DNA from: Salinibacter sp. 10B
GTDB lineage: Bacteria > Bacteroidota > Rhodothermia > Rhodothermales > Salinibacteraceae
DNA length: 64,000 nt
Direction: 5' to 3'
Assembly: GCF_002954405.1 (NCBI RefSeq)
Contig: NZ_MQWC01000004.1
Coordinates: forward strand, 136,318 to 200,317
Shown here piece by piece: positions 1 to 64,000 of this stretch. Position 1 is the stretch's first letter. Every line of letters begins with the position of its first letter. The notes under the pieces were generated by a model. It did no database searches. It had not been told where the DNA came from and saw nothing but the letters and a program-made list of their open reading frames with translations. Made by a program: the position numbers and the translations under genes.

Positions 1-35
1 CTGTGGGTAATAATATGTAGTAATCATGAATAAAA

Positions 36-55
36 AGTTTTATATTGAACAGTTT
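36..55. repeat. 20-nt motif, first copy (partner at 1295-1314)
   Basis: An A/T-rich stretch precedes the citrate synthase gene. It contains AGTTTTAYATTGAACRGTTT, found again at 1295-1314 upstream of the DoxX gene with 18 of 20 bases identical. A partial third copy of TATTGAAC follows directly at 58-65. Each copy lies about 80-115 bases before a start codon, so a shared promoter or operator is possible, but that is inference. Chance similarity at this level is possible in 64 kb. Confidence 0.35.
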
Positions 56-132
56 AGTATTGAACTATATATAGAGCACTGAAGACACGGCCGCTTAGGG
101 CTTCGATCTCACTCTCACAACCCCATTACGTT

Positions 133-1278
133 ATGAACGATGCTGGACCTTCCTTTGGACTTGAAGACGTGACCGTGGCGCAGACGCGTCTCAGCTCCAT
201 TGATGGGGAGGAAGGGGCACTTCTCATCGGCGGGTATCCCGTGGAGGACATTGCTCCGAATGCCACCTATGAGGAAGAGCTCTATCTGCTTTTGCACGAT
301 TCCCTTCCAAATGCAGAAGAGCTCAGGGACTTCCAAGCCGATCTCGCGCGTCGCCGGTCGATCCCGGACGAGGTTGCGTCGGTGGTGCGGCGAGCGGCAA
401 GGGAGGGACGACCGGCGATGGATGCGCTCCGGATGGGCCTCGCGGCAGTCACGCTTTCGACCGATCTCGGTGACCCGAGTGCGACGGAGGCCAAGGCACT
501 TCGAGTCGTGGCAGCGATGCCCACGATCGTCGCTGCGTACTGGCGCTTTCGGCAGGGAGCCGATCCGGTATCCCCTCGAACGGCCCTTGGCCACGCGGCA
601 AATTATCTCTACATGCTTCGGGGAGAAGAGCCGTCCCGATCGGCTGTTCGTGGTTTGGAGACGTACCTCAATACCGTTATCGACCACGGGCTCAATGCTT
701 CAACCTTTGCGGCGCGAACGGTGGTCTCGACCGAGTCCGACATCGTGTCTGCGGCCACCGCGGCCGTCGGGGCGTTGAAGGGGCCGCTTCACGGAGGGGC
801 GCCCGGCCCGGTTCTCAATATGATACAAGAAGCCCACGACCGCGGAAATTGTGAGGAGGTCGTTCGGGCGCGACTCGATGCCGGCGAGCGCCTCATGGGG
901 TTCGGGCACCGCGTATACCGGGCCCGAGATCCGCGGGCCGATGTTCTTTCTGCGGCCGCAGAGGAATTCTATGCCGGAGCCGGACGCGAGAACGTCTTTG
1001 AGACGGCCCGCGAACTGGAGGCGGTCGGATCACGCCTGCTAGCCGAGCGCAAGCCCGATCGACGGCTTGAAACTAACGTCGAGTTTTACACCGCCGTCCT
1101 GCTTCACGGCATCGGCTTTCCGGCTGAGCTCTTTTCCCCCACCTTTGCTGTGTCGCGGGTCGGAGGGTGGGTGGCCCATGCCCTCGAACAGAAGCGCAAC
1201 AATCGGTTGGTTCGACCGGTCGCTCGCTACGACGGCGCCGAGGGACGGACCTGGACGCCGATTGGAGAACGAGAGTAA
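133..1278 (+). CDS. Citrate synthase family protein (divergent)
   Basis: 381 residues matching the citrate synthase/2-methylcitrate synthase family, which condenses oxaloacetate or propionyl-type substrates with acyl-CoA in the cytoplasm. Visible family signatures are the active-site His in LHGGAPGP (H220), the GFGHRVYRARDPRA block (H259) and the C-terminal NVEFYT block with RPVARY near the end. Two features are unusual. The expected HGGANE motif reads HGGAPG, and the position of the catalytic Asp (NVDFYS in typical enzymes) is Glu317. It may therefore belong to a divergent citrate/methylcitrate synthase subgroup, and true citrate synthase activity is not assured. The ATG at 133 has no Shine-Dalgarno motif. 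The gene stands alone, followed by the DoxX pseudogene. Confidence 0.9.
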   Translation: MNDAGPSFGLEDVTVAQTRLSSIDGEEGALLIGGYPVEDIAPNATYEEELYLLLHDSLPNAEELRDFQADLARRRSIPDEVASVVRRAAREGRPAMDALRMGLAAVTLSTDLGDPSATEAKALRVVAAMPTIVAAYWRFRQGADPVSPRTALGHAANYLYMLRGEEPSRSAVRGLETYLNTVIDHGLNASTFAARTVVSTESDIVSAATAAVGALKGPLHGGAPGPVLNMIQEAHDRGNCEEVVRARLDAGERLMGFGHRVYRARDPRADVLSAAAEEFYAGAGRENVFETARELEAVGSRLLAERKPDRRLETNVEFYTAVLLHGIGFPAELFSPTFAVSRVGGWVAHALEQKRNNRLVRPVARYDGAEGRTWTPIGERE

Positions 1279-1294
1279 TATTTTTTATTGGGGT

Positions 1295-1314
1295 AGTTTT
1301 ACATTGAACGGTTT
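1295..1314. repeat. 20-nt motif, second copy
   Basis: Second copy of AGTTTTAYATTGAACRGTTT, differing from the copy at 36-55 at two positions. It sits between the citrate synthase stop and the DoxX start at 1410. It may be a promoter element, but no experiment or alignment supports this. Confidence 0.3.
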
Positions 1315-1409
1315 GGGGGTGAGTCAAATCGTCAGTCGACATTGTGGACGGGGCGTTCCGTCCGATTCTCACTCGCATTCTTCTTTTTGAACGTCAATCT
1401 CTGAATTCT

Positions 1410-1821
1410 ATGAGACGCTATTCACTCGACATCGGACGCCTGCTCATTTCGACCATCTTTCTCGGCAGTGCCGCCAAAAATTATCGATCCCGCCGGTACG
1501 CAGGCCCACATGGCGGCCTACGGACTGCCCATGACGGGCGTGCTTCTGTACGGCGCAATCGCGACCGAACTCGTAGGCGGGCTGGCATTGCTGATGGGAC
1601 TGAAGGCCCGCTCGGCAGTGCTCGCCCTGATGGGATTTCTGACGGTCGCGACGCTCGTATTTCACACCGAGCTCGGAGACCAACAGCAGCTTCTTCACTT
1701 CCTTAAGAACGTGGCCGTCATCGGCGGACTTCTGCTCGTGATTGCGGAGGGAACCGGTCCCCTCAGCCTGGGCCACACCGATCGGGCCGTTGCCGATGAG
1801 AAGGCAGCGTATTCCGCCTAG
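1410..1821 (+). pseudogene. DoxX family membrane protein, frameshifted near residue 24
   Basis: Two overlapping frames together give a DoxX-type four-helix membrane protein. The first runs from ATG 1410 (MRRYSLDIGRLLISTIFLGSA). The second resumes at about 1480 with KIIDPAGTQAHMAAYGLPM, then three hydrophobic segments, ending at 1821. The switch lies at a run of five A at 1476-1480. Four A would fuse the frames into GSAAKIIDPAG, the pattern expected for the family. The change is therefore a one-base insertion in a homopolymer: a real mutation, a sequencing error or (less likely) +1 frameshifting. An alternative is translation of only the 117-residue distal part from ATG 1468, but that would lose the first helix. 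DoxX-like proteins are poorly defined inner-membrane proteins linked to redox or quinone functions. Confidence 0.7.
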
Positions 1822-2103
1822 TACCGGTCAGGACGTTCACGCCCTGTGGTCGAACGCTCGATTCCGGGAACGGGAGGGGCTCGCTTTGAATCTGCCCGGC
1901 CGCAAGATGACCCCCGTCGGCCTCCGGGCACGCTACAGATTTTGAGGCCGGGTGGGGACGAAGACGTTTCGGGATCGGTTCTGTCGTAACCGGTGCGGAG
2001 CGACTCCTCGTTGGGGAGTGGGGGAGGTCGTAAGGCGATGGAAACGCCTCTGTACATCGCTGCGTTCGAACCTGTCCTCTCTCCCGAAAACTGTTGTAAG
2101 CGA

Positions 2104-3282
2104 ATGAAACGATCTCTTCGCATTGGGTCCATTGCTGGAATAGGGATTTTCCTGCACTGGACCTTCCTGCTCCTGATTGCCGCCATTTTCGGATTTTACT
2201 ACATCCAGAGTCAGAGCGTGGGGGCGGCGCTCGCCGGGATGGGACTCATCCTGGGCGTTTTTGTCTGTGTGGTGCTTCATGAATTGGGGCATGCTCTTAC
2301 CGCTCGGCGCTTCGGGGTGGGCACGCGCAGCATCACGCTCTACCCAATTGGCGGATTGGCGCGGCTTCAGCGCATCCCGTCCGAGCCAATGAAGGAATTC
2401 TGGATTGCGATTGGGGGGCCGGCCGTCAATCTCGTGATTGCGGCTGTTCTGGCCGTGGGGCTTCTGGTGCTGGACGGCACCTTCAACCCGGAGGTGCTTC
2501 GCGCGCCTGGCCGGCACACGGTGGCGTCGCTCATGTGGATTAATCTTGCCCTTGCGGGCTTTAATCTGCTTCCGGCCTTTCCGATGGATGGGGGGCGTGT
2601 GCTTCGAGCCTTGTTGGCCATGCGCCAGGACTACGCCAAAGCCACACAGACGGCCGCCAATGTGGGGCAGGTCATGGCCATTCTCTTTGGCTTGTTTGGG
2701 TTGCTTACCTTCAATCCAATTCTCCTCTTCATCGCCTTGTTCGTGTACGTCGGAGCCCAACAGGAGTCTCAGCAGGCCATCTATCGGGCCTTTACGGAGG
2801 GAACTCCCGTACGCCAGGCCATGGTGACGCGCTTTGCGACCCTTGCTGTGGATGACACCCTCGACGATGCTGTGGATGAACTGTTGGCGGGCACGGACCA
2901 CGACTTTCCCGTCGTGCAGGATGGAGCAATTGTGGGACTGCTCCGACGCAAACAGCTGATTCAGGCCCTCTCGTCACACGACCGCGAGACACCGGTGCAG
3001 GAGGTTGCAGACCGAGAAGTGTTCACCACCGAGCCCGGGGCGCCCCTCGATGAAGTATTTCAGCGAATGAATGCTGAGAGCTGCACGACGGTGCCCGTCG
3101 TCGATGGAGGGCAGCTTGTAGGACTGCTGACTCTCGAGAATGTAGGAGAGCTCATTATGATCTCAAGTGCCCTGCAGGGCCGGGCCCCGTCGGCCATCCG
3201 CCGGTCCGACGTGAGTGATGACACTGTGCGCAAGGTGGCGGGGGAGGATCATTCCGCTTCTGGCCCGACGGCTCTTCCCTAG
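2104..3282 (+). CDS. Site-2 protease-like M50 metallopeptidase with C-terminal CBS domains
   Basis: 392 residues from ATG 2104. The frame is open further upstream, but homology starts at MKRSLRIGSIAGIGIFLHWT. The protein has multiple transmembrane helices, the zinc motif VVLHELGHAL (HExxH) and the second active-site motif NLLPAFPMDGGRVLRA, where the Asp is the third ligand. The last third carries two CBS repeats (about residues 240-370), as in the CBS-containing rhomboid-independent branch of M50 peptidases (SpoIVFB/S2P-like). The family cleaves substrates within the membrane, and CBS domains often sense adenine nucleotides. The substrate is unknown, and no anti-sigma factor or other candidate lies next to it. 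It is a single gene followed by a long non-coding region. Confidence 0.9.
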   Translation: MKRSLRIGSIAGIGIFLHWTFLLLIAAIFGFYYIQSQSVGAALAGMGLILGVFVCVVLHELGHALTARRFGVGTRSITLYPIGGLARLQRIPSEPMKEFWIAIGGPAVNLVIAAVLAVGLLVLDGTFNPEVLRAPGRHTVASLMWINLALAGFNLLPAFPMDGGRVLRALLAMRQDYAKATQTAANVGQVMAILFGLFGLLTFNPILLFIALFVYVGAQQESQQAIYRAFTEGTPVRQAMVTRFATLAVDDTLDDAVDELLAGTDHDFPVVQDGAIVGLLRRKQLIQALSSHDRETPVQEVADREVFTTEPGAPLDEVFQRMNAESCTTVPVVDGGQLVGLLTLENVGELIMISSALQGRAPSAIRRSDVSDDTVRKVAGEDHSASGPTALP

Positions 3283-3613
3283 CAGGAGGGAGGGGCGGAG
3301 TCGGCTTGTCGTTCCGACGGCGCCTTTGCCCGCATTCTGCGAACGCGTTGTGCTCTATGTCGATGACATATGTTTTTCCTCCGGCCGAGAGAAAGGAAGA
3401 CCACCATCGCTCCAGGCCCTCTAGACGTTCAGAAGCGGGAAAGGGAGAGAGAAATAAGAGCGCGCGCTAACGGCCTAGGTAGATTCTAAAGGACAAAACG
3501 AAGGGGTAGCGACGACACACCCCAGTATCAGGGGCATCCCTCACGAAAGCACGGAATTTTGGTGAGGTCACGAGGTCCGTGCGGGACCTTCTGTATTCAA
3601 TCCAGATCACTAC

Positions 3614-3862
3614 CTACCGGACACTTTTCAATTTCGCGGTTGTCGGCACCGAAAAATCCCTGGCGATTCCGCTGATCTTCCCTTCGAAGTCGTTATTTAT
3701 GGGCGAAACTGCTGAAAATACACCAACGATTTTCCAATTTTCTAACGTCGCTCCAAACTTGATTTGGAGCCTATCAATTCGTAGCCCAGTTAGGCTCCAG
3801 GTCTGGGTCTGGAGCGACGGTTGGAGAAGATTTTTCAGTGCCCTGAGCAAACTGTCCGGTAG
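3614..3862. mobile_element. MITE-like element with nested inverted repeats
   Basis: The element is bounded by a perfect 10-bp inverted repeat, CTACCGGACA at 3614-3623 and TGTCCGGTAG at 3853-3862. Similarity continues inward, with GGCACCGAAAAATC on the left against GGCACTGAAAAATC on the reversed right arm. The termini can also be read as TA-flanked CCGGACA...TGTCCGG, compatible with a TA target duplication. Inside are CGTCGCTCCA (3746-3755) against TGGAGCGACG (3810-3819) and two hairpins, GCTCCAAA/TTTGGAGC (3750-3770) and GCTCCAG/CTGGAGC (3794-3814). It has no transposase. A non-autonomous miniature transposable element is the best reading, and an unusual structured RNA is the alternative. Other copies in the genome would decide. 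Confidence 0.5.
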
Positions 3863-3882
3863 CTAGGCCAGATCATAAAATC

Positions 3883-3899
3883 TCCCTTCATGCTGAGGG
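3883..3899. repeat. 17-nt repeat, copy 1 (upstream of pyk)
   Basis: TCCCTTCATGCTGAGGG occurs here and, identically, at 5592-5608, so the two copies flank the pyruvate kinase gene. The ends can pair (TCCCT with AGGGA) around an eight-base loop, giving a weak hairpin. Confidence 0.5.
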
Positions 3900-4095
3900 A
3901 AGGAAAGCACGTCTGAGAGAGATCCCGATAGGCCGTCCAGTCCCGCCTGACACGCTCACGGTATCCTCACGCCCCGCGTCATGCATTTCCGCGTCCGCTC
4001 TCCTACATTGGACGGCGGTTGCTGGAGTATTCCCCAGATACGGGGCTCCTCTGCCGGGTGGATCGACTTTCTTTTTCGTTCAGCGTTGCTCGATC

Positions 4096-5526
4096 ATGGA
4101 CCGACGGACGAAGATCGTTTGCACCCTCGGCCCGACCTCTTCCGACCCGGACACCATCCAGGCTCTTGTGCGGGCGGGCATGGACGTGGCCCGAATGAAT
4201 TTTTCCCACGGCAGTCACGAAGAGCACGAGGAGCGTGTGCGCCGGGTGCGAGAAGCGGCCCAGAAGGAGGGCCGGGTGGTCACAATTCTACAGGATTTGC
4301 AAGGCCCCAAAATTCGAGTGGGGGAGATGAAGGACGGATCGGTCATGCTCCGGGAAGGGCAGGAGGTGACGATTACCACGGAACCGATGGAGGAGAGCAC
4401 GAGCGATCGAATCTACGTCGACTACGAGTCCCTGCCACAGGACGCGGAGGTTGGGGGGCGGATATTGATTGACGACGGGTTGTTGGAGTTGCAGGTCACT
4501 GAGGTTCGAGACTCAGAGTTGCAGGCGACTGTCGTAGAAGGGGGCGCCCTGCGTTCAAGAAAAGGAGTCAACTTGCCGAACATTCCTCTCTCCACACCTT
4601 CACTCACCGAGAAGGATCTGAAGGATCTGGAGTTCGGGCTTCAGCTCGACGTTGACCTCATCGCACTCTCTTTCGTTCGGGAGCGGGCCGACGTGGAAGC
4701 GTTGAACCAGCGCATCGACGAGGCGGGCAAAAACATCGGGGTGATCGCGAAAATCGAAAAGCCCAACGCCGTCCAAAACATCGATGATATTCTCGAAGCG
4801 GTGGATGGGATTATGGTGGCCCGGGGCGACCTTGGCATCGAGATGCCGATGGAAGAGGTGCCCAGCACGCAGAAGAAGCTCATCAGCACCAGTATGTCCG
4901 CGGCCAAACCCGTCATCACGGCCACGCAGATGCTGGAGAGTATGGTGGAGAACCCACGTCCGACGCGGGCCGAGGCCAGTGACGTTGCCAATGCCGTGCT
5001 CGACGGAAGCGATGCGGTCATGCTTTCTGCCGAGACGGCCGTAGGGGATGATCCGGTGCGGGTGGTACGGGCCATGAACCAGATTATCCAGAAGGCGGAG
5101 GGCCACTGGAAAGAAAATCGTCCGTCGCTGGCGATGACGCCGGGGCGACTGGAGCAGAGTGAGAGTGTGACGGAGAGCGTGAGTTATACGGCCTGCCGGT
5201 TGGCCGAGCAGGTGGGTGCGGAAGCGGTGTGCTGTCTTACCAATTCTGGCGCCACCGCGCGCTCCATTGCCCGGCACCGGCCCAGCATGCCCATCTATGC
5301 CTTTACCGACGACGAGCGGGTGGTGGGCCAGCTCGGTGTGCTCTGGGGGACGGAGGCGTTCCACATTCCCTTTCAACAGGATACAGACCAGGGCATTGCC
5401 CGGGTTCACAGCGTCCTGCGAGATTACGAACTCGTGGATCCAGGCGATTATGTCGTACTGACGGTCGGAATGCCCCTTCCGGCTCGAGGGCGCACGAACA
5501 CGGTTCACGTCAGCCGCATCAAGTGA
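4096..5526 (+). CDS. pyk: Pyruvate kinase
   Basis: 476 residues, the usual bacterial length. It transfers phosphate from phosphoenolpyruvate to ADP, the last step of glycolysis, in the cytoplasm. The N-terminal RTKIVCTLGPTS, the RMNFSHGSHEEH block, the active-site VIAKIEKPNAVQNID and MVARGDLGIEMP motifs and the TATQMLESM motif are all intact. They are followed by the C-terminal allosteric domain with VCCLTNSGATARSIARHRP. ATG 4096 gives the canonical N-terminus. The gene is transcribed alone in the same direction as its neighbours and is flanked by two copies of a 17-nt repeat. Confidence 0.98.
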   Translation: MDRRTKIVCTLGPTSSDPDTIQALVRAGMDVARMNFSHGSHEEHEERVRRVREAAQKEGRVVTILQDLQGPKIRVGEMKDGSVMLREGQEVTITTEPMEESTSDRIYVDYESLPQDAEVGGRILIDDGLLELQVTEVRDSELQATVVEGGALRSRKGVNLPNIPLSTPSLTEKDLKDLEFGLQLDVDLIALSFVRERADVEALNQRIDEAGKNIGVIAKIEKPNAVQNIDDILEAVDGIMVARGDLGIEMPMEEVPSTQKKLISTSMSAAKPVITATQMLESMVENPRPTRAEASDVANAVLDGSDAVMLSAETAVGDDPVRVVRAMNQIIQKAEGHWKENRPSLAMTPGRLEQSESVTESVSYTACRLAEQVGAEAVCCLTNSGATARSIARHRPSMPIYAFTDDERVVGQLGVLWGTEAFHIPFQQDTDQGIARVHSVLRDYELVDPGDYVVLTVGMPLPARGRTNTVHVSRIK

Positions 5527-5591
5527 ACCGTTCGATGAGAGGTGGAGCGCGCGTGGGGATCCTGCGGAGGGTGTTTCCATTCCATTTCACG

Positions 5592-5608
5592 TCCCTTCAT
5601 GCTGAGGG
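5592..5608. repeat. 17-nt repeat, copy 2 (downstream of pyk)
   Basis: Exact second copy of TCCCTTCATGCTGAGGG. It lies 66 bases after the pyk stop and 36 bases before the start of the next gene. It could act as a weak hairpin or be a member of a dispersed repeat family. Confidence 0.5.
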
Positions 5609-5644
5609 GACCCGCCGGTCTGGTATCCCTCCGCTTATGTTGTC

Positions 5645-8600
5645 ATGAGCCGTTACGTGCATCGATCCTTTCGTGCTGTGCCGCTCCGGGGGGCGGTGGG
5701 GTTGCTCTGCGGGTTCCTGCTGGTTGGACTCTCCGGGTGTGGGGAAACGTCCATGCTCGGACGACGCTACGACAATTTTAGCGCCTATTACAACAAGTTC
5801 CACAACGCTGAGCAGGCCTTCGAGGAGGGGGTTCAGTCCCTTGAAGAAGGGGCGCGCGAGGTCGACCGGACAGAGTATGTGTCGGTCTTTCTGAAGTCTC
5901 AGCAGAACAGGGGCGGGGGGAGCGACTCCCCGTTTGAAAAGGCCATCCAAAAGAGTGCGGACGTTCTGCGGGAGCATCCTGATTCGAAGTGGGTGGACGA
6001 TGCCCTCCTCTTGATTGGAAAGTCCTATTTTTACCAGAGCAACTACATCGGTGCCGCGCAGAAATTCCGGGAGGCCATGGCGCTGGAGACCGAACGGAGG
6101 CGCGAGGCCCGGTTTTGGCTTGCTCGGACGCTCGTCACGAATGAACAGAACACGGCGGCCGACGAGGTGATGCGTGTGGTGGAGGCGTCTGCGGGACAGC
6201 CCGATGATGAATGGACGGCGCAGTTGCACCTGGTACGCGGAGAGCTACTGGTCCAACAGGAACAGTGGACGGCAGCGGCGGAAGCGCTGCAGCGAGGATT
6301 GGCCGGAGATGTACCGGATGGCCCGGCGGCCCGGGCCGCCTTTTTGTTGGGGCAGGTGTGGGACACTCTGCAGCGGCCGCGTCCGGCACGAGCAGCGTAC
6401 CGGCACGTGCGTGAATACGACCCGTCCTACAACCTGGCCCTGGCGGCGCGTCTCAGTGAGATTGAACTACAAGGCACGCACGGCGAGCCTGATGCGGCTC
6501 TCGATCGTCTCGACGATGTGGCGTCGGACGACAAGAACTACGAACAGCGGGGGGAGATTGCGCTCGTGCGGGCCCGCATATACCGGGCGCAGGGCCGATA
6601 CGATCGGGCCCGCAAGGCACTTCGGTCGGTTCTCTACGGAGAGGAGGCGCCATCGGGGACGGCAAACGGACGCCTCCACTACGATCTCGCCACGCTGTAC
6701 CGGGATGCCTATAAAGATTTCAGCCGAGCGGCGGCGCACTTCGATACGGCTAGTACGGGGCTTCAGCGAGGCCGGAGGCAGGGCGAGGCCGAGTCTCAAC
6801 GACTGCCCCAGGCTCCTGTCGATGCCGATGAGCAAGCCACCCGTTTTCGGGACCTGGCTGAGCGAGCCCGAGAAGTCGCTCGGATGGATTCCCTGCTACG
6901 GATCGGGCGCATGGACGACGACGAATTTCAGGCCTTTGTGGCTCAGCTTCGTCGTGAACGGCAAGCGGCCCGGGAAGCGCAGGCCGAGGCACAGCAGGAG
7001 GCTGCCCAGACCCGACGATTTCAACAGCGCGGACAGGCGTTGCGCGAACAGCGGCGCAATACAACTCCTGCGGCGGACACCCGGCAGTCCGACGCCGGAT
7101 TTCTCTTTCATCAAGATCCCGCTCGGGTGCAGCAGGGACGCCAGCGGTTTCAGGAGACGTGGGGCGATCGGCCCCGGGTGGACAATTGGCGGCGTCGAAA
7201 CGCGATTCGTTCGTCCGGTCCCTCGGACGCAGTCGCTTCGTCCGCACCCGAGGCAGCCCCATCGGCCGGTGGTACGACGGCTCAAAGGGGAGACGCCTCG
7301 GTGGGGGGAGGCGGACTCGACCTTGCGGACATTCCCCGAGATTCGTCGAGCCGGGCACAGATGGAGGCAGATCGGGCCGTCGCACGTTATGAATTGGCGA
7401 ACGCCCTCTTTCTTGCGGCCGGGCGACCGGACTCGGCGGCGACCTGGTACCGGCGCATTCTTCAGAAAAACGCGGATCACCCCGTTGCAAAACGAGCCCT
7501 CTACGCGCTTGCGGAGTCCTATCGGGCTCAGGGCGATACGACGGCGGCCCAGCAAACGTATCAACGCCTCCTTGATCAGTATCCCACCACCCAGTTAGCC
7601 ACGCGGGCTCGAAAGCGTCTTGACCAGGACACCACAGAACCGGCTGATAATGGAGCTGCTGTGGCCGATACCGCTTATGCCCATGCCTACCGACAGTGGC
7701 AGAATGGACAGTGGCGGCCGGCGCTTGATAGTATGCTTGTCCTTGCGGCACGCTATCCCGAAACGAAAGCGGCGCCGCGGGCCCTGCTTGCGTCGGGAAT
7801 TATCTACTGGCGCCGCACGCAGGTCGATTCTACCCGAGCCCCTCGTTCGCTTCTTGACCGGCATGTGGAGGGACTTCTCGAACGCACTCCGGATTCCACA
7901 GTGCAGACGGTATCGGAAGGGGCAGAAACGCGCTCGTCCCGTGCACGGCCTGAGTCGGGCCGGGCGGCTCAAAATGCACGAGCGACTCCCGTTACGCCGG
8001 ATTCTCTTCGGAAGGGGGCGGTGGACTCTACCCAGACACAAGACGCAAAGCAGGCGCCGTTACAGCAACATTCTCCCCGCTCCGATTCCCTTCAACGGGC
8101 TGAGAGGGGACAGAGAGCAGGGGGAGATGCCGTTTCCGAAACCGGGAGCGTCTACACCCCGCTCAAGACGCTTCTGAATTATCTCACCCAGCAGTATGCC
8201 AATGCTCCGCAAGTCAAACGAGCACAGGTCTTGCTCTCGATGATTGGGGAGCAGCGCGCTGCTGCCGACCCCGCGCGTACAGACTCTTCGGTGGTAGACA
8301 CCACCAAGAAAGAGGCTCGGCCCGCTCCGGATTCGACGACCCTCGCATCTACACGCGCATCTACGTCAGAATCGGCAGCTGACGCAAGCCCCTCTTCCAG
8401 GACCCCACCCCCAATCGATTCGGCTGCAGTTCGTCCCCGCCCGAAGGACTCAACAGGCCACGAGCGCTCCACGTCGTCGGAGCGAGAGCCGCTCCCCGCC
8501 CCCACCGATCCGAATGCGCGAACGGCTCCTCCAGACGAGCCGGCACAGAGCACCCAATGGACTCTGCTCGTTGAGCGATTTACGGTCTCGCGGACGGCAT

Positions 8601-8797
8601 CGGCTCGGGAGGCGGAGATGAACCGAACGCTCACGGGCGATTGGGTCGTTGATCTGATACCGGGATCCGATCCGGAAAAACGGGAGTATCTTCTTGTCAT
8701 TGGTCGTTTTTCTTCGGAAGAAGAGGCGGTCAAGGCACGGGCGCAGCTTCAAGACCAGATCTCTGGCTCCTTGGAGGTATACCGACGGGTCCGGTAA
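5645..8797 (+). CDS. Very large TPR lipoprotein with C-terminal SPOR-like domain
   Basis: 1050 residues. The N-terminus is a lipoprotein signal with lipobox LSGC and predicted lipidated Cys32. Most of the protein is made of tetratricopeptide-like helices, for example around residues 95-180 (KSADVLREHPDSKWVDDAL) and 580-660 (RILQKNADHPVAKRALYALA). These are separated by long Gln/Arg- and Ser/Pro/Asp-rich linkers (about 430-560 and 740-960). The last about 75 residues, from QWTLLVERF to LEVYRRVR, resemble a SPOR domain, a fold that binds denuded peptidoglycan. The architecture recalls SprE/BamD-like envelope proteins of Bacteroidota, so a scaffold at the outer membrane or cell wall is a reasonable inference. 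It lies between pyk and ftsH and is probably monocistronic. Confidence 0.8.
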   Translation: MSRYVHRSFRAVPLRGAVGLLCGFLLVGLSGCGETSMLGRRYDNFSAYYNKFHNAEQAFEEGVQSLEEGAREVDRTEYVSVFLKSQQNRGGGSDSPFEKAIQKSADVLREHPDSKWVDDALLLIGKSYFYQSNYIGAAQKFREAMALETERRREARFWLARTLVTNEQNTAADEVMRVVEASAGQPDDEWTAQLHLVRGELLVQQEQWTAAAEALQRGLAGDVPDGPAARAAFLLGQVWDTLQRPRPARAAYRHVREYDPSYNLALAARLSEIELQGTHGEPDAALDRLDDVASDDKNYEQRGEIALVRARIYRAQGRYDRARKALRSVLYGEEAPSGTANGRLHYDLATLYRDAYKDFSRAAAHFDTASTGLQRGRRQGEAESQRLPQAPVDADEQATRFRDLAERAREVARMDSLLRIGRMDDDEFQAFVAQLRRERQAAREAQAEAQQEAAQTRRFQQRGQALREQRRNTTPAADTRQSDAGFLFHQDPARVQQGRQRFQETWGDRPRVDNWRRRNAIRSSGPSDAVASSAPEAAPSAGGTTAQRGDASVGGGGLDLADIPRDSSSRAQMEADRAVARYELANALFLAAGRPDSAATWYRRILQKNADHPVAKRALYALAESYRAQGDTTAAQQTYQRLLDQYPTTQLATRARKRLDQDTTEPADNGAAVADTAYAHAYRQWQNGQWRPALDSMLVLAARYPETKAAPRALLASGIIYWRRTQVDSTRAPRSLLDRHVEGLLERTPDSTVQTVSEGAETRSSRARPESGRAAQNARATPVTPDSLRKGAVDSTQTQDAKQAPLQQHSPRSDSLQRAERGQRAGGDAVSETGSVYTPLKTLLNYLTQQYANAPQVKRAQVLLSMIGEQRAAADPARTDSSVVDTTKKEARPAPDSTTLASTRASTSESAADASPSSRTPPPIDSAAVRPRPKDSTGHERSTSSEREPLPAPTDPNARTAPPDEPAQSTQWTLLVERFTVSRTASAREAEMNRTLTGDWVVDLIPGSDPEKREYLLVIGRFSSEEEAVKARAQLQDQISGSLEVYRRVR

Positions 8798-9141
8798 TCC
8801 CTGATGGTCTTTATGGTAGGGGCAGCGGGAGAGAGGAACCTCAAAAGGGGGCTTCGGTTCGGAGGACCTCAGTGGCAATTCGGAACTGGGGCCGGTGGTC
8901 GTTCGGGTTTCTCCGTCGGGGCGAATGCTTCGGTACGGGAGGGGCGGGGAGGCCGTGTCCGGACCGCTGTCACCTTCCATCGACGGGGCACCGCAGAGGG
9001 GCGTCTTCGGTCGTACCCGGAAAAGCCCCTCGTGACTGAGTATGGCGTTGCTCAATCTTGCTGCGTCATCGTCAGCTCCGAATGACGAGCGAAGGCGCCC
9101 GTCCGGATTTGATCGCAATTGACCGGTTTGAGTAACGCTCA
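8798..9141. other. 344-bp interval before ftsH, no feature recognised
   Basis: A 93-codon frame (8804-9085) is open, but its Arg/Gly-rich translation shows no family resemblance and I do not call it. No convincing terminator hairpin with a T-run was seen. The ftsH promoter is presumably here. Confidence 0.4.
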
Positions 9142-11244
9142 ATGTCTGATTCCAATTCCCAACCGCCGGGTCCAGATTCCTCCCCCGGAGAGGAGCGGCA
9201 CACCCGATCCCTATTTCGATCGCGGTTTGCCCTTTGGATCTATCTGGCGATTTTCCTCGCGCTCATCATCCACCTCATTCTCAATTGGGAAGGGGAATCT
9301 CCGCCCCGAGTGGAGTACAGCACCTTCCTCGAATACGTTGAGGCAGGGCACGTGGAGCGAGTGGAGGTGGTCAACGACTCCCGGATTGAGGGCACCTATA
9401 CGGCGGAGGCAGTGAAATCCGGCCAGGTGCAGGCTCGGAAGGGAGAGGAGGGCCTACTCGGCTCACTGACGGCATCGGATCGGCGGCAGTTCATCACAAC
9501 GAAGCCCGCCGATCACGAGCTCACGTCGTTCCTTCGGGATCACAACGAGGCTGTGGCCCCGAAGGGCGGGACGTCGGTCCGGTTTACCGCTAGAACCGAA
9601 GACGACTGGACTGGAACGATTCTCCTTTGGCTCATCCCGCTAGGCCTGCTGGCTGCCGTGTGGGTGTTTGTACTCCGGCGGATGAACCCGGGGTCACAGA
9701 TGCTTAACATTGGGAAAAACACAGCGACGTTGTTTGATGCGGCGGACCAGGATCCCGTGACCTTTGACGATGTGGCGGGGTTGGAAGAGGCGAAAGAGGA
9801 GGTGGCCGAGGTGGTAGAGTTTCTCCAGACGCCGGAGAAGTTCACCCGGCTTGGAGGGGAGCTTCCCAAGGGCGTACTTCTCGTGGGACCGCCGGGGACG
9901 GGGAAAACCCTTATGGCCAAAGCCGTGGCGGGGGAGGCCGGAGTGCCCTTTTTCTCCATTTCGGGCTCCGATTTCGTGGAGATGTACGTGGGGGTTGGGG
10001 CGAGTCGGGTGCGGGATCTCTTCAAGAGCGCGAAGGAGAAAGCTCCGTGTATTATTTTCATCGACGAGATCGATGCCGTCGGCCGCTCGCGCGGGCGAAG
10101 CAATATGGTGGGGGGAAACGACGAGCGTGAGAATACGCTCAATCAACTCCTGGCGGAGATGGACGGATTCGGTTCCGACGAGGGCATCATCATTATGGCG
10201 GCCACGAATCGACCGGACGTGCTCGATTCGGCGCTGCTCCGCCCCGGTCGATTCGATCGACAAATCTTGGTTGAGAAGCCTGATCGGCGGGCACGGAAAA
10301 AGATTTTTGAGGTCCACGTCCGCACTCTTCGTCTGGCCGATACCGTGGAGCTCGAAATCCTTGCGGGACAGACGCCCGGTTTTGCCGGGGCCGAGATTGC
10401 AAATGTGTGCAACGAGGCGGCACTACTTGCGGCCCGCAAAGATAAAGAGCAGATCGAAATGGAGGACTTTGAGCAATCCATCGATCGGGTGATTGCGGGA
10501 CTCGAAAAGAAAAACAAGATCATCTCACCGGAGGAGCGGGAGATCATTGCGTATCATGAATCGGGGCATGCCATCGTCGGGTGGTTTTTGGAGCACACGG
10601 ATCCCGTCGTGAAGGTCTCGATTGTCCCCCGGGGCATGTCGGCTCTCGGTCACGCGCAGTATCTGCCGGAAGAGCGATATCTCTATTCGACCGAGGCGTT
10701 GCTGGATCGGATGACGATGGCCCTTGGAGGACGGGTGGCGGAGAGGCTTATCTTCGACCGCGTGACGACGGGAGCCCAGAATGATCTGGAGCGGATTACC
10801 AAAATGGCATACGCCATGGTCACCGACTACGGCATGAGCGAGCGCATCGGGAACCTCAGCTTCAACCTGTCCCAGCGGGAGGAGGAGCGCCCGATGTTTA
10901 GCAAGCCGTACTCGGACGCGACGGCCGAGGCGATCGACGAGGAGGTACGGAAGATTGTGAGCCGTGCGCGCGATCGGGCGCACCAGATGCTGGAAGAAAA
11001 GAGGGGACAACTGGAAGAGATGGCAGACGCCTTGCTCGAACAGGAGGTACTGGGCCCCGAGGAGCTTCTTCGGATTCTGGGCGAACGGCCCCACGGAGAA
11101 TACGTCGATGTCGATCAGCGCGGGCGGGCACTGAGGGAGGCACCACCGCCTGCAGATGAGAGTCCCGCGGAGCGCGCTGGAAGTTCGTCTGAATCCGATG
11201 CATCCGGGGCCTCTACCGAAACCCAGGCGAACGGCCTCCCGTAG
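9142..11244 (+). CDS. ftsH: ATP-dependent zinc metalloprotease FtsH
   Basis: 700 residues. This membrane-bound AAA+ protease removes misfolded or short-lived membrane and cytosolic proteins. Two membrane helices (about residues 28-50 and 157-178) flank a periplasmic domain. The AAA module has Walker A GPPGTGKT near residue 250, Walker [14 protein letters not shown], and the second-region-of-homology Arg in [20 protein letters not shown]. The peptidase has HESGHA near residue 473 and the third zinc ligand in [13 protein letters not shown] Ser/Ala/Pro-rich tail of about 50 residues follows. ATG 9142 gives a Pro/Ser-rich cytosolic leader before helix 1. An intrinsic terminator follows at 11299. 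Confidence 0.98.
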
Positions 11245-11298
11245 AGAGGCCCGCAAAGATGAAGACGGGTCGGCGCTCAGGCACAATGGCCCTTGCTC

Positions 11299-11320
11299 GG
11301 CGAGCTTCGCTCGCCTTTTT
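11299..11320 (+). terminator. Intrinsic terminator after ftsH
   Basis: Seven-base-pair GC-rich stem GGCGAGC (11299-11305) with GCTCGCC (11309-11315), a three-base loop and five T immediately after. It separates ftsH from the ribosomal protein cluster. Confidence 0.8.
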
Positions 11321-11345
11321 CTTTGCAGGAGCACGACTTTCTCTT

Positions 11346-11373
11346 TCGGTTTACCGATATAAACCGATATACT
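11346..11373 (+). promoter_or_regulatory. Candidate promoter with ACCGATATA direct repeat
   Basis: An A/T-rich island contains ACCGATATA twice in near tandem (11353-11361 and 11363-11371), the second copy running into TATACT (11368-11373), a good -10 hexamer. A convincing -35 box was not found. Its place just after the ftsH terminator makes it the best candidate promoter for rpsL and the genes that follow. This is inference. Confidence 0.4.
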
Positions 11374-11572
11374 AATGAGAACAGACGAGAAAGGCCCCTG
11401 AGCGAAGCTGAGATGGGGTAAATTCTTTTCACTCCTTCTTCGCCGGGTGTGCGGAATCCTGTAGGGGTGTAAAGACTACCATATGTCCTGTGTGCGCAGC
11501 GAGGGGCGATCGCTGAGTGAAGATGCACGGGCACACTGCTCACTGGTTAAGTGATAACGACGATATTCTGAC

Positions 11573-11947
11573 GTGCCGACGATACAGCAACTGATTCGGA
11601 AGGGGCGAAAAACGGAAGAGAAGAAGAGTGATGCCCCTGCGCTAGAAGGGAGTCCTCAGCGGCGAGGGGTTTGCACGCGTGTGTACACAACCACGCCGAA
11701 GAAGCCGAACTCTGCGCTCCGAAAGGTTGCCCGTGTGCGCCTCACGAATGGCAATGAAGTGACGGCGTATATTCCCGGAGAGGGGCATAATCTTCAGGAG
11801 CACTCGATCGTGCTTGTGCGCGGAGGGCGTGTGAAGGACCTTCCGGGCGTCAAGTATCATATCGTTCGAGGGGCACTGGATACGGCGGGGGTGGAGGATC
11901 GCCGACAGGGCCGTTCGAAGTATGGCACGAAGAAGCCCACCGACTAG
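11573..11947 (+). CDS. rpsL: 30S ribosomal protein S12
   Basis: 124 residues, starting with GTG at 11573 (translates [12 protein letters not shown]). S12 lies at the decoding centre of the small subunit. The conserved [17 protein letters not shown] and [14 protein letters not shown] motifs carry the two lysines whose replacement gives streptomycin resistance in other bacteria, so the protein looks wild type. It is the first gene of the merged str-S10-spc-alpha cluster. A terminator-like hairpin lies between it and rpsG. Confidence 0.98.
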
Positions 11948-11958
11948 CATTGGCGATG

Positions 11959-12003
11959 AGCGCTGTGATGGGGCCGGAGTTGGCCGTTCGCCACAGCGCT
12001 TTT
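11959..12003 (+). terminator. Terminator-like hairpin between rpsL and rpsG
   Basis: AGCGCTGTG (11959-11967) pairs perfectly with CACAGCGCT (11992-12000), with GGCC/GGCC able to pair in the loop, and a short run of four T (12000-12003) follows. A second small hairpin, CCGCCC/GGGCGG, lies at 12035-12050. This could be an attenuator or partial terminator that lowers readthrough from rpsL into rpsG. Its efficiency is unknown. Confidence 0.5.
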
Positions 12004-12092
12004 CGTGTCTGGGGTTAGGGTATTGCCCAGCCCCCCGCCCAGGCGGGCGGTTCCTGTCCCATTGAGTTTTCGACGAACGACCGAACCTCACT

Positions 12093-12563
12093 ATGGCACG
12101 CGACAAGGCAGCCAAAAAGCGCACGACTCAGCCCGATCCCATGTACCGGGACGATCTCGTCTCCCGGTTCGTGAACGCCGTGATGCGGGATGGGAAAAAG
12201 AGCTTGGCCCAACGCATTGTCTACGATGCCTTTGACGTCATCGAGGAGCGAACGGGAGAGCAAGGGCTTGAGGTCTTTAAGAAGGCCGTGAACAACGTGG
12301 CTCCGCTCGTAGAGGTTCGGAGCCGCCGCGTGGGGGGAGCGACCTATCAGGTGCCGATTGAGGTGCGCCCAGACCGCCGGGTTACACTGGCCTTCCGCTG
12401 GATTATCCAGTACGCACGAGCTCGGAAAGAAAAGAGCATGTCGAACCGGCTGGCGAGTGAGCTGATCAATGCGGCCCGGGGAGAGGGTGGGGCCGTGAAG
12501 AAGAAGGACGACACACACCGGATGGCGGAGTCGAATAAGGCGTTCGCCCACTTTAGTTTCTAG
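12093..12563 (+). CDS. rpsG: 30S ribosomal protein S7
   Basis: 156 residues, the standard bacterial length. S7 nucleates assembly of the 30S head and contacts E-site tRNA. The N-terminal block (DPMYRDDLVSRFVNAVMRDG) and the VEVRSRRVGGATYQVPIEVRP core are well conserved. It follows rpsL after 145 bases containing hairpins and precedes fusA by 86 bases. Confidence 0.98.
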   Translation: MARDKAAKKRTTQPDPMYRDDLVSRFVNAVMRDGKKSLAQRIVYDAFDVIEERTGEQGLEVFKKAVNNVAPLVEVRSRRVGGATYQVPIEVRPDRRVTLAFRWIIQYARARKEKSMSNRLASELINAARGEGGAVKKKDDTHRMAESNKAFAHFSF

Positions 12564-12649
12564 AGCGCTCCCGAGAGGACTCGATGCGGTTGTTCAGGCA
12601 TATTTTGCTTGGGCACGGGCGCCCTTGAGCACGCAACCAACACACTACC

Positions 12650-14854
12650 ATGGCTACTGAGAATAACGAAGGATTTCCGCTCGAACGGACGCGTAATATC
12701 GGCATCATGGCCCATATTGATGCCGGGAAGACCACTGCGACCGAGCGTATCCTCTTTTACACCGGTCGGCTTCACCGCATGGGGGAGGTCCATGAGGGAG
12801 CCGCAACCATGGACTTCATGGAGCAGGAGAAGGAGCGGGGCATTACGATTTCCTCCGCCGCTACAACCTGCTACTGGGACGACCACCGGGTGAACATTAT
12901 CGACACCCCGGGGCACGTTGACTTTACGGTTGAGGTGGAGCGGTCGCTTCGCGTTCTGGACGGGGCCATTGCCTTGTTCTGTGCCGTTGGTGGTGTGGAG
13001 CCACAGTCCGAAACGGTGTGGCGGCAGGCCGACAAGTATAACGTTCCGCGGATCGGGTTCGTCAATAAGATGGACCGGACCGGGGCCGACTTCGAGAACG
13101 TCCTCGAGATGATGGAGGACCGCCTCAACGCCAATCCGATTCCGCTGCAGATTCCGATTGGCAGCGGCGATATGTTCCGCGGGGTCATTGACCTCATTCG
13201 GAACCAAGCCGTCGTTTGGGACGAGGAGTCCCAGGGGATGAAGTGGGACGTTCTTGAGGTCCCCGACGACCTGAAGCCGGAAGCGAAGCAGTGGCGCATC
13301 AAGCTCCTTGAAAGCGTCGCGGAGTACGACGACGAGCTTCTCATGAAGTATCTTGAGGGTGAAGAGGAGATCCAGCCCGAAGAACTGGAGGCCGTCATCC
13401 GAACGGCGACCCTCAACCGCGACATCACGCCGATGTTCTGCGGCTCGGCGCTTAAAAACAAGGGCATCCAGCGCCTGCTTGACGGCGTCATTAAGTTTCT
13501 CCCGAGCCCGAACGACGTGCCGCCGGTCACCGGCCACGATCCTGAGGAGAAGCGGAAGGTAGAGTCCGCTGCGAAAAAGGCTGCGAAAGAGGCGGCTGAA
13601 GAGGCGGACGACGATGAGGAGGTTGAGAAGCCCGAGGTAAACGAAGAGGATTACGAGGTCGTCCGGCATCCGCGCGAGGATGAGCCGTTTAGTGCCGTTG
13701 CTTTCAAGATTACCACCGACCCATACGTCGGAAAGCTTACGTTCATCCGCGTGTACAGCGGCACACTGGAGTCCGGGTCGAAGGTGTATAGCCCGACCCG
13801 CGACGAGACTGAGCGTGTTGGACGCCTTATGTTCATGCACGCCAACAGCCGTGAGGACGTGGACGTAATTCGCGCCGGCGACATTGCTGCCGTCGTGGGG
13901 CCGAAGAACCTCAAGACCGGCGATACGATCTGCGATCCTGAGCACCCGGTCGTGCTCGAGTCTATGGAGTTCCCGGAGCCGGTAATCCGGATTGCCGTGG
14001 AGCCGAAGTCGAAGGCCGACCGCGATAAGTTGATGAACGGCCTGGTGAAACTGGCCGAAGAGGACCCGACGTTCAATGTCTCGACCGATGAGGAGACGGG
14101 GCAGACGATTATTGCCGGGATGGGGGAGCTCCACCTGGAAATCATTGTTGATCGTCTCCGACGAGAGTTCAAGGTGGAGGCCAATGTTGGACAGCCGCAG
14201 GTTGCTTATCGCGAGGCCATTACACGCACTGTGGACGAGCACTACGTTCTCAAGAAGCAGTCCGGCGGTCGGGGACAGTTCGCCGAGGTGTACATGGAGG
14301 TCGGCCCGAGCGAGGAAGGCAAGGGACTTGAGTTTGAGAATGAAATCAAGGGCGGGGTTATCCCGAAAGAGTTCATTCCGTCGGTTGAGCGTGGAATCGA
14401 GAGTGCGATGGAGGACGGCCCGATTGCGGGATACCCGATCGAGGGCGTCAAGATTCGGCTCTACGATGGGGATCACCACGAGGTGGACTCCGACCAGAAT
14501 GCCTTTGAGATTGCAGGCCGCCTCGGGTTCCGCGAAGCCGCTCGGAACGCCGATCCAGTGCTCATGGAGCCGGTCATGGATGTTGAAGTGATTACGCCAG
14601 AAGAGTACATGGGCGATATCATCGGGGATCTTAACAGCCGCCGTGGCCGCATTGGGAAGATGGGGCAGCGCAACGACGCGCAGGTCATTAACGCTGAGGT
14701 CCCACTTTCCGAGATGTTCGGCTACTCGACCGATCTCCGGTCGATCTCGCAGGGGCGAGCCATCTACACGATGCAGTTCGAGACCTACGAGCCTGTCCCC
14801 GATGACATCGCAAAAGAGATCCTCGACGAAGACACGGTCGGAGCCGCAGCGTAG
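12650..14854 (+). CDS. fusA: Translation elongation factor G
   Basis: 734 residues. This GTPase drives tRNA-mRNA translocation. The G1 loop AHIDAGKTT, switch [10 protein letters not shown] and NKMD base-recognition motif are intact, and domains II-V follow. It is longer than E. coli EF-G (704 residues) because a Lys/Ala- then Glu/Asp-rich segment of about 30 extra residues (around 300-343) is inserted at the end of the G domain, just before [10 protein letters not shown]. Such acidic padding fits a protein adapted to high internal salt, but its effect is unknown. It is 86 bases after rpsG and 74 before tuf. Confidence 0.98.
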
Positions 14855-14928
14855 ACCCTGTCCTCATGGGGGAGGATATCCAGTCTGCCAATTTTCGAAA
14901 TTCCAGCCACTGACTAACGCATAGCACC

Positions 14929-16119
<1,191 letters not shown>

Positions 16120-16202
16120 ACGCGAGACGAGTTGCGAAGGGCGAGTGCCGAATGAATCGATTCGGCATTCGAAGCTCGAAATTCGGAAATTGATACTGAG
16201 AC
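16120..16202. repeat. TTCGAA-rich spacer element between tuf and rpsJ
   Basis: The spacer holds a perfect hairpin, TGCCGAAT/ATTCGGCA at 16146-16167. It then runs CATTCGAAGCTCGAAATTCG almost to the rpsJ start. The same kind of sequence precedes the pdhC start (63134-63169), and a related one precedes pdhB (62062-62095). I read these as members of one dispersed intergenic element family that ends at start codons. Confidence 0.45.
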
Positions 16203-16514
16203 ATGGCCACGCAGCAGAAGATTCGAATTAAGCTGAAATCGTACGACCACTCCCTGATCGATAAGAGTGCGGAGAAAATTATCCGCACGGTAAAGTCGAC
16301 GGGAGCGGTAGTGAGTGGACCTGTTCCTCTCCCGACCGAGAAAAAGGTGTACACAGTGCTGCGCGGCCCCCACGTGGATAAAAAGAGCCGCGAGCAGTTT
16401 GAGCGCCGCCACCACAAGCGTTTGATCGACATTCTCTCGTCGAGCAGTGACACGGTGGATGCGCTGATGCAGCTTGAGTTGCCGAGCGGAGTGGATGTTG
16501 AGATCAAGGTTTAA
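16203..16514 (+). CDS. rpsJ: 30S ribosomal protein S10
   Basis: 103 residues. S10 sits in the 30S head and is also the NusE transcription factor in antitermination complexes. [20 protein letters not shown] and the [20 protein letters not shown] block are canonical. Its stop is only two bases before the start of a lipoprotein gene, where rplC would be expected, which suggests translational coupling between the two. Confidence 0.98.
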
Positions 16515-16516
16515 TC

Positions 16517-16999
16517 ATGCTTCGCCGGCGCTTTCCTCCGGCCCTGGTACTTTTGCTGGTTGTTGGGCTCGCCACACAGGTGAGCGGGTGCGATTCCGGC
16601 GCGTCGAAGCGAGCGTTCCAGTACAGCAGCCTGGTCGGAACGTGGCGGATCCAGCGGGTGGACGTGACAGGTATTTTGCGCGACACGGTCCGGCTTGAAT
16701 TTCTGCCGGAAGGAGACAGCGGGCGGGCGTATCGCTTGCTTCGGCCCGTGCGAGAGGATCCGGTTGTGGGGAGAGGACGGGTGGACATACCGACTGTCGG
16801 CGTTTTGCGCATGACGGACGGCTTTGCTCGCCCACTTTTGTGGACGTTTAATTTTGATCGACCGAACGGTTCGAGGACGAGTGTTCGCTTCGTTCTGCAG
16901 GAACGATGGAACGGAGACGCTCAAGCCTTCTTGAACAGAATCGGTCTGCCCGGCAACGCTCGCGGGATTGAGATGGATCTCATTCGTGAGCGAGACTAG
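16517..16999 (+). CDS. Small lipoprotein with lipocalin-like motif, inside the S10 operon
   Basis: 160 residues. The N-terminus has three Arg, a hydrophobic core and lipobox VSGC with predicted lipidated Cys25, so the mature protein should be anchored in the cell envelope. The region after the anchor (SLVGTWRIQRVDVTG and following strands) resembles the start of lipocalin-like domains, which open with a G-x-W strand, but I cannot name a family firmly. Its place is odd. It begins two bases after rpsJ and ends 38 bases before rplC, splitting a pair that is adjacent in nearly all bacteria. The same strand and tight coupling imply co-transcription with ribosomal proteins. Its function is unknown. 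Confidence 0.8.
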   Translation: MLRRRFPPALVLLLVVGLATQVSGCDSGASKRAFQYSSLVGTWRIQRVDVTGILRDTVRLEFLPEGDSGRAYRLLRPVREDPVVGRGRVDIPTVGVLRMTDGFARPLLWTFNFDRPNGSRTSVRFVLQERWNGDAQAFLNRIGLPGNARGIEMDLIRERD

Positions 17000-17037
17000 C
17001 CGTTTTGAACTGACAATTTTTGCAAGACCTCATCGCC

Positions 17038-17682
17038 ATGAGTAGCGGACTGATCGGAAAAAAGGTGGGAATGACGAGCGTCTTTGATGACGACGGCAAC
17101 AACGTTGCCTGCACAGTCATCGAGGCCGGCCCGAACGTCGTGACCCAGGTGAAGCAAGAAGAGGGTCCGGACGGCTATGACGCCGTGCAACTCGCCTTCG
17201 ACAACAAGAAGGAGAAGAACACGACGAAGGCCATGCAAGGGCACTTTGCTGAGGCCGACTCGCCCCCAAAGCAGGTCGTGAAGGAGTTTCGCGACTTCGG
17301 CGAGGACGTACAGCAGGGCGACGTTGTGCGAGTGGAGGACCTTTTTGAGGAGGGTGAGACCGTGGATGTCGTGGGAGTATCGAAGGGGAAAGGATTCCAG
17401 GGCGTTGTGAAGCGCCACGGATTTAGTGGGGTAGGCATGACGACACACGGCCAGTCCGACCGTCAGCGCCACCCGGGCTCCATTGGGGCCTCCGCTGATC
17501 CCTCCCGCGTGTTTAAAGGACTACGGATGGCCGGGCAAACCGGAGGGGAGCGAACCAAGATTCAAAATCTGACGGTGGTTCGAATCCTTCCGGACCACGA
17601 CGCCATCCTCATTAAGGGCTCCGTTCCGGGTCCCAAAAGCGGATACGTCGAACTCTACAAGAAGACCGACGCTGGCGCATAG
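17038..17682 (+). CDS. rplC: 50S ribosomal protein L3
   Basis: 214 residues from ATG 17038. An in-frame TTG at 17020 would add six residues but does not match the family start [17 protein letters not shown]3 is an early-assembling protein whose loop approaches the peptidyl-transferase centre. The conserved [14 protein letters not shown] and [18 protein letters not shown] motifs are present. It lies 38 bases after the embedded lipoprotein gene. Confidence 0.98.
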
Positions 17683-17765
17683 ACGTTACGAACCGCATGG
17701 GGCGTGACCGGTACGTTCCGGTCGCCGCTTCCCGAGCGACTGTGAATCTCTGACCCGATAGGATT

Positions 17766-18410
17766 ATGGATGTCGACATTTATCAAAACGATGGCGTGAG
17801 CTCCGGCCGCACGGCGACCCTTGTGCCAACGGTGTTTGACGTGGAGCCGAACAATCACGTCATCTGGTTGGACGTGAAGCGGATCCAAGCCCATGAGCGA
17901 CAGGGCACGAGCAAGACCCAGGAGCGTTCTGAGGTGACCGGCTCAACCCGAAAGCTTTACCGGCAGAAGGGGACCGGAAATGCTCGCGTTGGTGACGCCA
18001 AGTCCCCGATTCGCCGCGATGGAGGTAGGGCTCACGGCGCTCGTCCGCGTAGCTACGACCACAACCTGAATCTGAAGGAGAAGCGCCTTGCTCGACGCTC
18101 GGCCCTCTCCTATAAGGCCGAAAGCGATTCGGTGCGGGTGGTCGAAGACTACTCTATGGACCGTCCGAGCACTCGAGAGCTGACCGATCTCCTCGATCTC
18201 ATGGAGATTGGAGACGAAAAAGTTCTGTTCGCCACAACGGAGGTAGAAAAAGAAATCTACCATAGCGCACAGAACTTGTCGAAGGTGAACGTTCGGGAAG
18301 TGCAGAGCGTCAACACCGTTGATATTCTCGATGCGGACGTGGTGGTTTTTCAGGAAGGAGCGCTCGACTGGATGACCCAGGTCCTCGCTCCCGATCCCGT
18401 TCACGCGTAA
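17766..18410 (+). CDS. rplD: 50S ribosomal protein L4
   Basis: 214 residues. L4 lines the peptide exit tunnel, and in E. coli it represses its own operon. The tunnel loop segment (TGSTRKLYRQKGTGNARVGD) and the GGRAHGARPRSYDH motif are conserved. The surface half is acidic. It is separated from rplC by 83 bases and from rplW by 45. Confidence 0.97.
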   Translation: MDVDIYQNDGVSSGRTATLVPTVFDVEPNNHVIWLDVKRIQAHERQGTSKTQERSEVTGSTRKLYRQKGTGNARVGDAKSPIRRDGGRAHGARPRSYDHNLNLKEKRLARRSALSYKAESDSVRVVEDYSMDRPSTRELTDLLDLMEIGDEKVLFATTEVEKEIYHSAQNLSKVNVREVQSVNTVDILDADVVVFQEGALDWMTQVLAPDPVHA

Positions 18411-18455
18411 CTTCGTGTCCGGAGGGAACTCGAATTCTTAGATTGTTGCTGAGCT

Positions 18456-18755
18456 ATGAGTAAACGCGTTCTCATTCGTCCCTACGTGACTGAGAAGACA
18501 ACTTATCAGATGGAGGAGGGGAAGTACTCCTTTATCTGTGGGCTTGATGCCTCGAAGCCCGAAATCCGACAGGCCATTGAGGAGCGATATCCGGGGGTCG
18601 ACGTCGCTAAGGTTCGCACTCAGGTCGTTCCGGGCAAGCGCCGTCGACAGTTCCGACAGGGGAACATGATCGAGGGACGAACCTCGGGCTTTAAGAAGGC
18701 CATCGTAGAGCTTGACCCCGATGGTGAACAGATCGACTTCTTTGAGGGAATTTAG
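18456..18755 (+). CDS. rplW: 50S ribosomal protein L23
   Basis: 99 residues. L23 borders the tunnel exit and is the docking site for trigger factor and SRP. The RPYVTEKTTYQMEEGKYSF start and the GRRRQFRQG-like basic segment (PGKRRRQFRQGNMIEG) identify it. It shows a normal length and no anomalies. Confidence 0.96.
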   Translation: MSKRVLIRPYVTEKTTYQMEEGKYSFICGLDASKPEIRQAIEERYPGVDVAKVRTQVVPGKRRRQFRQGNMIEGRTSGFKKAIVELDPDGEQIDFFEGI

Positions 18756-18833
18756 ACGCAGACTGGACTGCTCGCAACCCCTTTTCATCCTTGACGGTGG
18801 GCACTGCGCACTGTCAGAAATCCGTTTTCTGCT

Positions 18834-19685
18834 ATGGCGATTAAGAAGCGAAAGCCGACGATCAACAGTCAGCGCCAGTACTCGGTTGACGACAAGGAAG
18901 ATGTGACGTCGACCGAGCCGGAGCGAAGCCTCCTGGAGGCAATGTCCAATAGTGGAGGCCGCAACAACCAGGGGCGCATGACGATGCGCTACCGGGGCGG
19001 TGGTCATAAGCGTCGTTACCGCAAGATTGACTTCAAGCGGAACGACAAGGATGGCATTCCTGCTCGGGTGGCGACAATCGAGTACGACCCCAACCGGTCG
19101 GCTCGGATCTCTCTCCTCGTCTACGCCGACGGTGAGAAGCGTTACATCGTTGCTCCCGATGGGATTGAAGTGGGGCAAACGGTGATGAGTGGACCTCAGG
19201 CAACCGCAGATACCGGTAACTGCCTTCCGCTTACGAATATCCCGCTCGGAACGCGCGTGCACTGCATCGAGATGCGACCGGGCAAGGGGGCACAGTTGGC
19301 CCGTGCGGCGGGGACGCATGCCCAGCTTACAGCTCGCGAAGGAGACTATGCGACGCTTGAGCTGCCGAGTGGAGAGACCCGCCTGGTACCGTCGAAATGC
19401 CGAGCCACGGTAGGCGTTACGAGCAACGTGGAGCACTTCAACATAGAAATTGGAAAGGCGGGGCGAAGCCGCTGGCTCGGGCGTCGACCTCGAACCCGAG
19501 GAGTTGCCATGAACCCGATCGACCACCCAATGGGCGGTGGAGAGGGACGTGCATCGGGGGGGCACCCGCGTTCCCGGAAGGGAGTCCCGGCGAAAGGGTA
19601 CAAGACTCGGACGCGTAATAAGGACTCGAATAAGTACATTATTCGCCGTCGCACCGAGTCGAAGAGCCGGAAGAAATCAAAGTAA
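18834..19685 (+). CDS. rplB: 50S ribosomal protein L2
   Basis: 283 residues. L2 is needed for subunit association and peptidyl transfer. The C-terminal [18 protein letters not shown] keeps the functional His of DHP (His229 of E. coli) but has Met where many bacteria have a second His. The basic tail KSRKKSK is typical. It lies 78 bases after rplW. Confidence 0.98.
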
Positions 19686-19748
19686 CCGGAGCGGGGGCTT
19701 GGGCTCTGTAAGAGCATCATTCTTCAGGATTCAACTGACTGACTTGCC

Positions 19749-20045
19749 ATGCCGCGTTCTTTACGTAAGGGACCGTACGTCTACTACAAGCTTCAAGAAA
19801 AGGTTGAAGCGCTGAACGAGTCCGACGAGAAGAAGGTCGTGAAGACGTGGTCGCGGCCTTCGATCATCACGCCGGACTTTGTGGGGCATACGTTTGCCGT
19901 GCACAACGGTCGCCAGTTCGTTCCGGTGTACGTATCGGAAAACATGGTGGGCCACAAGCTTGGAGAGTTTGCCCCGACCCGAACGTTTAAGGAGCACTCG
20001 AAGGCGAAGGTGGACAAGCGCGCCCGACAGAAGCCGGGGCAGTAA
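19749..20045 (+). CDS. rpsS: 30S ribosomal protein S19
   Basis: 98 residues. S19 forms part of the 30S head with S13 and contacts the large subunit. [15 protein letters not shown], the [21 protein letters not shown] block and the [12 protein letters not shown] motif are canonical. It is slightly longer than E. coli S19 because of a basic tail. Confidence 0.97.
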
Positions 20046-20096
20046 GCACCGGGCGACGCCGTCTGTGACCTTCTCCTCCAAATTTGACGACGAGAC

Positions 20097-20459
20097 ATGC
20101 AAGCACGAGCTGTACGCAAACACATTCGGAGCTCACCGCTGAAGATGCGGCGCGTCATCAATCTGGTGCGCGACCGCAATGTACCGGAAGCGGTAGCTAT
20201 TCTCGATTACATGCCGCAGAAGGTCACGGACGTGGTGGAGACGACGATCCGCTCGGCCGTGTATAACCTGATGGATCAGTACGACGAGCGGTTTGACGAA
20301 GGATCACTTCAGCTGAAGGAGATCCGGGCCGACGAAGGGCCGACGTTTCAGCGTTGGAACCCGCGGGCCCGAGGACGAGCGGCCCCGATCCGAAAACGCA
20401 CGACACACCTTACGGTGGTAGTCGAGGTCACAGAAGAGGAGCCGGCTGAGGTCGCGTAG
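20097..20459 (+). CDS. rplV: 50S ribosomal protein L22
   Basis: 120 residues. L22 lines the exit tunnel, where its beta hairpin forms the macrolide-sensitive constriction. The ARAVRKHIRSSPLKMRRVI start and the hairpin tip region FQRWNPRARGRAAPIRKRT are conserved. The acidic tail EEEPAEVA is an extension beyond the usual end. Confidence 0.96.
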   Translation: MQARAVRKHIRSSPLKMRRVINLVRDRNVPEAVAILDYMPQKVTDVVETTIRSAVYNLMDQYDERFDEGSLQLKEIRADEGPTFQRWNPRARGRAAPIRKRTTHLTVVVEVTEEEPAEVA

Positions 20460-20524
20460 CGCTCAGTGGCAGCGGGCTTCTCTGATACACGACACACTTT
20501 GAATTAAGACGACGAGGTACAGCC

Positions 20525-21241
20525 TTGGGTCAGAAAACAAACCCCATCGGAATGCGTCTCGGAGTGATTCGTGGTTGGGATTCCAACTGGTACTCCGAAG
20601 ACGACTTTCAGGACAAGCTCGTTGAGGATGAAGAGATCCGGCGCTATCTCCATACCCGTCTCAAACGGGCAGGGCTCAGCCGGGTCGTCATTGAGCGAAC
20701 GCCGAAGCGCGTGATTCTCACCCTTCACACGAGCCGCCCCGGGGTAGTGATCGGGCGTGGTGGTTCGGAGGTTGAGAAGCTCCGCGAAGAGCTGAAAACC
20801 CTCACGGGCAAAGACATTCAAATTAACATTAGCGAGATCAAACGTCCGGAACTGGACGCGACCCTCGTGGCCAAGAACATTGCTCAGCAGCTGGAGGGGC
20901 GTATTTCCTTCCGCCGGGCGATGAAGCAGGCCATGCAGGCCGCCATGCGAATGGGGGCTGAAGGGGTACGCATTCGGGCCTCGGGTCGTCTCGGCGGAGC
21001 CGAGATGGGCCGGCGCGAAGAGTACCTTGAAGGACGCGTGCCGCTGCACACGATCCGGGCCGACATTGACTTTGCCCAGGAAACCGCCCGTACCATCTAC
21101 GGGACGATTGGGGTCAAGGTCTGGATCCATCGTGGTGAGATCCTGGGACAGCCTGATCTCAGCCCGAACGTGCAGGCCCAGCAGCGGAAGCAGATGAAGG
21201 AGACGCCGCAGGAGCGACGTCAGCGCCGAGAGGGCAGCTAG
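20525..21241 (+). CDS. rpsC: 30S ribosomal protein S3
   Basis: 238 residues, starting with TTG at 20525. No ATG lies close by, and the family start [12 protein letters not shown] follows immediately. S3 forms the mRNA entry pore with S4 and S5. The KH domain loop [13 protein letters not shown] is intact, as is the C-terminal half ([20 protein letters not shown]). A 139-base gap follows, among the longest in the cluster. Confidence 0.97.
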
Positions 21242-21380
21242 GCCTTCCGCTCGCGTCTTGTTTCGCGGCCCGGGTTTTTGGCCCCGAATATGGGCGCGAC
21301 CATTGGCGCGTGGACGGGATCGCTTCCCCGGGCACGAGTCTCACACTAGAACTGACGAGTATCGAACCTGAACACCATCT

Positions 21381-21815
21381 ATGCTTGAGCCGAGACGCAC
21401 GAAACACCGGAAGGTCCAGCGCAACCAGGGACTCACACGTGGCGAATATGCTACGAAAGGGACCCGGCTCAACTTCGGCGACTTTGGCCTGAAAGCCCTA
21501 GAGAAGGGCCAGGTCACTAGTCGCCAGTTGGAGGCCGCCCGCGTGGCGATTAACCGCCACCTTCAGCGGGCCGGGAAGGTCTGGATTCGCGTCTTTCCCG
21601 ACAAGCCAGTGACAAAGACACCGGCAGAGACCCGAATGGGAAAGGGGAAGGGCGAACCGGAGCACTACGTGGCTCCTCTGCAAAAAGGGCACGTCCTGTT
21701 TGAGGTTGGGGGCGGCGTCTCGGAAGAGGTTGCGCGGGAAGCCCTCCGTCTCGGAAAACACAAGCTCCCGTTGAAAACGAAGTTCGTGGTGCGGCCAGGC
21801 TATCACGCCGAGTAG
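21381..21815 (+). CDS. rplP: 50S ribosomal protein L16
   Basis: 144 residues. L16 organises the A-site tRNA binding region of the 50S subunit. The start [15 protein letters not shown] and the [19 protein letters not shown] loop near the peptidyl-transferase centre are conserved. It keeps the canonical order between rpsC and rpmC. Confidence 0.97.
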
Positions 21816-21872
21816 TCGTGCCCGAGGTGACCGTAAGGCCAACCCTGTTGAATTGACTCTTGCTGCCCGACG

Positions 21873-22079
21873 ATGGAAGCCGATCAGATCCGAGACCTGA
21901 GCATTGAGGAAATTAAGACGCGCATTGATGAGGAAGAGGAGCAGCTGGAGGAGCTCCAGTTTCAGCACGCGATTCGCGGGCGGCTGGAGAATCCAATTCT
22001 CCTCCGGACCAAGCGACGCCTCATCGCACGCTTGAAGACCATTCTGAACGAGAAGCAGCGAGCGGGTGAGGAGGCGTAA
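21873..22079 (+). CDS. rpmC: 50S ribosomal protein L29
   Basis: 68 residues, two-helix protein at the tunnel exit. The start MEADQIRDLSIEEIKTRIDE and the central LQFQHAIRGRLENP motif (LRFQ...G.LENP in the family) identify it. It is acidic for an L29. Position between rplP and rpsQ supports the call. Confidence 0.94.
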   Translation: MEADQIRDLSIEEIKTRIDEEEEQLEELQFQHAIRGRLENPILLRTKRRLIARLKTILNEKQRAGEEA

Positions 22080-22136
22080 TGCCCCCTCCCCGGACATTCC
22101 TTCTGAGATTTACTGACGAGCGAACCAGTTACTACA

Positions 22137-22424
22137 ATGGAGCACACGGACGAAGACACAGACTCTACGGTCGAACGCAATGATCGGAAGGAGCGAATCG
22201 GGGTGGTCCAGAGCGCAAAAATGGACAAGACCATCACCGTCTCGGTCCGACGCCAGATGAAGCACCCCATGTACGGGAAGTATCTGGAACGATCGTCGAA
22301 GCACATGACCCACGACGAGGAAAACGAGGCGAACGAGGGGGATACCGTTCGGATCATGGAGACCCGACCGATCAGCAAGAACAAGCGCTGGCGTCTCGTT
22401 GAGATTATTGAGCGCGCCAAGTAG
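22137..22424 (+). CDS. rpsQ: 30S ribosomal protein S17 with acidic N-terminal extension
   Basis: 95 residues. S17 is a primary 16S rRNA binder with an OB fold. The family core begins at about residue 19 ([18 protein letters not shown]) and includes [19 protein letters not shown]. The first 18 residues ([18 protein letters not shown]) are an acidic extension. A shorter start from a downstream codon is not obvious, so the extension is probably real. Confidence 0.95.
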
Positions 22425-22501
22425 TGTGCTCCGGAGTCCCCGGTTTTGGCGCGGCCTTGCGCCCGTTCTATCATTCTGGAATTTGAACATCGGAGACCGT
22501 C

Positions 22502-22870
22502 ATGATTCAGCAAGAAACCCGACTTTCGGTTGCAGACAACAGCGGCGCCAAAGAAGTGCAGTGCATACGCGTGCTTGGAAGCAGCGGTCGCCGCTACGCC
22601 GGCATAGGGGATCAGATTGTGGTCTCCGTGAAGTCGGCCATTCCGAGTGGGAACCTCAATAAGGGCGATGTCAGTCGTGCGGTGGTCGTGCGGACGAAGA
22701 AGGAGACCCGTCGCGACGATGGTACCTACATCCGGTTCGACGAGAACGCGGCTGTGCTGATTAATGCCCAGGAAGAACCGGTGGGTACTCGCGTTTTCGG
22801 CCCGGTGGCGCGAGAAGTGCGCCAGAAGCAGTTTACCCGGATTGTGTCCCTCGCACCTGAGGTTCTGTAG
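22502..22870 (+). CDS. rplN: 50S ribosomal protein L14
   Basis: 122 residues, the exact family length. L14 contacts 16S rRNA at an intersubunit bridge and is the RsfS docking site. [20 protein letters not shown] and [20 protein letters not shown] are canonical. It lies 45 bases before rplX. Confidence 0.98.
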
Positions 22871-22915
22871 TCCCGATCCCGTCGAATTGCCTGTTGAACG
22901 AAGACCCCGAGAGTC

Positions 22916-23287
22916 ATGAGACAGAAGAAGCTTCACGTGAAGAAGGGCGACATGGTGATGCTCAACAAGACCATCACGTCCGCCCGGTCGGCGGGAGAAG
23001 ACCGGGAGGCCGGCTATGTAGGAAAGGTCCTGAAGGTCTTTCCGGAAGAAGAGCGCGTGATTGTGGAGGGCGTCAACATGCGCATTCACCACGAGCAGCC
23101 CAGCATGCAGAACCGGGAGGGAGGGCGCGAGAAGCGAGAGGCTCCTATTCACGTTTCGAACGTGAATCCGGTCGACAGCAATGGGGAGCCGACTCGGGTC
23201 GGACGGAAGAAGGTTGAGGATCCGGAAACGGGCCGTTCGCAGTGGGTTCGATACGCAAAGACGACCGGCGAGGAACTAGACGAGTGA
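22916..23287 (+). CDS. rplX: 50S ribosomal protein L24
   Basis: 123 residues, about 20 longer than E. coli L24. L24 initiates 50S assembly and lies near the exit tunnel. The KOW motif (VKKGDMVMLNKTITSARSAG, then GYVGKVLKVFPEE) is at the N-terminus. The extra length lies in the C-terminal half. A 139-base gap to rplE follows. Confidence 0.96.
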   Translation: MRQKKLHVKKGDMVMLNKTITSARSAGEDREAGYVGKVLKVFPEEERVIVEGVNMRIHHEQPSMQNREGGREKREAPIHVSNVNPVDSNGEPTRVGRKKVEDPETGRSQWVRYAKTTGEELDE

Positions 23288-23426
23288 TTGCGGCATCGCC
23301 TTGAATCGTTTGTGCAGGGGGAACCCACCCCCATGTCCTACGATTTCCTTCGTCTGCGGAACTTTTGGGCGGCCACATTGCGGCCCTGATTGCACGTTTT
23401 TGATTACGACTGATCCCGTTTGATTT

Positions 23427-24005
23427 ATGGCCGAAGACGCTCCACGACTCCGGCAAACGTATGAGGACGAAGTTCGGCCCAAACTTGTTGAACAGTTTGG
23501 GTACGAGAACTCCATGGAGGTTCCACGCCTGAAGAAGATTACGGTCAACAAAGGCGTTGGCGAGGCCTCAGAGAATGAAAAGGCGCTGGACACAGCGGTA
23601 GAGGAGCTCCGAAAAATTACCGGACAGCATCCTACCGTGAACCGGGCGAAAAAGAGTATTGCGAGCTTCAATATCCGAGAGGGGATGCCCGTGGGGGCAA
23701 CCGTTACACTGCGGGAAGCTCGCATGTACGAGTTCTTTGATCGCCTTATTACCCTTGCGCTGCCCAACATTCGGGACTTTGAAGGCGTTCCGGATCGCAG
23801 CTTCGATGGCCACGGAAACTATACGCTGGGGATCCAAGAGCAAATTATCTTCCCGGAGATTGACGTAGACAACGTGGATCGGATTAGCGGCATGGACGTG
23901 ACGTTCGTCACCAGTGCCGAGACGGATGAAGAGGCCTATGCGCTGCTGAAGGGGTTGGGAATGCCCTTTGTGCGCCGAGGCGACGAGGAGGCGGCGACGG
24001 CGTAG
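23427..24005 (+). CDS. rplE: 50S ribosomal protein L5
   Basis: 192 residues. L5 binds 5S rRNA and contacts P-site tRNA. The [16 protein letters not shown] motif, [21 protein letters not shown] and the [17 protein letters not shown] block are conserved. Normal order before rpsN. Confidence 0.98.
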
Positions 24006-24058
24006 CTGCTTCCGGGGGAGCGAGTTGCACTTGACACCTGACAGATTCGAGTTTCGAT

Positions 24059-24328
24059 ATGGCCAAGAAGAGTTGGATTGCGCGGGAAGAAAAGCGTGAA
24101 AAGCTGTACGAGAAGTATAAGGAGAAGCGTCGCAAGCTGAAGGAGGAAGGAAAGTGGACGGAACTCCAAAAGCTACCGCGAGACTCGAGTCCAGTGCGTC
24201 AGAACAATCGTTGTCGGCTTTGCGGTCGGCAGCGCGGCTATCTCCGAAAGTTTGGGGTATGCCGCATTTGCTTCCGTGAGCTGGCGCTGGAAGGCAAGAT
24301 TCCCGGGATTCGGAAGGCGAGCTGGTAA
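24059..24328 (+). CDS. rpsN: 30S ribosomal protein S14, 89-residue form with zinc ribbon
   Basis: 89 residues. S14 is a 30S head protein. The N-terminal half has the length and sequence style of the longer form seen in Bacteroidota ([20 protein letters not shown]). The C-terminal half, however, has two Cys-x2-Cys pairs ([15 protein letters not shown], then CRICFREL), the zinc-binding signature normally found in the short 61-residue form. It is therefore a longer S14 that keeps the presumably ancestral zinc site. Confidence 0.97.
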
Positions 24329-24389
24329 GAGCAGCCCGCCCCGGTATTTGTTGAGCTTGGAAATCCAAACTGACGACCTCAAAGCAACG

Positions 24390-24791
24390 ATGAGTGGTGT
24401 TTCTGACCCAGTGGCTCAGTATATGGCTCGTATCCGCAATGGCCAACGAGCCGAACACAACTACGTCGATATTCCGGCGTCGAAACTGAAGCGGGCGATT
24501 ACCCAGATTCTCCTTGAGAAGGGATATATCAAGAACTACGTCAATATCGACGACGGAAAGCAAGGACTGCTTCGGGTGTACCTGAAGTATGATGATTATG
24601 GGGATCCCGCAATCCGAATGATGAAGCGAGTCTCGAAGCCCGGCCTGCGGGAGTATGCTAGTGCCGATGAGCTTCCGACCGTGAAGAATGGGCTTGGCAT
24701 AGCGATTCTTTCTACCTCTCGGGGCGTCATGAGTGACAAAGAGGCGCGTCGGTTTGGGGTCGGAGGCGAAGTGCTCGCGAAGGTCTTTTAG
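24390..24791 (+). CDS. rpsH: 30S ribosomal protein S8
   Basis: 133 residues from ATG 24390. The frame stays open upstream, but family homology begins at SDPVAQYMARIRNGQ. S8 is a primary 16S rRNA binder and, in E. coli, the repressor of the spc operon. The C-terminal GLGIAILSTSRGVMSDKEAR motif is conserved. Confidence 0.97.
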   Translation: MSGVSDPVAQYMARIRNGQRAEHNYVDIPASKLKRAITQILLEKGYIKNYVNIDDGKQGLLRVYLKYDDYGDPAIRMMKRVSKPGLREYASADELPTVKNGLGIAILSTSRGVMSDKEARRFGVGGEVLAKVF

Positions 24792-24849
24792 GACAGCCTC
24801 TCACTTGGCCAGCGTCCCGTTTTTGCACCAACTATCTTGATTGACATCC

Positions 24850-25404
24850 ATGGCTCGCATAGGAAGTAGACCCATTCCGTTCGGGGATGACGTGAAGATT
24901 ACGGTCGACGACACGAACGTTGTCACCGTCGAAGGGCCGAAGGGAGAGCTCACGCAACAGATTGATCCGGACCTCACCGTCGAGATTGGTGACGGAGAGG
25001 TGGTCGTCAACCGACCAACCGATCAGAAGCGCCACCGCTCAGTCCACGGTCTCAGCCGATCCCTTCTCCAAAATATGGTGAAAGGGGTCACGGACGGATA
25101 CGAGAAGGAACTGAAGATTATCGGCGTCGGATATCGGGCGCAGATGTCGAACGGGGCACTTGAGTTGGCGCTTGGATATTCCCATCCCATCTACTTTCTG
25201 CCCCCCGATGAAGTGACGATTTCTGTTGATTCGGGGCGAGGCCAGGATGACATCATTACGGTAGAGGGCATCGACAAGGAGTTGGTGGGGCAGGTCGCAG
25301 CTAAGATTCGTAGCATGCGTCCGCCGGAGCCCTATAAAGGGAAAGGAGTCCGATACGTGGATGAACAGATTGAACTGAAGGCAGGAAAGACGGCGGCCCG
25401 GTAG
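24850..25404 (+). CDS. rplF: 50S ribosomal protein L6
   Basis: 184 residues from ATG 24850. A TTG three codons earlier is not needed. L6 sits near the sarcin-ricin loop. MARIGSRPIPFGDDV, the IGVGYRAQMSNGAL repeat and the C-terminal RPPEPYKGKGVRYVDEQI motif are canonical. Confidence 0.98.
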   Translation: MARIGSRPIPFGDDVKITVDDTNVVTVEGPKGELTQQIDPDLTVEIGDGEVVVNRPTDQKRHRSVHGLSRSLLQNMVKGVTDGYEKELKIIGVGYRAQMSNGALELALGYSHPIYFLPPDEVTISVDSGRGQDDIITVEGIDKELVGQVAAKIRSMRPPEPYKGKGVRYVDEQIELKAGKTAAR

Positions 25405-25463
25405 AGAATCGAGTGGCCGTTTTTGCCTGATTGCTTCATTTTTAAACGAAGATATTTGTCGTC

Positions 25464-25823
25464 ATGGCGAAGGGGAAAAAAGAAAAGGTCGAGCGCCGCC
25501 GGCGCATTCGCAAGAGTATTCGCGAAGACATGATGGGGACTTCTGTACGTCCTCGGCTGTCGGTGTACCGATCCAACAAGTACATTTACGCCCAGTTGAT
25601 CGACGACTTTGAGGGGCATACCCTTGCCGCTGCGTCGAGTCTGGAGGACGACGTAGACGGCGATAGCCCAACGGAGGAGAGCCGAGAGGTTGGGGAGCTG
25701 ATTGCTCAGCGGGCGCAGGAAGAGGGCATTGAGAAGGCCGTCTTCGATCGTGGAGGATATAACTACCACGGTCGCGTCGAGGCTCTGGCGGAGGGAGCCC
25801 GAGAGGGCGGCCTGGAATTTTAG
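25464..25823 (+). CDS. rplR: 50S ribosomal protein L18
   Basis: 119 residues. L18 binds 5S rRNA with L5. The basic start (RRRRIRKSI), the [20 protein letters not shown] strand and the C-terminal [20 protein letters not shown] motif identify it. The gene lies 59 bases after rplF. Confidence 0.97.
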
Positions 25824-25876
25824 GCCTCCTCGCTTCTCTATCGAATCCTTAGATTAGACATACGAAGCAGCGAGTT

Positions 25877-26404
25877 ATGGCAGATCGAAGAGAGCGAAAG
25901 CGGGTAAATGCCGAAAAGCGGCAGGAGAACTGGGTAGACCGTCTTGTGTCGGTGAACCGCGTATCCAAGGTGGTGAAGGGAGGCCGCCGATTTTCCTTCA
26001 ACACGGTGGTGGTCGTGGGCAATGAGGACGGCCTCGTCGGCATGGGGCACGGAAAGGCCAATGAGGTCTCCAGTGCCATTTCGAAAGGCGCCGATGACGC
26101 GAAGAAAAACGTGTTTCGCGTCCCGATTCGAGACGGCACCATTCCCTACAAAATTGTCGGCAAGCAAGATGCCGGAAAGGTTGTGCTGAAGCCGGCTGCG
26201 CCGGGTACCGGAGTCATTGCGGGCGGAGGCGTTCGTGCCGTATTGGAGTGCGCCGGATATCGGAACGTGCTTACGAAGTCGATCGGGACCTCCAACCCGC
26301 ACAACCAGGTGAAGGCCACGATCAATGCCTTGGCGGATCTTGAGGATGCGCTTGAGGTGGCTCGACGTCGAGACATCCCGCTGGAGAAGGTTTTTAACGG
26401 GTAG
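25877..26404 (+). CDS. rpsE: 30S ribosomal protein S5
   Basis: 175 residues. S5 helps form the mRNA entrance and affects fidelity. The double-stranded-RNA-binding domain ([20 protein letters not shown]) and the C-terminal [20 protein letters not shown] motif are conserved. It lies between rplR and rpmD in the standard order. Confidence 0.98.
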
Positions 26405-26463
26405 AGCGTACGACGACTCCTTTTGCCTGCCGTTTCCTGTTCATTATGAGCTGAAGGACCATC

Positions 26464-26649
26464 ATGGGAACGTTGAAAATCGAACAAGTCCGAAGCAAGA
26501 ACGGGCAGAGTGGGTCTCAGCGACGAACCCTCCGTGCCTTGGGGCTTCGTCATATTCGGGATACCGTAACCCATGACGATACCCCTCAAATTCGCGGTAT
26601 GATCAAGAAAGTTCACCACCTTGTAGAGGTGGAGGAACTGGACGAGTAA
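26464..26649 (+). CDS. rpmD: 50S ribosomal protein L30
   Basis: 61 residues, typical bacterial L30. The GTLKIEQVRSKNGQSGSQ start and the RTLRALGLRHIRDTVTHDDT core match the family, and the order rpsE-rpmD-rplO supports it. A structured 89-base spacer follows. Confidence 0.95.
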   Translation: MGTLKIEQVRSKNGQSGSQRRTLRALGLRHIRDTVTHDDTPQIRGMIKKVHHLVEVEELDE

Positions 26650-26669
26650 GAACGTCCGGAATTTTGGAG

Positions 26670-26699
26670 AGATGTGTCAGGGATGCCCTGCGCACATCT
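26670..26699 (+). promoter_or_regulatory. Hairpin between rpmD and rplO
   Basis: AGATGTG (26670-26676) pairs with CACATCT (26693-26699), enclosing a second stem AGGG/CCCT with a three-base loop. No proper T-run follows, so it is not an obvious terminator. It might be an mRNA processing or regulator-binding structure. The function is not shown. Confidence 0.35.
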
Positions 26700-26738
26700 G
26701 CTTCTTCGTCTGTGAGAATTAAGCACTGGTAGACCGAC

Positions 26739-27212
26739 ATGGATCTCAGTAATCTGAAGCCCGCCGAGGGTGCTACAAAATCGCGACAGCGGCTTGGCCG
26801 AGGAGAAGGCTCAGGCCGAGGTGCTCATAGCTCGACCCGAGGAACGAAGGGGCAGAGCAGCCGATCGGGCTCGAAAAACCGACCAATGTGGTTTGAGGGA
26901 GGGCAAATGCCCCTGTTCCGTCGCGTCCCGAAGCACGGGTTCAATAATCCGTTCTCCACGGAGTACGCCATCGCGAACGTGGGACGCATTCAGATCCTCG
27001 TTGATGAGGGACGGATTGATGCAGACGAGCCCATCACCCCGGAGGTGCTCGAATCGGTGGGGGCGGTTCGAGATGCGAGCCTCGTCAAGATTTTGGGGGA
27101 CGGTCTGCTGGACTCAGCCCTCGACATCTCTGCCCACGCCTTCAGCAGCTCCGCCATGGAGAAAATTGAAGACGCGGGCGGAGCGGCCACCGTTCTCGAC
27201 GAGAATGAATAA
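26739..27212 (+). CDS. rplO: 50S ribosomal protein L15
   Basis: 157 residues. L15 is a late-assembly 50S protein with a long basic extension. The glycine- and arginine-rich N-terminal part (RLGRGEGSGRGAHSSTRGTK) and the MPLFRRVPKHGFNNP motif are canonical. The C-terminal domain is acidic. It precedes secY by 45 bases. Confidence 0.97.
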   Translation: MDLSNLKPAEGATKSRQRLGRGEGSGRGAHSSTRGTKGQSSRSGSKNRPMWFEGGQMPLFRRVPKHGFNNPFSTEYAIANVGRIQILVDEGRIDADEPITPEVLESVGAVRDASLVKILGDGLLDSALDISAHAFSSSAMEKIEDAGGAATVLDENE

Positions 27213-27257
27213 TCATTCTCGCATCATTCGCGGCCCTGCGATTAAGTAGCCTATCTT

Positions 27258-28583
27258 ATGGCTGGATTTGCCGAGAGCATTCGCAACATTTGGAACGTCC
27301 AGGAGCTCCGCGAGCGCATCCTGTACACGCTCGGTCTTCTCGTCGTGTACCGCTTTGGTACGTTCGTCACGCTTCCCGGTGTGAATGCGGAGGCCCTCGC
27401 CCAGATCAATGCACAGCAAGGCGGTGGGGGTATTTTTGGGTTTCTGGACATGTTCGTTGGGGGGGCGTTTAAGCAGGCGGGCATCTTTGCACTGGGCATT
27501 ATGCCTTACATTACAGCCTCAATCATCATTCAGTTGATGGGGGCGGTGGTTCCGTATTTCCAGAAGCTGCAGCGAGAGGGGGAAGAGGGGCGGCGTCGGA
27601 TTACCCAGCTGACACGTTACGGCACGATTGGCATTACAGCCCTCCAGTCGATTGGGTACGCCATCAATCTGTTGGCAGGGGCGACAGGACAGGCCGTGGT
27701 CATCAACTCCACTCTCTTTACCATTACAACGGTGATCGTACTCACGAGTGGTACGGCCTTCGTGATGTGGTTGGGAGAGCGCATCAGCGAAGATGGGATT
27801 GGGAATGGCATCTCGCTGATTATCATGATTGGTATTATTGCCTTTCTCCCGCAGGCCCTATTCAACGAGGTCCGGACCGTTGGCGACAACATCTTCATTC
27901 TGCTTCTTGAGATTGGCGTCTGGGTCCTTGTTACGGGAGGAGTGGTACTGATCTCACAGGGCATGCGCCGGATTCCGGTGCAGTACGCGAAGCGTGTGGT
28001 GGGACGAAAAGCCTACGGGGGATCAACACAGTATCTCCCACTGCGTGTGAATGCGGCGGGGGTCATGCCGATTATCTTTGCGCAGTCGATCATGTTCATC
28101 CCCTCCACGATCGCGTCGTTCTTTCCGAACAGTCCGACGATGCAACAGATCGGGACCTGGTTTTCCGATATCAGTGGAATGGGGTACTCGATTCTGTTCT
28201 TCTTCGTGGTTGTGTTCTTCACCTACTTCTACACGGCCATTTCGGTTAACCCGAAGGAGATGGCCGACACCATGAAGCGGCAAGGAGGATTTATTCCGGG
28301 CATTCGTCCCGGCAAACAGACGAGTGAATTTATCGATACGATCCTCACGCGAATTACGCTCCCAGGATCGATTTTCCTTGGCTTTGTCGCGATCCTCCCA
28401 TCCTTTGCGATGCGGGCTGGGGTAACCCAAAGCTTTGCAATGTTCTATGGAGGGACCAGTCTGCTCATTCTCGTGCAGGTAACGCTTGACACGCTCCAAC
28501 AGATTGAGAGTCACTTGCTCATGCGTCACTACGACGGCTTCATGAAGAGTGGCAAGATGCGGAGCCGCAGGCAAGGCATGTAG
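27258..28583 (+). CDS. secY: Preprotein translocase subunit SecY
   Basis: 441 residues and about ten transmembrane helices. SecY is the channel of the general secretion pathway in the inner membrane, and with SecE and SecG it takes substrates from SecA or ribosomes. The plug/helix 2 region (MPYITASIIIQLMGAVVPY), the cytosolic loop before helix 7 (GMRRIPVQYAKRVVG) and the C-terminal loop NPKEMADTMKRQGGFIPGIR are conserved. The standard position at the end of the spc block supports the call. Confidence 0.98.
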   Translation: MAGFAESIRNIWNVQELRERILYTLGLLVVYRFGTFVTLPGVNAEALAQINAQQGGGGIFGFLDMFVGGAFKQAGIFALGIMPYITASIIIQLMGAVVPYFQKLQREGEEGRRRITQLTRYGTIGITALQSIGYAINLLAGATGQAVVINSTLFTITTVIVLTSGTAFVMWLGERISEDGIGNGISLIIMIGIIAFLPQALFNEVRTVGDNIFILLLEIGVWVLVTGGVVLISQGMRRIPVQYAKRVVGRKAYGGSTQYLPLRVNAAGVMPIIFAQSIMFIPSTIASFFPNSPTMQQIGTWFSDISGMGYSILFFFVVVFFTYFYTAISVNPKEMADTMKRQGGFIPGIRPGKQTSEFIDTILTRITLPGSIFLGFVAILPSFAMRAGVTQSFAMFYGGTSLLILVQVTLDTLQQIESHLLMRHYDGFMKSGKMRSRRQGM

Positions 28584-28663
28584 ATTGGACAGCATCTTCC
28601 CCCGAATCCCTTTTCCCCATGCGGTGGTTGTCCCACCTTTGGAATCGAATCCGTGGTGCCTTT

Positions 28664-29488
28664 ATGGTTCACATGAAAAGCCAGCGTGAAATTGATCGTC
28701 TCCGTGAGAGTGCGGACCTCGTCGGCCGTACGCTCGGAGAAGTGGCACGCCACATTGATGTAGGGGTTACCCTCGAGGAGTTGGATGCCGTTGCCGAAGA
28801 CTTCATCCGAACACACGGGGCTGAGCCTGCATTCAAAGGGTATCAGGTGGGGGACAACGTATTTCCCAACACGTTGTGCACGTCGGTGAACGATGCGGTC
28901 GTGCACGGCATCCCGGATGACTACGCGCTGCAGGACGGAGACCTGTTGTCGATCGACTGCGGTGTGAAGTTGGACGGGTACTACGGGGATTCTGGGTTCA
29001 CCTTTGGGGTGGGATCCGTTTCGGAAGAAGATGCGGCTCTCTGCCGAGCCACGTACGACGCACTACAAAGAGGAATCGGTCAGGCTGTTGCCGGTCGGCG
29101 GATTGGAGATATTAGTCACGCCGTCCAAACCCATTGTGAGAGTCGAGGGTATGGAATCGTTCGCGACTTGGTTGGGCATGGGATTGGGCAGAGTCTCCAC
29201 GAAGATCCTCAGGTGCCCAATTTCGGGGAAGCGGGCACGGGCCGCCGACTGAAGCCGGGGCTTTGCATCTGCATTGAGCCGATGATTAACCAAGGGACTG
29301 GGGAGGTCCAGACGGATGCCGACGGTTGGACGATCCGGGCGGTTGACGGGCGCCCGTCTGCACATTACGAGCACATGGTTGTTGTACAGGACGAAGAGGC
29401 TGAGGTGCTCTCAACCTTCCAGTACATCGAGGACGTTATCGAACCGCCTTACGAAATCGACGCTCTCAAAGAGAAACAAACACGCTAA
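28664..29488 (+). CDS. map: Methionine aminopeptidase, type I
   Basis: 274 residues from ATG 28664 ([20 protein letters not shown]). An in-frame ATG at 28619 would add 15 residues not typical of the family, so the start is uncertain. The enzyme removes N-terminal Met from new proteins. The five dinuclear-metal ligands are visible: the two Asp in [16 protein letters not shown], the His in [18 protein letters not shown], and the Glu residues in [11 protein letters not shown] and HYEHMVVV. Its stop overlaps the infA start by one base (TAATG), implying translational coupling. Confidence 0.97.
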
Positions 29489-29709
29489 TGGCAAAGGAAG
29501 AAGCCATCGAGAAGGACGGAGAAGTCATAGAGGCCCTTCCAAACGCTCAGTTTCGCGTCCGACTAGAGAACGGACACGAGATTCTCGGTCTGCTCTCCGG
29601 AAAGATGCGGATGAACTACATCAAGATCCTGCCGGGCGACCGTGTAAAGGTGGAGATGTCGCCCTACGACCTGTCGAAGGGGCGGATTGTCTATCGCTAT
29701 AAGAACTGA
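29488..29709 (+). CDS. infA: Translation initiation factor IF-1
   Basis: 73 residues, a single OB-fold protein that blocks the ribosomal A site during initiation. [33 protein letters not shown] and the [21 protein letters not shown] end are canonical. It overlaps the map stop codon by one base. The usual downstream partner rpmJ is missing, and rpsM follows after 88 bases. Confidence 0.98.
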
Positions 29710-29797
29710 GCGACTCGATTCCCGTATACGTCCTTTGGACGAGGAGGGGACAGCGTGTTCGACGTATGTGCTAGTATTCAATTGATTGTATTACACC

Positions 29798-30181
29798 ATG
29801 CCACGGATTGCAGGCGTTGACGTACCAGACCATAAGCGAGGAGAGATTGCGCTGACCGAAATCTATGGGGTCGGCCGCTCTCGTGCGAATAATGTATTGA
29901 AGGAGGCCGAGGTGAGTGTCGACAAGCGGCCTCGCGAGTGGTCGGAGAGTGAGACGAAGAAGGTGCGCCGCATCATCGAAGAAGAATACACGGTGGAGGG
30001 ACAGCTCCGTACCGAGGAGCAGATGAATATCAAGCGCCTAATGGACATTGGGTGCTATCGTGGTAAGCGCCACCGTGAGGGGCTGCCCGTTAATGGTCAG
30101 CGGACGCGCACGAATGCCCGTACCCGCAAAGGGAAGCGGAAGACGGTGGCGGGCCGGAAGCAGTCGAAAGATAAGAAGTAG
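29798..30181 (+). CDS. rpsM: 30S ribosomal protein S13
   Basis: 127 residues from ATG 29798. Four extra codons upstream do not belong to the family. S13 forms intersubunit bridges and contacts P-site t[22 protein letters not shown] and the basic C-terminal [20 protein letters not shown] tail are typical. It opens the alpha-operon part of the cluster. Confidence 0.97.
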
Positions 30182-30240
30182 CGCCTGGACACGATCCGTC
30201 CCAAATTTTCTACATTTCCTTCGAGACGAGGCACTGAGTT

Positions 30241-30639
30241 ATGGCTAAAGGAGAAAAGAGCGGAAAGCGGGTTCGCAAGAAAAACGTTGTTGTCGAATCG
30301 AATGGACGGGCCTACGTAAAGGCCACGTTCAACAATGTGATCGTGACGATTACCGATCAGTATGGCAACACCATCTCCTGGGCAAGTGCGGGGAAGATGG
30401 GCTTCAAAGGAAGTCGTAAAAACACGCCGTACGCAGCGCAGAAGGCGGGAGAGGCAGCGGCACAGGAGGCCCATGATCTCGGCCTTCGCCGTGTAGATGT
30501 ATATGTAAAGGGACCGGGCTCCGGGCGTGAAGGAGCCATTCGGGCCATGTCGGAGGTTGGTATTGAGGTGGCCTCGATTCGGGACGTAACTCCCCTTCCG
30601 CACAATGGTTGCCGCCCTCCGAAGCGCCGCCGAGTCTAA
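30241..30639 (+). CDS. rpsK: 30S ribosomal protein S11
   Basis: 132 residues. S11 lines the platform near the E site and Shine-Dalgarno region. The [20 protein letters not shown] and [16 protein letters not shown] motifs and the C-terminal [18 protein letters not shown] are canonical. A 95-base gap separates it from rpsD. Confidence 0.98.
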
Positions 30640-30734
30640 CTCCTTTTTCTCGGGTATGTTGTGGAGCGGCACTGATGATGCGCTGCTCCGAAAATATCAG
30701 TCTGTCGTTCGAAATACGAAACTTGATTTGTAGA

Positions 30735-31337
30735 ATGGCTCGTTATAGAGGACCGAAACAAAAGATTGCCCGTCGCTTCAAGGAGCCCATATTCGGCCCC
30801 TCGAAGGCTCTTGAACGGAAGCCGTATCCGCCCGGTCAGCACGGGCAGTCGCGCCGCCGTCGCGAGAGCGAATATGCCGTTCAGCTCAAGGAAAAACAAA
30901 AGGCGAAGTACACCTACGGCCTTCTGGAAAACCAGTTTAAGAACCTGTTCGACAAAGCCTCCCGAACGCAGGGAGTGACAGGGGAAAAGCTCCTCATCCT
31001 ACTAGAGGCTCGTCTTGACAACACGGTCTTTCGCATGGGCTTTGCCCGGACGCGGCGCCAGGCCCGGCAGTTTGTGTCGCACCGACACATTATGGTCAAC
31101 GGTGAGATCGTGGACATCCCGTCCTACGAAATGTCGCCGGACGACGTGGTTTCCGTAAAGCCGGGGAGCCAAGACCTTGAGGTGATTCAGGAAAACGTGG
31201 AGCACCAGCAGCGGACCTTTTCCTGGATCGAAGTGGACCGTGACGAGATGAAAGGGAAGTTCATCGACTATCCGAACCGGCAAGAGATTCCGGAAAACAT
31301 TGATGAGCAGCTCATTGTAGAGCTCTACTCGAAGTAA
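30735..31337 (+). CDS. rpsD: 30S ribosomal protein S4
   Basis: 200 residues from ATG 30735 ([18 protein letters not shown]). The frame is open upstream but without homology. S4 nucleates 30S assembly and, in E. coli, represses the alpha operon. The S4 RNA-binding domain ([20 protein letters not shown], then [19 protein letters not shown]) is intact. It has no N-terminal zinc cysteines. A strong hairpin follows before rpoA. Confidence 0.97.
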
Positions 31338-31375
31338 AATTCCCTGCGTCGGGGGCCTGCATTCCCCGCCGATCC

Positions 31376-31404
31376 GGCTCGGCCCGATTGTTCTGGGCCG
31401 GGCC
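31376..31404 (+). promoter_or_regulatory. GC-rich hairpin between rpsD and rpoA
   Basis: GGCTCGGCCC (31376-31385) pairs with GGGCCGGGCC (31395-31404), ten pairs with one G-U and a nine-base loop. No T-run follows. It lies in the leader of rpoA and might be a control or processing site. S4-dependent control of the alpha operon is known in E. coli, but a link here is only speculation. Confidence 0.4.
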
Positions 31405-31448
31405 TCTCGCATGACCCGATACTGATTTCAATTTGTTGACTCCTACGT

Positions 31449-32435
31449 ATGGATAACTACGGGCTTCAAATGCCGGACGGCGTTCAGGTCGAAGAAGAGA
31501 CCGACAAGACCGGTCAGTTTGTTATTGAGCCGCTTGAACGCGGATACGGCGTTACCATTGGGAATGCCTTGCGCCGTGTGCTGCTGTCGTCGCTGCGGGG
31601 GCTTGCCGTTACCGCCGTTAAGATTGACGGTGTCCAGCACGAGTTTTCCACCATCGACGGTGTGACGGAAGATGTCTCGGACATCATCCTCAATCTGAAG
31701 GAGGTGCGGTTCAAAGCGGATGAGATGCGGGAAGGGCATCTCCATCTCAGTCTTGAAGGTCCAGGGAACTGGACAGCCGAGGACATTGACGAGGCAACCT
31801 CCGACTTTGAGGTGCTCAACCCCGACCAGCACATCGCGACGATGGCTGAGGATGCGACGGTGAACGTCGATCTTCGTATCGGCTACGGTCGTGGCTATAT
31901 CCCCTCCGAAGAAAATAAGCGTGAGGATGATCCGATTGGGGTGATCGCTGTGGATTCCATCTTTACCCCGATCAAAAACGTCAAGTACTCGGTCAAGCCA
32001 ACACGGGTTGGCCAGAAGATTGACTACGAGAAGTTGATCCTGGATGTAGATACGGACGGGTCGGTTAGTCCGGAAGAAGCCGTGACGAAAGCGGCCTCCA
32101 TCCTGCGGGACCACGTCAACTTCTTTATCCAACTCGACGAAGAACCTGAGCCTGTTGTGGAGGAGCAGGAGGTCGACGAAGAGGTGAAGCGGATCCGCGA
32201 GCTGCTTGCCCAGCCGGTTGATGAACTCGACCTCTCGGTCCGGTCGCACAACTGCCTCAAGGCCGCCAGTATCAAGACCATTGGCGATCTGGTGCGACGC
32301 GAGGAGGACGAGATGCTCAAGTTTCGGAACTTCGGGCGGAAGTCTCTCCAGGAGCTGGTTGAAGTCCTCGATGAGCGAGGCCTTCACTTCGGTATGGATG
32401 TGGAGGAATATCTTGAAGAGAAGAAGGCTTCCTAA
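31449..32435 (+). CDS. rpoA: DNA-directed RNA polymerase subunit alpha
   Basis: 328 residues. The N-terminal domain dimerises and assembles the polymerase (ERGYGVTIGNALRRVLLSSL is the assembly motif). A linker rich in Glu and Asp leads to the C-terminal domain (about residues 255-315), which binds UP elements and activators. Its DLSVRSHNCLKAASIKTIGD keeps the DNA-contacting Arg. The gene is in its normal place between rpsD and rplQ. Confidence 0.98.
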   Translation: MDNYGLQMPDGVQVEEETDKTGQFVIEPLERGYGVTIGNALRRVLLSSLRGLAVTAVKIDGVQHEFSTIDGVTEDVSDIILNLKEVRFKADEMREGHLHLSLEGPGNWTAEDIDEATSDFEVLNPDQHIATMAEDATVNVDLRIGYGRGYIPSEENKREDDPIGVIAVDSIFTPIKNVKYSVKPTRVGQKIDYEKLILDVDTDGSVSPEEAVTKAASILRDHVNFFIQLDEEPEPVVEEQEVDEEVKRIRELLAQPVDELDLSVRSHNCLKAASIKTIGDLVRREEDEMLKFRNFGRKSLQELVEVLDERGLHFGMDVEEYLEEKKAS

Positions 32436-32513
32436 CTCCCCCGCACCGGTCTCTACCCGTGCTCCCGACGGGGCCTGACGACGTACTTTTTTCAATTCGT
32501 ATCTGTTGCGAGC

Positions 32514-33089
32514 ATGCGACACCGAAAGAAAGGAAAAAAACTTGGCCGCACGTCCCCACACCGCAAGCGGACGCTTCAGGCGCTATCAAATGCCCTGATT
32601 GAGAATAAGAACATCACCACGACGATTGCGAAGGCGAAAGCCCTGCGTCCGTTCGTGGAGCCGCTTATCACCCGGGCAAAGGACGATACGGAGCATAACC
32701 GCCGTCAGGTGTTCCGTCACCTGCAGAACAAGGAGACGGTGAACGAGCTGTTTGGCGAAGTGGCCGAGAAAGTGGGCAATCGTCCTGGCGGATATACCCG
32801 CATCATTAAGCTCGGTCAGCGCTCCGGAGACGGAGCAGAGCTGGCGCTCGTGGAGCTCGTGGACTACAATGATGTACAGCCGTCTGGAACGGGCGGCGGT
32901 GGCTCTGGTGGCACCCGTCGTGGAAGCGGAAAGGGACGGCGAGATGAAGGAGACGACACTGGTTCTGCTGATGAGTCGGCGTCCGACTCGTCCGAGGATG
33001 TCTCTGCTGACGCCGAGGAGGAGCAGGCGACGGCTACTGACGATGAGGGAGAGCCCTCAGACGAAAAGGACTCCGAGGATACGGCCTAG
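32514..33089 (+). CDS. rplQ: 50S ribosomal protein L17 with long acidic C-terminal extension
   Basis: 191 residues. L17 lies near the tunnel exit. The family core occupies residues 1-120 ([20 protein letters not shown] start, [20 protein letters not shown] near the end). It is followed by a Gly-rich hinge and about 50 residues dominated by Asp, Glu and Ser. Extensions occur in Bacteroidota L17, but the strong acidity here is notable and suits a high-salt cytoplasm. It is the last gene of the cluster, with a terminator 31 bases downstream. Confidence 0.96.
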
Positions 33090-33120
33090 CTCACTCCCCG
33101 TACTTCGGAAGGGTATACGA

Positions 33121-33150
33121 GGCACCGAGATTCTTCTCGGTGCCTTTTCT
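33121..33150 (+). terminator. Intrinsic terminator closing the ribosomal protein cluster
   Basis: A perfect 10-bp stem, GGCACCGAGA (33121-33130) with TCTCGGTGCC (33135-33144), a four-base loop and TTTTCT directly after. This is the strongest intrinsic terminator in the window and lies just after rplQ. Confidence 0.9.
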
Positions 33151-33398
33151 GTTGATGGCGCGAAGAGACCGGTCTAGATAACGTCTGATCGGCGAGGGCG
33201 GCGGCTATCTTTCTCGTCTCAGCGTTCTGCACTAATCTCGATTCTACCTCTTTCGTCTCCGGATCCCGTATCCGATCTCTTGTCCGGCGACACGACGATG
33301 AACGGATACGGGTTGGAGTCTCTGGGGGAGAACATTACAATTGACTATGCGTGCCTTTGTGCTCGAATGCGTACGCTCTGTTGTTTCGTGCCCACCTT
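33151..33398. other. Spacer between the rplQ terminator and a phosphoesterase gene
   Basis: With the terminator this makes about 310 bases without a gene. It presumably contains the promoter of the phosphoesterase gene. I saw no clear promoter boxes and no other structure. Confidence 0.35.
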
Positions 33399-34019
33399 AT
33401 GCCGACCCTTCTTCTCTTTAGCGACGTGCATGGAGACCGAGAAGCGTGCCGCCGACTCGTCGAACAGGCCGGTCAGGCTGACGTTGTTGTCGGAGCGGGG
33501 GACTTCTGCGTGATGCGTCGCAACCTCCAAGCTCCGATTGATCTACTCAGTGCAATCGAAACCCCAACGGTACTTGTGCCGGGGAATGCGGAAACGGAGG
33601 AAGAGCTGAGAGCGGCTTGTGCGGACTGGTCTAGCGCGCATGTGCTTCACGGCGACGAGTGTACCCTCGCCGGGTTGTCATTTTATGGGATCGGTGGGGG
33701 GATACCGGTGACCCCCTTTGGGCCATGGAGTTATGATTTCTCGGAGGAGCAGGCGGAGGAGTTGTTGGAGGAGTGCCCTGAGGAAGCGGTCCTCGTATCG
33801 CACTCGCCCCCTAAGGGTGTTGTCGATCGAGACTCGAAGGGACAGTCTCTTGGTAGCACGACCATCCGATCCACGATTAAAGAGCAGTATCCGAGGCTTA
33901 CGGTCTGTGGCCACATCCACGGAAGCTGGGGACAGGAGGACAGCCTGGCCTCTACACCCGTCGTGAATGCGGGTCCAGAGGGCCTGTTTTGGGAGGTTTC
34001 GGGAGCAGGCCGGGACTAG
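33399..34019 (+). CDS. Calcineurin-like metallophosphoesterase
   Basis: 206 residues from ATG 33399 (MPTLLLFSDVHGDREACRRL). The frame opens 16 codons earlier but without family homology. The dimetal motifs are complete and in order: FSDVHGD, GAGDF, PGNAE, VSHSPPKG and CGHIHGSWG. Such enzymes hydrolyse phosphodiesters or phosphomonoesters in the cytoplasm. The small single-domain form resembles YfcE/MJ0936-type phosphodiesterases. The substrate is not evident from the neighbours. Confidence 0.9.
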   Translation: MPTLLLFSDVHGDREACRRLVEQAGQADVVVGAGDFCVMRRNLQAPIDLLSAIETPTVLVPGNAETEEELRAACADWSSAHVLHGDECTLAGLSFYGIGGGIPVTPFGPWSYDFSEEQAEELLEECPEEAVLVSHSPPKGVVDRDSKGQSLGSTTIRSTIKEQYPRLTVCGHIHGSWGQEDSLASTPVVNAGPEGLFWEVSGAGRD

Positions 34020-34180
34020 GTCTGCACGCACGTCAACACTCAGCTTGCCAGATTCGCTGGATGCGCGCACCTGGAAAACAATCCTCGAGAATAGAGCGAG
34101 GACAAATGCACACCCCTAGAAGGGAGGAAGACCGAGCATGGGAAGTGTCTCGTCCAATCCCATCGATTTCACAGTGTCTC

Positions 34181-34501
34181 ATGAATGTGCCCGCACCCGA
34201 ACGGGTATCGATTGACATCAAAATGCAACGGCTCAATATTGAGTGGGCCGACGATCACGTATCCACTTTTCCACTCGACGCACTTCGACAGGCATGCCCC
34301 TGTGCTGAATGCAAGGGCAAGTCCATTGAGCGAATTACGAAGCCCAATTTTCTACACATCTTCCGGCAAAAAAACCGCTGGACGGATGTAGAGGTCGAAA
34401 CGGCCGGAAGCGTCGGGCTGCGGATTACCTGGGACGACGGTCACAACGGAGGAATTTACCGCTGGGATCGACTCCGTGAACTCCAACCGCCGGAGAAATA
34501 G
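34181..34501 (+). CDS. DUF971 (GBBH-like N-terminal) domain protein
   Basis: 106 residues from ATG 34181. The whole protein matches the DUF971/gamma-butyrobetaine-hydroxylase-like N-terminal domain: a strand-rich start (MQRLNIEWADDHVSTFPLDA), then the Cys pair ACPCAECKGK and the end ITWDDGHNGGIYRWDRLREL. The Cys residues of LRQACPCAEC can bind metal. Stand-alone members occur near iron-sulfur and Mrp-type genes in other bacteria, though none is adjacent here. Function unknown. Confidence 0.85.
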   Translation: MNVPAPERVSIDIKMQRLNIEWADDHVSTFPLDALRQACPCAECKGKSIERITKPNFLHIFRQKNRWTDVEVETAGSVGLRITWDDGHNGGIYRWDRLRELQPPEK

Positions 34502-34634
34502 AAGGAGGGGAGGAAAAGTGGAGATGACGGACGGTCCTGAGAGGCTCGGTAACGGGAGCCAGGAGAAGCCTCAAGGGGAGAAGTGTAGGAACGGCAGGAG
34601 TATCCGGACTGGGAGAGGAGGATACGCCAACCCT

Positions 34635-35093
34635 TCAGGGAGAAGAGGCAGCAGACAAGACAGCGTCGAGATATTGGTCCTCCTTGGCACGCATCCTCTT
34701 TTGACCCTCGTCGGTTGCGTCGTCGTAGCCAAGGAGATGGAGGACGCCGTGGACGACGTAGCGGTAGGCCTCTCGCTCAAAGGTCGTGTCGAATTCCTCG
34801 TGACGCTCAGCTGCGGTGTCGAGGTCAACGTAGACTTCGCCTTCTACTTCGTCCGCATCCTCTGTCTCTCGAAGTGAAAACGACAGTACGTCGGTATTGT
34901 AGTCGTGGTCGAGATACGACTGGTTGAGGCGGCGCACTGTGTCGTGACCGCTCAACACGACGCTCACGTGTAGCAGCGAGGCCTCTTCGGCCTCCACCAC
35001 GTGTCGGATCAAACGCGTGAGGACCTCGTCGTCGAGAGCGAGAGACGAATGGTCGTGCTCAAGAGAGAGCGATTCGGAATAGGGGGAGGGCAC
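34635..35093 (-). CDS. ybeY: Endoribonuclease YbeY
   Basis: 152 residues. The zinc-dependent endoribonuclease is needed for 16S rRNA 3-prime maturation and ribosome quality control. The motif HGVLHLLGYDD (H115, H119) has Asp125 where many YbeY proteins have the third zinc His. Asp also occurs in Bacteroidota YbeY sequences as I recall them, so the enzyme may use it as ligand. The conserved VSVVLSGHDTVRRLNQSYL block is present. It follows the cold-shock gene by 41 bases on the same strand and probably shares its transcript. Confidence 0.93.
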   Translation of the reverse strand: MPSPYSESLSLEHDHSSLALDDEVLTRLIRHVVEAEEASLLHVSVVLSGHDTVRRLNQSYLDHDYNTDVLSFSLRETEDADEVEGEVYVDLDTAAERHEEFDTTFEREAYRYVVHGVLHLLGYDDATDEGQKRMRAKEDQYLDAVLSAASSP

Positions 35094-35134
35094 GGGGCAG
35101 AGGAGCGAAAGAAAAGTGGGCGTACGAGAGGCAG

Positions 35135-35449
35135 TTAATCCGTTGGGACCGGGTCGACTTCGGCCGTTGGGTCGATCTCGGATGGATCAACTTCAAAGTC
35201 GGGCTCGGTATCAGAGTCCGAAGAAGAAAGAGCCTCAGTGTCCCCGTCCGCAACGACGTTAGAAGCGTTCAGGCCCTTTGGACCCTCGTTCATTTCGAAC
35301 TGCACCTTTTGATCCGCCTGCAGGGTTTTAAAATCGTCGTCCGACTGAATATCGGAGTAATGGACAAAGACATCGTCACCATCGTCGGGATGGTGGATAA
35401 AGCCGAAGCCTTTCTTTGCGTCAAACCACTTAACGGTACTTTCGTGCAT
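35135..35449 (-). CDS. Cold-shock domain protein with acidic tail
   Basis: 104 residues. The first 67 form a cold-shock (OB) domain: [19 protein letters not shown] with RNP1 (KGFGFI) and the RNP2-like VFVHYSDI. Such proteins bind single-stranded RNA or DNA and melt RNA structure. The last 37 residues are a Ser/Asp/Glu-rich acidic tail absent from classic CspA. It probably heads an operon with ybeY, an rRNA-processing enzyme. Confidence 0.93.
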
Positions 35450-35648
35450 CGGTAAACGGAAGGACTCTCAATTAGGAATCTACGTTTGGAGAAACAGCGG
35501 GAGAGTTTCCAGTCCAGTTGGGTTTGGGAAAGGAAAGGACAACTCAGCGAAGGGGCGAATCGTTGCCCCAGAATCTGGAGAGTATTAGAGCACCCACTGC
35601 CTCCGAAATATAGATTTGGATGAATAGCCTGTCAAGCCAAATGAGGGA

Positions 35649-37097
35649 TTAAGCATCCACTGCGTTCGGCTCAGGAGCGTACGGCAACTCAAACCAAAAT
35701 CGTGTCCCACGCCCCTTCGTACTTTCCACGTGGATGTCTTCGCCGTGAGCATGGATGATTTGCTGGACGATGCTGAGTCCGAGCCCCGTTCCGCCGCTGT
35801 CTCGGGCGCGGTCCTCATCAACGCGGTAGAAGCGCTCGAAGATGCGGTCGAGGTGATCCTCATCGATCCCTTGTCCTGTATCCACAACCTGGATCCGGAT
35901 TTTCTCGGCCCGTCGTTGGACCCGGCATCGCACGGATCCACTGCCGGTGTAGGCGATGGCGTTTTCGATAAGGTTGACCAGCACCTGCCGGATGCGAGAG
36001 CGATCCGCACTCACGAAAAACCGGGGAACGTCCGCCTGCAGATCCAAGTCTTTTTCTTCCGCTTTCGGACGGAGCATCTCAGTGACCTCATCCACCAGGT
36101 CTTTTAGGTCAAACGCCGACCGATTAATCAGGTCCTCGCGGTATTCGAGACGGGCGATGTCGATAAGGTCATTGAAGAGGTTCTGAAGCCGCTCCAGATT
36201 GGTGAGAGCCTTCTCTGCGTAGGACTTCCGCTGCTTTTCGTCGAGGCCGGGGGTCCCAAGCGCTTCAAGATATCCACTGATTGCGAAGATGGGATTCCGG
36301 ACTTCGTGAGAGACATTGCCGATAAATTCGCTCTGTAGTCGCGTCAGCCGTTCCAACTCATCGATCTTTTCTCGAATTGCCTCACCGGCGCGATTGAGGT
36401 TCTCGGCCAGGTCTTGAAACTCAGCGGCCCGCGAGTCAATGCGGATTTTGCCGGCAAACTTCCCGTTGGCCACGCGGCGGGCGGTTTCCCCAATGCGCGT
36501 GAGGGGCGTCTTAATCTGGTACGCCGCCACAAAACTCCCGATCAACGAGAGGATGAGGGCGAAGACCATTCCCAGCACGAGCACCACCTGTGATCGTTGA
36601 ACGAGGTGGTAGAGCGGCGGGGCCTGCTGGGTGATCTGGACAATAAGATCGGCCGTCGGGCGGTACAGGGCCGCAGTGAAGACGGTCTCTCCCTCGGCAT
36701 TCGAGGAGCGCGTGAAGCGGGCCGTTTCGCCGTTGAGACGCTGAAGGGAAGGGGCCCGGGCCAGAGAATCGCCCGACTGTGAAGGCCCGGAGGCACGGTA
36801 GCTTGTGTCCGACGTGACGACCGCCACGCGGAGATCCGTCAACTCCGTCAGGTTCTGTACAATATCATGGCGCCGGGCCGGATCGGCCTGTTCGACTTGT
36901 ACGGCAATGCGCTCCGCCTGAGTGCGAAGGGTTTGCTGCATGGCCGTTCGCATCTCTCCGCGAAGTACAAGCACGACATACAACGCGACCGCCGCGACGG
37001 CTATCCCAACGAAGAGGGCAAACGTAAGAACCATCCACGTCTGGGTGGAGGCGCGACGAGGCAAGAAAAAATCGCCAATTGAGCGAAGCACGGACAT
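35649..37097 (-). CDS. Membrane sensor histidine kinase
   Basis: 482 residues. TM1 is at about 22-45, a periplasmic sensor region at 46-168, and TM2 at 170-193. A HAMP domain follows, then the dimerisation domain with phospho-acceptor His264 in NVSHEVRNPIF. The ATPase domain has LVNLIENAIAY (N box), VVDTGQGID and GGTGLGLSIVQQI. This is the PhoR/WalK-like type. It lies 101 bases downstream of a response regulator on the same strand, with an intrinsic terminator in between, so the kinase may be expressed at a lower level than the regulator. The signal is unknown. Confidence 0.95.
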   Translation of the reverse strand: MSVLRSIGDFFLPRRASTQTWMVLTFALFVGIAVAAVALYVVLVLRGEMRTAMQQTLRTQAERIAVQVEQADPARRHDIVQNLTELTDLRVAVVTSDTSYRASGPSQSGDSLARAPSLQRLNGETARFTRSSNAEGETVFTAALYRPTADLIVQITQQAPPLYHLVQRSQVVLVLGMVFALILSLIGSFVAAYQIKTPLTRIGETARRVANGKFAGKIRIDSRAAEFQDLAENLNRAGEAIREKIDELERLTRLQSEFIGNVSHEVRNPIFAISGYLEALGTPGLDEKQRKSYAEKALTNLERLQNLFNDLIDIARLEYREDLINRSAFDLKDLVDEVTEMLRPKAEEKDLDLQADVPRFFVSADRSRIRQVLVNLIENAIAYTGSGSVRCRVQRRAEKIRIQVVDTGQGIDEDHLDRIFERFYRVDEDRARDSGGTGLGLSIVQQIIHAHGEDIHVESTKGRGTRFWFELPYAPEPNAVDA

Positions 37098-37160
37098 GCG
37101 AGGTATGCGAAGGCCAACTCAGCAGACCCGGAATGGAGGCGACCCGGGAGGACAATAAGA

Positions 37161-37192
37161 GAAAAGGGAGGACTCACTTCTGAGTCCTCCCT
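37161..37192 (-). terminator. Intrinsic terminator between response regulator and sensor kinase
   Basis: A perfect 11-bp stem, GGGAGGACTCA (37166-37176) with TGAGTCCTCCC (37181-37191), and a four-base loop. Read on the minus strand it is followed by TTTTCTC. It therefore stops transcripts coming from the response regulator before the kinase gene, wholly or partly. Confidence 0.85.
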
Positions 37193-37198
37193 GAGGCT

Positions 37199-37912
37199 CT
37201 AGGCTTCCGCCGACTCTTCTTCTCGGACAAAGCGATAACCGACGCCTCGTACGGTTTGGATGTGTTCGGCATAATCGCCCAGTTTTTCTCGGAGGTTTTT
37301 GATGTGGGCGTCCACCGTTCGCTCGGTAACCATCATAGCATCCTTCCAGATGGTTTCGAGCAGCTGTTGGCGGGTAAATGCCTTCCGGGGATGGCGGACC
37401 AGATAACGAAGGAGCTCGAACTCCGTCAGCGTGAGTCCCAGGTCCTCACCATTCAATTCCGCACGATACTCGTCCTCGTAGATCTTGAGGCCGTCCACCT
37501 CCAGAATGCTGCTTTCTTCGACGCCCGAGCGTCGGAGTACCGCCTTTACGTGGGCGACAAGCACCTGCGGGGAGACCGGCTTGGTCAGATAATCGTCGCC
37601 GCCCAGCATGAGACCCTCGATCTGGTCCTCCTCTTCAGTCTTGGCACTGAGAAAGACGATCGGAATTTCCTCGGTTTCGACACGGGAGCGAAGCTTCCGG
37701 CACACCTCGTAGCCGTCGACGCCGGGAAGCATGATGTCGAGGACAATCAGGTCTACGTCCCCCGACGCCATCTCCAGGGCCTCTTCACCGTCGTAGGCCG
37801 CATGAACAGTATATCCTTCCTCTTCAAGAAAATGACCTACAACTTCGACGACATCCTTTTCGTCGTCCACGACGAGAATATCAATGTCACCAGGGTCAGC
37901 AGTAATCGGCAT
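37199..37912 (-). CDS. OmpR/PhoB-family response regulator
   Basis: 237 residues. The receiver domain has the acidic pair in LVVDDEKD, phospho-acceptor Asp59 in LIVLDIMLPGVDG, and the Lys of DYLTKPVSP. It is followed by a winged-helix DNA-binding domain ending TVDAHIKNLREKLGDYAEHI and TVRGVGYRF. It is a transcription regulator, presumably phosphorylated by the downstream kinase. An intrinsic terminator lies only 8 bases after its stop, between the two genes. Confidence 0.96.
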   Translation of the reverse strand: MPITADPGDIDILVVDDEKDVVEVVGHFLEEEGYTVHAAYDGEEALEMASGDVDLIVLDIMLPGVDGYEVCRKLRSRVETEEIPIVFLSAKTEEEDQIEGLMLGGDDYLTKPVSPQVLVAHVKAVLRRSGVEESSILEVDGLKIYEDEYRAELNGEDLGLTLTEFELLRYLVRHPRKAFTRQQLLETIWKDAMMVTERTVDAHIKNLREKLGDYAEHIQTVRGVGYRFVREEESAEA

Positions 37913-38096
37913 GGCTTCAATACAGGGTCAATGAACGAGAGTCAACACGAAATGCGACGTGTGACAACCAGGGTACGGTGCACAACGGCGCAGGCAGTAT
38001 ACAGTCAGATCAGCTACGTCATACAAAGAACCAATCTCTCAAGATGCACTAGTTTCCTTAATGCAACATACCAAGACGTAACGATCCTGTCCAAAA

Positions 38097-39221
38097 TTAT
38101 GAAAGATTGTGAGAAGGTGGGGCGTTGGCCGCAATTTTGGCCTCTGTTTCTGTCGAGTCGTCTACATACCGGCGGGGCACGCGAGGGGAGATTCCACAAC
38201 AAATCTCGTAAGGAATCGTCTCGGCCCACTCGGCCACGTCGTAGAGGGTGGGGGCAGACGCCCCGAAGAGTTCGGCTTCGTCCCCGACCTGCACGTCTTG
38301 GGCAGGGGACTGATCGGGCGGCCCCAGATCCACCATACACATGTCCATACAAATGGTGCCCACAACGGGTCGCTTCTCGCCTCCAATCCGAACCGAGGCA
38401 CGCCCTGAGCAGAGGCGCGGATATCCGTCGCCGTACCCCACGCCCAGCGTTGCAATGCAGGTGCGGCAAGGAGCGCGCCAATGGGCGCCGTACGAAATGG
38501 GCGTACCCGGCGCAACCGTCTTTATCTGCGTGACGCGGGCGCGTAACCGCATGACCGGACGGAGGTCGAGCTGGGAGTGCAGCTTCCGGTGGGCCGTAAG
38601 GCCATACAGGGCAATCCCCGTTCGAACCAAGGGCGCGTGGAAGCGTTGCGAGCGCGTCCCGATGGTGAGGAGGGCACCCGTATTCGCTGTGTGAATGTGT
38701 TCGGGATGAATCCCCTGGTCGAGGCCATCGAGCAGCTCCTCAAAGTGAGAGAGCTGGGTGTCTGCGAATGTGCTCTCCGGTTCGTCGGCGGTGGCAAAGT
38801 GGGTCCAGATGCCGGCGAGCGTCACGCCCCGGGCGTCGGCAAGGTCGGCAATGACTGAGGACGCCTCCTCGGGGGAAAGACCGATCCGGCCCATCCCTGT
38901 GTCGACATTTACGTGCACACGAACGGGAGCGTGGGGACGTCCCTGTTCGATGGCGGCGTTCGCGGTTTCGAACGACGAAACGGTAACGTCCAGGTCGTGC
39001 TCTGTGTAAACGGACAGGTGGTTTGGGAAGGGCGCTCCGAGAACCAAAATTCGCCCGGTAAGTCCAGCATTGCGGAGCTGCACGCCCTCTGACGGGCGAG
39101 CCACCGCAAAGTGTTGAATGCCTTCCTCCTGTAGCACCTCGGCAATCGGGATCGCTCCGTGTCCGTACGCATCGGCCTTTACGATGGCCATGAGGTCGGC
39201 CCCGTCGGCTTCGGCCTGCAA
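38097..39221 (-). CDS. alr: Alanine racemase (start codon unclear, extends upstream)
   Basis: The PLP enzyme makes D-alanine for peptidoglycan. The PLP lysine motif AIVKADAYGHG, the R/N motif HVNVDTGMGRIGL, catalytic Tyr in PISYGAHWRA and the VVGTICMDMCMVDLG block are intact. The end given is an internal TTG (39221). Family homology continues upstream in the same frame (TATIDLAALRHNVRRL at about 39266-39222), and the frame is open to a stop at 39336-39338 with no ATG, GTG or TTG. An ATC at 39308 or ATT at 39257 would be needed as start, or an upstream frameshift exists. The catalytic part is complete. It is divergent from the peptidase gene and near ddl. Confidence 0.88.
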   Translation of the reverse strand: MQAEADGADLMAIVKADAYGHGAIPIAEVLQEEGIQHFAVARPSEGVQLRNAGLTGRILVLGAPFPNHLSVYTEHDLDVTVSSFETANAAIEQGRPHAPVRVHVNVDTGMGRIGLSPEEASSVIADLADARGVTLAGIWTHFATADEPESTFADTQLSHFEELLDGLDQGIHPEHIHTANTGALLTIGTRSQRFHAPLVRTGIALYGLTAHRKLHSQLDLRPVMRLRARVTQIKTVAPGTPISYGAHWRAPCRTCIATLGVGYGDGYPRLCSGRASVRIGGEKRPVVGTICMDMCMVDLGPPDQSPAQDVQVGDEAELFGASAPTLYDVAEWAETIPYEICCGISPRVPRRYVDDSTETEAKIAANAPPSHNLS

Positions 39222-39308
39222 TCTGCGGACGTTGTGCCGTAGCGCGGCGAGGTCAATCGTCGCCGTGACGGGGACAAGGGCGTCGTTGTTGGGAGAAGAG
39301 CGATCGAT

Positions 39309-39659
39309 GGTGACAACCGTTCGGAAATATGATGTTTACCGCGCGCACGCAAGCCGTTCTTAAATTCTTTCTCCGACAATGGTTCCAAGGAGCGAATCCC
39401 TATGAAAGAGAGGATCGTGTGAGGAAGAGGCCGGTCGGTGGCCTGCCGGATTCGGGCGTCGTGTGCGGCTCGTTGGACACAAGAAAGACGGGCCGGGGAC
39501 AGCCCGGAGGCGACCGGAGCACTCATTCTCCCATCGAAATGCCAACATGGCTGGAGGAAGGGAGAACGGGGTTGTTGCGAAGGAGGACGCTCGACGGATA
39601 TCTTGGGACTGGGCTTGGGAGTATTCTCTGTTTGCTTTCGTTTAGGTTCCTCGTTCCTC
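39309..39659. other. Divergent interval between alr and the peptidase gene
   Basis: About 350 bases that must contain the promoters of both divergent genes. The peptidase frame is open through part of it (from 39438) but shows no homology before the signal peptide at 39660. No further feature was recognised. Confidence 0.35.
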
Positions 39660-41999
39660 ATGGTGCGTCGTGCACTTCTCCTCCTTGTTGCGCTTTGTCT
39701 TTTTGCGGGCGGCGGTGATGCCGAGCTGCGTGCTCAGCCCACGGACTCCACCACATTCTCATTGGAGGCCATCCATGCGTCCGACACGTTTGCCCCAGAG
39801 GCCTTTCGAGGAGGGCGATGGGCCGAGGAGGGACCGATTATTACGTACGTGGAGCCCGCCGACAGCGGCGACGCGACTCATCTGATGCGGTATAACCTGA
39901 AAACCGATGATAGCTCTCGGGTCATTGACGGCACGAACCTCTATGCGGAGGATGTGGAGCGGACGGTGCCGATTCAGGACTACCAGTTTAGCGAGGATCG
40001 CGAAAAGGTCCTCATCTATACCGACTCAAAGCAGGTCTGGCGTGCCAACACCAAGGGGTATTACTACGTCTACGACCGATCAGCGCAGACGCTCACACCA
40101 GTTGCTGAGCGGGCAGACGGCTACCAGATGTTTGCGAAGTTCAATCCGTCTGCGACCAAAGTGGCCTTTGTCCGACAGCGAAATCTGTTTGTGGTGGATC
40201 TACAGACGGGCCACGAAACGACCCTCACGACCGATGGGAGCGAGGGGGCAATCATTAACGGCACGTTCGACTGGGTGTACGAGGAGGAGTTTCGGGTACG
40301 CGACGGCTGGCGCTGGAGTCCGAACGGGGCACACATTGCCTTTTTCAAACTCGACGAATCGGACACCCGTGAATTTGCGCTTACCGATCATACGACCCGC
40401 TATCCGGAGTATAAGCGATTTCGGTATCCGAAAGCCGGGGAAGAAAACAGCGAGATTAAGATCGGAGTGATTGACATGGCGGCCGTCGACACGACGCAGG
40501 AAGGGCAGACGCAGGCCATTCAGTACTTCGACACCGACACGTGGAACGAGGGAGGGATGACGCATGAGTACCTGCCGCGGATGGAGTGGACGCCGAAAAT
40601 CGAGGGGCAGCATCGCGTGTGGATGTTTCGCCTGAATCGAGACCAGAACCAGCTCGACCTTCTCTACGGGGATCCGACGACCGGAAATGTGCAGACGGTG
40701 CTGCAGGAGAAGAATGACACCTATGTCGACGTTGAGAACGGTCTTTTGACGTTTTTGGACGATGGAAAACACTTTGTTTTCCAGTCCGAGCGAAGTGGAT
40801 ACAATCACGCCTACCTTTACCGCACGGACGGTACGTATCTGGGGCCCATTACCGGCGGGGACTGGGAGGTGACTAATTTTCATGGCGTCGATGAGGAGTC
40901 GCTGACAGCATATTTCACGGCCACTCGAGACACCTCCATCGAGCGACACCTTTACAGCGCGGGCATGTCGCTTAGTCACCACGAGGCGGCGATGGCACCG
41001 GAAAAAATCACCGAGGCCTCGGGGTGGCACCGCATTGACCTCTCGAAAGACTATCGGTATTACATCGACGCGCACTCGACCACGGAGACTCCGCCGACTT
41101 GGACCCTGCATGAGGCCGATGGGGCGCCGGTCACCCCGCTGCAGGAGAATGACAGTCTCAAGCAGCGTCTCGATCGGTTTAATTTGCCACCCACATCCTT
41201 CACCACGCTCCCGGCAGCGGATGGCACGCCGCTGAACACGTACGTCGTGAAGCCCACAGACTTTGATCCATCAAAGCAGTACCCGGTGCTCATGTACGTC
41301 TACGGCGGGCCTGGGGCACAAACGGTGATGGATCGGTGGGGCGGCAGCCGACACCTCTGGCACCAGTACCTCGTGAAGAAGCACGACATGGTTGTGGTGA
41401 GTGTCGACAATCGGGGGACGGGCGGGCGCGGAAAGGCGTTTCAGGACGTTCCCTATCAGCGCCTTGGGCAGCCGGAGTCGGCCGATCAGATCAACGCAGC
41501 TCAGGCGCTGGCCGACTCCTCGTGGGTCGACGCCGACCGAATCGGGATTTGGGGCTGGAGTTACGGAGGCTACATGACACTCCTGTCAATGCTACGAGGC
41601 GAGGGCCCCTCCACGTTTGCAACGGGGCTATCGGTAGCGCCTGTGACGGACTGGCGCCTCTACGATACCATTTATACAGAACGCTACATGTCGACCCCCC
41701 AGGCCAACCAGGACGGATATGTGAAGGGGGCGCCCCAGACATACGCGGGGCGATTGGAGGACTACCAGGACCTGCTCCTCGTGCACGGCAGCTTCGACGA
41801 CAACGTGCATCCTCAGAATAGCATTCAGATGATGAACAAGCTGCAGGAGGAAGGCAAGCAGTTTCAGTTCATGCTCTATCCGAAGAAGACGCATAGTCTC
41901 GCCGGCGGAACGACGCGGCTCCACCTGTTTCGCATGCTGACGCGGTTTGTCGAAAACAAACTGGTGGGGGCGGAGGCGTCCATGGCGAGTTCTCGGTAG
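39660..41999 (+). CDS. Dipeptidyl-peptidase IV-like serine peptidase (family S9B)
   Basis: 779 residues from ATG 39660, chosen because a clear signal peptide (MVRRALLLLVALCLFAGGG) starts there. The N-terminal region is the beta-propeller (DPPIV_N), with Glu residues in the WVYEEEFRVRDGWRWS segment that bind the substrate N-terminus in DPP4. The C-terminal alpha/beta hydrolase domain has the triad Ser634 (GWSYGGY), Asp713 (HGSFDDNVH) and His745 (KKTHSLAGG). Spacing matches DPP4. The enzyme should release X-Pro or X-Ala dipeptides from peptides in the periplasm or outside the cell. It lies 52 bases before ddl. Confidence 0.95.
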   Translation: MVRRALLLLVALCLFAGGGDAELRAQPTDSTTFSLEAIHASDTFAPEAFRGGRWAEEGPIITYVEPADSGDATHLMRYNLKTDDSSRVIDGTNLYAEDVERTVPIQDYQFSEDREKVLIYTDSKQVWRANTKGYYYVYDRSAQTLTPVAERADGYQMFAKFNPSATKVAFVRQRNLFVVDLQTGHETTLTTDGSEGAIINGTFDWVYEEEFRVRDGWRWSPNGAHIAFFKLDESDTREFALTDHTTRYPEYKRFRYPKAGEENSEIKIGVIDMAAVDTTQEGQTQAIQYFDTDTWNEGGMTHEYLPRMEWTPKIEGQHRVWMFRLNRDQNQLDLLYGDPTTGNVQTVLQEKNDTYVDVENGLLTFLDDGKHFVFQSERSGYNHAYLYRTDGTYLGPITGGDWEVTNFHGVDEESLTAYFTATRDTSIERHLYSAGMSLSHHEAAMAPEKITEASGWHRIDLSKDYRYYIDAHSTTETPPTWTLHEADGAPVTPLQENDSLKQRLDRFNLPPTSFTTLPAADGTPLNTYVVKPTDFDPSKQYPVLMYVYGGPGAQTVMDRWGGSRHLWHQYLVKKHDMVVVSVDNRGTGGRGKAFQDVPYQRLGQPESADQINAAQALADSSWVDADRIGIWGWSYGGYMTLLSMLRGEGPSTFATGLSVAPVTDWRLYDTIYTERYMSTPQANQDGYVKGAPQTYAGRLEDYQDLLLVHGSFDDNVHPQNSIQMMNKLQEEGKQFQFMLYPKKTHSLAGGTTRLHLFRMLTRFVENKLVGAEASMASSR

Positions 42000-42051
42000 C
42001 ACGCCGGGATCGGGAGAATCGTGTTTTCGTCATCAACTGCGCATTATTTTC

Positions 42052-43311
42052 GTGGCTACTGATACGTTGAACGTCGGGGTGGCGCTGGGAGGCGTAGCTC
42101 CGGAGCATGAAGTGTCCGTCATCTCGGCCTTGCAGGCCGCCGCGGCACTGGATCGCGACCGGTACACCCCGATTCCACTCTACATTGCGAAGGATGGCAC
42201 CTGGTATACCGGCGCCCCGCTCCTAAATGTAGACCGCTACGCCGATCTCGATGCGCTGCTTGATGAAGCCCTCCAGGTGGCCCTCCGCCCCACTCCCCAC
42301 GGGCACGTCGAGCTGATTGAGCATCGGGAGGTCGGGGCTTGGGGGCGCCTCACTCGGCCGCCGCGCCGCATTCCAATCGATGTGATGCTTTTGGGCCTGC
42401 ACGGCGGGGCAGGGGAGGATGGAGGTCTTCAGGGGCTTTGCGAAACGTTCAACGTCCCGTACACGAGCACCGGTGTGTTTGGCTCAGCGCTCGGCATGGA
42501 CAAGGTGATGTCGAAGCGGGTGTGCGAGCAGGCGGGCATCCCGGTGGTGGAGTTTGTTGCGTTTCGGGAGGAGGAGTGGGCCTACAACGAGGAGGAGGGT
42601 CTGGACCGGTGCGAGGAGGAAATTGGATATCCGCTGGTCGTCAAGCCGGCGCGTTGTGGGTCGTCCATTGGCATTGCGCGGGCGGACACCCGGGATGAGC
42701 TCGACGCCGCGATTGAGGATGCCTTCCGCTACGATAGCAAGGTGATCGTGGAGCGGGCGGTGGAGGAGATGCGTGAGATCAACTGCTCGGTTTTGGGGGA
42801 TGCTCATGAGGCAACGCCCAGCGTGCTGGAAGAGCCGAAGCCGTCTGATGACGATGAGGTGCTGACGTTCCAAGACAAGTACATGCGAGAAGAGGACGGC
42901 GGCGGGGCAAAAGGGGGCGGTGCGAAATCGGCGGACGCGGCACCAGAGGGAATGGCCTCGCTTGATCGCATCGTACCCGCCCCATTGTCCGACGAGCGGA
43001 CAGATGCGATTCAAGACGTGGCCGTTCGGCTCTTTCACCTGTTCGAGTGCGCGGGGGTGGTACGCATCGACTTTATGATCGATGAGGAGACCGACCAACT
43101 CTACTTCAATGAGATCAACACCATTCCGGGCTCCTTTTCTTTCTATCTCTGGGAGCCGTCGGGGGTCTCCTTTGATGAACTCGTCCACCGGTTGGTGCAG
43201 ATCGCCCGCCGACGCCACCGGGAGCACAACGGCCGTGTGCAAACGTATGACGTGAACCTCCTCTCTGAGAAGAGTCTACAAGGCCTAAAGACTGGGGGCG
43301 GAGACGGCTAG
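42052..43311 (+). CDS. ddl: D-alanine--D-alanine ligase
   Basis: 419 residues from a GTG at 42052 (translates MATDTLNVGVALGGVAPEHEVS). ATP-grasp enzyme that joins two D-Ala for cell-wall synthesis. Family motifs are GGVAPEHEVSVISA, the LHGGAGEDGGLQGLCE block, GMDKVMSKRV, VVKPARCGSSIGI and the metal site YFNEINTIPGSF. It is longer than most Ddl (300-370 residues) because of an acidic and Gly/Ala-rich insert around residues 283-305 (after FQDKYMRE). Alr lies about 3 kb upstream on the other strand. Confidence 0.95.
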   Translation: MATDTLNVGVALGGVAPEHEVSVISALQAAAALDRDRYTPIPLYIAKDGTWYTGAPLLNVDRYADLDALLDEALQVALRPTPHGHVELIEHREVGAWGRLTRPPRRIPIDVMLLGLHGGAGEDGGLQGLCETFNVPYTSTGVFGSALGMDKVMSKRVCEQAGIPVVEFVAFREEEWAYNEEEGLDRCEEEIGYPLVVKPARCGSSIGIARADTRDELDAAIEDAFRYDSKVIVERAVEEMREINCSVLGDAHEATPSVLEEPKPSDDDEVLTFQDKYMREEDGGGAKGGGAKSADAAPEGMASLDRIVPAPLSDERTDAIQDVAVRLFHLFECAGVVRIDFMIDEETDQLYFNEINTIPGSFSFYLWEPSGVSFDELVHRLVQIARRRHREHNGRVQTYDVNLLSEKSLQGLKTGGGDG

Positions 43312-43467
43312 AGGGACCAATGTCCATGGTTTAATCTCCTGTCGTAGCGTTCGGGCCCCTCTGAGGTAGCCATTCCGGCCGGGGGAATCCGGGAATCGGG
43401 AGGAACAGCGCGTTTCGGGCGGTGGTTAAGCTGAATCCATCGTCTGTTTTTCGTCTTCTCTCGTTGT

Positions 43468-44670
43468 ATGACGAGTCGCATCCGTGCCAGCGTTATGGTG
43501 TTGCTGGGGATAATGGCAGTGACGTCCCCCGTGCGGGCACAAACGTCGTCTGGTCCCACCGGTCCCGAACGAGTTGCCTCTACTGTCCTGAATGATTCGT
43601 TGGTGCGTACAAAGGGCGAGAAGGGGCTCGACCTGCTTTACAATATGCGGTCGGAGAGGGCCCGGGCCCACTTCCAGCAAATCGATGCGCGGTATCCAGA
43701 GCATCCGATCGGGCCCTTTCTTCAAGGGCTCAATCTGTGGTGGACCATCATGCTCGATCTTACGGACACCACACACGACGAGGCCTTTTTCGAGAAAATG
43801 GACGAGGTTATCGACCGGTGTGAGGCCCTGCTGGAGGAGAATCCGGATCATTTTGATGCTCTTCTTTTCAAAGGAGCCGCTCACGGTTTCAAGGCCCGGC
43901 TTGCGTCCAACCGAAGCAACTGGTGGAAGGCTCTTCAAAACGGCCGAAAGGCCATCGGGCCGGTACGGGATGTCGTCGAACAAGCGCCTCCCGGGAATGG
44001 GGATTATGTCTTCGGGAAGGGGCTGTATGACTACTACACGGCTATTCTGGAGGAGGAGTATCCGGTAGTGAAGACCTTCACCTGGATGATTCCAGATGGC
44101 AACCGGGAGCGGGGCCTTCAGCTTTTGCGAAAGACGGCCGAGCAGGGGCGCTACGTGCAGACGGAGGCCATTTACTACCTCACGCAGGTCAATTACCTGT
44201 ACGAGGAGGATTATTTCGATTCACGGCAGTACGTGCGTCGGCTGCGGCAGCGGCATCCGCAGAACCCCTATTTCCATAATTTTGAGGGGCGGGTCTATGC
44301 GAAATGGGGCCGCTGGGAAAAGGCCCGCTCAGTGTTCGAAGAGGTGGTAGCTCGGTGTGAGGCTGGGGCGCGGGGGTATGGAGTTCACATGGAAGAGATT
44401 GCACGTTTTTACCTAGCCCGGGCCCATCTTTACGAGCAGAACTACACGGAGGCCCTTGCCCATCTGGATCGACTGGACGCGCTCACTGATCGCGACATCG
44501 AGGATAATCGCTATCGCATTCTTGGTCGGTTGTACCAGGGAATGGTGTACGATGCACAGGGCGCGCGCGAGAAGGCGAAAGAGCGATACCGCGCCGTGCT
44601 CGACATGGAGGACCCGATCGGTGTGCATGATCGCGCGGAGCGATACCTGGAGGACCCGTATTCGCGATGA
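43468..44670 (+). CDS. Periplasmic TPR-repeat protein
   Basis: 400 residues. An N-terminal signal peptide (MTSRIRASVMVLLGIMAVTS, cleavage likely near VRAQ) is followed by tetratricopeptide-like helix pairs, clearest around residues 60-110 and 245-370 (PYFHNFEGRVYAKWGRWEKA, ARFYLARAHLYEQNYTEALA). No enzyme motif was seen. Similar Bacteroidota proteins are annotated only as TPR proteins. It follows ddl by 156 bases. Function unknown. Confidence 0.8.
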   Translation: MTSRIRASVMVLLGIMAVTSPVRAQTSSGPTGPERVASTVLNDSLVRTKGEKGLDLLYNMRSERARAHFQQIDARYPEHPIGPFLQGLNLWWTIMLDLTDTTHDEAFFEKMDEVIDRCEALLEENPDHFDALLFKGAAHGFKARLASNRSNWWKALQNGRKAIGPVRDVVEQAPPGNGDYVFGKGLYDYYTAILEEEYPVVKTFTWMIPDGNRERGLQLLRKTAEQGRYVQTEAIYYLTQVNYLYEEDYFDSRQYVRRLRQRHPQNPYFHNFEGRVYAKWGRWEKARSVFEEVVARCEAGARGYGVHMEEIARFYLARAHLYEQNYTEALAHLDRLDALTDRDIEDNRYRILGRLYQGMVYDAQGAREKAKERYRAVLDMEDPIGVHDRAERYLEDPYSR

Positions 44671-44699
44671 CGAGGGGGCACCGCTCCGAGGGAGGGGTG

Positions 44700-45851
44700 T
44701 CAGGACAAATGGGCATGGAGGAGAGAGGCCACCTGCGGGAGCGGTCCCTTCGGAAGGCTGTGGCGGCGGCTTGGAAGAATGGACAACCGGGCGTTGGGGA
44801 GGGCCTCATGCACCTGTAGTGTCGACTCGATCGGGAACAGCGGATCCTCGTCGAGTCCGATGACGAGAGTGGAGGCCCGTACACCGGACAGAGTGTCCGC
44901 AATCGCATCATTGCGGGCGGGCAAGGAGTCGACAAAGTCCCGAAGGGCCGAGAACAGGCGCTCTGGATTTTTGTGCTGAGCGTGGAGGGCCCTCTTCTCT
45001 TCAGGGGAGCGTTCATCAAGGCGAAGGCGGGCCTTCATCGTGGCTGCGAGGGACGCGTCCCACTGATGATTTGGTGCGAAAAGGGCGAGGCGCTTTACGC
45101 GGTCGGGAGCGGCATGGGCAGATCGGAGGGCGACGGCACTGCCCAATGAGAAGCCGAACAGGTGAGCTTCAGGTACCGCATAATGATCGAGGGTGGCCTG
45201 GACATCCGCCACAAAATGCTCCATCGTTAGTGTGTCATCGGGGGGCAGCGAAGAGGCGCCGTGACCGCTGAGGTCGACGCCAATGAGGTGATACGATGAT
45301 TCCAGGCGACGCATGAGAGGGGCAATCTCGTCCCGGATGCTTCCAGCAGCGCCGTGGAGGAGGACGAGTGGGGGAGCGTCTTCAGCGCCTCGTTCATACG
45401 TAGCGACAGTTCGGCCGTCGTCGTGAGTAATCGTGTCGGCCGTCCACTCTGCGGCGGTCGTTTCGCAGAACTCGACCAGAACGCCGTGGGTCTCTTTCGG
45501 GTGAACGAAAAAGATGCGCTTGTCGTCGGCCCCGGGTTGTGGGGTGTCGCTGAGCAGCGTGAACCCGGCTGCTCGCAGGCGTTCCATGGCGGTATCCGCA
45601 TCGTCGACCTCGAATGCGAGGTGGTGTAGTCCCTCTCCGCGACGGTCGAGGAAACGCTGAACGGCCGAGTCGTCGTTTAGTGCGTCGAGGAATTCGAGTT
45701 TGGCCGTCGCGGCATCGAGGAAGTGCGTGCGCACCTGCTGTGATGCAACGGTCTCGGCTTTGTAGGGACGGGTGCCGAGAAGATCATCAAAGCAGTTGAT
45801 TACAGCTTCGACCTCGTCGATCGCAATGCCAACGTGTTCGAGTTGGGGCAT
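44700..45851 (-). CDS. Methylmalonyl-CoA epimerase domain fused to an alpha/beta hydrolase
   Basis: 383 residues in one frame. Residues 1-130 are a complete methylmalonyl-CoA epimerase (VOC superfamily) with metal ligands His6 (LEHVGIA), His76 or His77 (LHHLAFEV) and Glu127 (VEFCE). They include the typical PHP-like loop (FFVHPKETHGVLVEF). Residues 150-383 are an alpha/beta hydrolase with oxyanion motif LLHGAAGS, nucleophile Ser235 in GFSLGS, Asp334 or Asp336 and His364. The epimerase converts (S)- to (R)-methylmalonyl-CoA in propionate metabolism. The hydrolase could be a thioesterase or esterase acting on the same or a related acyl group. I know of no common family with this fusion, and the joined function is inference. 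Confidence 0.88.
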   Translation of the reverse strand: MPQLEHVGIAIDEVEAVINCFDDLLGTRPYKAETVASQQVRTHFLDAATAKLEFLDALNDDSAVQRFLDRRGEGLHHLAFEVDDADTAMERLRAAGFTLLSDTPQPGADDKRIFFVHPKETHGVLVEFCETTAAEWTADTITHDDGRTVATYERGAEDAPPLVLLHGAAGSIRDEIAPLMRRLESSYHLIGVDLSGHGASSLPPDDTLTMEHFVADVQATLDHYAVPEAHLFGFSLGSAVALRSAHAAPDRVKRLALFAPNHQWDASLAATMKARLRLDERSPEEKRALHAQHKNPERLFSALRDFVDSLPARNDAIADTLSGVRASTLVIGLDEDPLFPIESTLQVHEALPNARLSILPSRRHSLPKGPLPQVASLLHAHLS

Positions 45852-46348
45852 GGTCTGCGTTTGGGGGTGTGTGAGTGTCTGCGCAGGGGGGCGCCTCGTA
45901 CCGAGGAAAAGGCGCGTAGTGAGAAAGGGTGCATTGCCGGGGGCGTAGAGCCTGTCTTCAATCGAAGGAAGCAGGCAAAAATGTGCGCTTGCGCGTCACC
46001 TCCACGGCGTGCGAAACAGGCGATGCGAAGCAAGACCTTTTAGAGTGCGGAATGCTGGAAGCGGCATGCAGAGCATTTGCAGCCCTTCCAGTTCTGCTTG
46101 AATACAAGCTCTAAGGACGCAACGAAGACCAATTCCGAAGATCTCTATGCCGCGAGGGCTTCGAATCGATTCCTCACGTGCACTTTCAACTTCCCGGATC
46201 TCGGATCGGAGCGTAAAAATGGGCAATCATCTTCGGTACACAGTACGAGGCATCGCTGGGCCCAAGCATCACGCCCGCAGCCGATTTTACTAAATCTGCG
46301 GTGAGTGCGGTGAACCTGGGGGGAAGATGGTAGGTTCAGAAAAGAACC
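45852..46348. other. 497-bp divergent interval, nothing recognised
   Basis: It separates the epimerase-hydrolase gene (minus) from the cation-efflux gene (plus) and should hold both promoters. Short frames on both strands have no protein-like translation. I found no hairpin with a T-run and no RNA gene. Confidence 0.4.
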
Positions 46349-47326
46349 ATGGCCACTGAGCACTCGCATACAAATCCCTCCCGGGCCGAAACGCAGCGCG
46401 CGCGTCGTTGGGCCATGGGGCTTAGTTTAGCGGTATCGGTTGTGATGCTTGGGGGCAAGATCACCGCTACGCTCCTCACGGGGAGTACGGCAATTTTGTC
46501 CGACGCCGCGGAGTCCGTCATCCACCTGTTTGCTACCGGCTTTGCGGGATTCAGTCTCTGGTATGCCGCCACGCCTCCAGATCCAGATCATCCCTACGGG
46601 CACGGCAAGATCGCGTACTTTGCGTCTGCCGTCGAAGGCACCCTGATTCTTCTAGCAGCCCTGGGCATTGGGGGAATGGCCGTCCGTGACCTTCTGACGG
46701 GGGTTGAGCTGCGGCGGTTGGATTTGGGGCTTTATTTGATCGGTGGGCTCACCGCCATTAACCTGGCGCTTGGCTGGTATCTCATACGCACGGGACGGCG
46801 AACCAACAGCCTAGTGCTCGTCTCCAACGGCCAGCACGTGATGACGGACATGTGGACGAGTCTCGGCGTGATCGTCGGCGTAGGGCTCGTGTGGCTTACA
46901 GGCATTCGCTGGCTCGACCCGGCGGTTGGGCTGCTGGTGGCCAGCAATATTCTCTGGACGGCCACGAGTCTCCTCCGCCGTTCCGTCTATGGGCTCATGG
47001 ACGAAGCCGATCCCGACGCCACCCAGGCACTGCTGGACGAGCTGACCGAGGCGAAAGCCGACGGCACGATTGCCGAATACCACCAAGTGCGCCATCGCCG
47101 CTCCGGCGAGCAGGTGTGGGTAGAATACCACCTCATGTTTCCCGGGGACATGTCCATCCGCGAGGCCCACGCTCGGTCCCACGAGGTAGAAGACCGTGTG
47201 GACGCCTTATTCCCGGACGACGCCGTGCACGTCACGGCTCACTTGGAGCCGCAACGGCACGACGATGCACATCCGGACGGCCATAGAGAACCGGCCGATC
47301 CGCTCCGAGGGGTGTTCTATGAGTAG
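46349..47326 (+). CDS. Cation diffusion facilitator (metal efflux) transporter
   Basis: 325 residues and six predicted transmembrane helices. Helix 2 carries Asp in STAILSDAAESVIH and helix 5 carries the His-x3-Asp pair in NGQHVMTDMW, the transport-site pattern of CDF proteins that export Zn, Mn, Fe or similar ions against protons. The DHPYGHGKI loop is typical. The C-terminal cytosolic domain (about 210-310) ends in a His-rich tail. Metal specificity cannot be read safely. Confidence 0.92.
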   Translation: MATEHSHTNPSRAETQRARRWAMGLSLAVSVVMLGGKITATLLTGSTAILSDAAESVIHLFATGFAGFSLWYAATPPDPDHPYGHGKIAYFASAVEGTLILLAALGIGGMAVRDLLTGVELRRLDLGLYLIGGLTAINLALGWYLIRTGRRTNSLVLVSNGQHVMTDMWTSLGVIVGVGLVWLTGIRWLDPAVGLLVASNILWTATSLLRRSVYGLMDEADPDATQALLDELTEAKADGTIAEYHQVRHRRSGEQVWVEYHLMFPGDMSIREAHARSHEVEDRVDALFPDDAVHVTAHLEPQRHDDAHPDGHREPADPLRGVFYE

Positions 47327-47337
47327 GGGTGAAAGAT

Positions 47338-47382
47338 ATGTAGGTGTGCGGAGCCATGTCGAAGGCACCTACACACCTACAT
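47338..47382. terminator. Inverted repeat between convergent genes, possible bidirectional terminator
   Basis: ATGTAGGTGTG (47338-47348) and CACACCTACAT (47372-47382) form a perfect 11-bp stem with a 23-base loop. It lies 11 bases after the transporter stop and 27 before the end of the convergent malate dehydrogenase gene. There is no T-run, so a termination role is only possible. Confidence 0.4.
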
Positions 47383-47409
47383 GCGTACACACCGACACAT
47401 CTGAACGCG

Positions 47410-48357
47410 TTAGCCGATTTCCCCAGCGTCACGCAGGCGCTGCAGGTCGTCGAGGTTGCTGTGCACGTGCTCGGCAGAGGTGTCGAGCTGATCTTTCTCT
47501 TCGTCCGTCAGCTCCACCTCGATAATGTCCTCTACACCATTTGCACCCAGCTTCACGGGCACGCCAATAAAGAGGTCTTCGAGACCATACTCGCCGTCGC
47601 AGTAGGCCGCGGCCGGAAGGATCCGATTATTGTCCTTGATGATGGCTTCCGTCATTTCGGCTGCTGCCGCGCCAGGAGCGTACCAGGCAGAGGTGCCCAT
47701 CAGGTCGACGATTTCGCCACCGCCGCCCTTCGTGCGCTCCACGATGTCGGTGATGGTGTCGTCGTCAAGCCACTGCGTGAGTGGAATGCCGCCGATGGTG
47801 GTGTAGCGGGGCAGGGGCACCATCGTGTCGCCGTGGCCGCCCATGAGGAGCGCCTGGATGTCGCGGACCGACACGTCGAGCTCCTGTGCGATAAAGGAAC
47901 GGTAGCGAGCGGTATCGAGCACGCCGGCCATGCCCATCACACGGTTCGACGGGAAGCCGCTGGCCTCGTAGGCGACGTAGGTCATCACGTCGAGCGGGTT
48001 GGCCACCACAATAATTGTGCTGTCCGGGCTGCCGTCCACAAACTGCTCCGTGACGCCGCCCACGATCTCCGTGTTCTTGGCCAGGAGGTCGTCGCGGCTC
48101 ATGCCCGGACTGCGGGGCAGGCCGGCGGTGATGATGCAGACGTCGGAGTCTTCGGTGGGGCCATAGTCGTTCGTGCCCGTCACGGTCGTGTCGAAGCCGT
48201 GGACCGGACTCGACTCCATCATGTCGAGGCCTTTGCCCTGCGGCATGCCTTCTTTGATGTCGACCATAACGACTTCGTGGACCATGTCCTTCTGAGCGAC
48301 ACAGTCTGCAACGGTGGCGCCGACGTTGCCGGCCCCGATAACGGTTACTTTTTGCAT
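47410..48357 (-). CDS. mdh: Malate dehydrogenase (LDH-like type)
   Basis: 315 residues from ATG 48357. The frame is open further upstream without homology. It interconverts malate and oxaloacetate with NAD in the TCA cycle. The VTVIGAGNVGATVADCVAQ Rossmann start, an acidic residue after the second strand (VVMVDIKEG), the ITAGLPRSPGMSRDDLL substrate loop and catalytic His in LLMGGHGDTMVPL are typical. Length and sequence match LDH-like bacterial MDHs such as that of Salinibacter. Confidence 0.96.
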   Translation of the reverse strand: MQKVTVIGAGNVGATVADCVAQKDMVHEVVMVDIKEGMPQGKGLDMMESSPVHGFDTTVTGTNDYGPTEDSDVCIITAGLPRSPGMSRDDLLAKNTEIVGGVTEQFVDGSPDSTIIVVANPLDVMTYVAYEASGFPSNRVMGMAGVLDTARYRSFIAQELDVSVRDIQALLMGGHGDTMVPLPRYTTIGGIPLTQWLDDDTITDIVERTKGGGGEIVDLMGTSAWYAPGAAAAEMTEAIIKDNNRILPAAAYCDGEYGLEDLFIGVPVKLGANGVEDIIEVELTDEEKDQLDTSAEHVHSNLDDLQRLRDAGEIG

Positions 48358-48864
48358 AGGTGCGAAGGGTGGATGTGGGGAAGAAATCGAAGGGAAAGTA
48401 GCATTTTCAACCAAAGCAGCAGGACGCCGGACTGCCAGCAATATTGTGCGAAAAGCGGCGGGGGGAGGGGCAAACGAACGGCGTGAAGCTTCTTCCCGGT
48501 GCCAGAACAGGCGCTCGATTCTCATCCGTGATTTCCGATCGGTATAAGGGGGGCGTAATCAGGGATCAGGTCCACCGAGAGGGGAGACTTCTGGAGCGAT
48601 CGGTCGGTGTTTTCGTCCGGCAGCCGAAGAGCACTTCCTGCGGCCGTTGGTTCAGAGGCACGCGACCGTAGGAGGCAGTCATTCCCGCTTTCCCAATTCC
48701 GGGCCTCTGAGGGTCGACATTCCGGGACGAGTCGGGTATCCTTTTCACGGCACGATGGACAACAATCAATCGCCGCGCGCACTGACCGGCGATCGATTCC
48801 GTCTCGAAAAGGCCATTACATTCGAAGGGCCGCGATCTCCTCATTAACACGCTTTCTCCGGCTG
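48358..48864. other. 507-bp divergent interval, nothing recognised
   Basis: It lies between mdh (minus) and a lipoprotein gene (plus). Open frames of 60-95 codons exist on both strands but look like non-coding Arg/Ser-rich translations. It should contain the mdh promoter. No RNA gene, strong hairpin or repeat was recognised. Confidence 0.4.
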
Positions 48865-49827
48865 ATGACGATCTCTGAGTATTCCTCTCGAGCGTCTCGA
48901 CTTGTTTCTCTTCCGCTGTTGATGAGTTTTGGGCTTGCGATAGGACTCCTCGGGTGCCGCAGTCTTACCTCCGGCGACGAGGCAGGCAAGCAGCTACGGG
49001 GGATACAACTGCCGGCCTATGTGCCCGGGACAACGGACTCGACCACGATTCCGCTCCGAGTGATGTCCTACAACATCCGGTACAACAATCCGGAGGACAG
49101 TGTCTGGACGGAGCGCGGCCCACGAGTCGCCTCCATGATTCGATTTCACGAGCCGGCGGTGGTAGGGACCCAGGAAGGTCAGCTTCATCAGCTGATGGAT
49201 CTGACGGAGCAGTTGGGACGCTACCAGCGTGTGGGGGTTGGACGACGGACGGGAGGGGGAGGGGAGTTCAGTGCGCTGCTCTATCAGACCGCTCGACTCG
49301 AACTCCTGGAGTACGATACGTTCTGGTTGTCCGACACCCCCCAGGAGCCAGGGAGTCAGGGGTGGGATGCCGCGCTGCCACGCATAGCGACGTGGGCACG
49401 CTTCCGAGACCGTATCACCGACGAAGTGTTCGTGCTCGTGAATACCCACTTCGACCATCGAGGGGGAACGGCACGAGCAGAGAGCGCACGTCTGCTTCAG
49501 CAGCGCATCTCTGAAATTAAGGGCGAGGCGCCCGTCGTGCTGCTCGGAGACTTCAATGCCGTGCCGACCAAGGAGCCCATTCAAATCCTCACTGCGGAAG
49601 ACGCGAGGGTCGCTCTTCAGGATACTCGCATTGCCTCAGAAACGCCTCCTCACGGTCCCGAATCGACGTATAATTCCTTTGGGTTCGAGGTCGATGAAAA
49701 TGCGCGGATCGACTACATCTTCACGAGTCCCTCGGTGGACGTTCGACGACAAGGACACCTCAGTGAACGATGGGGGCGCACATTTCCCTCGGACCATCTG
49801 CCCGTCGTGGCTGATCTCGTATTTTAA
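48865..49827 (+). CDS. Endonuclease/exonuclease/phosphatase-family lipoprotein
   Basis: 320 residues from ATG 48865. The N-terminus has a signal with lipobox LLGC (Cys31), so the enzyme should be membrane-anchored outside the cytoplasm. The fold's motifs are in order: VMSYNIRYNN, GTQEGQLHQL (metal Glu), NTHFDHRG, LLGDFNAVP and the terminal PSDHLPVVADL with catalytic His. Family members cut DNA, sphingomyelin or inositol phosphates. Exported Bacteroidota homologues are often annotated as metal-dependent hydrolases. The substrate is unknown. Confidence 0.9.
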   Translation: MTISEYSSRASRLVSLPLLMSFGLAIGLLGCRSLTSGDEAGKQLRGIQLPAYVPGTTDSTTIPLRVMSYNIRYNNPEDSVWTERGPRVASMIRFHEPAVVGTQEGQLHQLMDLTEQLGRYQRVGVGRRTGGGGEFSALLYQTARLELLEYDTFWLSDTPQEPGSQGWDAALPRIATWARFRDRITDEVFVLVNTHFDHRGGTARAESARLLQQRISEIKGEAPVVLLGDFNAVPTKEPIQILTAEDARVALQDTRIASETPPHGPESTYNSFGFEVDENARIDYIFTSPSVDVRRQGHLSERWGRTFPSDHLPVVADLVF

Positions 49828-49851
49828 TGGAGCGGGTGGTCCGGCTGTCGC

Positions 49852-50994
49852 TCAGGCATCTTGGAGCGCCGACGTGACGTCTTCCACGAGGTCCTCGGTG
49901 TCCTCTAGTCCGACGGAAATACGAACAAAGCGCTCGGTGATGCCCATTGCGTCGCGAACGGCCGGATCAACACTGGCGTGGGAGGTGTGGATGGGTTGGG
50001 TGATGAGACTTTCCACGCCCCCGAGACTCGGGGCACGGATGGGAAGGGTCAGGCCATCAAAGAATGCGTCTACGTTCGTGTCAGAGGCAAGAGTGAAGCT
50101 CACCATTCCCCCAAACCCGTTCATCAACGCTTCGGCACGAGAGTGATCGGGGTGGCTGGAAAGGCCGGGGTACCGGACCTGTGCGATCGCGGGATGTGCG
50201 TCGAGAGCGTCGGCGAGGGCGTGGGCCGTCTCGTTCTGCTGTCGGACCCGCACGCCCAGCGTTTTAAGGCTGCGGTGGAGCAGGAAGCAGGCGTGGGGGT
50301 CCAGCATGCCCCCAAGCAGTTTGTGCGTATGGCCAATTTGCTCTAAGAGGTCACTGGAACCGGCCACGACTCCTGCTGCGAGGTCCGAGTGGCCCGCCAG
50401 ATACTTCGTGCCGGAGTGGAGGACCACGTCAAATCCGAGTTCGGCGGGCCGCAGGTTTGCCGGGGAGGCAAACGTGTTGTCGATCACTGTGATTAGGTCG
50501 TGGGTCTCTGCAAAGTCGACCATTGCTTCGAGGTCCGGCACCTCCAGCAGGGGGTTGGTGATGGACTCGGCGTAGAGCACTGTTGTCGAGTCCGTGAGGG
50601 CCCTGCTCCAGGTGGAGGGGGCATCGTCTTCGGGAAAGAAGGTGTGCCCAACGTCAAACCGGGGGAGGAGATCGTCGAAGAGGTCGAGGGTGCCTCCGTA
50701 GAGGCTTTGCGGGGCGACGAGGTGATCACCGGCGTCCAGCAGCGAAAGCATCGCTGATGAGATGGCTGCCATCCCGCTCGCCGTCACGAGTGCGTCGTCG
50801 GTCGAGGCCAGGGAGGCGAGTTTTCCGTGGAGGGCCTCATGGTTCGGCGTGTTGTTGTACCGGATGTAGCGGACCTCCTCACTCGGATCCTCGTGCGTGT
50901 ACGTGGCGGTCTGAAATATGGGAAGGGAGACTGCACCTTCGACGCGTGGAGACGGTTCGCCATCGTGAATGGCGCGTGTGTCAAGTGTGGGCAT
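49852..50994 (-). CDS. Cys/Met metabolism PLP enzyme (cystathionine gamma-synthase/lyase family)
   Basis: 380 residues from ATG 50994 (MPTLDTRAIHDGEPSPRVEG). The frame continues upstream without homology. Members form or break C-S bonds in methionine and cysteine metabolism. PLP-binding Lys197 is in LHSGTKYLAGHSD. The YIRYNNTPNHEAL active-site loop, SGMAAISSAM and IDNTFASP motifs are present. Whether it is cystathionine gamma-synthase, beta-lyase, gamma-lyase or methionine gamma-lyase cannot be fixed from motifs. It converges with the preceding lipoprotein gene, 24 bases apart. Confidence 0.93.
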   Translation of the reverse strand: MPTLDTRAIHDGEPSPRVEGAVSLPIFQTATYTHEDPSEEVRYIRYNNTPNHEALHGKLASLASTDDALVTASGMAAISSAMLSLLDAGDHLVAPQSLYGGTLDLFDDLLPRFDVGHTFFPEDDAPSTWSRALTDSTTVLYAESITNPLLEVPDLEAMVDFAETHDLITVIDNTFASPANLRPAELGFDVVLHSGTKYLAGHSDLAAGVVAGSSDLLEQIGHTHKLLGGMLDPHACFLLHRSLKTLGVRVRQQNETAHALADALDAHPAIAQVRYPGLSSHPDHSRAEALMNGFGGMVSFTLASDTNVDAFFDGLTLPIRAPSLGGVESLITQPIHTSHASVDPAVRDAMGITERFVRISVGLEDTEDLVEDVTSALQDA

Positions 50995-51299
50995 AGGAAA
51001 GAAAGCCAGGAGCGTGCGTTGGCAGTTCAGCGAGACCAAGAAGGACGCAAGGGGACGGAAGGTCGCCGTTGACCGGCTCTTTTCTCCCAACGAACGCTTT
51101 TGGGCACCGCTCCGCGGAACGACGGACTTCCCCAAAACATCATGCTCTGGCCGACACTGTGGAAAGACGGACGCTGGCGGAGTGTGTGTTGACGGCCGGA
51201 GGCGTGTTGGGGACGACAGAACGAGGCTCGATAATAACTGGACAGGAGGAACGTTCTTTCTGTCCGTGTATCTTTTCTTGCAAACCGATTTTTTTACTG

Positions 51300-52028
51300 A
51301 TGACTGTCCGTTTCCATTTCTTCTTCGCTCTGCTCTGTGGTCTTCTTGTCTTTCCTGCACAGGCCCAGGAGTCTGAGGCTCCGACCCGAACGGTCCGGGT
51401 GAGCGGGGAGGCAACAGTCACGGCCGCGCCCGATGAGGCCACTGTGCGCTTCGGGATCGTTACGCGTGCAGAGACCGCAGAAGCGGCCCGTTCCCGGAAC
51501 GCAACGGCCGCAAAAAATGCCATGAACGCAGTTCGCGAACTGGACATTCCGGCGTCCAAGATGCGGATGGAGATGTTGCGACTGCAGCCGCGCCGTGAGT
51601 ACAATCCCCAGACCAAAGAGCATGAGGAGAAGGGCTACGAAGCGCGCCGACAAGTGGTGGTGGAGGTCGGCGACCTAGAGCAGTTGCCGACATTGGTAAC
51701 GCGTGTCGTGCAGCAGGGTGCCAACCGGCTCGAAGGCATTGACTACGGGTTGAGCGAGCGCACGCCTCTCCGCAATGAGGCCCTTCGCAAGGCGGCCCAA
51801 AATGCCCGTGACAAAGCAGCATTATTGGCGTCCACGCTCGATGTTGAACTGGGACAGGTGCGACAGATCCACGAGCAGTCGTTTGGGTTCAACGAGCCCT
51901 CACCCCGCGTCCAGATGCAGTTTGCGGCCAAGACGGCGACGGAGGATGCCGCCCCGCAGCCGGACGCCTACGCGGCGGGAGAGATTGAAGTCAATGCCAG
52001 TATCCAGGTCGTCTTTGATCTTCAGTAA
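51300..52028 (+). CDS. SIMPL (DUF541) domain periplasmic protein
   Basis: 242 residues from ATG 51300, chosen for the signal peptide (MTVRFHFFFALLCGLLVFPA, cleavage near AQAQ). The mature part is one SIMPL/DUF541 domain. The RTVRVSGEATVTAAPDEATV start and the DYGLSERTPLRNEALRKAAQ helix are characteristic. The family includes E. coli YggE, linked to oxidative stress, and BP26 of Brucella. The molecular role is unknown. Confidence 0.9.
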   Translation: MTVRFHFFFALLCGLLVFPAQAQESEAPTRTVRVSGEATVTAAPDEATVRFGIVTRAETAEAARSRNATAAKNAMNAVRELDIPASKMRMEMLRLQPRREYNPQTKEHEEKGYEARRQVVVEVGDLEQLPTLVTRVVQQGANRLEGIDYGLSERTPLRNEALRKAAQNARDKAALLASTLDVELGQVRQIHEQSFGFNEPSPRVQMQFAAKTATEDAAPQPDAYAAGEIEVNASIQVVFDLQ

Positions 52029-52127
52029 GTCTCTTCAGGGTGTGCTTGGGAGGCGACACCAGTGCACACCATCACTGCCGAAGGCCCCTGCTGACGTCCA
52101 TTCCCCGTCTGCACCGCACGCGTTCCT

Positions 52128-53309
52128 ATGCTTGATATTTCTCAGCTTCGCGCGCAGCTTGACGAGTTTCAGGACTACGAGGCCTCTGTGCGCGACCGGC
52201 GTGTCGAGCAGCGGAGACGGGCCCGCGCGGTCCTTGCGTCCTGTGACGAGCAGTGGCCCAAGGTGCAGGCCGCGGTGGAAGAGGCGCAGCCCCGCCGCCT
52301 CGTAGCGGCCCTTCAGGAGGCACCGCGGACGACCACCGATGCGCCGGCGCGTCCCACGCCCATTACCGTTGTGGCTACCGACGGATCGCAGATCTATCCC
52401 GATCGTCACGTCGATCCAACCTTCTTTTTGCTGAACGTGAGTCGCGTAGGCTTCCAGTATGGAACGCAGGAAGAGCCGCTGCTCGACTCTGTGCCGCGTC
52501 TTCGCTTTGAGGATGATTTGCGTGATCACATCGATGCCGTACTGGGCTCGATGACGACTGAACTTGTTTCGGCGCTCCGCGATGAGATGGAGCTCGAGCA
52601 TTTGCTTGCCGCGGCACAGGAGGAGAAGATCGACGGGCGGCCTCTCGTAGCGCTTGCGGACGGCACGCTCATTCGCTGGATGATCCGGGGGATGAACAAC
52701 GAGGCGGCCGAGGACGCGCTGATTGCTCGGTACACCGACTACCTCCAGTCGTTTCGAGCGGCTGCGTTGCCGCTGGCTTCTTACGTGAGTATGCCGGCAA
52801 CGACGGAAGTGGTAAATCTGCTTCGCTTTATGGTCGGGGAGCTCGACGTGGCCTCCCCGGACGCCTTTGCGGTGTCCCCATCGAAGCCTTCACTGGAAGG
52901 ACTGCTCGATCGCCACGTTTTTGATTCGGTGCTGGCTCCGGGCCAACGGTCGGCTACTTTTGGATCCACCTCCCACATCCAACGGGCGTATCCGGAAGGA
53001 TCGGAGGTGTGCTACTTCTATCTGAAGGTGCCGTCCACGTCCGGCACAACCGAGATGGCACGCGTGGAGGTTCCCCGCTGGGTGGCCGATGAGCGATCAC
53101 TCCTCGATCGGATTCACGCTACGGTGCTTCGCGACTGTGAAAAGGGGGACGGGTATCCGCTGGCCTTGTCGGAGGCACACGAGCGGGCGGTCATTCGGGC
53201 GTCGGAACGGGAGGCGTTCTTTCGGCTCATGGAGCGTCGGCTGCGCCGGGCGGGGCTGTCGCCCACCAACTCACGAAAGCGCCGGTCCAAGCAGGCGCCA
53301 CGTGTATGA
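52128..53309 (+). CDS. NurA-domain nuclease
   Basis: 393 residues. NurA is a 5-prime-to-3-prime nuclease that in archaea works inside the HerA hexamer during end resection. The RNase H-like core carries metal-binding Asp in VATDGSQIYPDRH (D85) and VALADGTLIRW (D178). A long N-terminal helical part and a basic C-terminus (RRAGLSPTNSRKRRSKQ) flank it. The next gene encodes a HAS-barrel protein, the domain that in HerA receives NurA, but no HerA ATPase gene lies in the window. The two genes are 85 bases apart on one strand and likely form an operon. Confidence 0.88.
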   Translation: MLDISQLRAQLDEFQDYEASVRDRRVEQRRRARAVLASCDEQWPKVQAAVEEAQPRRLVAALQEAPRTTTDAPARPTPITVVATDGSQIYPDRHVDPTFFLLNVSRVGFQYGTQEEPLLDSVPRLRFEDDLRDHIDAVLGSMTTELVSALRDEMELEHLLAAAQEEKIDGRPLVALADGTLIRWMIRGMNNEAAEDALIARYTDYLQSFRAAALPLASYVSMPATTEVVNLLRFMVGELDVASPDAFAVSPSKPSLEGLLDRHVFDSVLAPGQRSATFGSTSHIQRAYPEGSEVCYFYLKVPSTSGTTEMARVEVPRWVADERSLLDRIHATVLRDCEKGDGYPLALSEAHERAVIRASEREAFFRLMERRLRRAGLSPTNSRKRRSKQAPRV

Positions 53310-53394
53310 GAAGGAGACGCCCGGGGCAACTTTTGCATTCGGGACCCATACGGTGTTCCTCTCGGCACATTCTTTCAATCGGAGGATTCCGCAC

Positions 53395-53994
53395 ATGCAG
53401 CAGGACGCTCCGATCGGCGAAGTGATCGAATCCAGCACGCGCCAATTTGTAGCGGAGGTCTACGAGGAGGTGGAGGTCCCGGCGTTTGGGTCGTGGGTCT
53501 GCGTTGAGGGTGAGGGACAAAACATGCTCTTCGGTCTTGTGAGTCACGTCGAGACCGGAAGCTACGATTCGAACCGCGAGGCCGTGGCGCTCGGGCTATC
53601 GTCGGAAGAACGAGCCGAAGAGATGCCGATGGTGCAGGAGCTGCTTCGCACCACCGTTCGTGCCCAGGTATTGGCGTGCCGGGATCGGGAGGGGCACGTA
53701 CGCCAGACCCTTCCTCCGCATCCGCCCGATATTCATGATTTCGTGCATCGGTGTGCCGACGAGCACGTGCGCGCCCTCGGGGCTCCCTTTGACTTTTTGC
53801 GCACACTGGTGGAGCACCCCGATCCTGCCGTGCCCGTGGATGACCTGCTGGTGGCCGTGTTACGCCGCACCTACGAGGCAAATGGAGCGGAGCATGGAGG
53901 GCGAGAGGCCCTCGTTACGGCCGGGCGTGCGCTCAGCCGTCTGTTGGATGACGACCACGAGCGCCTCCAGTCCATCCTACGACGTGTGTTGTAG
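53395..53994 (+). CDS. Stand-alone HAS-barrel domain protein
   Basis: 199 residues from ATG 53395. The first about 95 residues resemble the HerA/ATP-synthase (HAS) beta-barrel (IGEVIESSTRQFVAEVYEEV, then a FGLVSHVETGSY strand). The rest is helical, with no Walker A or B motif, so this is not a HerA ATPase. It follows the NurA gene directly. A barrel that docks NurA onto a separate ATPase is a plausible reading. Similar small HAS-barrel proteins beside NurA are known in some bacteria, as I recall, but their function is undefined. Confidence 0.75.
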   Translation: MQQDAPIGEVIESSTRQFVAEVYEEVEVPAFGSWVCVEGEGQNMLFGLVSHVETGSYDSNREAVALGLSSEERAEEMPMVQELLRTTVRAQVLACRDREGHVRQTLPPHPPDIHDFVHRCADEHVRALGAPFDFLRTLVEHPDPAVPVDDLLVAVLRRTYEANGAEHGGREALVTAGRALSRLLDDDHERLQSILRRVL

Positions 53995-54083
53995 CGCACT
54001 GTGGACGCTGGCGGACGTTCGATCTTGATTGTGTGGATCCTCATACCCGCAGTTTCCAATCTACGCAAAGGCCCGTTCATCCC

Positions 54084-54476
54084 ATGACGGATTCCTCGTC
54101 CGATCCTCCCGCCGAGTCGCGAGGACAAATTCTACGCAACGTGCTCGTCTTTCAGGTTAAGCTCTGGCTTGAGGGGTTTAAGGACCTTGTGTTGATGCCG
54201 TTATCTTTGGGAGCGGCCTGCGTTGATCTGGTGTTTTTGCGTTCGGGCAAAAAAGGGGCATTGCACTCCGTCATGAAGGTCGGCGATCGGTTTGAGCGCT
54301 GGGTGGACCTGTATGCTCCGCTTGATGAACCGCGGGCCGAGAAGGCGGGGGCGTCCACGCTGCGGCCCAGCCTGGACGATCTGGTGGACGAGGCGGAGAA
54401 GGGCCTTCGACAGGGGGCTTCATCGGTCACCGACGCGCACGGCGTCCAGTCGGGACAAGGGCGGCCGTCAGAATAG
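54084..54476 (+). CDS. Small conserved membrane-associated hypothetical protein
   Basis: 130 residues from ATG 54084. I do not recognise a named family. A hydrophobic stretch (KDLVLMPLSLGAACVDLVFL) is preceded by a basic amphipathic segment (RNVLVFQVKLWLEGF) and followed by a charged soluble tail. It is probably peripheral or single-pass at the inner membrane. It may belong with the NurA/HAS-barrel pair, being 89 bases downstream on the same strand. Confidence 0.6.
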   Translation: MTDSSSDPPAESRGQILRNVLVFQVKLWLEGFKDLVLMPLSLGAACVDLVFLRSGKKGALHSVMKVGDRFERWVDLYAPLDEPRAEKAGASTLRPSLDDLVDEAEKGLRQGASSVTDAHGVQSGQGRPSE

Positions 54477-54490
54477 GAAGGGTCGTTTGC

Positions 54491-54985
54491 CTAAAAGATG
54501 ACGCCCACGCGGAGGGGAAGAATGACGTTCGTCTCTTCTTTTCCGACAAAGAGGCCTGGAGAGAATTCAAGAAAAAAGGAGCTCTCGTTTAACAGCCAGA
54601 CCTTGCCGAGGCCGGCGTGCACGGTTGGACCACTCGGAGCGGAGGTTTCGCCAAACGGGACGTACGCCCCGCCTCCCCCGAGCACGTACACGCGCTGTCG
54701 CCCGGTGCCTGGGATCGTAACGATGAGAGAGGCCGAAGGGTCAAATGCGTACGCAGCATCGTCGCGTCCCTCGAAGATGTAGCCGGTCAGTCCTGCGCCT
54801 AGACCGAAGGAGACGTCCTGGTTGATGGGAACCGAGGTGCGGAAGCGGAAGCCCGGGCCAATGTTATTGTCGACGGTCGTGCCCATCATTTGTAGGCCAA
54901 CGCCGAACCGGGGCTGCTGAGCGTGGGCATCGTCCACAGGTCCTAACAGAAGGCCAAGAGCAAGAACGAGAGCGGCAAATCGCAT
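54491..54985 (-). CDS. Outer-membrane beta-barrel protein (porin-like)
   Basis: 164 residues from ATG 54985, chosen for the signal peptide (MRFAALVLALGLLLGPVDDA, cleavage near AHAQ). The mature part is made of alternating hydrophobic strands rich in Gly, Phe and Tyr (RFGVGLQMMGTTVDNNIGPG, FFLEFSPGLFVG) and ends in a final strand with terminal Phe (LPLRVGVIF), the pattern recognised by the BAM complex. An OmpW/OmpA-type eight-stranded barrel is likely. Its ligand is unknown. Confidence 0.78.
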   Translation of the reverse strand: MRFAALVLALGLLLGPVDDAHAQQPRFGVGLQMMGTTVDNNIGPGFRFRTSVPINQDVSFGLGAGLTGYIFEGRDDAAYAFDPSASLIVTIPGTGRQRVYVLGGGGAYVPFGETSAPSGPTVHAGLGKVWLLNESSFFLEFSPGLFVGKEETNVILPLRVGVIF

Positions 54986-55237
54986 GAGCGGTGAACGGTA
55001 GGTCTCTGGAATCAAGCGAGGAAAAGGATCCGTAGGACAACATCGGCTGGGGCATTGCAGGACCCCGGGAGGATGCCACACGGAACGTAGCCCACTGCGG
55101 GAAAATCGTCAACTCTCAGGGGCCGGGTAGAAAGAAGCCACATCCGTGTATCAGGGAAGGCCGACGTCGCGACGGAAAACGTAACGACGGCGTCCGGCGA
55201 CACCGTAATATACGCTCACAACAGCTGTACGACGTTC

Positions 55238-56479
55238 ATGACCGACGTATCGCCCTCTTCCACCGCTGCTTCCCGCAACGCTGAGCACGGCACCGACACG
55301 TGGGACCCGTCGGCCTTTGAGGCGCCCGATTATTACGATCTTGATGATCTATTGTCCGATGAGGCAACGGATATTCGGGACGAGGTCCGGTCGTTTGTGA
55401 CCGCAGAGGTGCAGCCGATCATCGAAGCGTACGCCCAGCGGGCGGAGTTTCCGAAGGACCTCATTCCGGCGTTTGCCGAGCATGGCCTTTTGGGACCCAA
55501 TTTGCCGACGGAGTACGGAGGCGGCGGGCACAGCAACATCATTTACGGCCTCATGATGCAGGAGGTGGAGCGAGGCGACTCGGGCCTTCGCTCATTTTGC
55601 TCGGTGACGGGCTCGCTGGTGATGTATCCCATCTGGAAGTACGGGACGGAGGCGCAGAAGGAGCGCTGGCTCCCACAGCTAGCGCAGGGCGAGGCCATTG
55701 GGTGTTTTGGTCTCACGGAGCCGGACGTTGGGTCAAACCCATCTGAGATGCAGACCCGCTGCCGCCGCGATGGCGACGGCTGGGTTCTGGAGGGACACAA
55801 GCGCTGGTCGACGAACGCCACGATTGCGGACGTGGCCGTCATCTGGGCGAAGGATGAGAACGACGTGGTACGCGGGTTCCTCGTGGAGACGGATCGCGAT
55901 GGAGTGTCGACGCCGACGATCGACGACACGTGGTCGCTCCGGGCGGCCGTCACGAGCGAGGTGGTGCTCGACGAGGTGCGCGTGCCCGACGCCCACCGAC
56001 TGCCGGGCGTGGAGGGGCTCAAGGGGCCGCTCTCGTGCCTCACGCAGGCGCGCTACGGCATCTGCTGGGGGACGGTGGGGGCGGCGATGGCGTGCTACGA
56101 CGCGGCCCGTCAGCATGCCCGGAACCGCCACCAGTTTGGCCAGCCCATCGGTGGTTTTCAGCTTATGCAGGAGCGGCTCGTGGAAATGGTACAAGAAATC
56201 ACGAAAGCACAACTCCTCAACTGGCGCCTCGGCACGCTCAAAGATGGGGGAACGATGCGTCCGCAGCAGGTCTCGCTCGCCAAGCGCAACAACTGCGACA
56301 TGGCATTGGACGTGGCGCGGTCCGCCCGCCAGATGCTGGGGGGCAACGGGGTGACGAGTCAGTATCCCGTGATGCGCCACATGACGAATCTGGAGAGTGT
56401 GGTCACCTACGAGGGCACGCACGAGGTGCACACCCTGGTCGTGGGGCAGGACGTGACCGGGGAGAATGCGTTCGTGTAG
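55238..56479 (+). CDS. Acyl-CoA dehydrogenase (glutaryl-CoA dehydrogenase-like)
   Basis: 413 residues. FAD enzyme of fatty or amino-acid catabolism. The FAD/substrate motif CFGLTEPDVGSNPSEM, ARYGICWGTVGAAMACYDAA, RNRHQFGQPIGGFQLMQ and the C-terminal VVTYEGTHEVHTLVVG with base Glu392 are conserved. The YEG-T-H motif and the RYG block are typical of the glutaryl-CoA dehydrogenase subfamily, but whether the true substrate is glutaryl-CoA is not settled. Confidence 0.93.
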   Translation: MTDVSPSSTAASRNAEHGTDTWDPSAFEAPDYYDLDDLLSDEATDIRDEVRSFVTAEVQPIIEAYAQRAEFPKDLIPAFAEHGLLGPNLPTEYGGGGHSNIIYGLMMQEVERGDSGLRSFCSVTGSLVMYPIWKYGTEAQKERWLPQLAQGEAIGCFGLTEPDVGSNPSEMQTRCRRDGDGWVLEGHKRWSTNATIADVAVIWAKDENDVVRGFLVETDRDGVSTPTIDDTWSLRAAVTSEVVLDEVRVPDAHRLPGVEGLKGPLSCLTQARYGICWGTVGAAMACYDAARQHARNRHQFGQPIGGFQLMQERLVEMVQEITKAQLLNWRLGTLKDGGTMRPQQVSLAKRNNCDMALDVARSARQMLGGNGVTSQYPVMRHMTNLESVVTYEGTHEVHTLVVGQDVTGENAFV

Positions 56480-56758
56480 TGTATGTAGGTTGGAAGGTGT
56501 GGATGTAAGGATGTGGCTCTCTCACGTCCTCATAGTGTTATCCAGTTGCGTTGAGTGCTTACTCAACCTCAGCGACTGAATGGGGACGAACTTCGCCGAA
56601 GTCGTTGCAAGCCACAGCCCGAATAACACGATACGTCCACACATTCGCGGATCCATCCCCAACGTCGGTTGCGGATCCGGGATTTTCCTCTTGGGAACCT
56701 GTACGTCTCCTGTTGGGGAAACGGTAGCGCCGATCATTTCCGTTATCCGCCACGTCGT

Positions 56759-57868
56759 TCAGGTCGACAAGGCGGGGGCATTGGCCGTGGGGGGCGTGCC
56801 CAGCTTCTTCAGCATGCGATAGTGCGAGCGGATGGACTGCCAGAGGGTGGGATGGTGGTGATACGGAATGCCGTGCTTTTCTGCCACCTCCTCTACAATC
56901 CCGCTGATGGCAGGGTAGTGCACGCTGCAGATGCGGGGGAAGAGGTGGTGCTCGATCTGAAAGTTGAGGCCGCCGACGTACCAGCAGACCAGCGGATTCG
57001 ACCGCGCAAAATTGGCCGTCGTCTTCATCTCGTGGACGAGCCACGCGTCTTCCATCATGTCGTTGCCCTCAGACGTATGGTGCTCAGGCCCTTCGACGAC
57101 GTGCGCTAATTGAAAAACGACGCCCAGAATGAGCCCGGCCGTCAGGTGCATTGACACGAAGCCGATCGCAAACTGCCACCACGTCACGTCGAGTAGGACG
57201 AGCGGCAGCACAATCATATAGCCGTAGTAAAACAGCTTCATGCCGAAGAGGGTGGCCAAGTCCTCCCAGTCATGGGAGATGCCCTGATACGGCCCGAGAT
57301 CCTCTTCCAAAAGGTACTTGTAGTCTTTCGCAAACACCCAGAAGAGTGTTGAGAAGCTGTACACGGCAAAGCCGTACCAGTGCTGCACCCGATGGAACCA
57401 GTAATGCTCCGACTCGGGCGAGAGCCGCAGTAGTGGCGACACCTCCAGGTCTTCGTCGATCCCCTGAATGTTGGTGTAGGTGTGGTGGATCACGTTGTGG
57501 GTGATCTTCCACAGGTAGCTGCTGGCGCCCAGCAGGTCGAACGTGAGGCCGAGCCCGTAATTCACGGTCTTGTTCGACGAGTAGGCGCCGTGGAGGGCAT
57601 CGTGCGAGATGCTGAATCCGCAGCCGGCGATGCCCACGCCCATAACAAGGGCGAGCCCGAGCATGAGCCACACTCCAAGGCCACCGAACAGGATGAGGAA
57701 GTAGGGGACGAAGACCATTGCGAGCATAGCGACCGTCTTCACGACCATCCGCGTGTTCGCGTGCTTCGAGAGGTCGTTCTCCTCAAAGTACGCATCGACC
57801 CGATCGCGGAGCTCGCTCGTGAATTCTTTCGACTTCTGGTTGTCGAAGGAGACGGTGGACTGAGCCAT
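56759..57868 (-). CDS. Membrane fatty acid desaturase
   Basis: 369 residues. Integral membrane di-iron enzyme that inserts a double bond into fatty acyl chains. The three histidine boxes are HDALH (H89-H93), HNVIHH (H124-H129) and QIEHH (near residue 310). Gln as first residue of the third box is typical of front-end or acyl-lipid desaturases such as delta-6 or linoleoyl-CoA desaturases. Several helices separate the boxes. Regiochemistry is unknown. The gene is converged on by the acyl-CoA dehydrogenase. Confidence 0.92.
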   Translation of the reverse strand: MAQSTVSFDNQKSKEFTSELRDRVDAYFEENDLSKHANTRMVVKTVAMLAMVFVPYFLILFGGLGVWLMLGLALVMGVGIAGCGFSISHDALHGAYSSNKTVNYGLGLTFDLLGASSYLWKITHNVIHHTYTNIQGIDEDLEVSPLLRLSPESEHYWFHRVQHWYGFAVYSFSTLFWVFAKDYKYLLEEDLGPYQGISHDWEDLATLFGMKLFYYGYMIVLPLVLLDVTWWQFAIGFVSMHLTAGLILGVVFQLAHVVEGPEHHTSEGNDMMEDAWLVHEMKTTANFARSNPLVCWYVGGLNFQIEHHLFPRICSVHYPAISGIVEEVAEKHGIPYHHHPTLWQSIRSHYRMLKKLGTPPTANAPALST

Positions 57869-58110
57869 AGGGGGGCGGGCACTTTTAGAAAAACAGCAGA
57901 TTCACGCCGTTAGTGTGGGAATAGGGTTACTCCAGTTGGTGGATTGTCCCAGCTTCGGTCAAGCCCGTTTCATTTCAGCAGTTGGACTGAAGGAGCACTC
58001 AACGCAGCTGATTAACCCTATATCATCCAAAAGTACAAAAGCGTTTATCCAAATGCGTACCGCATTTCTCTATGAAGAGTGGCCCCACAGCGAGAAACGG
58101 TGATGAGAAA

Positions 58111-58147
58111 CAAAAAAGCGGCACCGTGGATCACTCCACGATGCCGC
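58111..58147 (-). terminator. Intrinsic terminator after icd
   Basis: GCGGCACCGTGGA (58118-58130) and TCCACGATGCCGC (58135-58147) form a 13-bp stem with one mismatch and a four-base loop. On the minus strand it is followed by six T. It terminates the icd transcript. Confidence 0.88.
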
Positions 58148-58202
58148 CGACACCTTGGGTAGTGCTGCGCTCACACGTCCAGACGCGCGAGCGAAGCGAG
58201 CG

Positions 58203-59474
<1,272 letters not shown>

Positions 59475-59716
59475 GGGTGAGTTGGATTGGTCAACATATC
59501 AGAAATCACGATGCAGGTGGGCGTCGTTGTGGACGCGGCGCTGCAGGATCGGTTTGATCCGTAGGGGAGAGCCGGTTGAGTCACGACAGAGTGCGGGCCT
59601 CCCTCTCTCGTGAAAAATTCGCTTCCGTTGCACGAATCGATAACAACGTACGGGGTGAGACGGACTCGATCTACGCCGAACTATTAGGAAATACGAAAAA
59701 AACAACAGGGAGCACG

Positions 59717-60472
59717 TCAGAGGCGCCCGCAGAGGTCGCGCAGTCGCAATTCCCAGACCTTGAAAGCAGCCTCACGGACGATGGCCTTGCTCATTTTGGA
59801 CTGTCCCTCCGTGCGTTCAGTAAAGATGACGGGGACCTCCTGAATCGAAAAGCCCGCCCGCCAGGTGCGGTAGTGCATTTCAACCTGGAAGGCATAGCCG
59901 TCAGAGTTGACCCGGTCGAGGGGGAGCGCCTCCAGAACACGGCGATCAAAGCACTTGAAGCCAGCCGTGACGTCCTGAATGGGCATCTGTGTGATGCTTC
60001 GGGTGTAGATGCCGGCGGCGTAGGAGAGCACGAGGCGGGAAAGGGGCCAGTCGATCACGCGGACGCCGCCGACGTAGCGGGAGCCGATGGCCAGGTCGGC
60101 CTTGCCGCTGCGCACTGTTTCGATGAGGCGGGGCAGGTCGTCGGGGTCGTGCGAGAGGTCGGCATCCATCTCGCAAATATACGTGTAATCGTGCGCCAGG
60201 GCGTATCGGAAGCCCCGCAGGTACGCAGTCCCCAGTCCGAGCTTTCCCGCACGTTCAATGAGGTCGATGCGGTCGGGGGCGTCCTCCATTGCCGAGCGGA
60301 CGACCTCCGCCGTCCCGTCGGTGGAGTTGTCGTCCACCACAAGGACGGAGATGGGCGTGGGCTGGGCGAGCACGAGGTCGAGGACATGCCCAATGTTGTC
60401 GGCCTCATTATAGGTAGGAATGATGACCAGCGCGTCGGTAGACGCTTCTTTCTCAGGAGAAGAAGTCACCAA
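59717..60472 (-). CDS. Glycosyltransferase family 2, dolichol-phosphate mannose synthase-like
   Basis: 251 residues. GT-A enzyme transferring a sugar, usually mannose from GDP-mannose, to a polyprenyl phosphate. Motifs are ALVIIPTYNEADNI, VLVVDDNSTDGTAEV, and DxD in ICEMDADLSHDPDDL. The AIGSRYVGGVRVIDWPLSR and VTAGFKCF blocks are typical of polyprenol monophosphomannose synthases. The start is TTG 60472 or the next codon, GTG 60469. There are no membrane helices, as in the short DPM1-like type. The acceptor and sugar are not proven. Confidence 0.92.
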   Translation of the reverse strand: MVTSSPEKEASTDALVIIPTYNEADNIGHVLDLVLAQPTPISVLVVDDNSTDGTAEVVRSAMEDAPDRIDLIERAGKLGLGTAYLRGFRYALAHDYTYICEMDADLSHDPDDLPRLIETVRSGKADLAIGSRYVGGVRVIDWPLSRLVLSYAAGIYTRSITQMPIQDVTAGFKCFDRRVLEALPLDRVNSDGYAFQVEMHYRTWRAGFSIQEVPVIFTERTEGQSKMSKAIVREAAFKVWELRLRDLCGRL

Positions 60473-60791
60473 TGCAAAGCGGTCTGGTGCGAAGAGCAGA
60501 AAAGACGGACCGGGGCGAACGGGATGCGGCGCCTAAATCGACCACAAACCTAATTGGTGGAATCCGAAATGACAATGAGCGTGGGGAGATCCACGAAGAT
60601 TGATCGCAGTCGAAACCGAGGGTCGGGGCTCAGATACAAAGGCGTGGAAAAATTGCTTCTTTCGTCACGAACGACGACGTTTAGTACTGCCGGCTCGGAT
60701 GTCCGAGCCCGGCCGGCCGCGACGGCAGAGACGGGATGCCCGTTTTTCGTTGTGGTTCGCTGCTTTTCTACAACTGACCTGGACGCGAGAC
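60473..60791. other. 319-bp divergent interval between glycosyltransferase and pdh genes
   Basis: It should hold the promoters of the minus-strand glycosyltransferase gene and of the pdh operon. The pdhA frame is open upstream of its ATG but without homology. No structure was recognised. Confidence 0.35.
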
Positions 60792-61988
60792 ATGGCTGAC
60801 ACGAATGATCAGGCAAAGGCCGACGGCACGACGGATAAGGCCGCCACGACTGAGAAGCAGTCCAGTCCTCTCTCGGGCGACGGGGCCTCCGACGAACCGG
60901 AGGGGCCGTGGACTCAGCAATCCATCGACATTCCGGAAGGCCCTCTTGAAGAGACGGTCTCCTTCGACACGTATCCGGCCGACCAGGTCGGACACGAGGA
61001 TTTGGGGATTGAGGACGAAGAGGTGCTCGACCTGCTCCGTAGCATGCTGCTGCAGCGCCGCTTTGAGAATCGCTGCCGACAGATGTACCAGCAGCAAAAG
61101 ATCTCAGGCTTTCTGCATCTCTACATCGGACAGGAAGCCGTCTCGACCGGGAGCATCAATGCCATTCGGCTCGGGGAGGACTCGGTGATTACCGCCTACC
61201 GGGATCACGGCATGGGGCTGGCAATGGGCATGACGCCCGAGGAGTGCATGGCGGAATTGTTTGGGAAGGAGACCGGATGCTCGAAAGGCAAGGGGGGGTC
61301 GATGCACTTCTTCGACAACGAGAGGAAGATGATGGGGGGGCATGCTATTGTCGGGGCACACCTGCCGCTTAGCACGGGCATTGCCTTTGCGAACAAGTAT
61401 CGAGGCGAGGACAACGTCTGTCTTTGCTTCTTTGGCGACGGGGCCATGCATCAGGGCGCCTTCCGCGAGGCCTGTAATCTGGCCGGCATCTACGATCTGC
61501 CCGTGGTTTTCATCTGTGAGAATAACCAGTACGCGATGGGCACGGCGGTCGACCGGGTCGTAAGCAAGCCGGACCTCTTCAAGCATGGGTACAACTTCGA
61601 TTTTCCCTGCTCCCTCGCCAGCGGGATGGACGTGTTCAGCGTTAACAAGGCCGTGAAGGATCACGTCGAGAATTATGCCCGCAAGGGGCAGCCGTCGATG
61701 CTGGAGGTGCGCACGTACCGGTATCAGGGCCACTCCATCACGGACCCGGCCGAGTACCGTGCAGAAAATGAGCTCGACCAGCGGAAGAGCGAAGATGCGA
61801 TCCATCGCCTTCAGCAGTATATCGTGGACCACGACCTCGCCACGAATGAAGACATCGATGCGATCGACAGTGAGGTGCAAGAGGAGGTAGCCGATGCCAT
61901 TGACGCTGCCGATGCAGCAGACTTCCCGGATGATGAGGCCATCTACGACCACATCTACGCTCAGGAGGACTATCCCTTCACCACTTAG
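60792..61988 (+). CDS. pdhA: Pyruvate dehydrogenase E1 component, alpha subunit
   Basis: 398 residues from ATG 60792. First enzyme of the pyruvate dehydrogenase complex, thiamine-diphosphate dependent. The ThDP motif CFFGDGAMHQGAFREACNLA ending in ENNQYAMGT is intact, as are RDHGMGLAMGM, GCSKGKGGSMHFF and the phosphorylation-loop-like YRYQGHSITDPAEYR. An acidic, Thr/Ser-rich N-terminal extension of about 75 residues is present. It forms an operon with pdhB and E2. Confidence 0.96.
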   Translation: MADTNDQAKADGTTDKAATTEKQSSPLSGDGASDEPEGPWTQQSIDIPEGPLEETVSFDTYPADQVGHEDLGIEDEEVLDLLRSMLLQRRFENRCRQMYQQQKISGFLHLYIGQEAVSTGSINAIRLGEDSVITAYRDHGMGLAMGMTPEECMAELFGKETGCSKGKGGSMHFFDNERKMMGGHAIVGAHLPLSTGIAFANKYRGEDNVCLCFFGDGAMHQGAFREACNLAGIYDLPVVFICENNQYAMGTAVDRVVSKPDLFKHGYNFDFPCSLASGMDVFSVNKAVKDHVENYARKGQPSMLEVRTYRYQGHSITDPAEYRAENELDQRKSEDAIHRLQQYIVDHDLATNEDIDAIDSEVQEEVADAIDAADAADFPDDEAIYDHIYAQEDYPFTT

Positions 61989-62095
61989 TGAATGCGGAAT
62001 TGGGAGTGGGGATTGCGGAATGATGCGTGATCCCGAAAAGTGCTCCCGGTCCGTCCACTCCACAGTCCGAATTCCAAATTCCACACTCGAACGAC
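61989..62095. repeat. Spacer with TTCGAA-type element between pdhA and pdhB
   Basis: The 107 bases between the two E1 genes end with GAATTCCAAATTCC and CACTCGAACGAC just before the pdhB start. The sequence resembles the spacers before pdhC and rpsJ, though less closely than those two resemble each other. Confidence 0.35.
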
Positions 62096-63079
62096 ATGGC
62101 AACGCTGCAATTTCGTGAGGCGCTGCGCGCCGCGATGACAGAAGAGATGGAGCGCGACGAGAATATCTTCCTCATTGGGGAAGAGGTGGCCGAGTACGAC
62201 GGGGCCTATAAGGTGAGCAAAGGCATGCTCGACCAGTTTGGGTCCGACCGCGTGATCGATTCGCCCATCAGCGAGCTCGGCTTTGCGGGGCTCGGCATCG
62301 GCGCGGCAATGAACGGCCTTCGTCCCATCGTCGAGTTTATGACGTTCAATTTCTCCTTCGTGGCCTTCGACCAGGTCATCAACAATGCGCCCAACATGCG
62401 ATACATGTCGGGGGGGCAGTTTGACGTGCCCATCGTCTTTCGGGGGCCCAACGGGGCGGCCGGGCAGCTTGCGGCCACGCACTCGAATTCGACCGAGGCC
62501 CTGTATTCGAACTTTCCCGGGCTCAAGGTCGTGGCGCCGTCTATCCCGGACGACGGGAAGGGCCTGCTCAAGAGCGCCATTCGCGACGACGATCCGGTCG
62601 TCTTCCTCGAAAGTGAGCTCATGTATGGGATGAAAGATGAGGTCAGCGAGGAGGCGGACTACACGATCCCACTCGGCACGGCCCGCGTGGCCCGAGAAGG
62701 GGACGACGTCACCATTGTGGCCCACAGCAAGAGCTATCATGTGGCCTTGCAGGCGGCCGATCAGCTGGCGGAACAGGGCTATGAGGCGGAGGTCATCGAT
62801 CCGCGCACAATCAAGCCTCTCGACATCGAGACGATCGTACAGTCGGTGGTGAAAACCAACCGCCTCGTCGTAGTGGACGAGAGTAATCCTTTTGCCAGTG
62901 TGGCGTCGGAGGTGACCCATCAGGTGCAGGACCGCGCCTTCGACTATCTCGATGCGCCCATCCTCCGCGTTACCGCTCCCGACACACCCGCGCCCTACGC
63001 GCCGAATCTGATGGACGAGTACATGCCCAGTGCAGAAGAAACCGTGGACGCCTGCCGTCGCGTCCTCTACGCGGAGTGA
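62096..63079 (+). CDS. pdhB: Pyruvate dehydrogenase E1 component, beta subunit
   Basis: 327 residues from ATG 62096 (MATLQFREALRAAMTEEMER). The frame is open 23 codons earlier without homology. The beta subunit completes the E1 active site. LIGEEVAEYDGAYKVSKGML, RVIDSPISELGFAGLGIGAA and the FRGPNGAAGQLAATHS block are canonical. It is co-directional with pdhA and E2, with 90 bases to the next start. Confidence 0.97.
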   Translation: MATLQFREALRAAMTEEMERDENIFLIGEEVAEYDGAYKVSKGMLDQFGSDRVIDSPISELGFAGLGIGAAMNGLRPIVEFMTFNFSFVAFDQVINNAPNMRYMSGGQFDVPIVFRGPNGAAGQLAATHSNSTEALYSNFPGLKVVAPSIPDDGKGLLKSAIRDDDPVVFLESELMYGMKDEVSEEADYTIPLGTARVAREGDDVTIVAHSKSYHVALQAADQLAEQGYEAEVIDPRTIKPLDIETIVQSVVKTNRLVVVDESNPFASVASEVTHQVQDRAFDYLDAPILRVTAPDTPAPYAPNLMDEYMPSAEETVDACRRVLYAE

Positions 63080-63169
63080 CGTTTTTCGAGTGTCGAATTG
63101 TGAATTGACGAATCGACACTCCCCACCGTTCTCATTCGACATTCGAACCTCGCAACTCGAAACTGATTT
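63080..63169. repeat. Spacer with TTCGAA-rich element and hairpin before E2
   Basis: It holds a perfect 8-bp hairpin, AGTGTCGA/TCGACACT at 63089-63120, and then CATTCGAACCTCGCAACTCG running to the E2 start. Its layout (hairpin, then CATTCGAA-CTCG-AA-TCG-AA-TGAT, then ATG) parallels the tuf-rpsJ spacer closely. Confidence 0.45.
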
Positions 63170-64000
63170 ATGGCGATTCCGATCGAAATGCCGAAGCTGA
63201 GCGACACCATGGAGGAGGGGGTCCTCTCCGCGTGGCTGGTGGATGAAGGGGAAGAGGTGTCGTCCGGGGATATCCTCGCGCAGGTCGAGACGGACAAGGC
63301 GACGATGGACCTGGAGGCCTTCGATGAAGGGATACTCCTCAAGAAAATGATTGAGGAAGGCGATGCAGTGCCCATCGGGCAGCTGATCGCCGTGATTGGA
63401 GAAGAGGGAGAAGATATTTCTGATATCCTGTCTGAGCACGACGACGGCACGGGCGCCGCCGAAGAACCGGAGCCGGCGGACGAGTCGTCCGATGATGCTG
63501 CTGCACAGACCCCAGACACCGATGCCGTTGAGGAGCCGGTCGGGGACGGTCAGCTTTCGGACCGAACGCCGGAGCCGGTGCCCGCCGGAACGGACGCGGA
63601 GGGACGCCGCATTAAGGCGTCGCCGCTTGCTCGTCGAATCGCCGACGAACACGACGTAGATCTTCTCCAGGTCGACGGATCGGGGCCGGAGGGGCGCATC
63701 GTGCGCCGCGACGTAGAGGCGCGCATTGAGGAGCGGGAGCGCGCTCCCGAGCCGGCGCAAACGCCGCAACCGGCCATGGAGACGCCCTCGTACGACCTCC
63801 CGGACGACGAGGCGCTATACGAGAGCGAGAACATTTCGCAGATGCGGAAGACGATTGCCCGGCGTCTGGCGGAGAGCAAGTACTCGTCGCCGCACTTTTA
63901 TCTCACCGTCGACATCGACGTGGAGCGGGCCGTCGAGCTTCGTTCGGAGCTTAACGAGCTTGCCGAGCAGCAGGACCGTGCGAAGATTTCCTTCAACGAT
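63170..64000 (+). CDS. pdhC: Pyruvate dehydrogenase E2 (dihydrolipoyl acetyltransferase), truncated by window end
   Basis: The first 277 residues, with the window end cutting the gene. One lipoyl domain (1-80) carries the lipoyl Lys43 in VETDKATMDLE. After an acidic Glu/Asp-rich linker comes a peripheral-subunit-binding domain (about 144-182, ASPLARRIADEHDVDLLQV). The start of the catalytic acetyltransferase domain follows (KTIARRLAESKYSSPHFYLT). It shuttles acetyl groups from E1 to CoA. No second lipoyl domain is visible. Start ATG 63170. Confidence 0.95.
   Translation, partial: MAIPIEMPKLSDTMEEGVLSAWLVDEGEEVSSGDILAQVETDKATMDLEAFDEGILLKKMIEEGDAVPIGQLIAVIGEEGEDISDILSEHDDGTGAAEEPEPADESSDDAAAQTPDTDAVEEPVGDGQLSDRTPEPVPAGTDAEGRRIKASPLARRIADEHDVDLLQVDGSGPEGRIVRRDVEARIEERERAPEPAQTPQPAMETPSYDLPDDEALYESENISQMRKTIARRLAESKYSSPHFYLTVDIDVERAVELRSELNELAEQQDRAKISFND

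Follow-up and report, generated by a model that had tools for sequence, protein, structure and literature searches.

To our knowledge, the rpsJ-rplC junction is commonly regarded as nearly fixed. The closest described systems are found among lipoproteins of Bacteroidetes, whose surface export signal (LES) is given in the accessible parts of two reports as an acidic run just after the Cys residue (PMC5080379; PMC6222051), and in the genome evolution of Salinibacter ruber. In the recombined core regions of this species envelope genes are enriched and genes for ribosomal structure are under-represented, according to the accessible part of that study (PMC6060240). Among the titles of the literature matches listed, in a coverage that left most subscription papers and preprints outside, there was no earlier report of a lipoprotein between rpsJ and rplC. 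The locus described here is made of parts of known kinds; their combination appears to be new.

We analysed a window of 64,000 nt (the whole stretch of DNA under study, from Salinibacter sp. 10B). On its plus strand the order is rpsL-rpsG-fusA-tuf-rpsJ-lipoprotein gene-rplC-rplD, continuing onward; rpsL, rpsG, fusA, tuf and rplD are presumed identities, recognised from the ORF translations. The ORF at 16517-16999, as read in the window and its ORF list, is a real gene of 160 aa. The rpsJ stop codon TAA ends at 16514 and is followed by two bases (TC) and the ATG of the lipoprotein gene at 16517. Its own stop codon TAG ends at 16999, and after 38 bases rplC starts with ATG at 17038. This placement between S10 and L3, on which the original prediction was built, was borne out in its coordinates, and both flanking genes were confirmed by NCBIfam models. 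The features are as follows, A1 being the protein alignment described below.

14929-16119, plus strand: tuf, an ORF that precedes rpsJ in 13/14 loci
16203-16514, plus strand: rpsJ, ribosomal protein S10, upstream partner (NCBIfam TIGR01049, equivalog, 150.8 bits vs. cut-off 72.75)
16517-16999, plus strand: lipoprotein gene, 160 aa, of the lipocalin-like family of the S10 operon (sequence, same-site homologues, alignment A1)
16517-16588, plus strand: predicted lipoprotein signal peptide, 24 residues, ending in VSG (sequence; Cys follows in 58/58 aligned members)
16589-16591, plus strand: codon of Cys25, predicted lipid attachment, with Asp at +2 (Cys invariant in 58/58, Asp in 57/60)
16592-16996, plus strand: mature domain, fast evolving (in the genome pair G003/G010 the divergence lies in the corresponding block)
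16637-16645, plus strand: G41-T-W43, lipocalin-type GxW start of the mature domain (58/58 members have this G and W)
17000-17037, plus strand: 38-nt spacer before rplC (no promoter-like site and no plus-strand terminator-like site)
17038-17682, plus strand: rplC, ribosomal protein L3, downstream partner (NCBIfam TIGR03625, equivalog, 252.7 bits vs. cut-off 142.9)
17766-18410, plus strand: rplD (L4), the operon's next gene, an ORF that follows rplC in 14/14 loci

The host genome holds one match to the lipoprotein by sequence (10/10 candidates scored); a profile search at E≤0.001 likewise gave one (among 32 of 113 candidates scored). In a first survey of 60 genomes, comprising the host and its relatives, 14 had a match, and all 14 loci lay between rpsJ and rplC. 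The survey was extended to the order Rhodothermales, where rplC was found in 102/114 genomes and 100 places were surveyed, G031 and G113 being omitted. The rpsJ-rplC interval was readable in 98 genomes (rpsJ is absent from the contig in G019 and G075), and 59 of these carry a lipoprotein gene at the same site, one per interval; a genome was scored as present if the interval exceeded 450 nt and contained an ORF. Occupied intervals span 494-687 nt, and empty gaps of 5-108 nt were seen in 38 genomes. The remaining genome, G036, has a gap of 260 nt in which no remnant of the lipoprotein gene was recognisable; it was counted neither as present nor as empty and was labelled absent when presence was mapped on the species tree. 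Two genomes outside the 59 also have the gene, G113 on a later reading (L231) and G075 just upstream of rplC at the contig end. In G013 two contigs carry rplC (C500 and C18; L030 and L232), with identities of 78% and 69% to the window. The gap is empty on the first, which was counted, and holds the gene on the second (L045/L232); this bin may be mixed.

Ten of 14 families of the order have the gene. Present among readable genomes were 21/26 in the host family f1, 4/4 in f2, 3/3 in f4, 14/18 in f5, 1/1 in f7, 3/3 in f9, 3/3 in f10, 2/2 in f12, 3/9 in f13 and 5/5 in f14, and none in f3 (0/7), f8 (0/1), f11 (0/1) and f15 (0/15). The original prediction had proposed a search of related genomes for the same insertion and had named absence from close relatives with a transposon scar as a result that would speak against it; the shared site in 59/98 genomes of the order and the presence of the gene in 13/13 genomes of the host genus speak in its favour. 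In the sister order (rplC in 41/59 genomes, 30 loci read) none of the 29 loci with rpsJ has the gene, and the gaps are all 10-23 nt. Named Bacteroidota controls comprised 79 loci, 63 of them with rpsJ upstream (including L046, a Rhodothermales bin); by the same script, which asked for an ORF of at least 70 aa ending more than 150 nt past the rpsJ stop, 0/63 showed one. A class-wide profile search with at most 14 candidates scored per genome gave matches at E≤1e-8 in 72/244 genomes. Five of these lie outside the order, and their matches are weak (best 1.3e-12) and cover about the first two thirds of the profile.

As an observation apart, 16 of the 79 named loci (L048, L052, L054, L056, L057, L096, L111 and nine more) showed no rpsJ in the DNA retrieved upstream of rplC, five Pedobacter and two Sphingobacterium loci among them. 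Some of these are short of upstream DNA (30 nt in L082), so a location of S10 elsewhere perhaps applies to only part of the 16.

In a tree of 60 lipoprotein sequences the taxonomic families cohere, with 11 label changes (minimum 10, shuffled mean 35.5); f5 and f2 are untidy and branches are long. A tree of S10, L3 and L4 from 98 genomes and eight of the sister order, built with a quick method and a short search and weakly supported at its base, needs nine changes to explain presence of the gene (shuffled mean 34.8), seven of which are forced by starred branches. With the sister order as outgroup f14 and f9, both with the gene, branch near the base, so these trees are most simply explained by one early gain in the order and vertical inheritance with about eight losses. 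dN/dS was 0.03-0.51 in 18 of 19 lipoprotein pairs, the 19th being saturated, and among the unsaturated pairs no overall value exceeded 1. A recent insertion is ruled out by distribution and trees, and so is a chance ORF, since same-site relatives occur in 59/98 genomes, Cys25, Gly41 and Trp43 are invariant and dN/dS ranges from 0.03 to 0.51. The arrangement is genuine and old, and selection acts on it. That the sequence would act mainly at the RNA level, spacing or regulating translation of rplC with an incidental protein, might be suspected from the clustering of occupied intervals at 494-687 nt. Purifying selection at the codon level and the invariant residues speak against such a role, as does the lack of any Rfam match at E≤1 in 11400-19000, and we regard it as very improbable.

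Alignment A1 comprises 58 sequences, the near-copies L019 and L169 being omitted, and has a mean column identity of 21%. Cys25, Gly41 and Trp43 are invariant (C..GxW, 58/58), and Asp26 and Gly87 are conserved in at least 90%. The lipoprotein call of the original prediction, made from the lipobox VSGC and Cys25 of the window protein, and its lipocalin-like GxW start are supported by these residues. Lipocalin_4 (Pfam PF13648) is matched by 16/58 members at E≤0.01 (best 7.2e-6). When ten members were re-scanned, six matched at E≤0.05 from profile position 1 or 2 to 70-89 of 89, and one of the ten (L181, 26.1 bits) exceeded the gathering cut-off of 22.4 bits. TIGR03066 (Gem_osc_para_1, NCBIfam) is matched by 27/58 at E≤0.01 (best 9.9e-8), and DUF5004 (Pfam PF16395) by 4/58 (E≤0.01, best 3.5e-4), with two re-scanned matching members under the cut-off (21.0 and 18.9 vs. 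21.6). The window protein matches neither Lipocalin_4 nor TIGR03066: it has no Pfam family at E≤0.01, stays below the Lipocalin_4 cut-off, hits only DUF6287 (0.17) at E≤1, and has no NCBIfam family at E≤1. We call it lipocalin-like and not a Lipocalin_4 member.

AlphaFold models made from two-row alignments were poor (pLDDT 41.0 and 58.5), the model with 58.5, that of a relative, having eight strands and two helices. Fold searches with these poor models gave weak matches (Foldseek best E 8.5e-3, VIA best Z 7.0), with no lipocalin title among those listed, and a profile search of the PDB was not significant (best E 0.12, BFA1). Naming a fold from the structure models was rejected because they are too poor.

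Asp directly follows Cys in 57/60 sequences. Outside the host family, many members have acidic residues right behind Cys, as do the LES lipoproteins in the parts of PMC5080379 and PMC6222051 that are accessible; the number of Asp or Glu in the eight residues after Cys averages 3.69 in 39 sequences outside f1 and 1.81 in 21 of f1. LES as described in those parts differs in having Ser at +2, where the lipoprotein family has Asp, often with Ser at +3. The acidic run is not universal outside the host family, since L178 and L189 have the +2 Asp only. The host genus lacks an acidic stretch; the window protein reads C-D-S-G-A-S-K-R and contains one acidic residue in +2 to +9, which falls short of the acidic run of LES.

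Relatives of the lipoprotein also occur outside the S10 operon. G057 and G085, both f13 genomes with an empty gap, each have a relative of full length at another place (95.3 and 89.9 bits; L225 2998-3474 and the ORF of L226 ending at 3462), which is either the moved gene or a paralogue. In G057 it sits directly before a TonB-dependent receptor gene (TonB_dep_Rec_b-barrel, 8.2e-42) and has genes with a metallo-beta-lactamase fold and for a short-chain dehydrogenase upstream, and G085 has ORFs resembling these two upstream genes. Lipocalin-like folds often bind small molecules. The lipoprotein could accordingly be an accessory of a TonB-dependent receptor that binds a nutrient, growth-linked expression matching uptake to ribosome number. 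The G057 and G085 neighbourhoods fit this reading, but the association was seen in one genus only and no receptor gene lies beside the S10-operon copy in the window; we consider it improbable. Further copies were detected in G032, G005, G041 and G031 by a profile search with up to 32 candidates scored per genome; the second copy of G032, outside the operon, lies above the Lipocalin_4 gathering score. Weak profile matches in G020, G024 and G026 (g9 of f1), G087, G033 and G097 were rejected as moved copies because the sequences look, by judgement and not by tree, like other lipocalin-like lipoproteins. In G031 (f6) a family member at L230 1986-2465 lies directly upstream of an ORF recognised by eye as YajC-like.

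A block of divergence was found between G003 and G010. In this pair 18 flanking genes have dS values of 0.06-0.19 and dN up to 0.018, whereas the lipoprotein gene has a dS of 0.85 and a dN of 0.377. In blocks of 30 columns identity is 87-100% over rpsJ and roughly the initial 110 nt of the lipoprotein gene, drops to 33-70% over the following 420 columns, and is 93-100% beyond them and into rplC. Splitting the gene eight residues after Cys gave a dS of 0.17 for the anchor and 1.37 for the mature part (flank 0.07). The corresponding values were 0.15 and 1.70 (flank 0.45) for G003/G004, and 0.38 and 2.13 (flank 0.44) for G010/G004; dS values above 1 are rough, and those of the anchor are noisy since it has 26-44 codons. 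The anchor is the more divergent part in several pairs, e.g. G014/G021, G049/G058 and G107/G109. Among 23 pairs, the ratio of whole-gene dS to flank dS singles out G003/G010 alone (11.6), with 0.7-3.0 in the remaining 22; it is also the only elevated one among eight pairs with a flank dS below 0.4. Saturation alone is an unlikely cause of this spike, because the DNA on either side is near-identical. We read the pattern as pointing to replacement of the mature domain, or to alleles long kept, in one clade, with one clear case.

As far as the accessible part of PMC6060240 goes, the enrichment of envelope genes in recombined regions of S. ruber is a parallel, but the variable gene of the present locus belongs to a ribosomal operon. 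A divergent block amid near-identical ribosomal genes would be a marked case of envelope allele exchange at a highly conserved locus. Taken further, the S10 operon might house a growth-linked, diversifying surface receptor, with the near-invariant rpsJ and rplC as homology arms for swapping its outer domain between lineages, and each growing cell would display the allele it currently has in an amount that follows its ribosome number. We put this forward as a tentative idea that is unlikely to hold.

The original prediction had also proposed that the lipoprotein is probably translationally coupled to S10. Starts were picked by a script as the lipobox-bearing start nearest to the rpsJ stop, a rule that favours overlap; with it, 12 of 13 congeners have a start that overlaps the rpsJ stop, eight of them as GTGA at -4, the window being the exception with its start at +2. 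Outside the host family, 18 of 38 loci have their chosen start 19-88 nt past the rpsJ stop. Thus, coupling to S10 is plausible within the genus, where it is suggested by the overlapping start and stop codons, but tight coupling is not order-wide. In 16100-17800 we found no promoter-like site and no plus-strand terminator-like site, and one minus-strand terminator-like site, no more than shuffled sequences give; such scans say little in this phylum. At 0.025 per codon, the codon usage of the lipoprotein gene lies within the span of the ribosomal genes (-0.022 to 0.067), and each of the 13 background genes scores lower (-0.055 to 0.000). The test is weak because 6 of 21 ribosomal and elongation-factor genes score below zero.

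A link between envelope and ribosomes is not obligatory, as gene losses and the relatives outside the operon show. These observations also bear on the view that a lipocalin-like lipoprotein gene of an ordinary kind came to lie in an operon with strong expression and stayed there, its place meaning nothing for growth. Such a passenger would account for the empty gaps of 5-108 nt in 38/98 genomes, the about eight losses on the tree, the fast divergence of the protein (21% mean column identity) and the relatives elsewhere in genomes. It is harder to reconcile with purifying selection (dN/dS 0.03-0.51), retention in ten families and the start-stop overlap in 12/13 congeners, and we consider it rather doubtful, if deserving of serious attention.

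The sequence data are best read as pointing to an outer-membrane lipoprotein that is lipocalin-like and produced from the S10 operon. The comparisons support an entry of the gene into the rpsJ-rplC gap early in the order and its vertical inheritance at this site under purifying selection, with several losses. Its transcription would be shared with the S10 operon, and in the host family ribosomes that have just completed S10 would translate it, so that the supply of lipoprotein would follow ribosome production. The product would be lipidated at Cys25 and placed in the outer membrane, where a lipocalin-like beta-barrel may meet the outside or bind a ligand. In the host genus, in the clade of G003, G004 and G010, the anchor appears conserved and the mature domain far more divergent; between G003 and G010 the latter looks as if it had been exchanged in one block, with near-identical ribosomal arms on both sides, as would be expected of a surface part pressed by phages, predators or changing ligands. 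To this explanation as a whole, from early entry and vertical inheritance through S10-linked supply and an outer-membrane barrel to replacement of the mature domain, we assign a probability of roughly 0.5. The idea of a link to growth contained in it is a fair hypothesis that has now become testable; with an envelope lipoprotein kept across ten families, a tie of the envelope to ribosome synthesis can be addressed directly.

The window contains a further lipoprotein at 5645-8797, of 1050 aa, which matches NCBIfam NF052312 (type IX secretion PorW/SprE) with 316.6 vs. a cut-off of 250.
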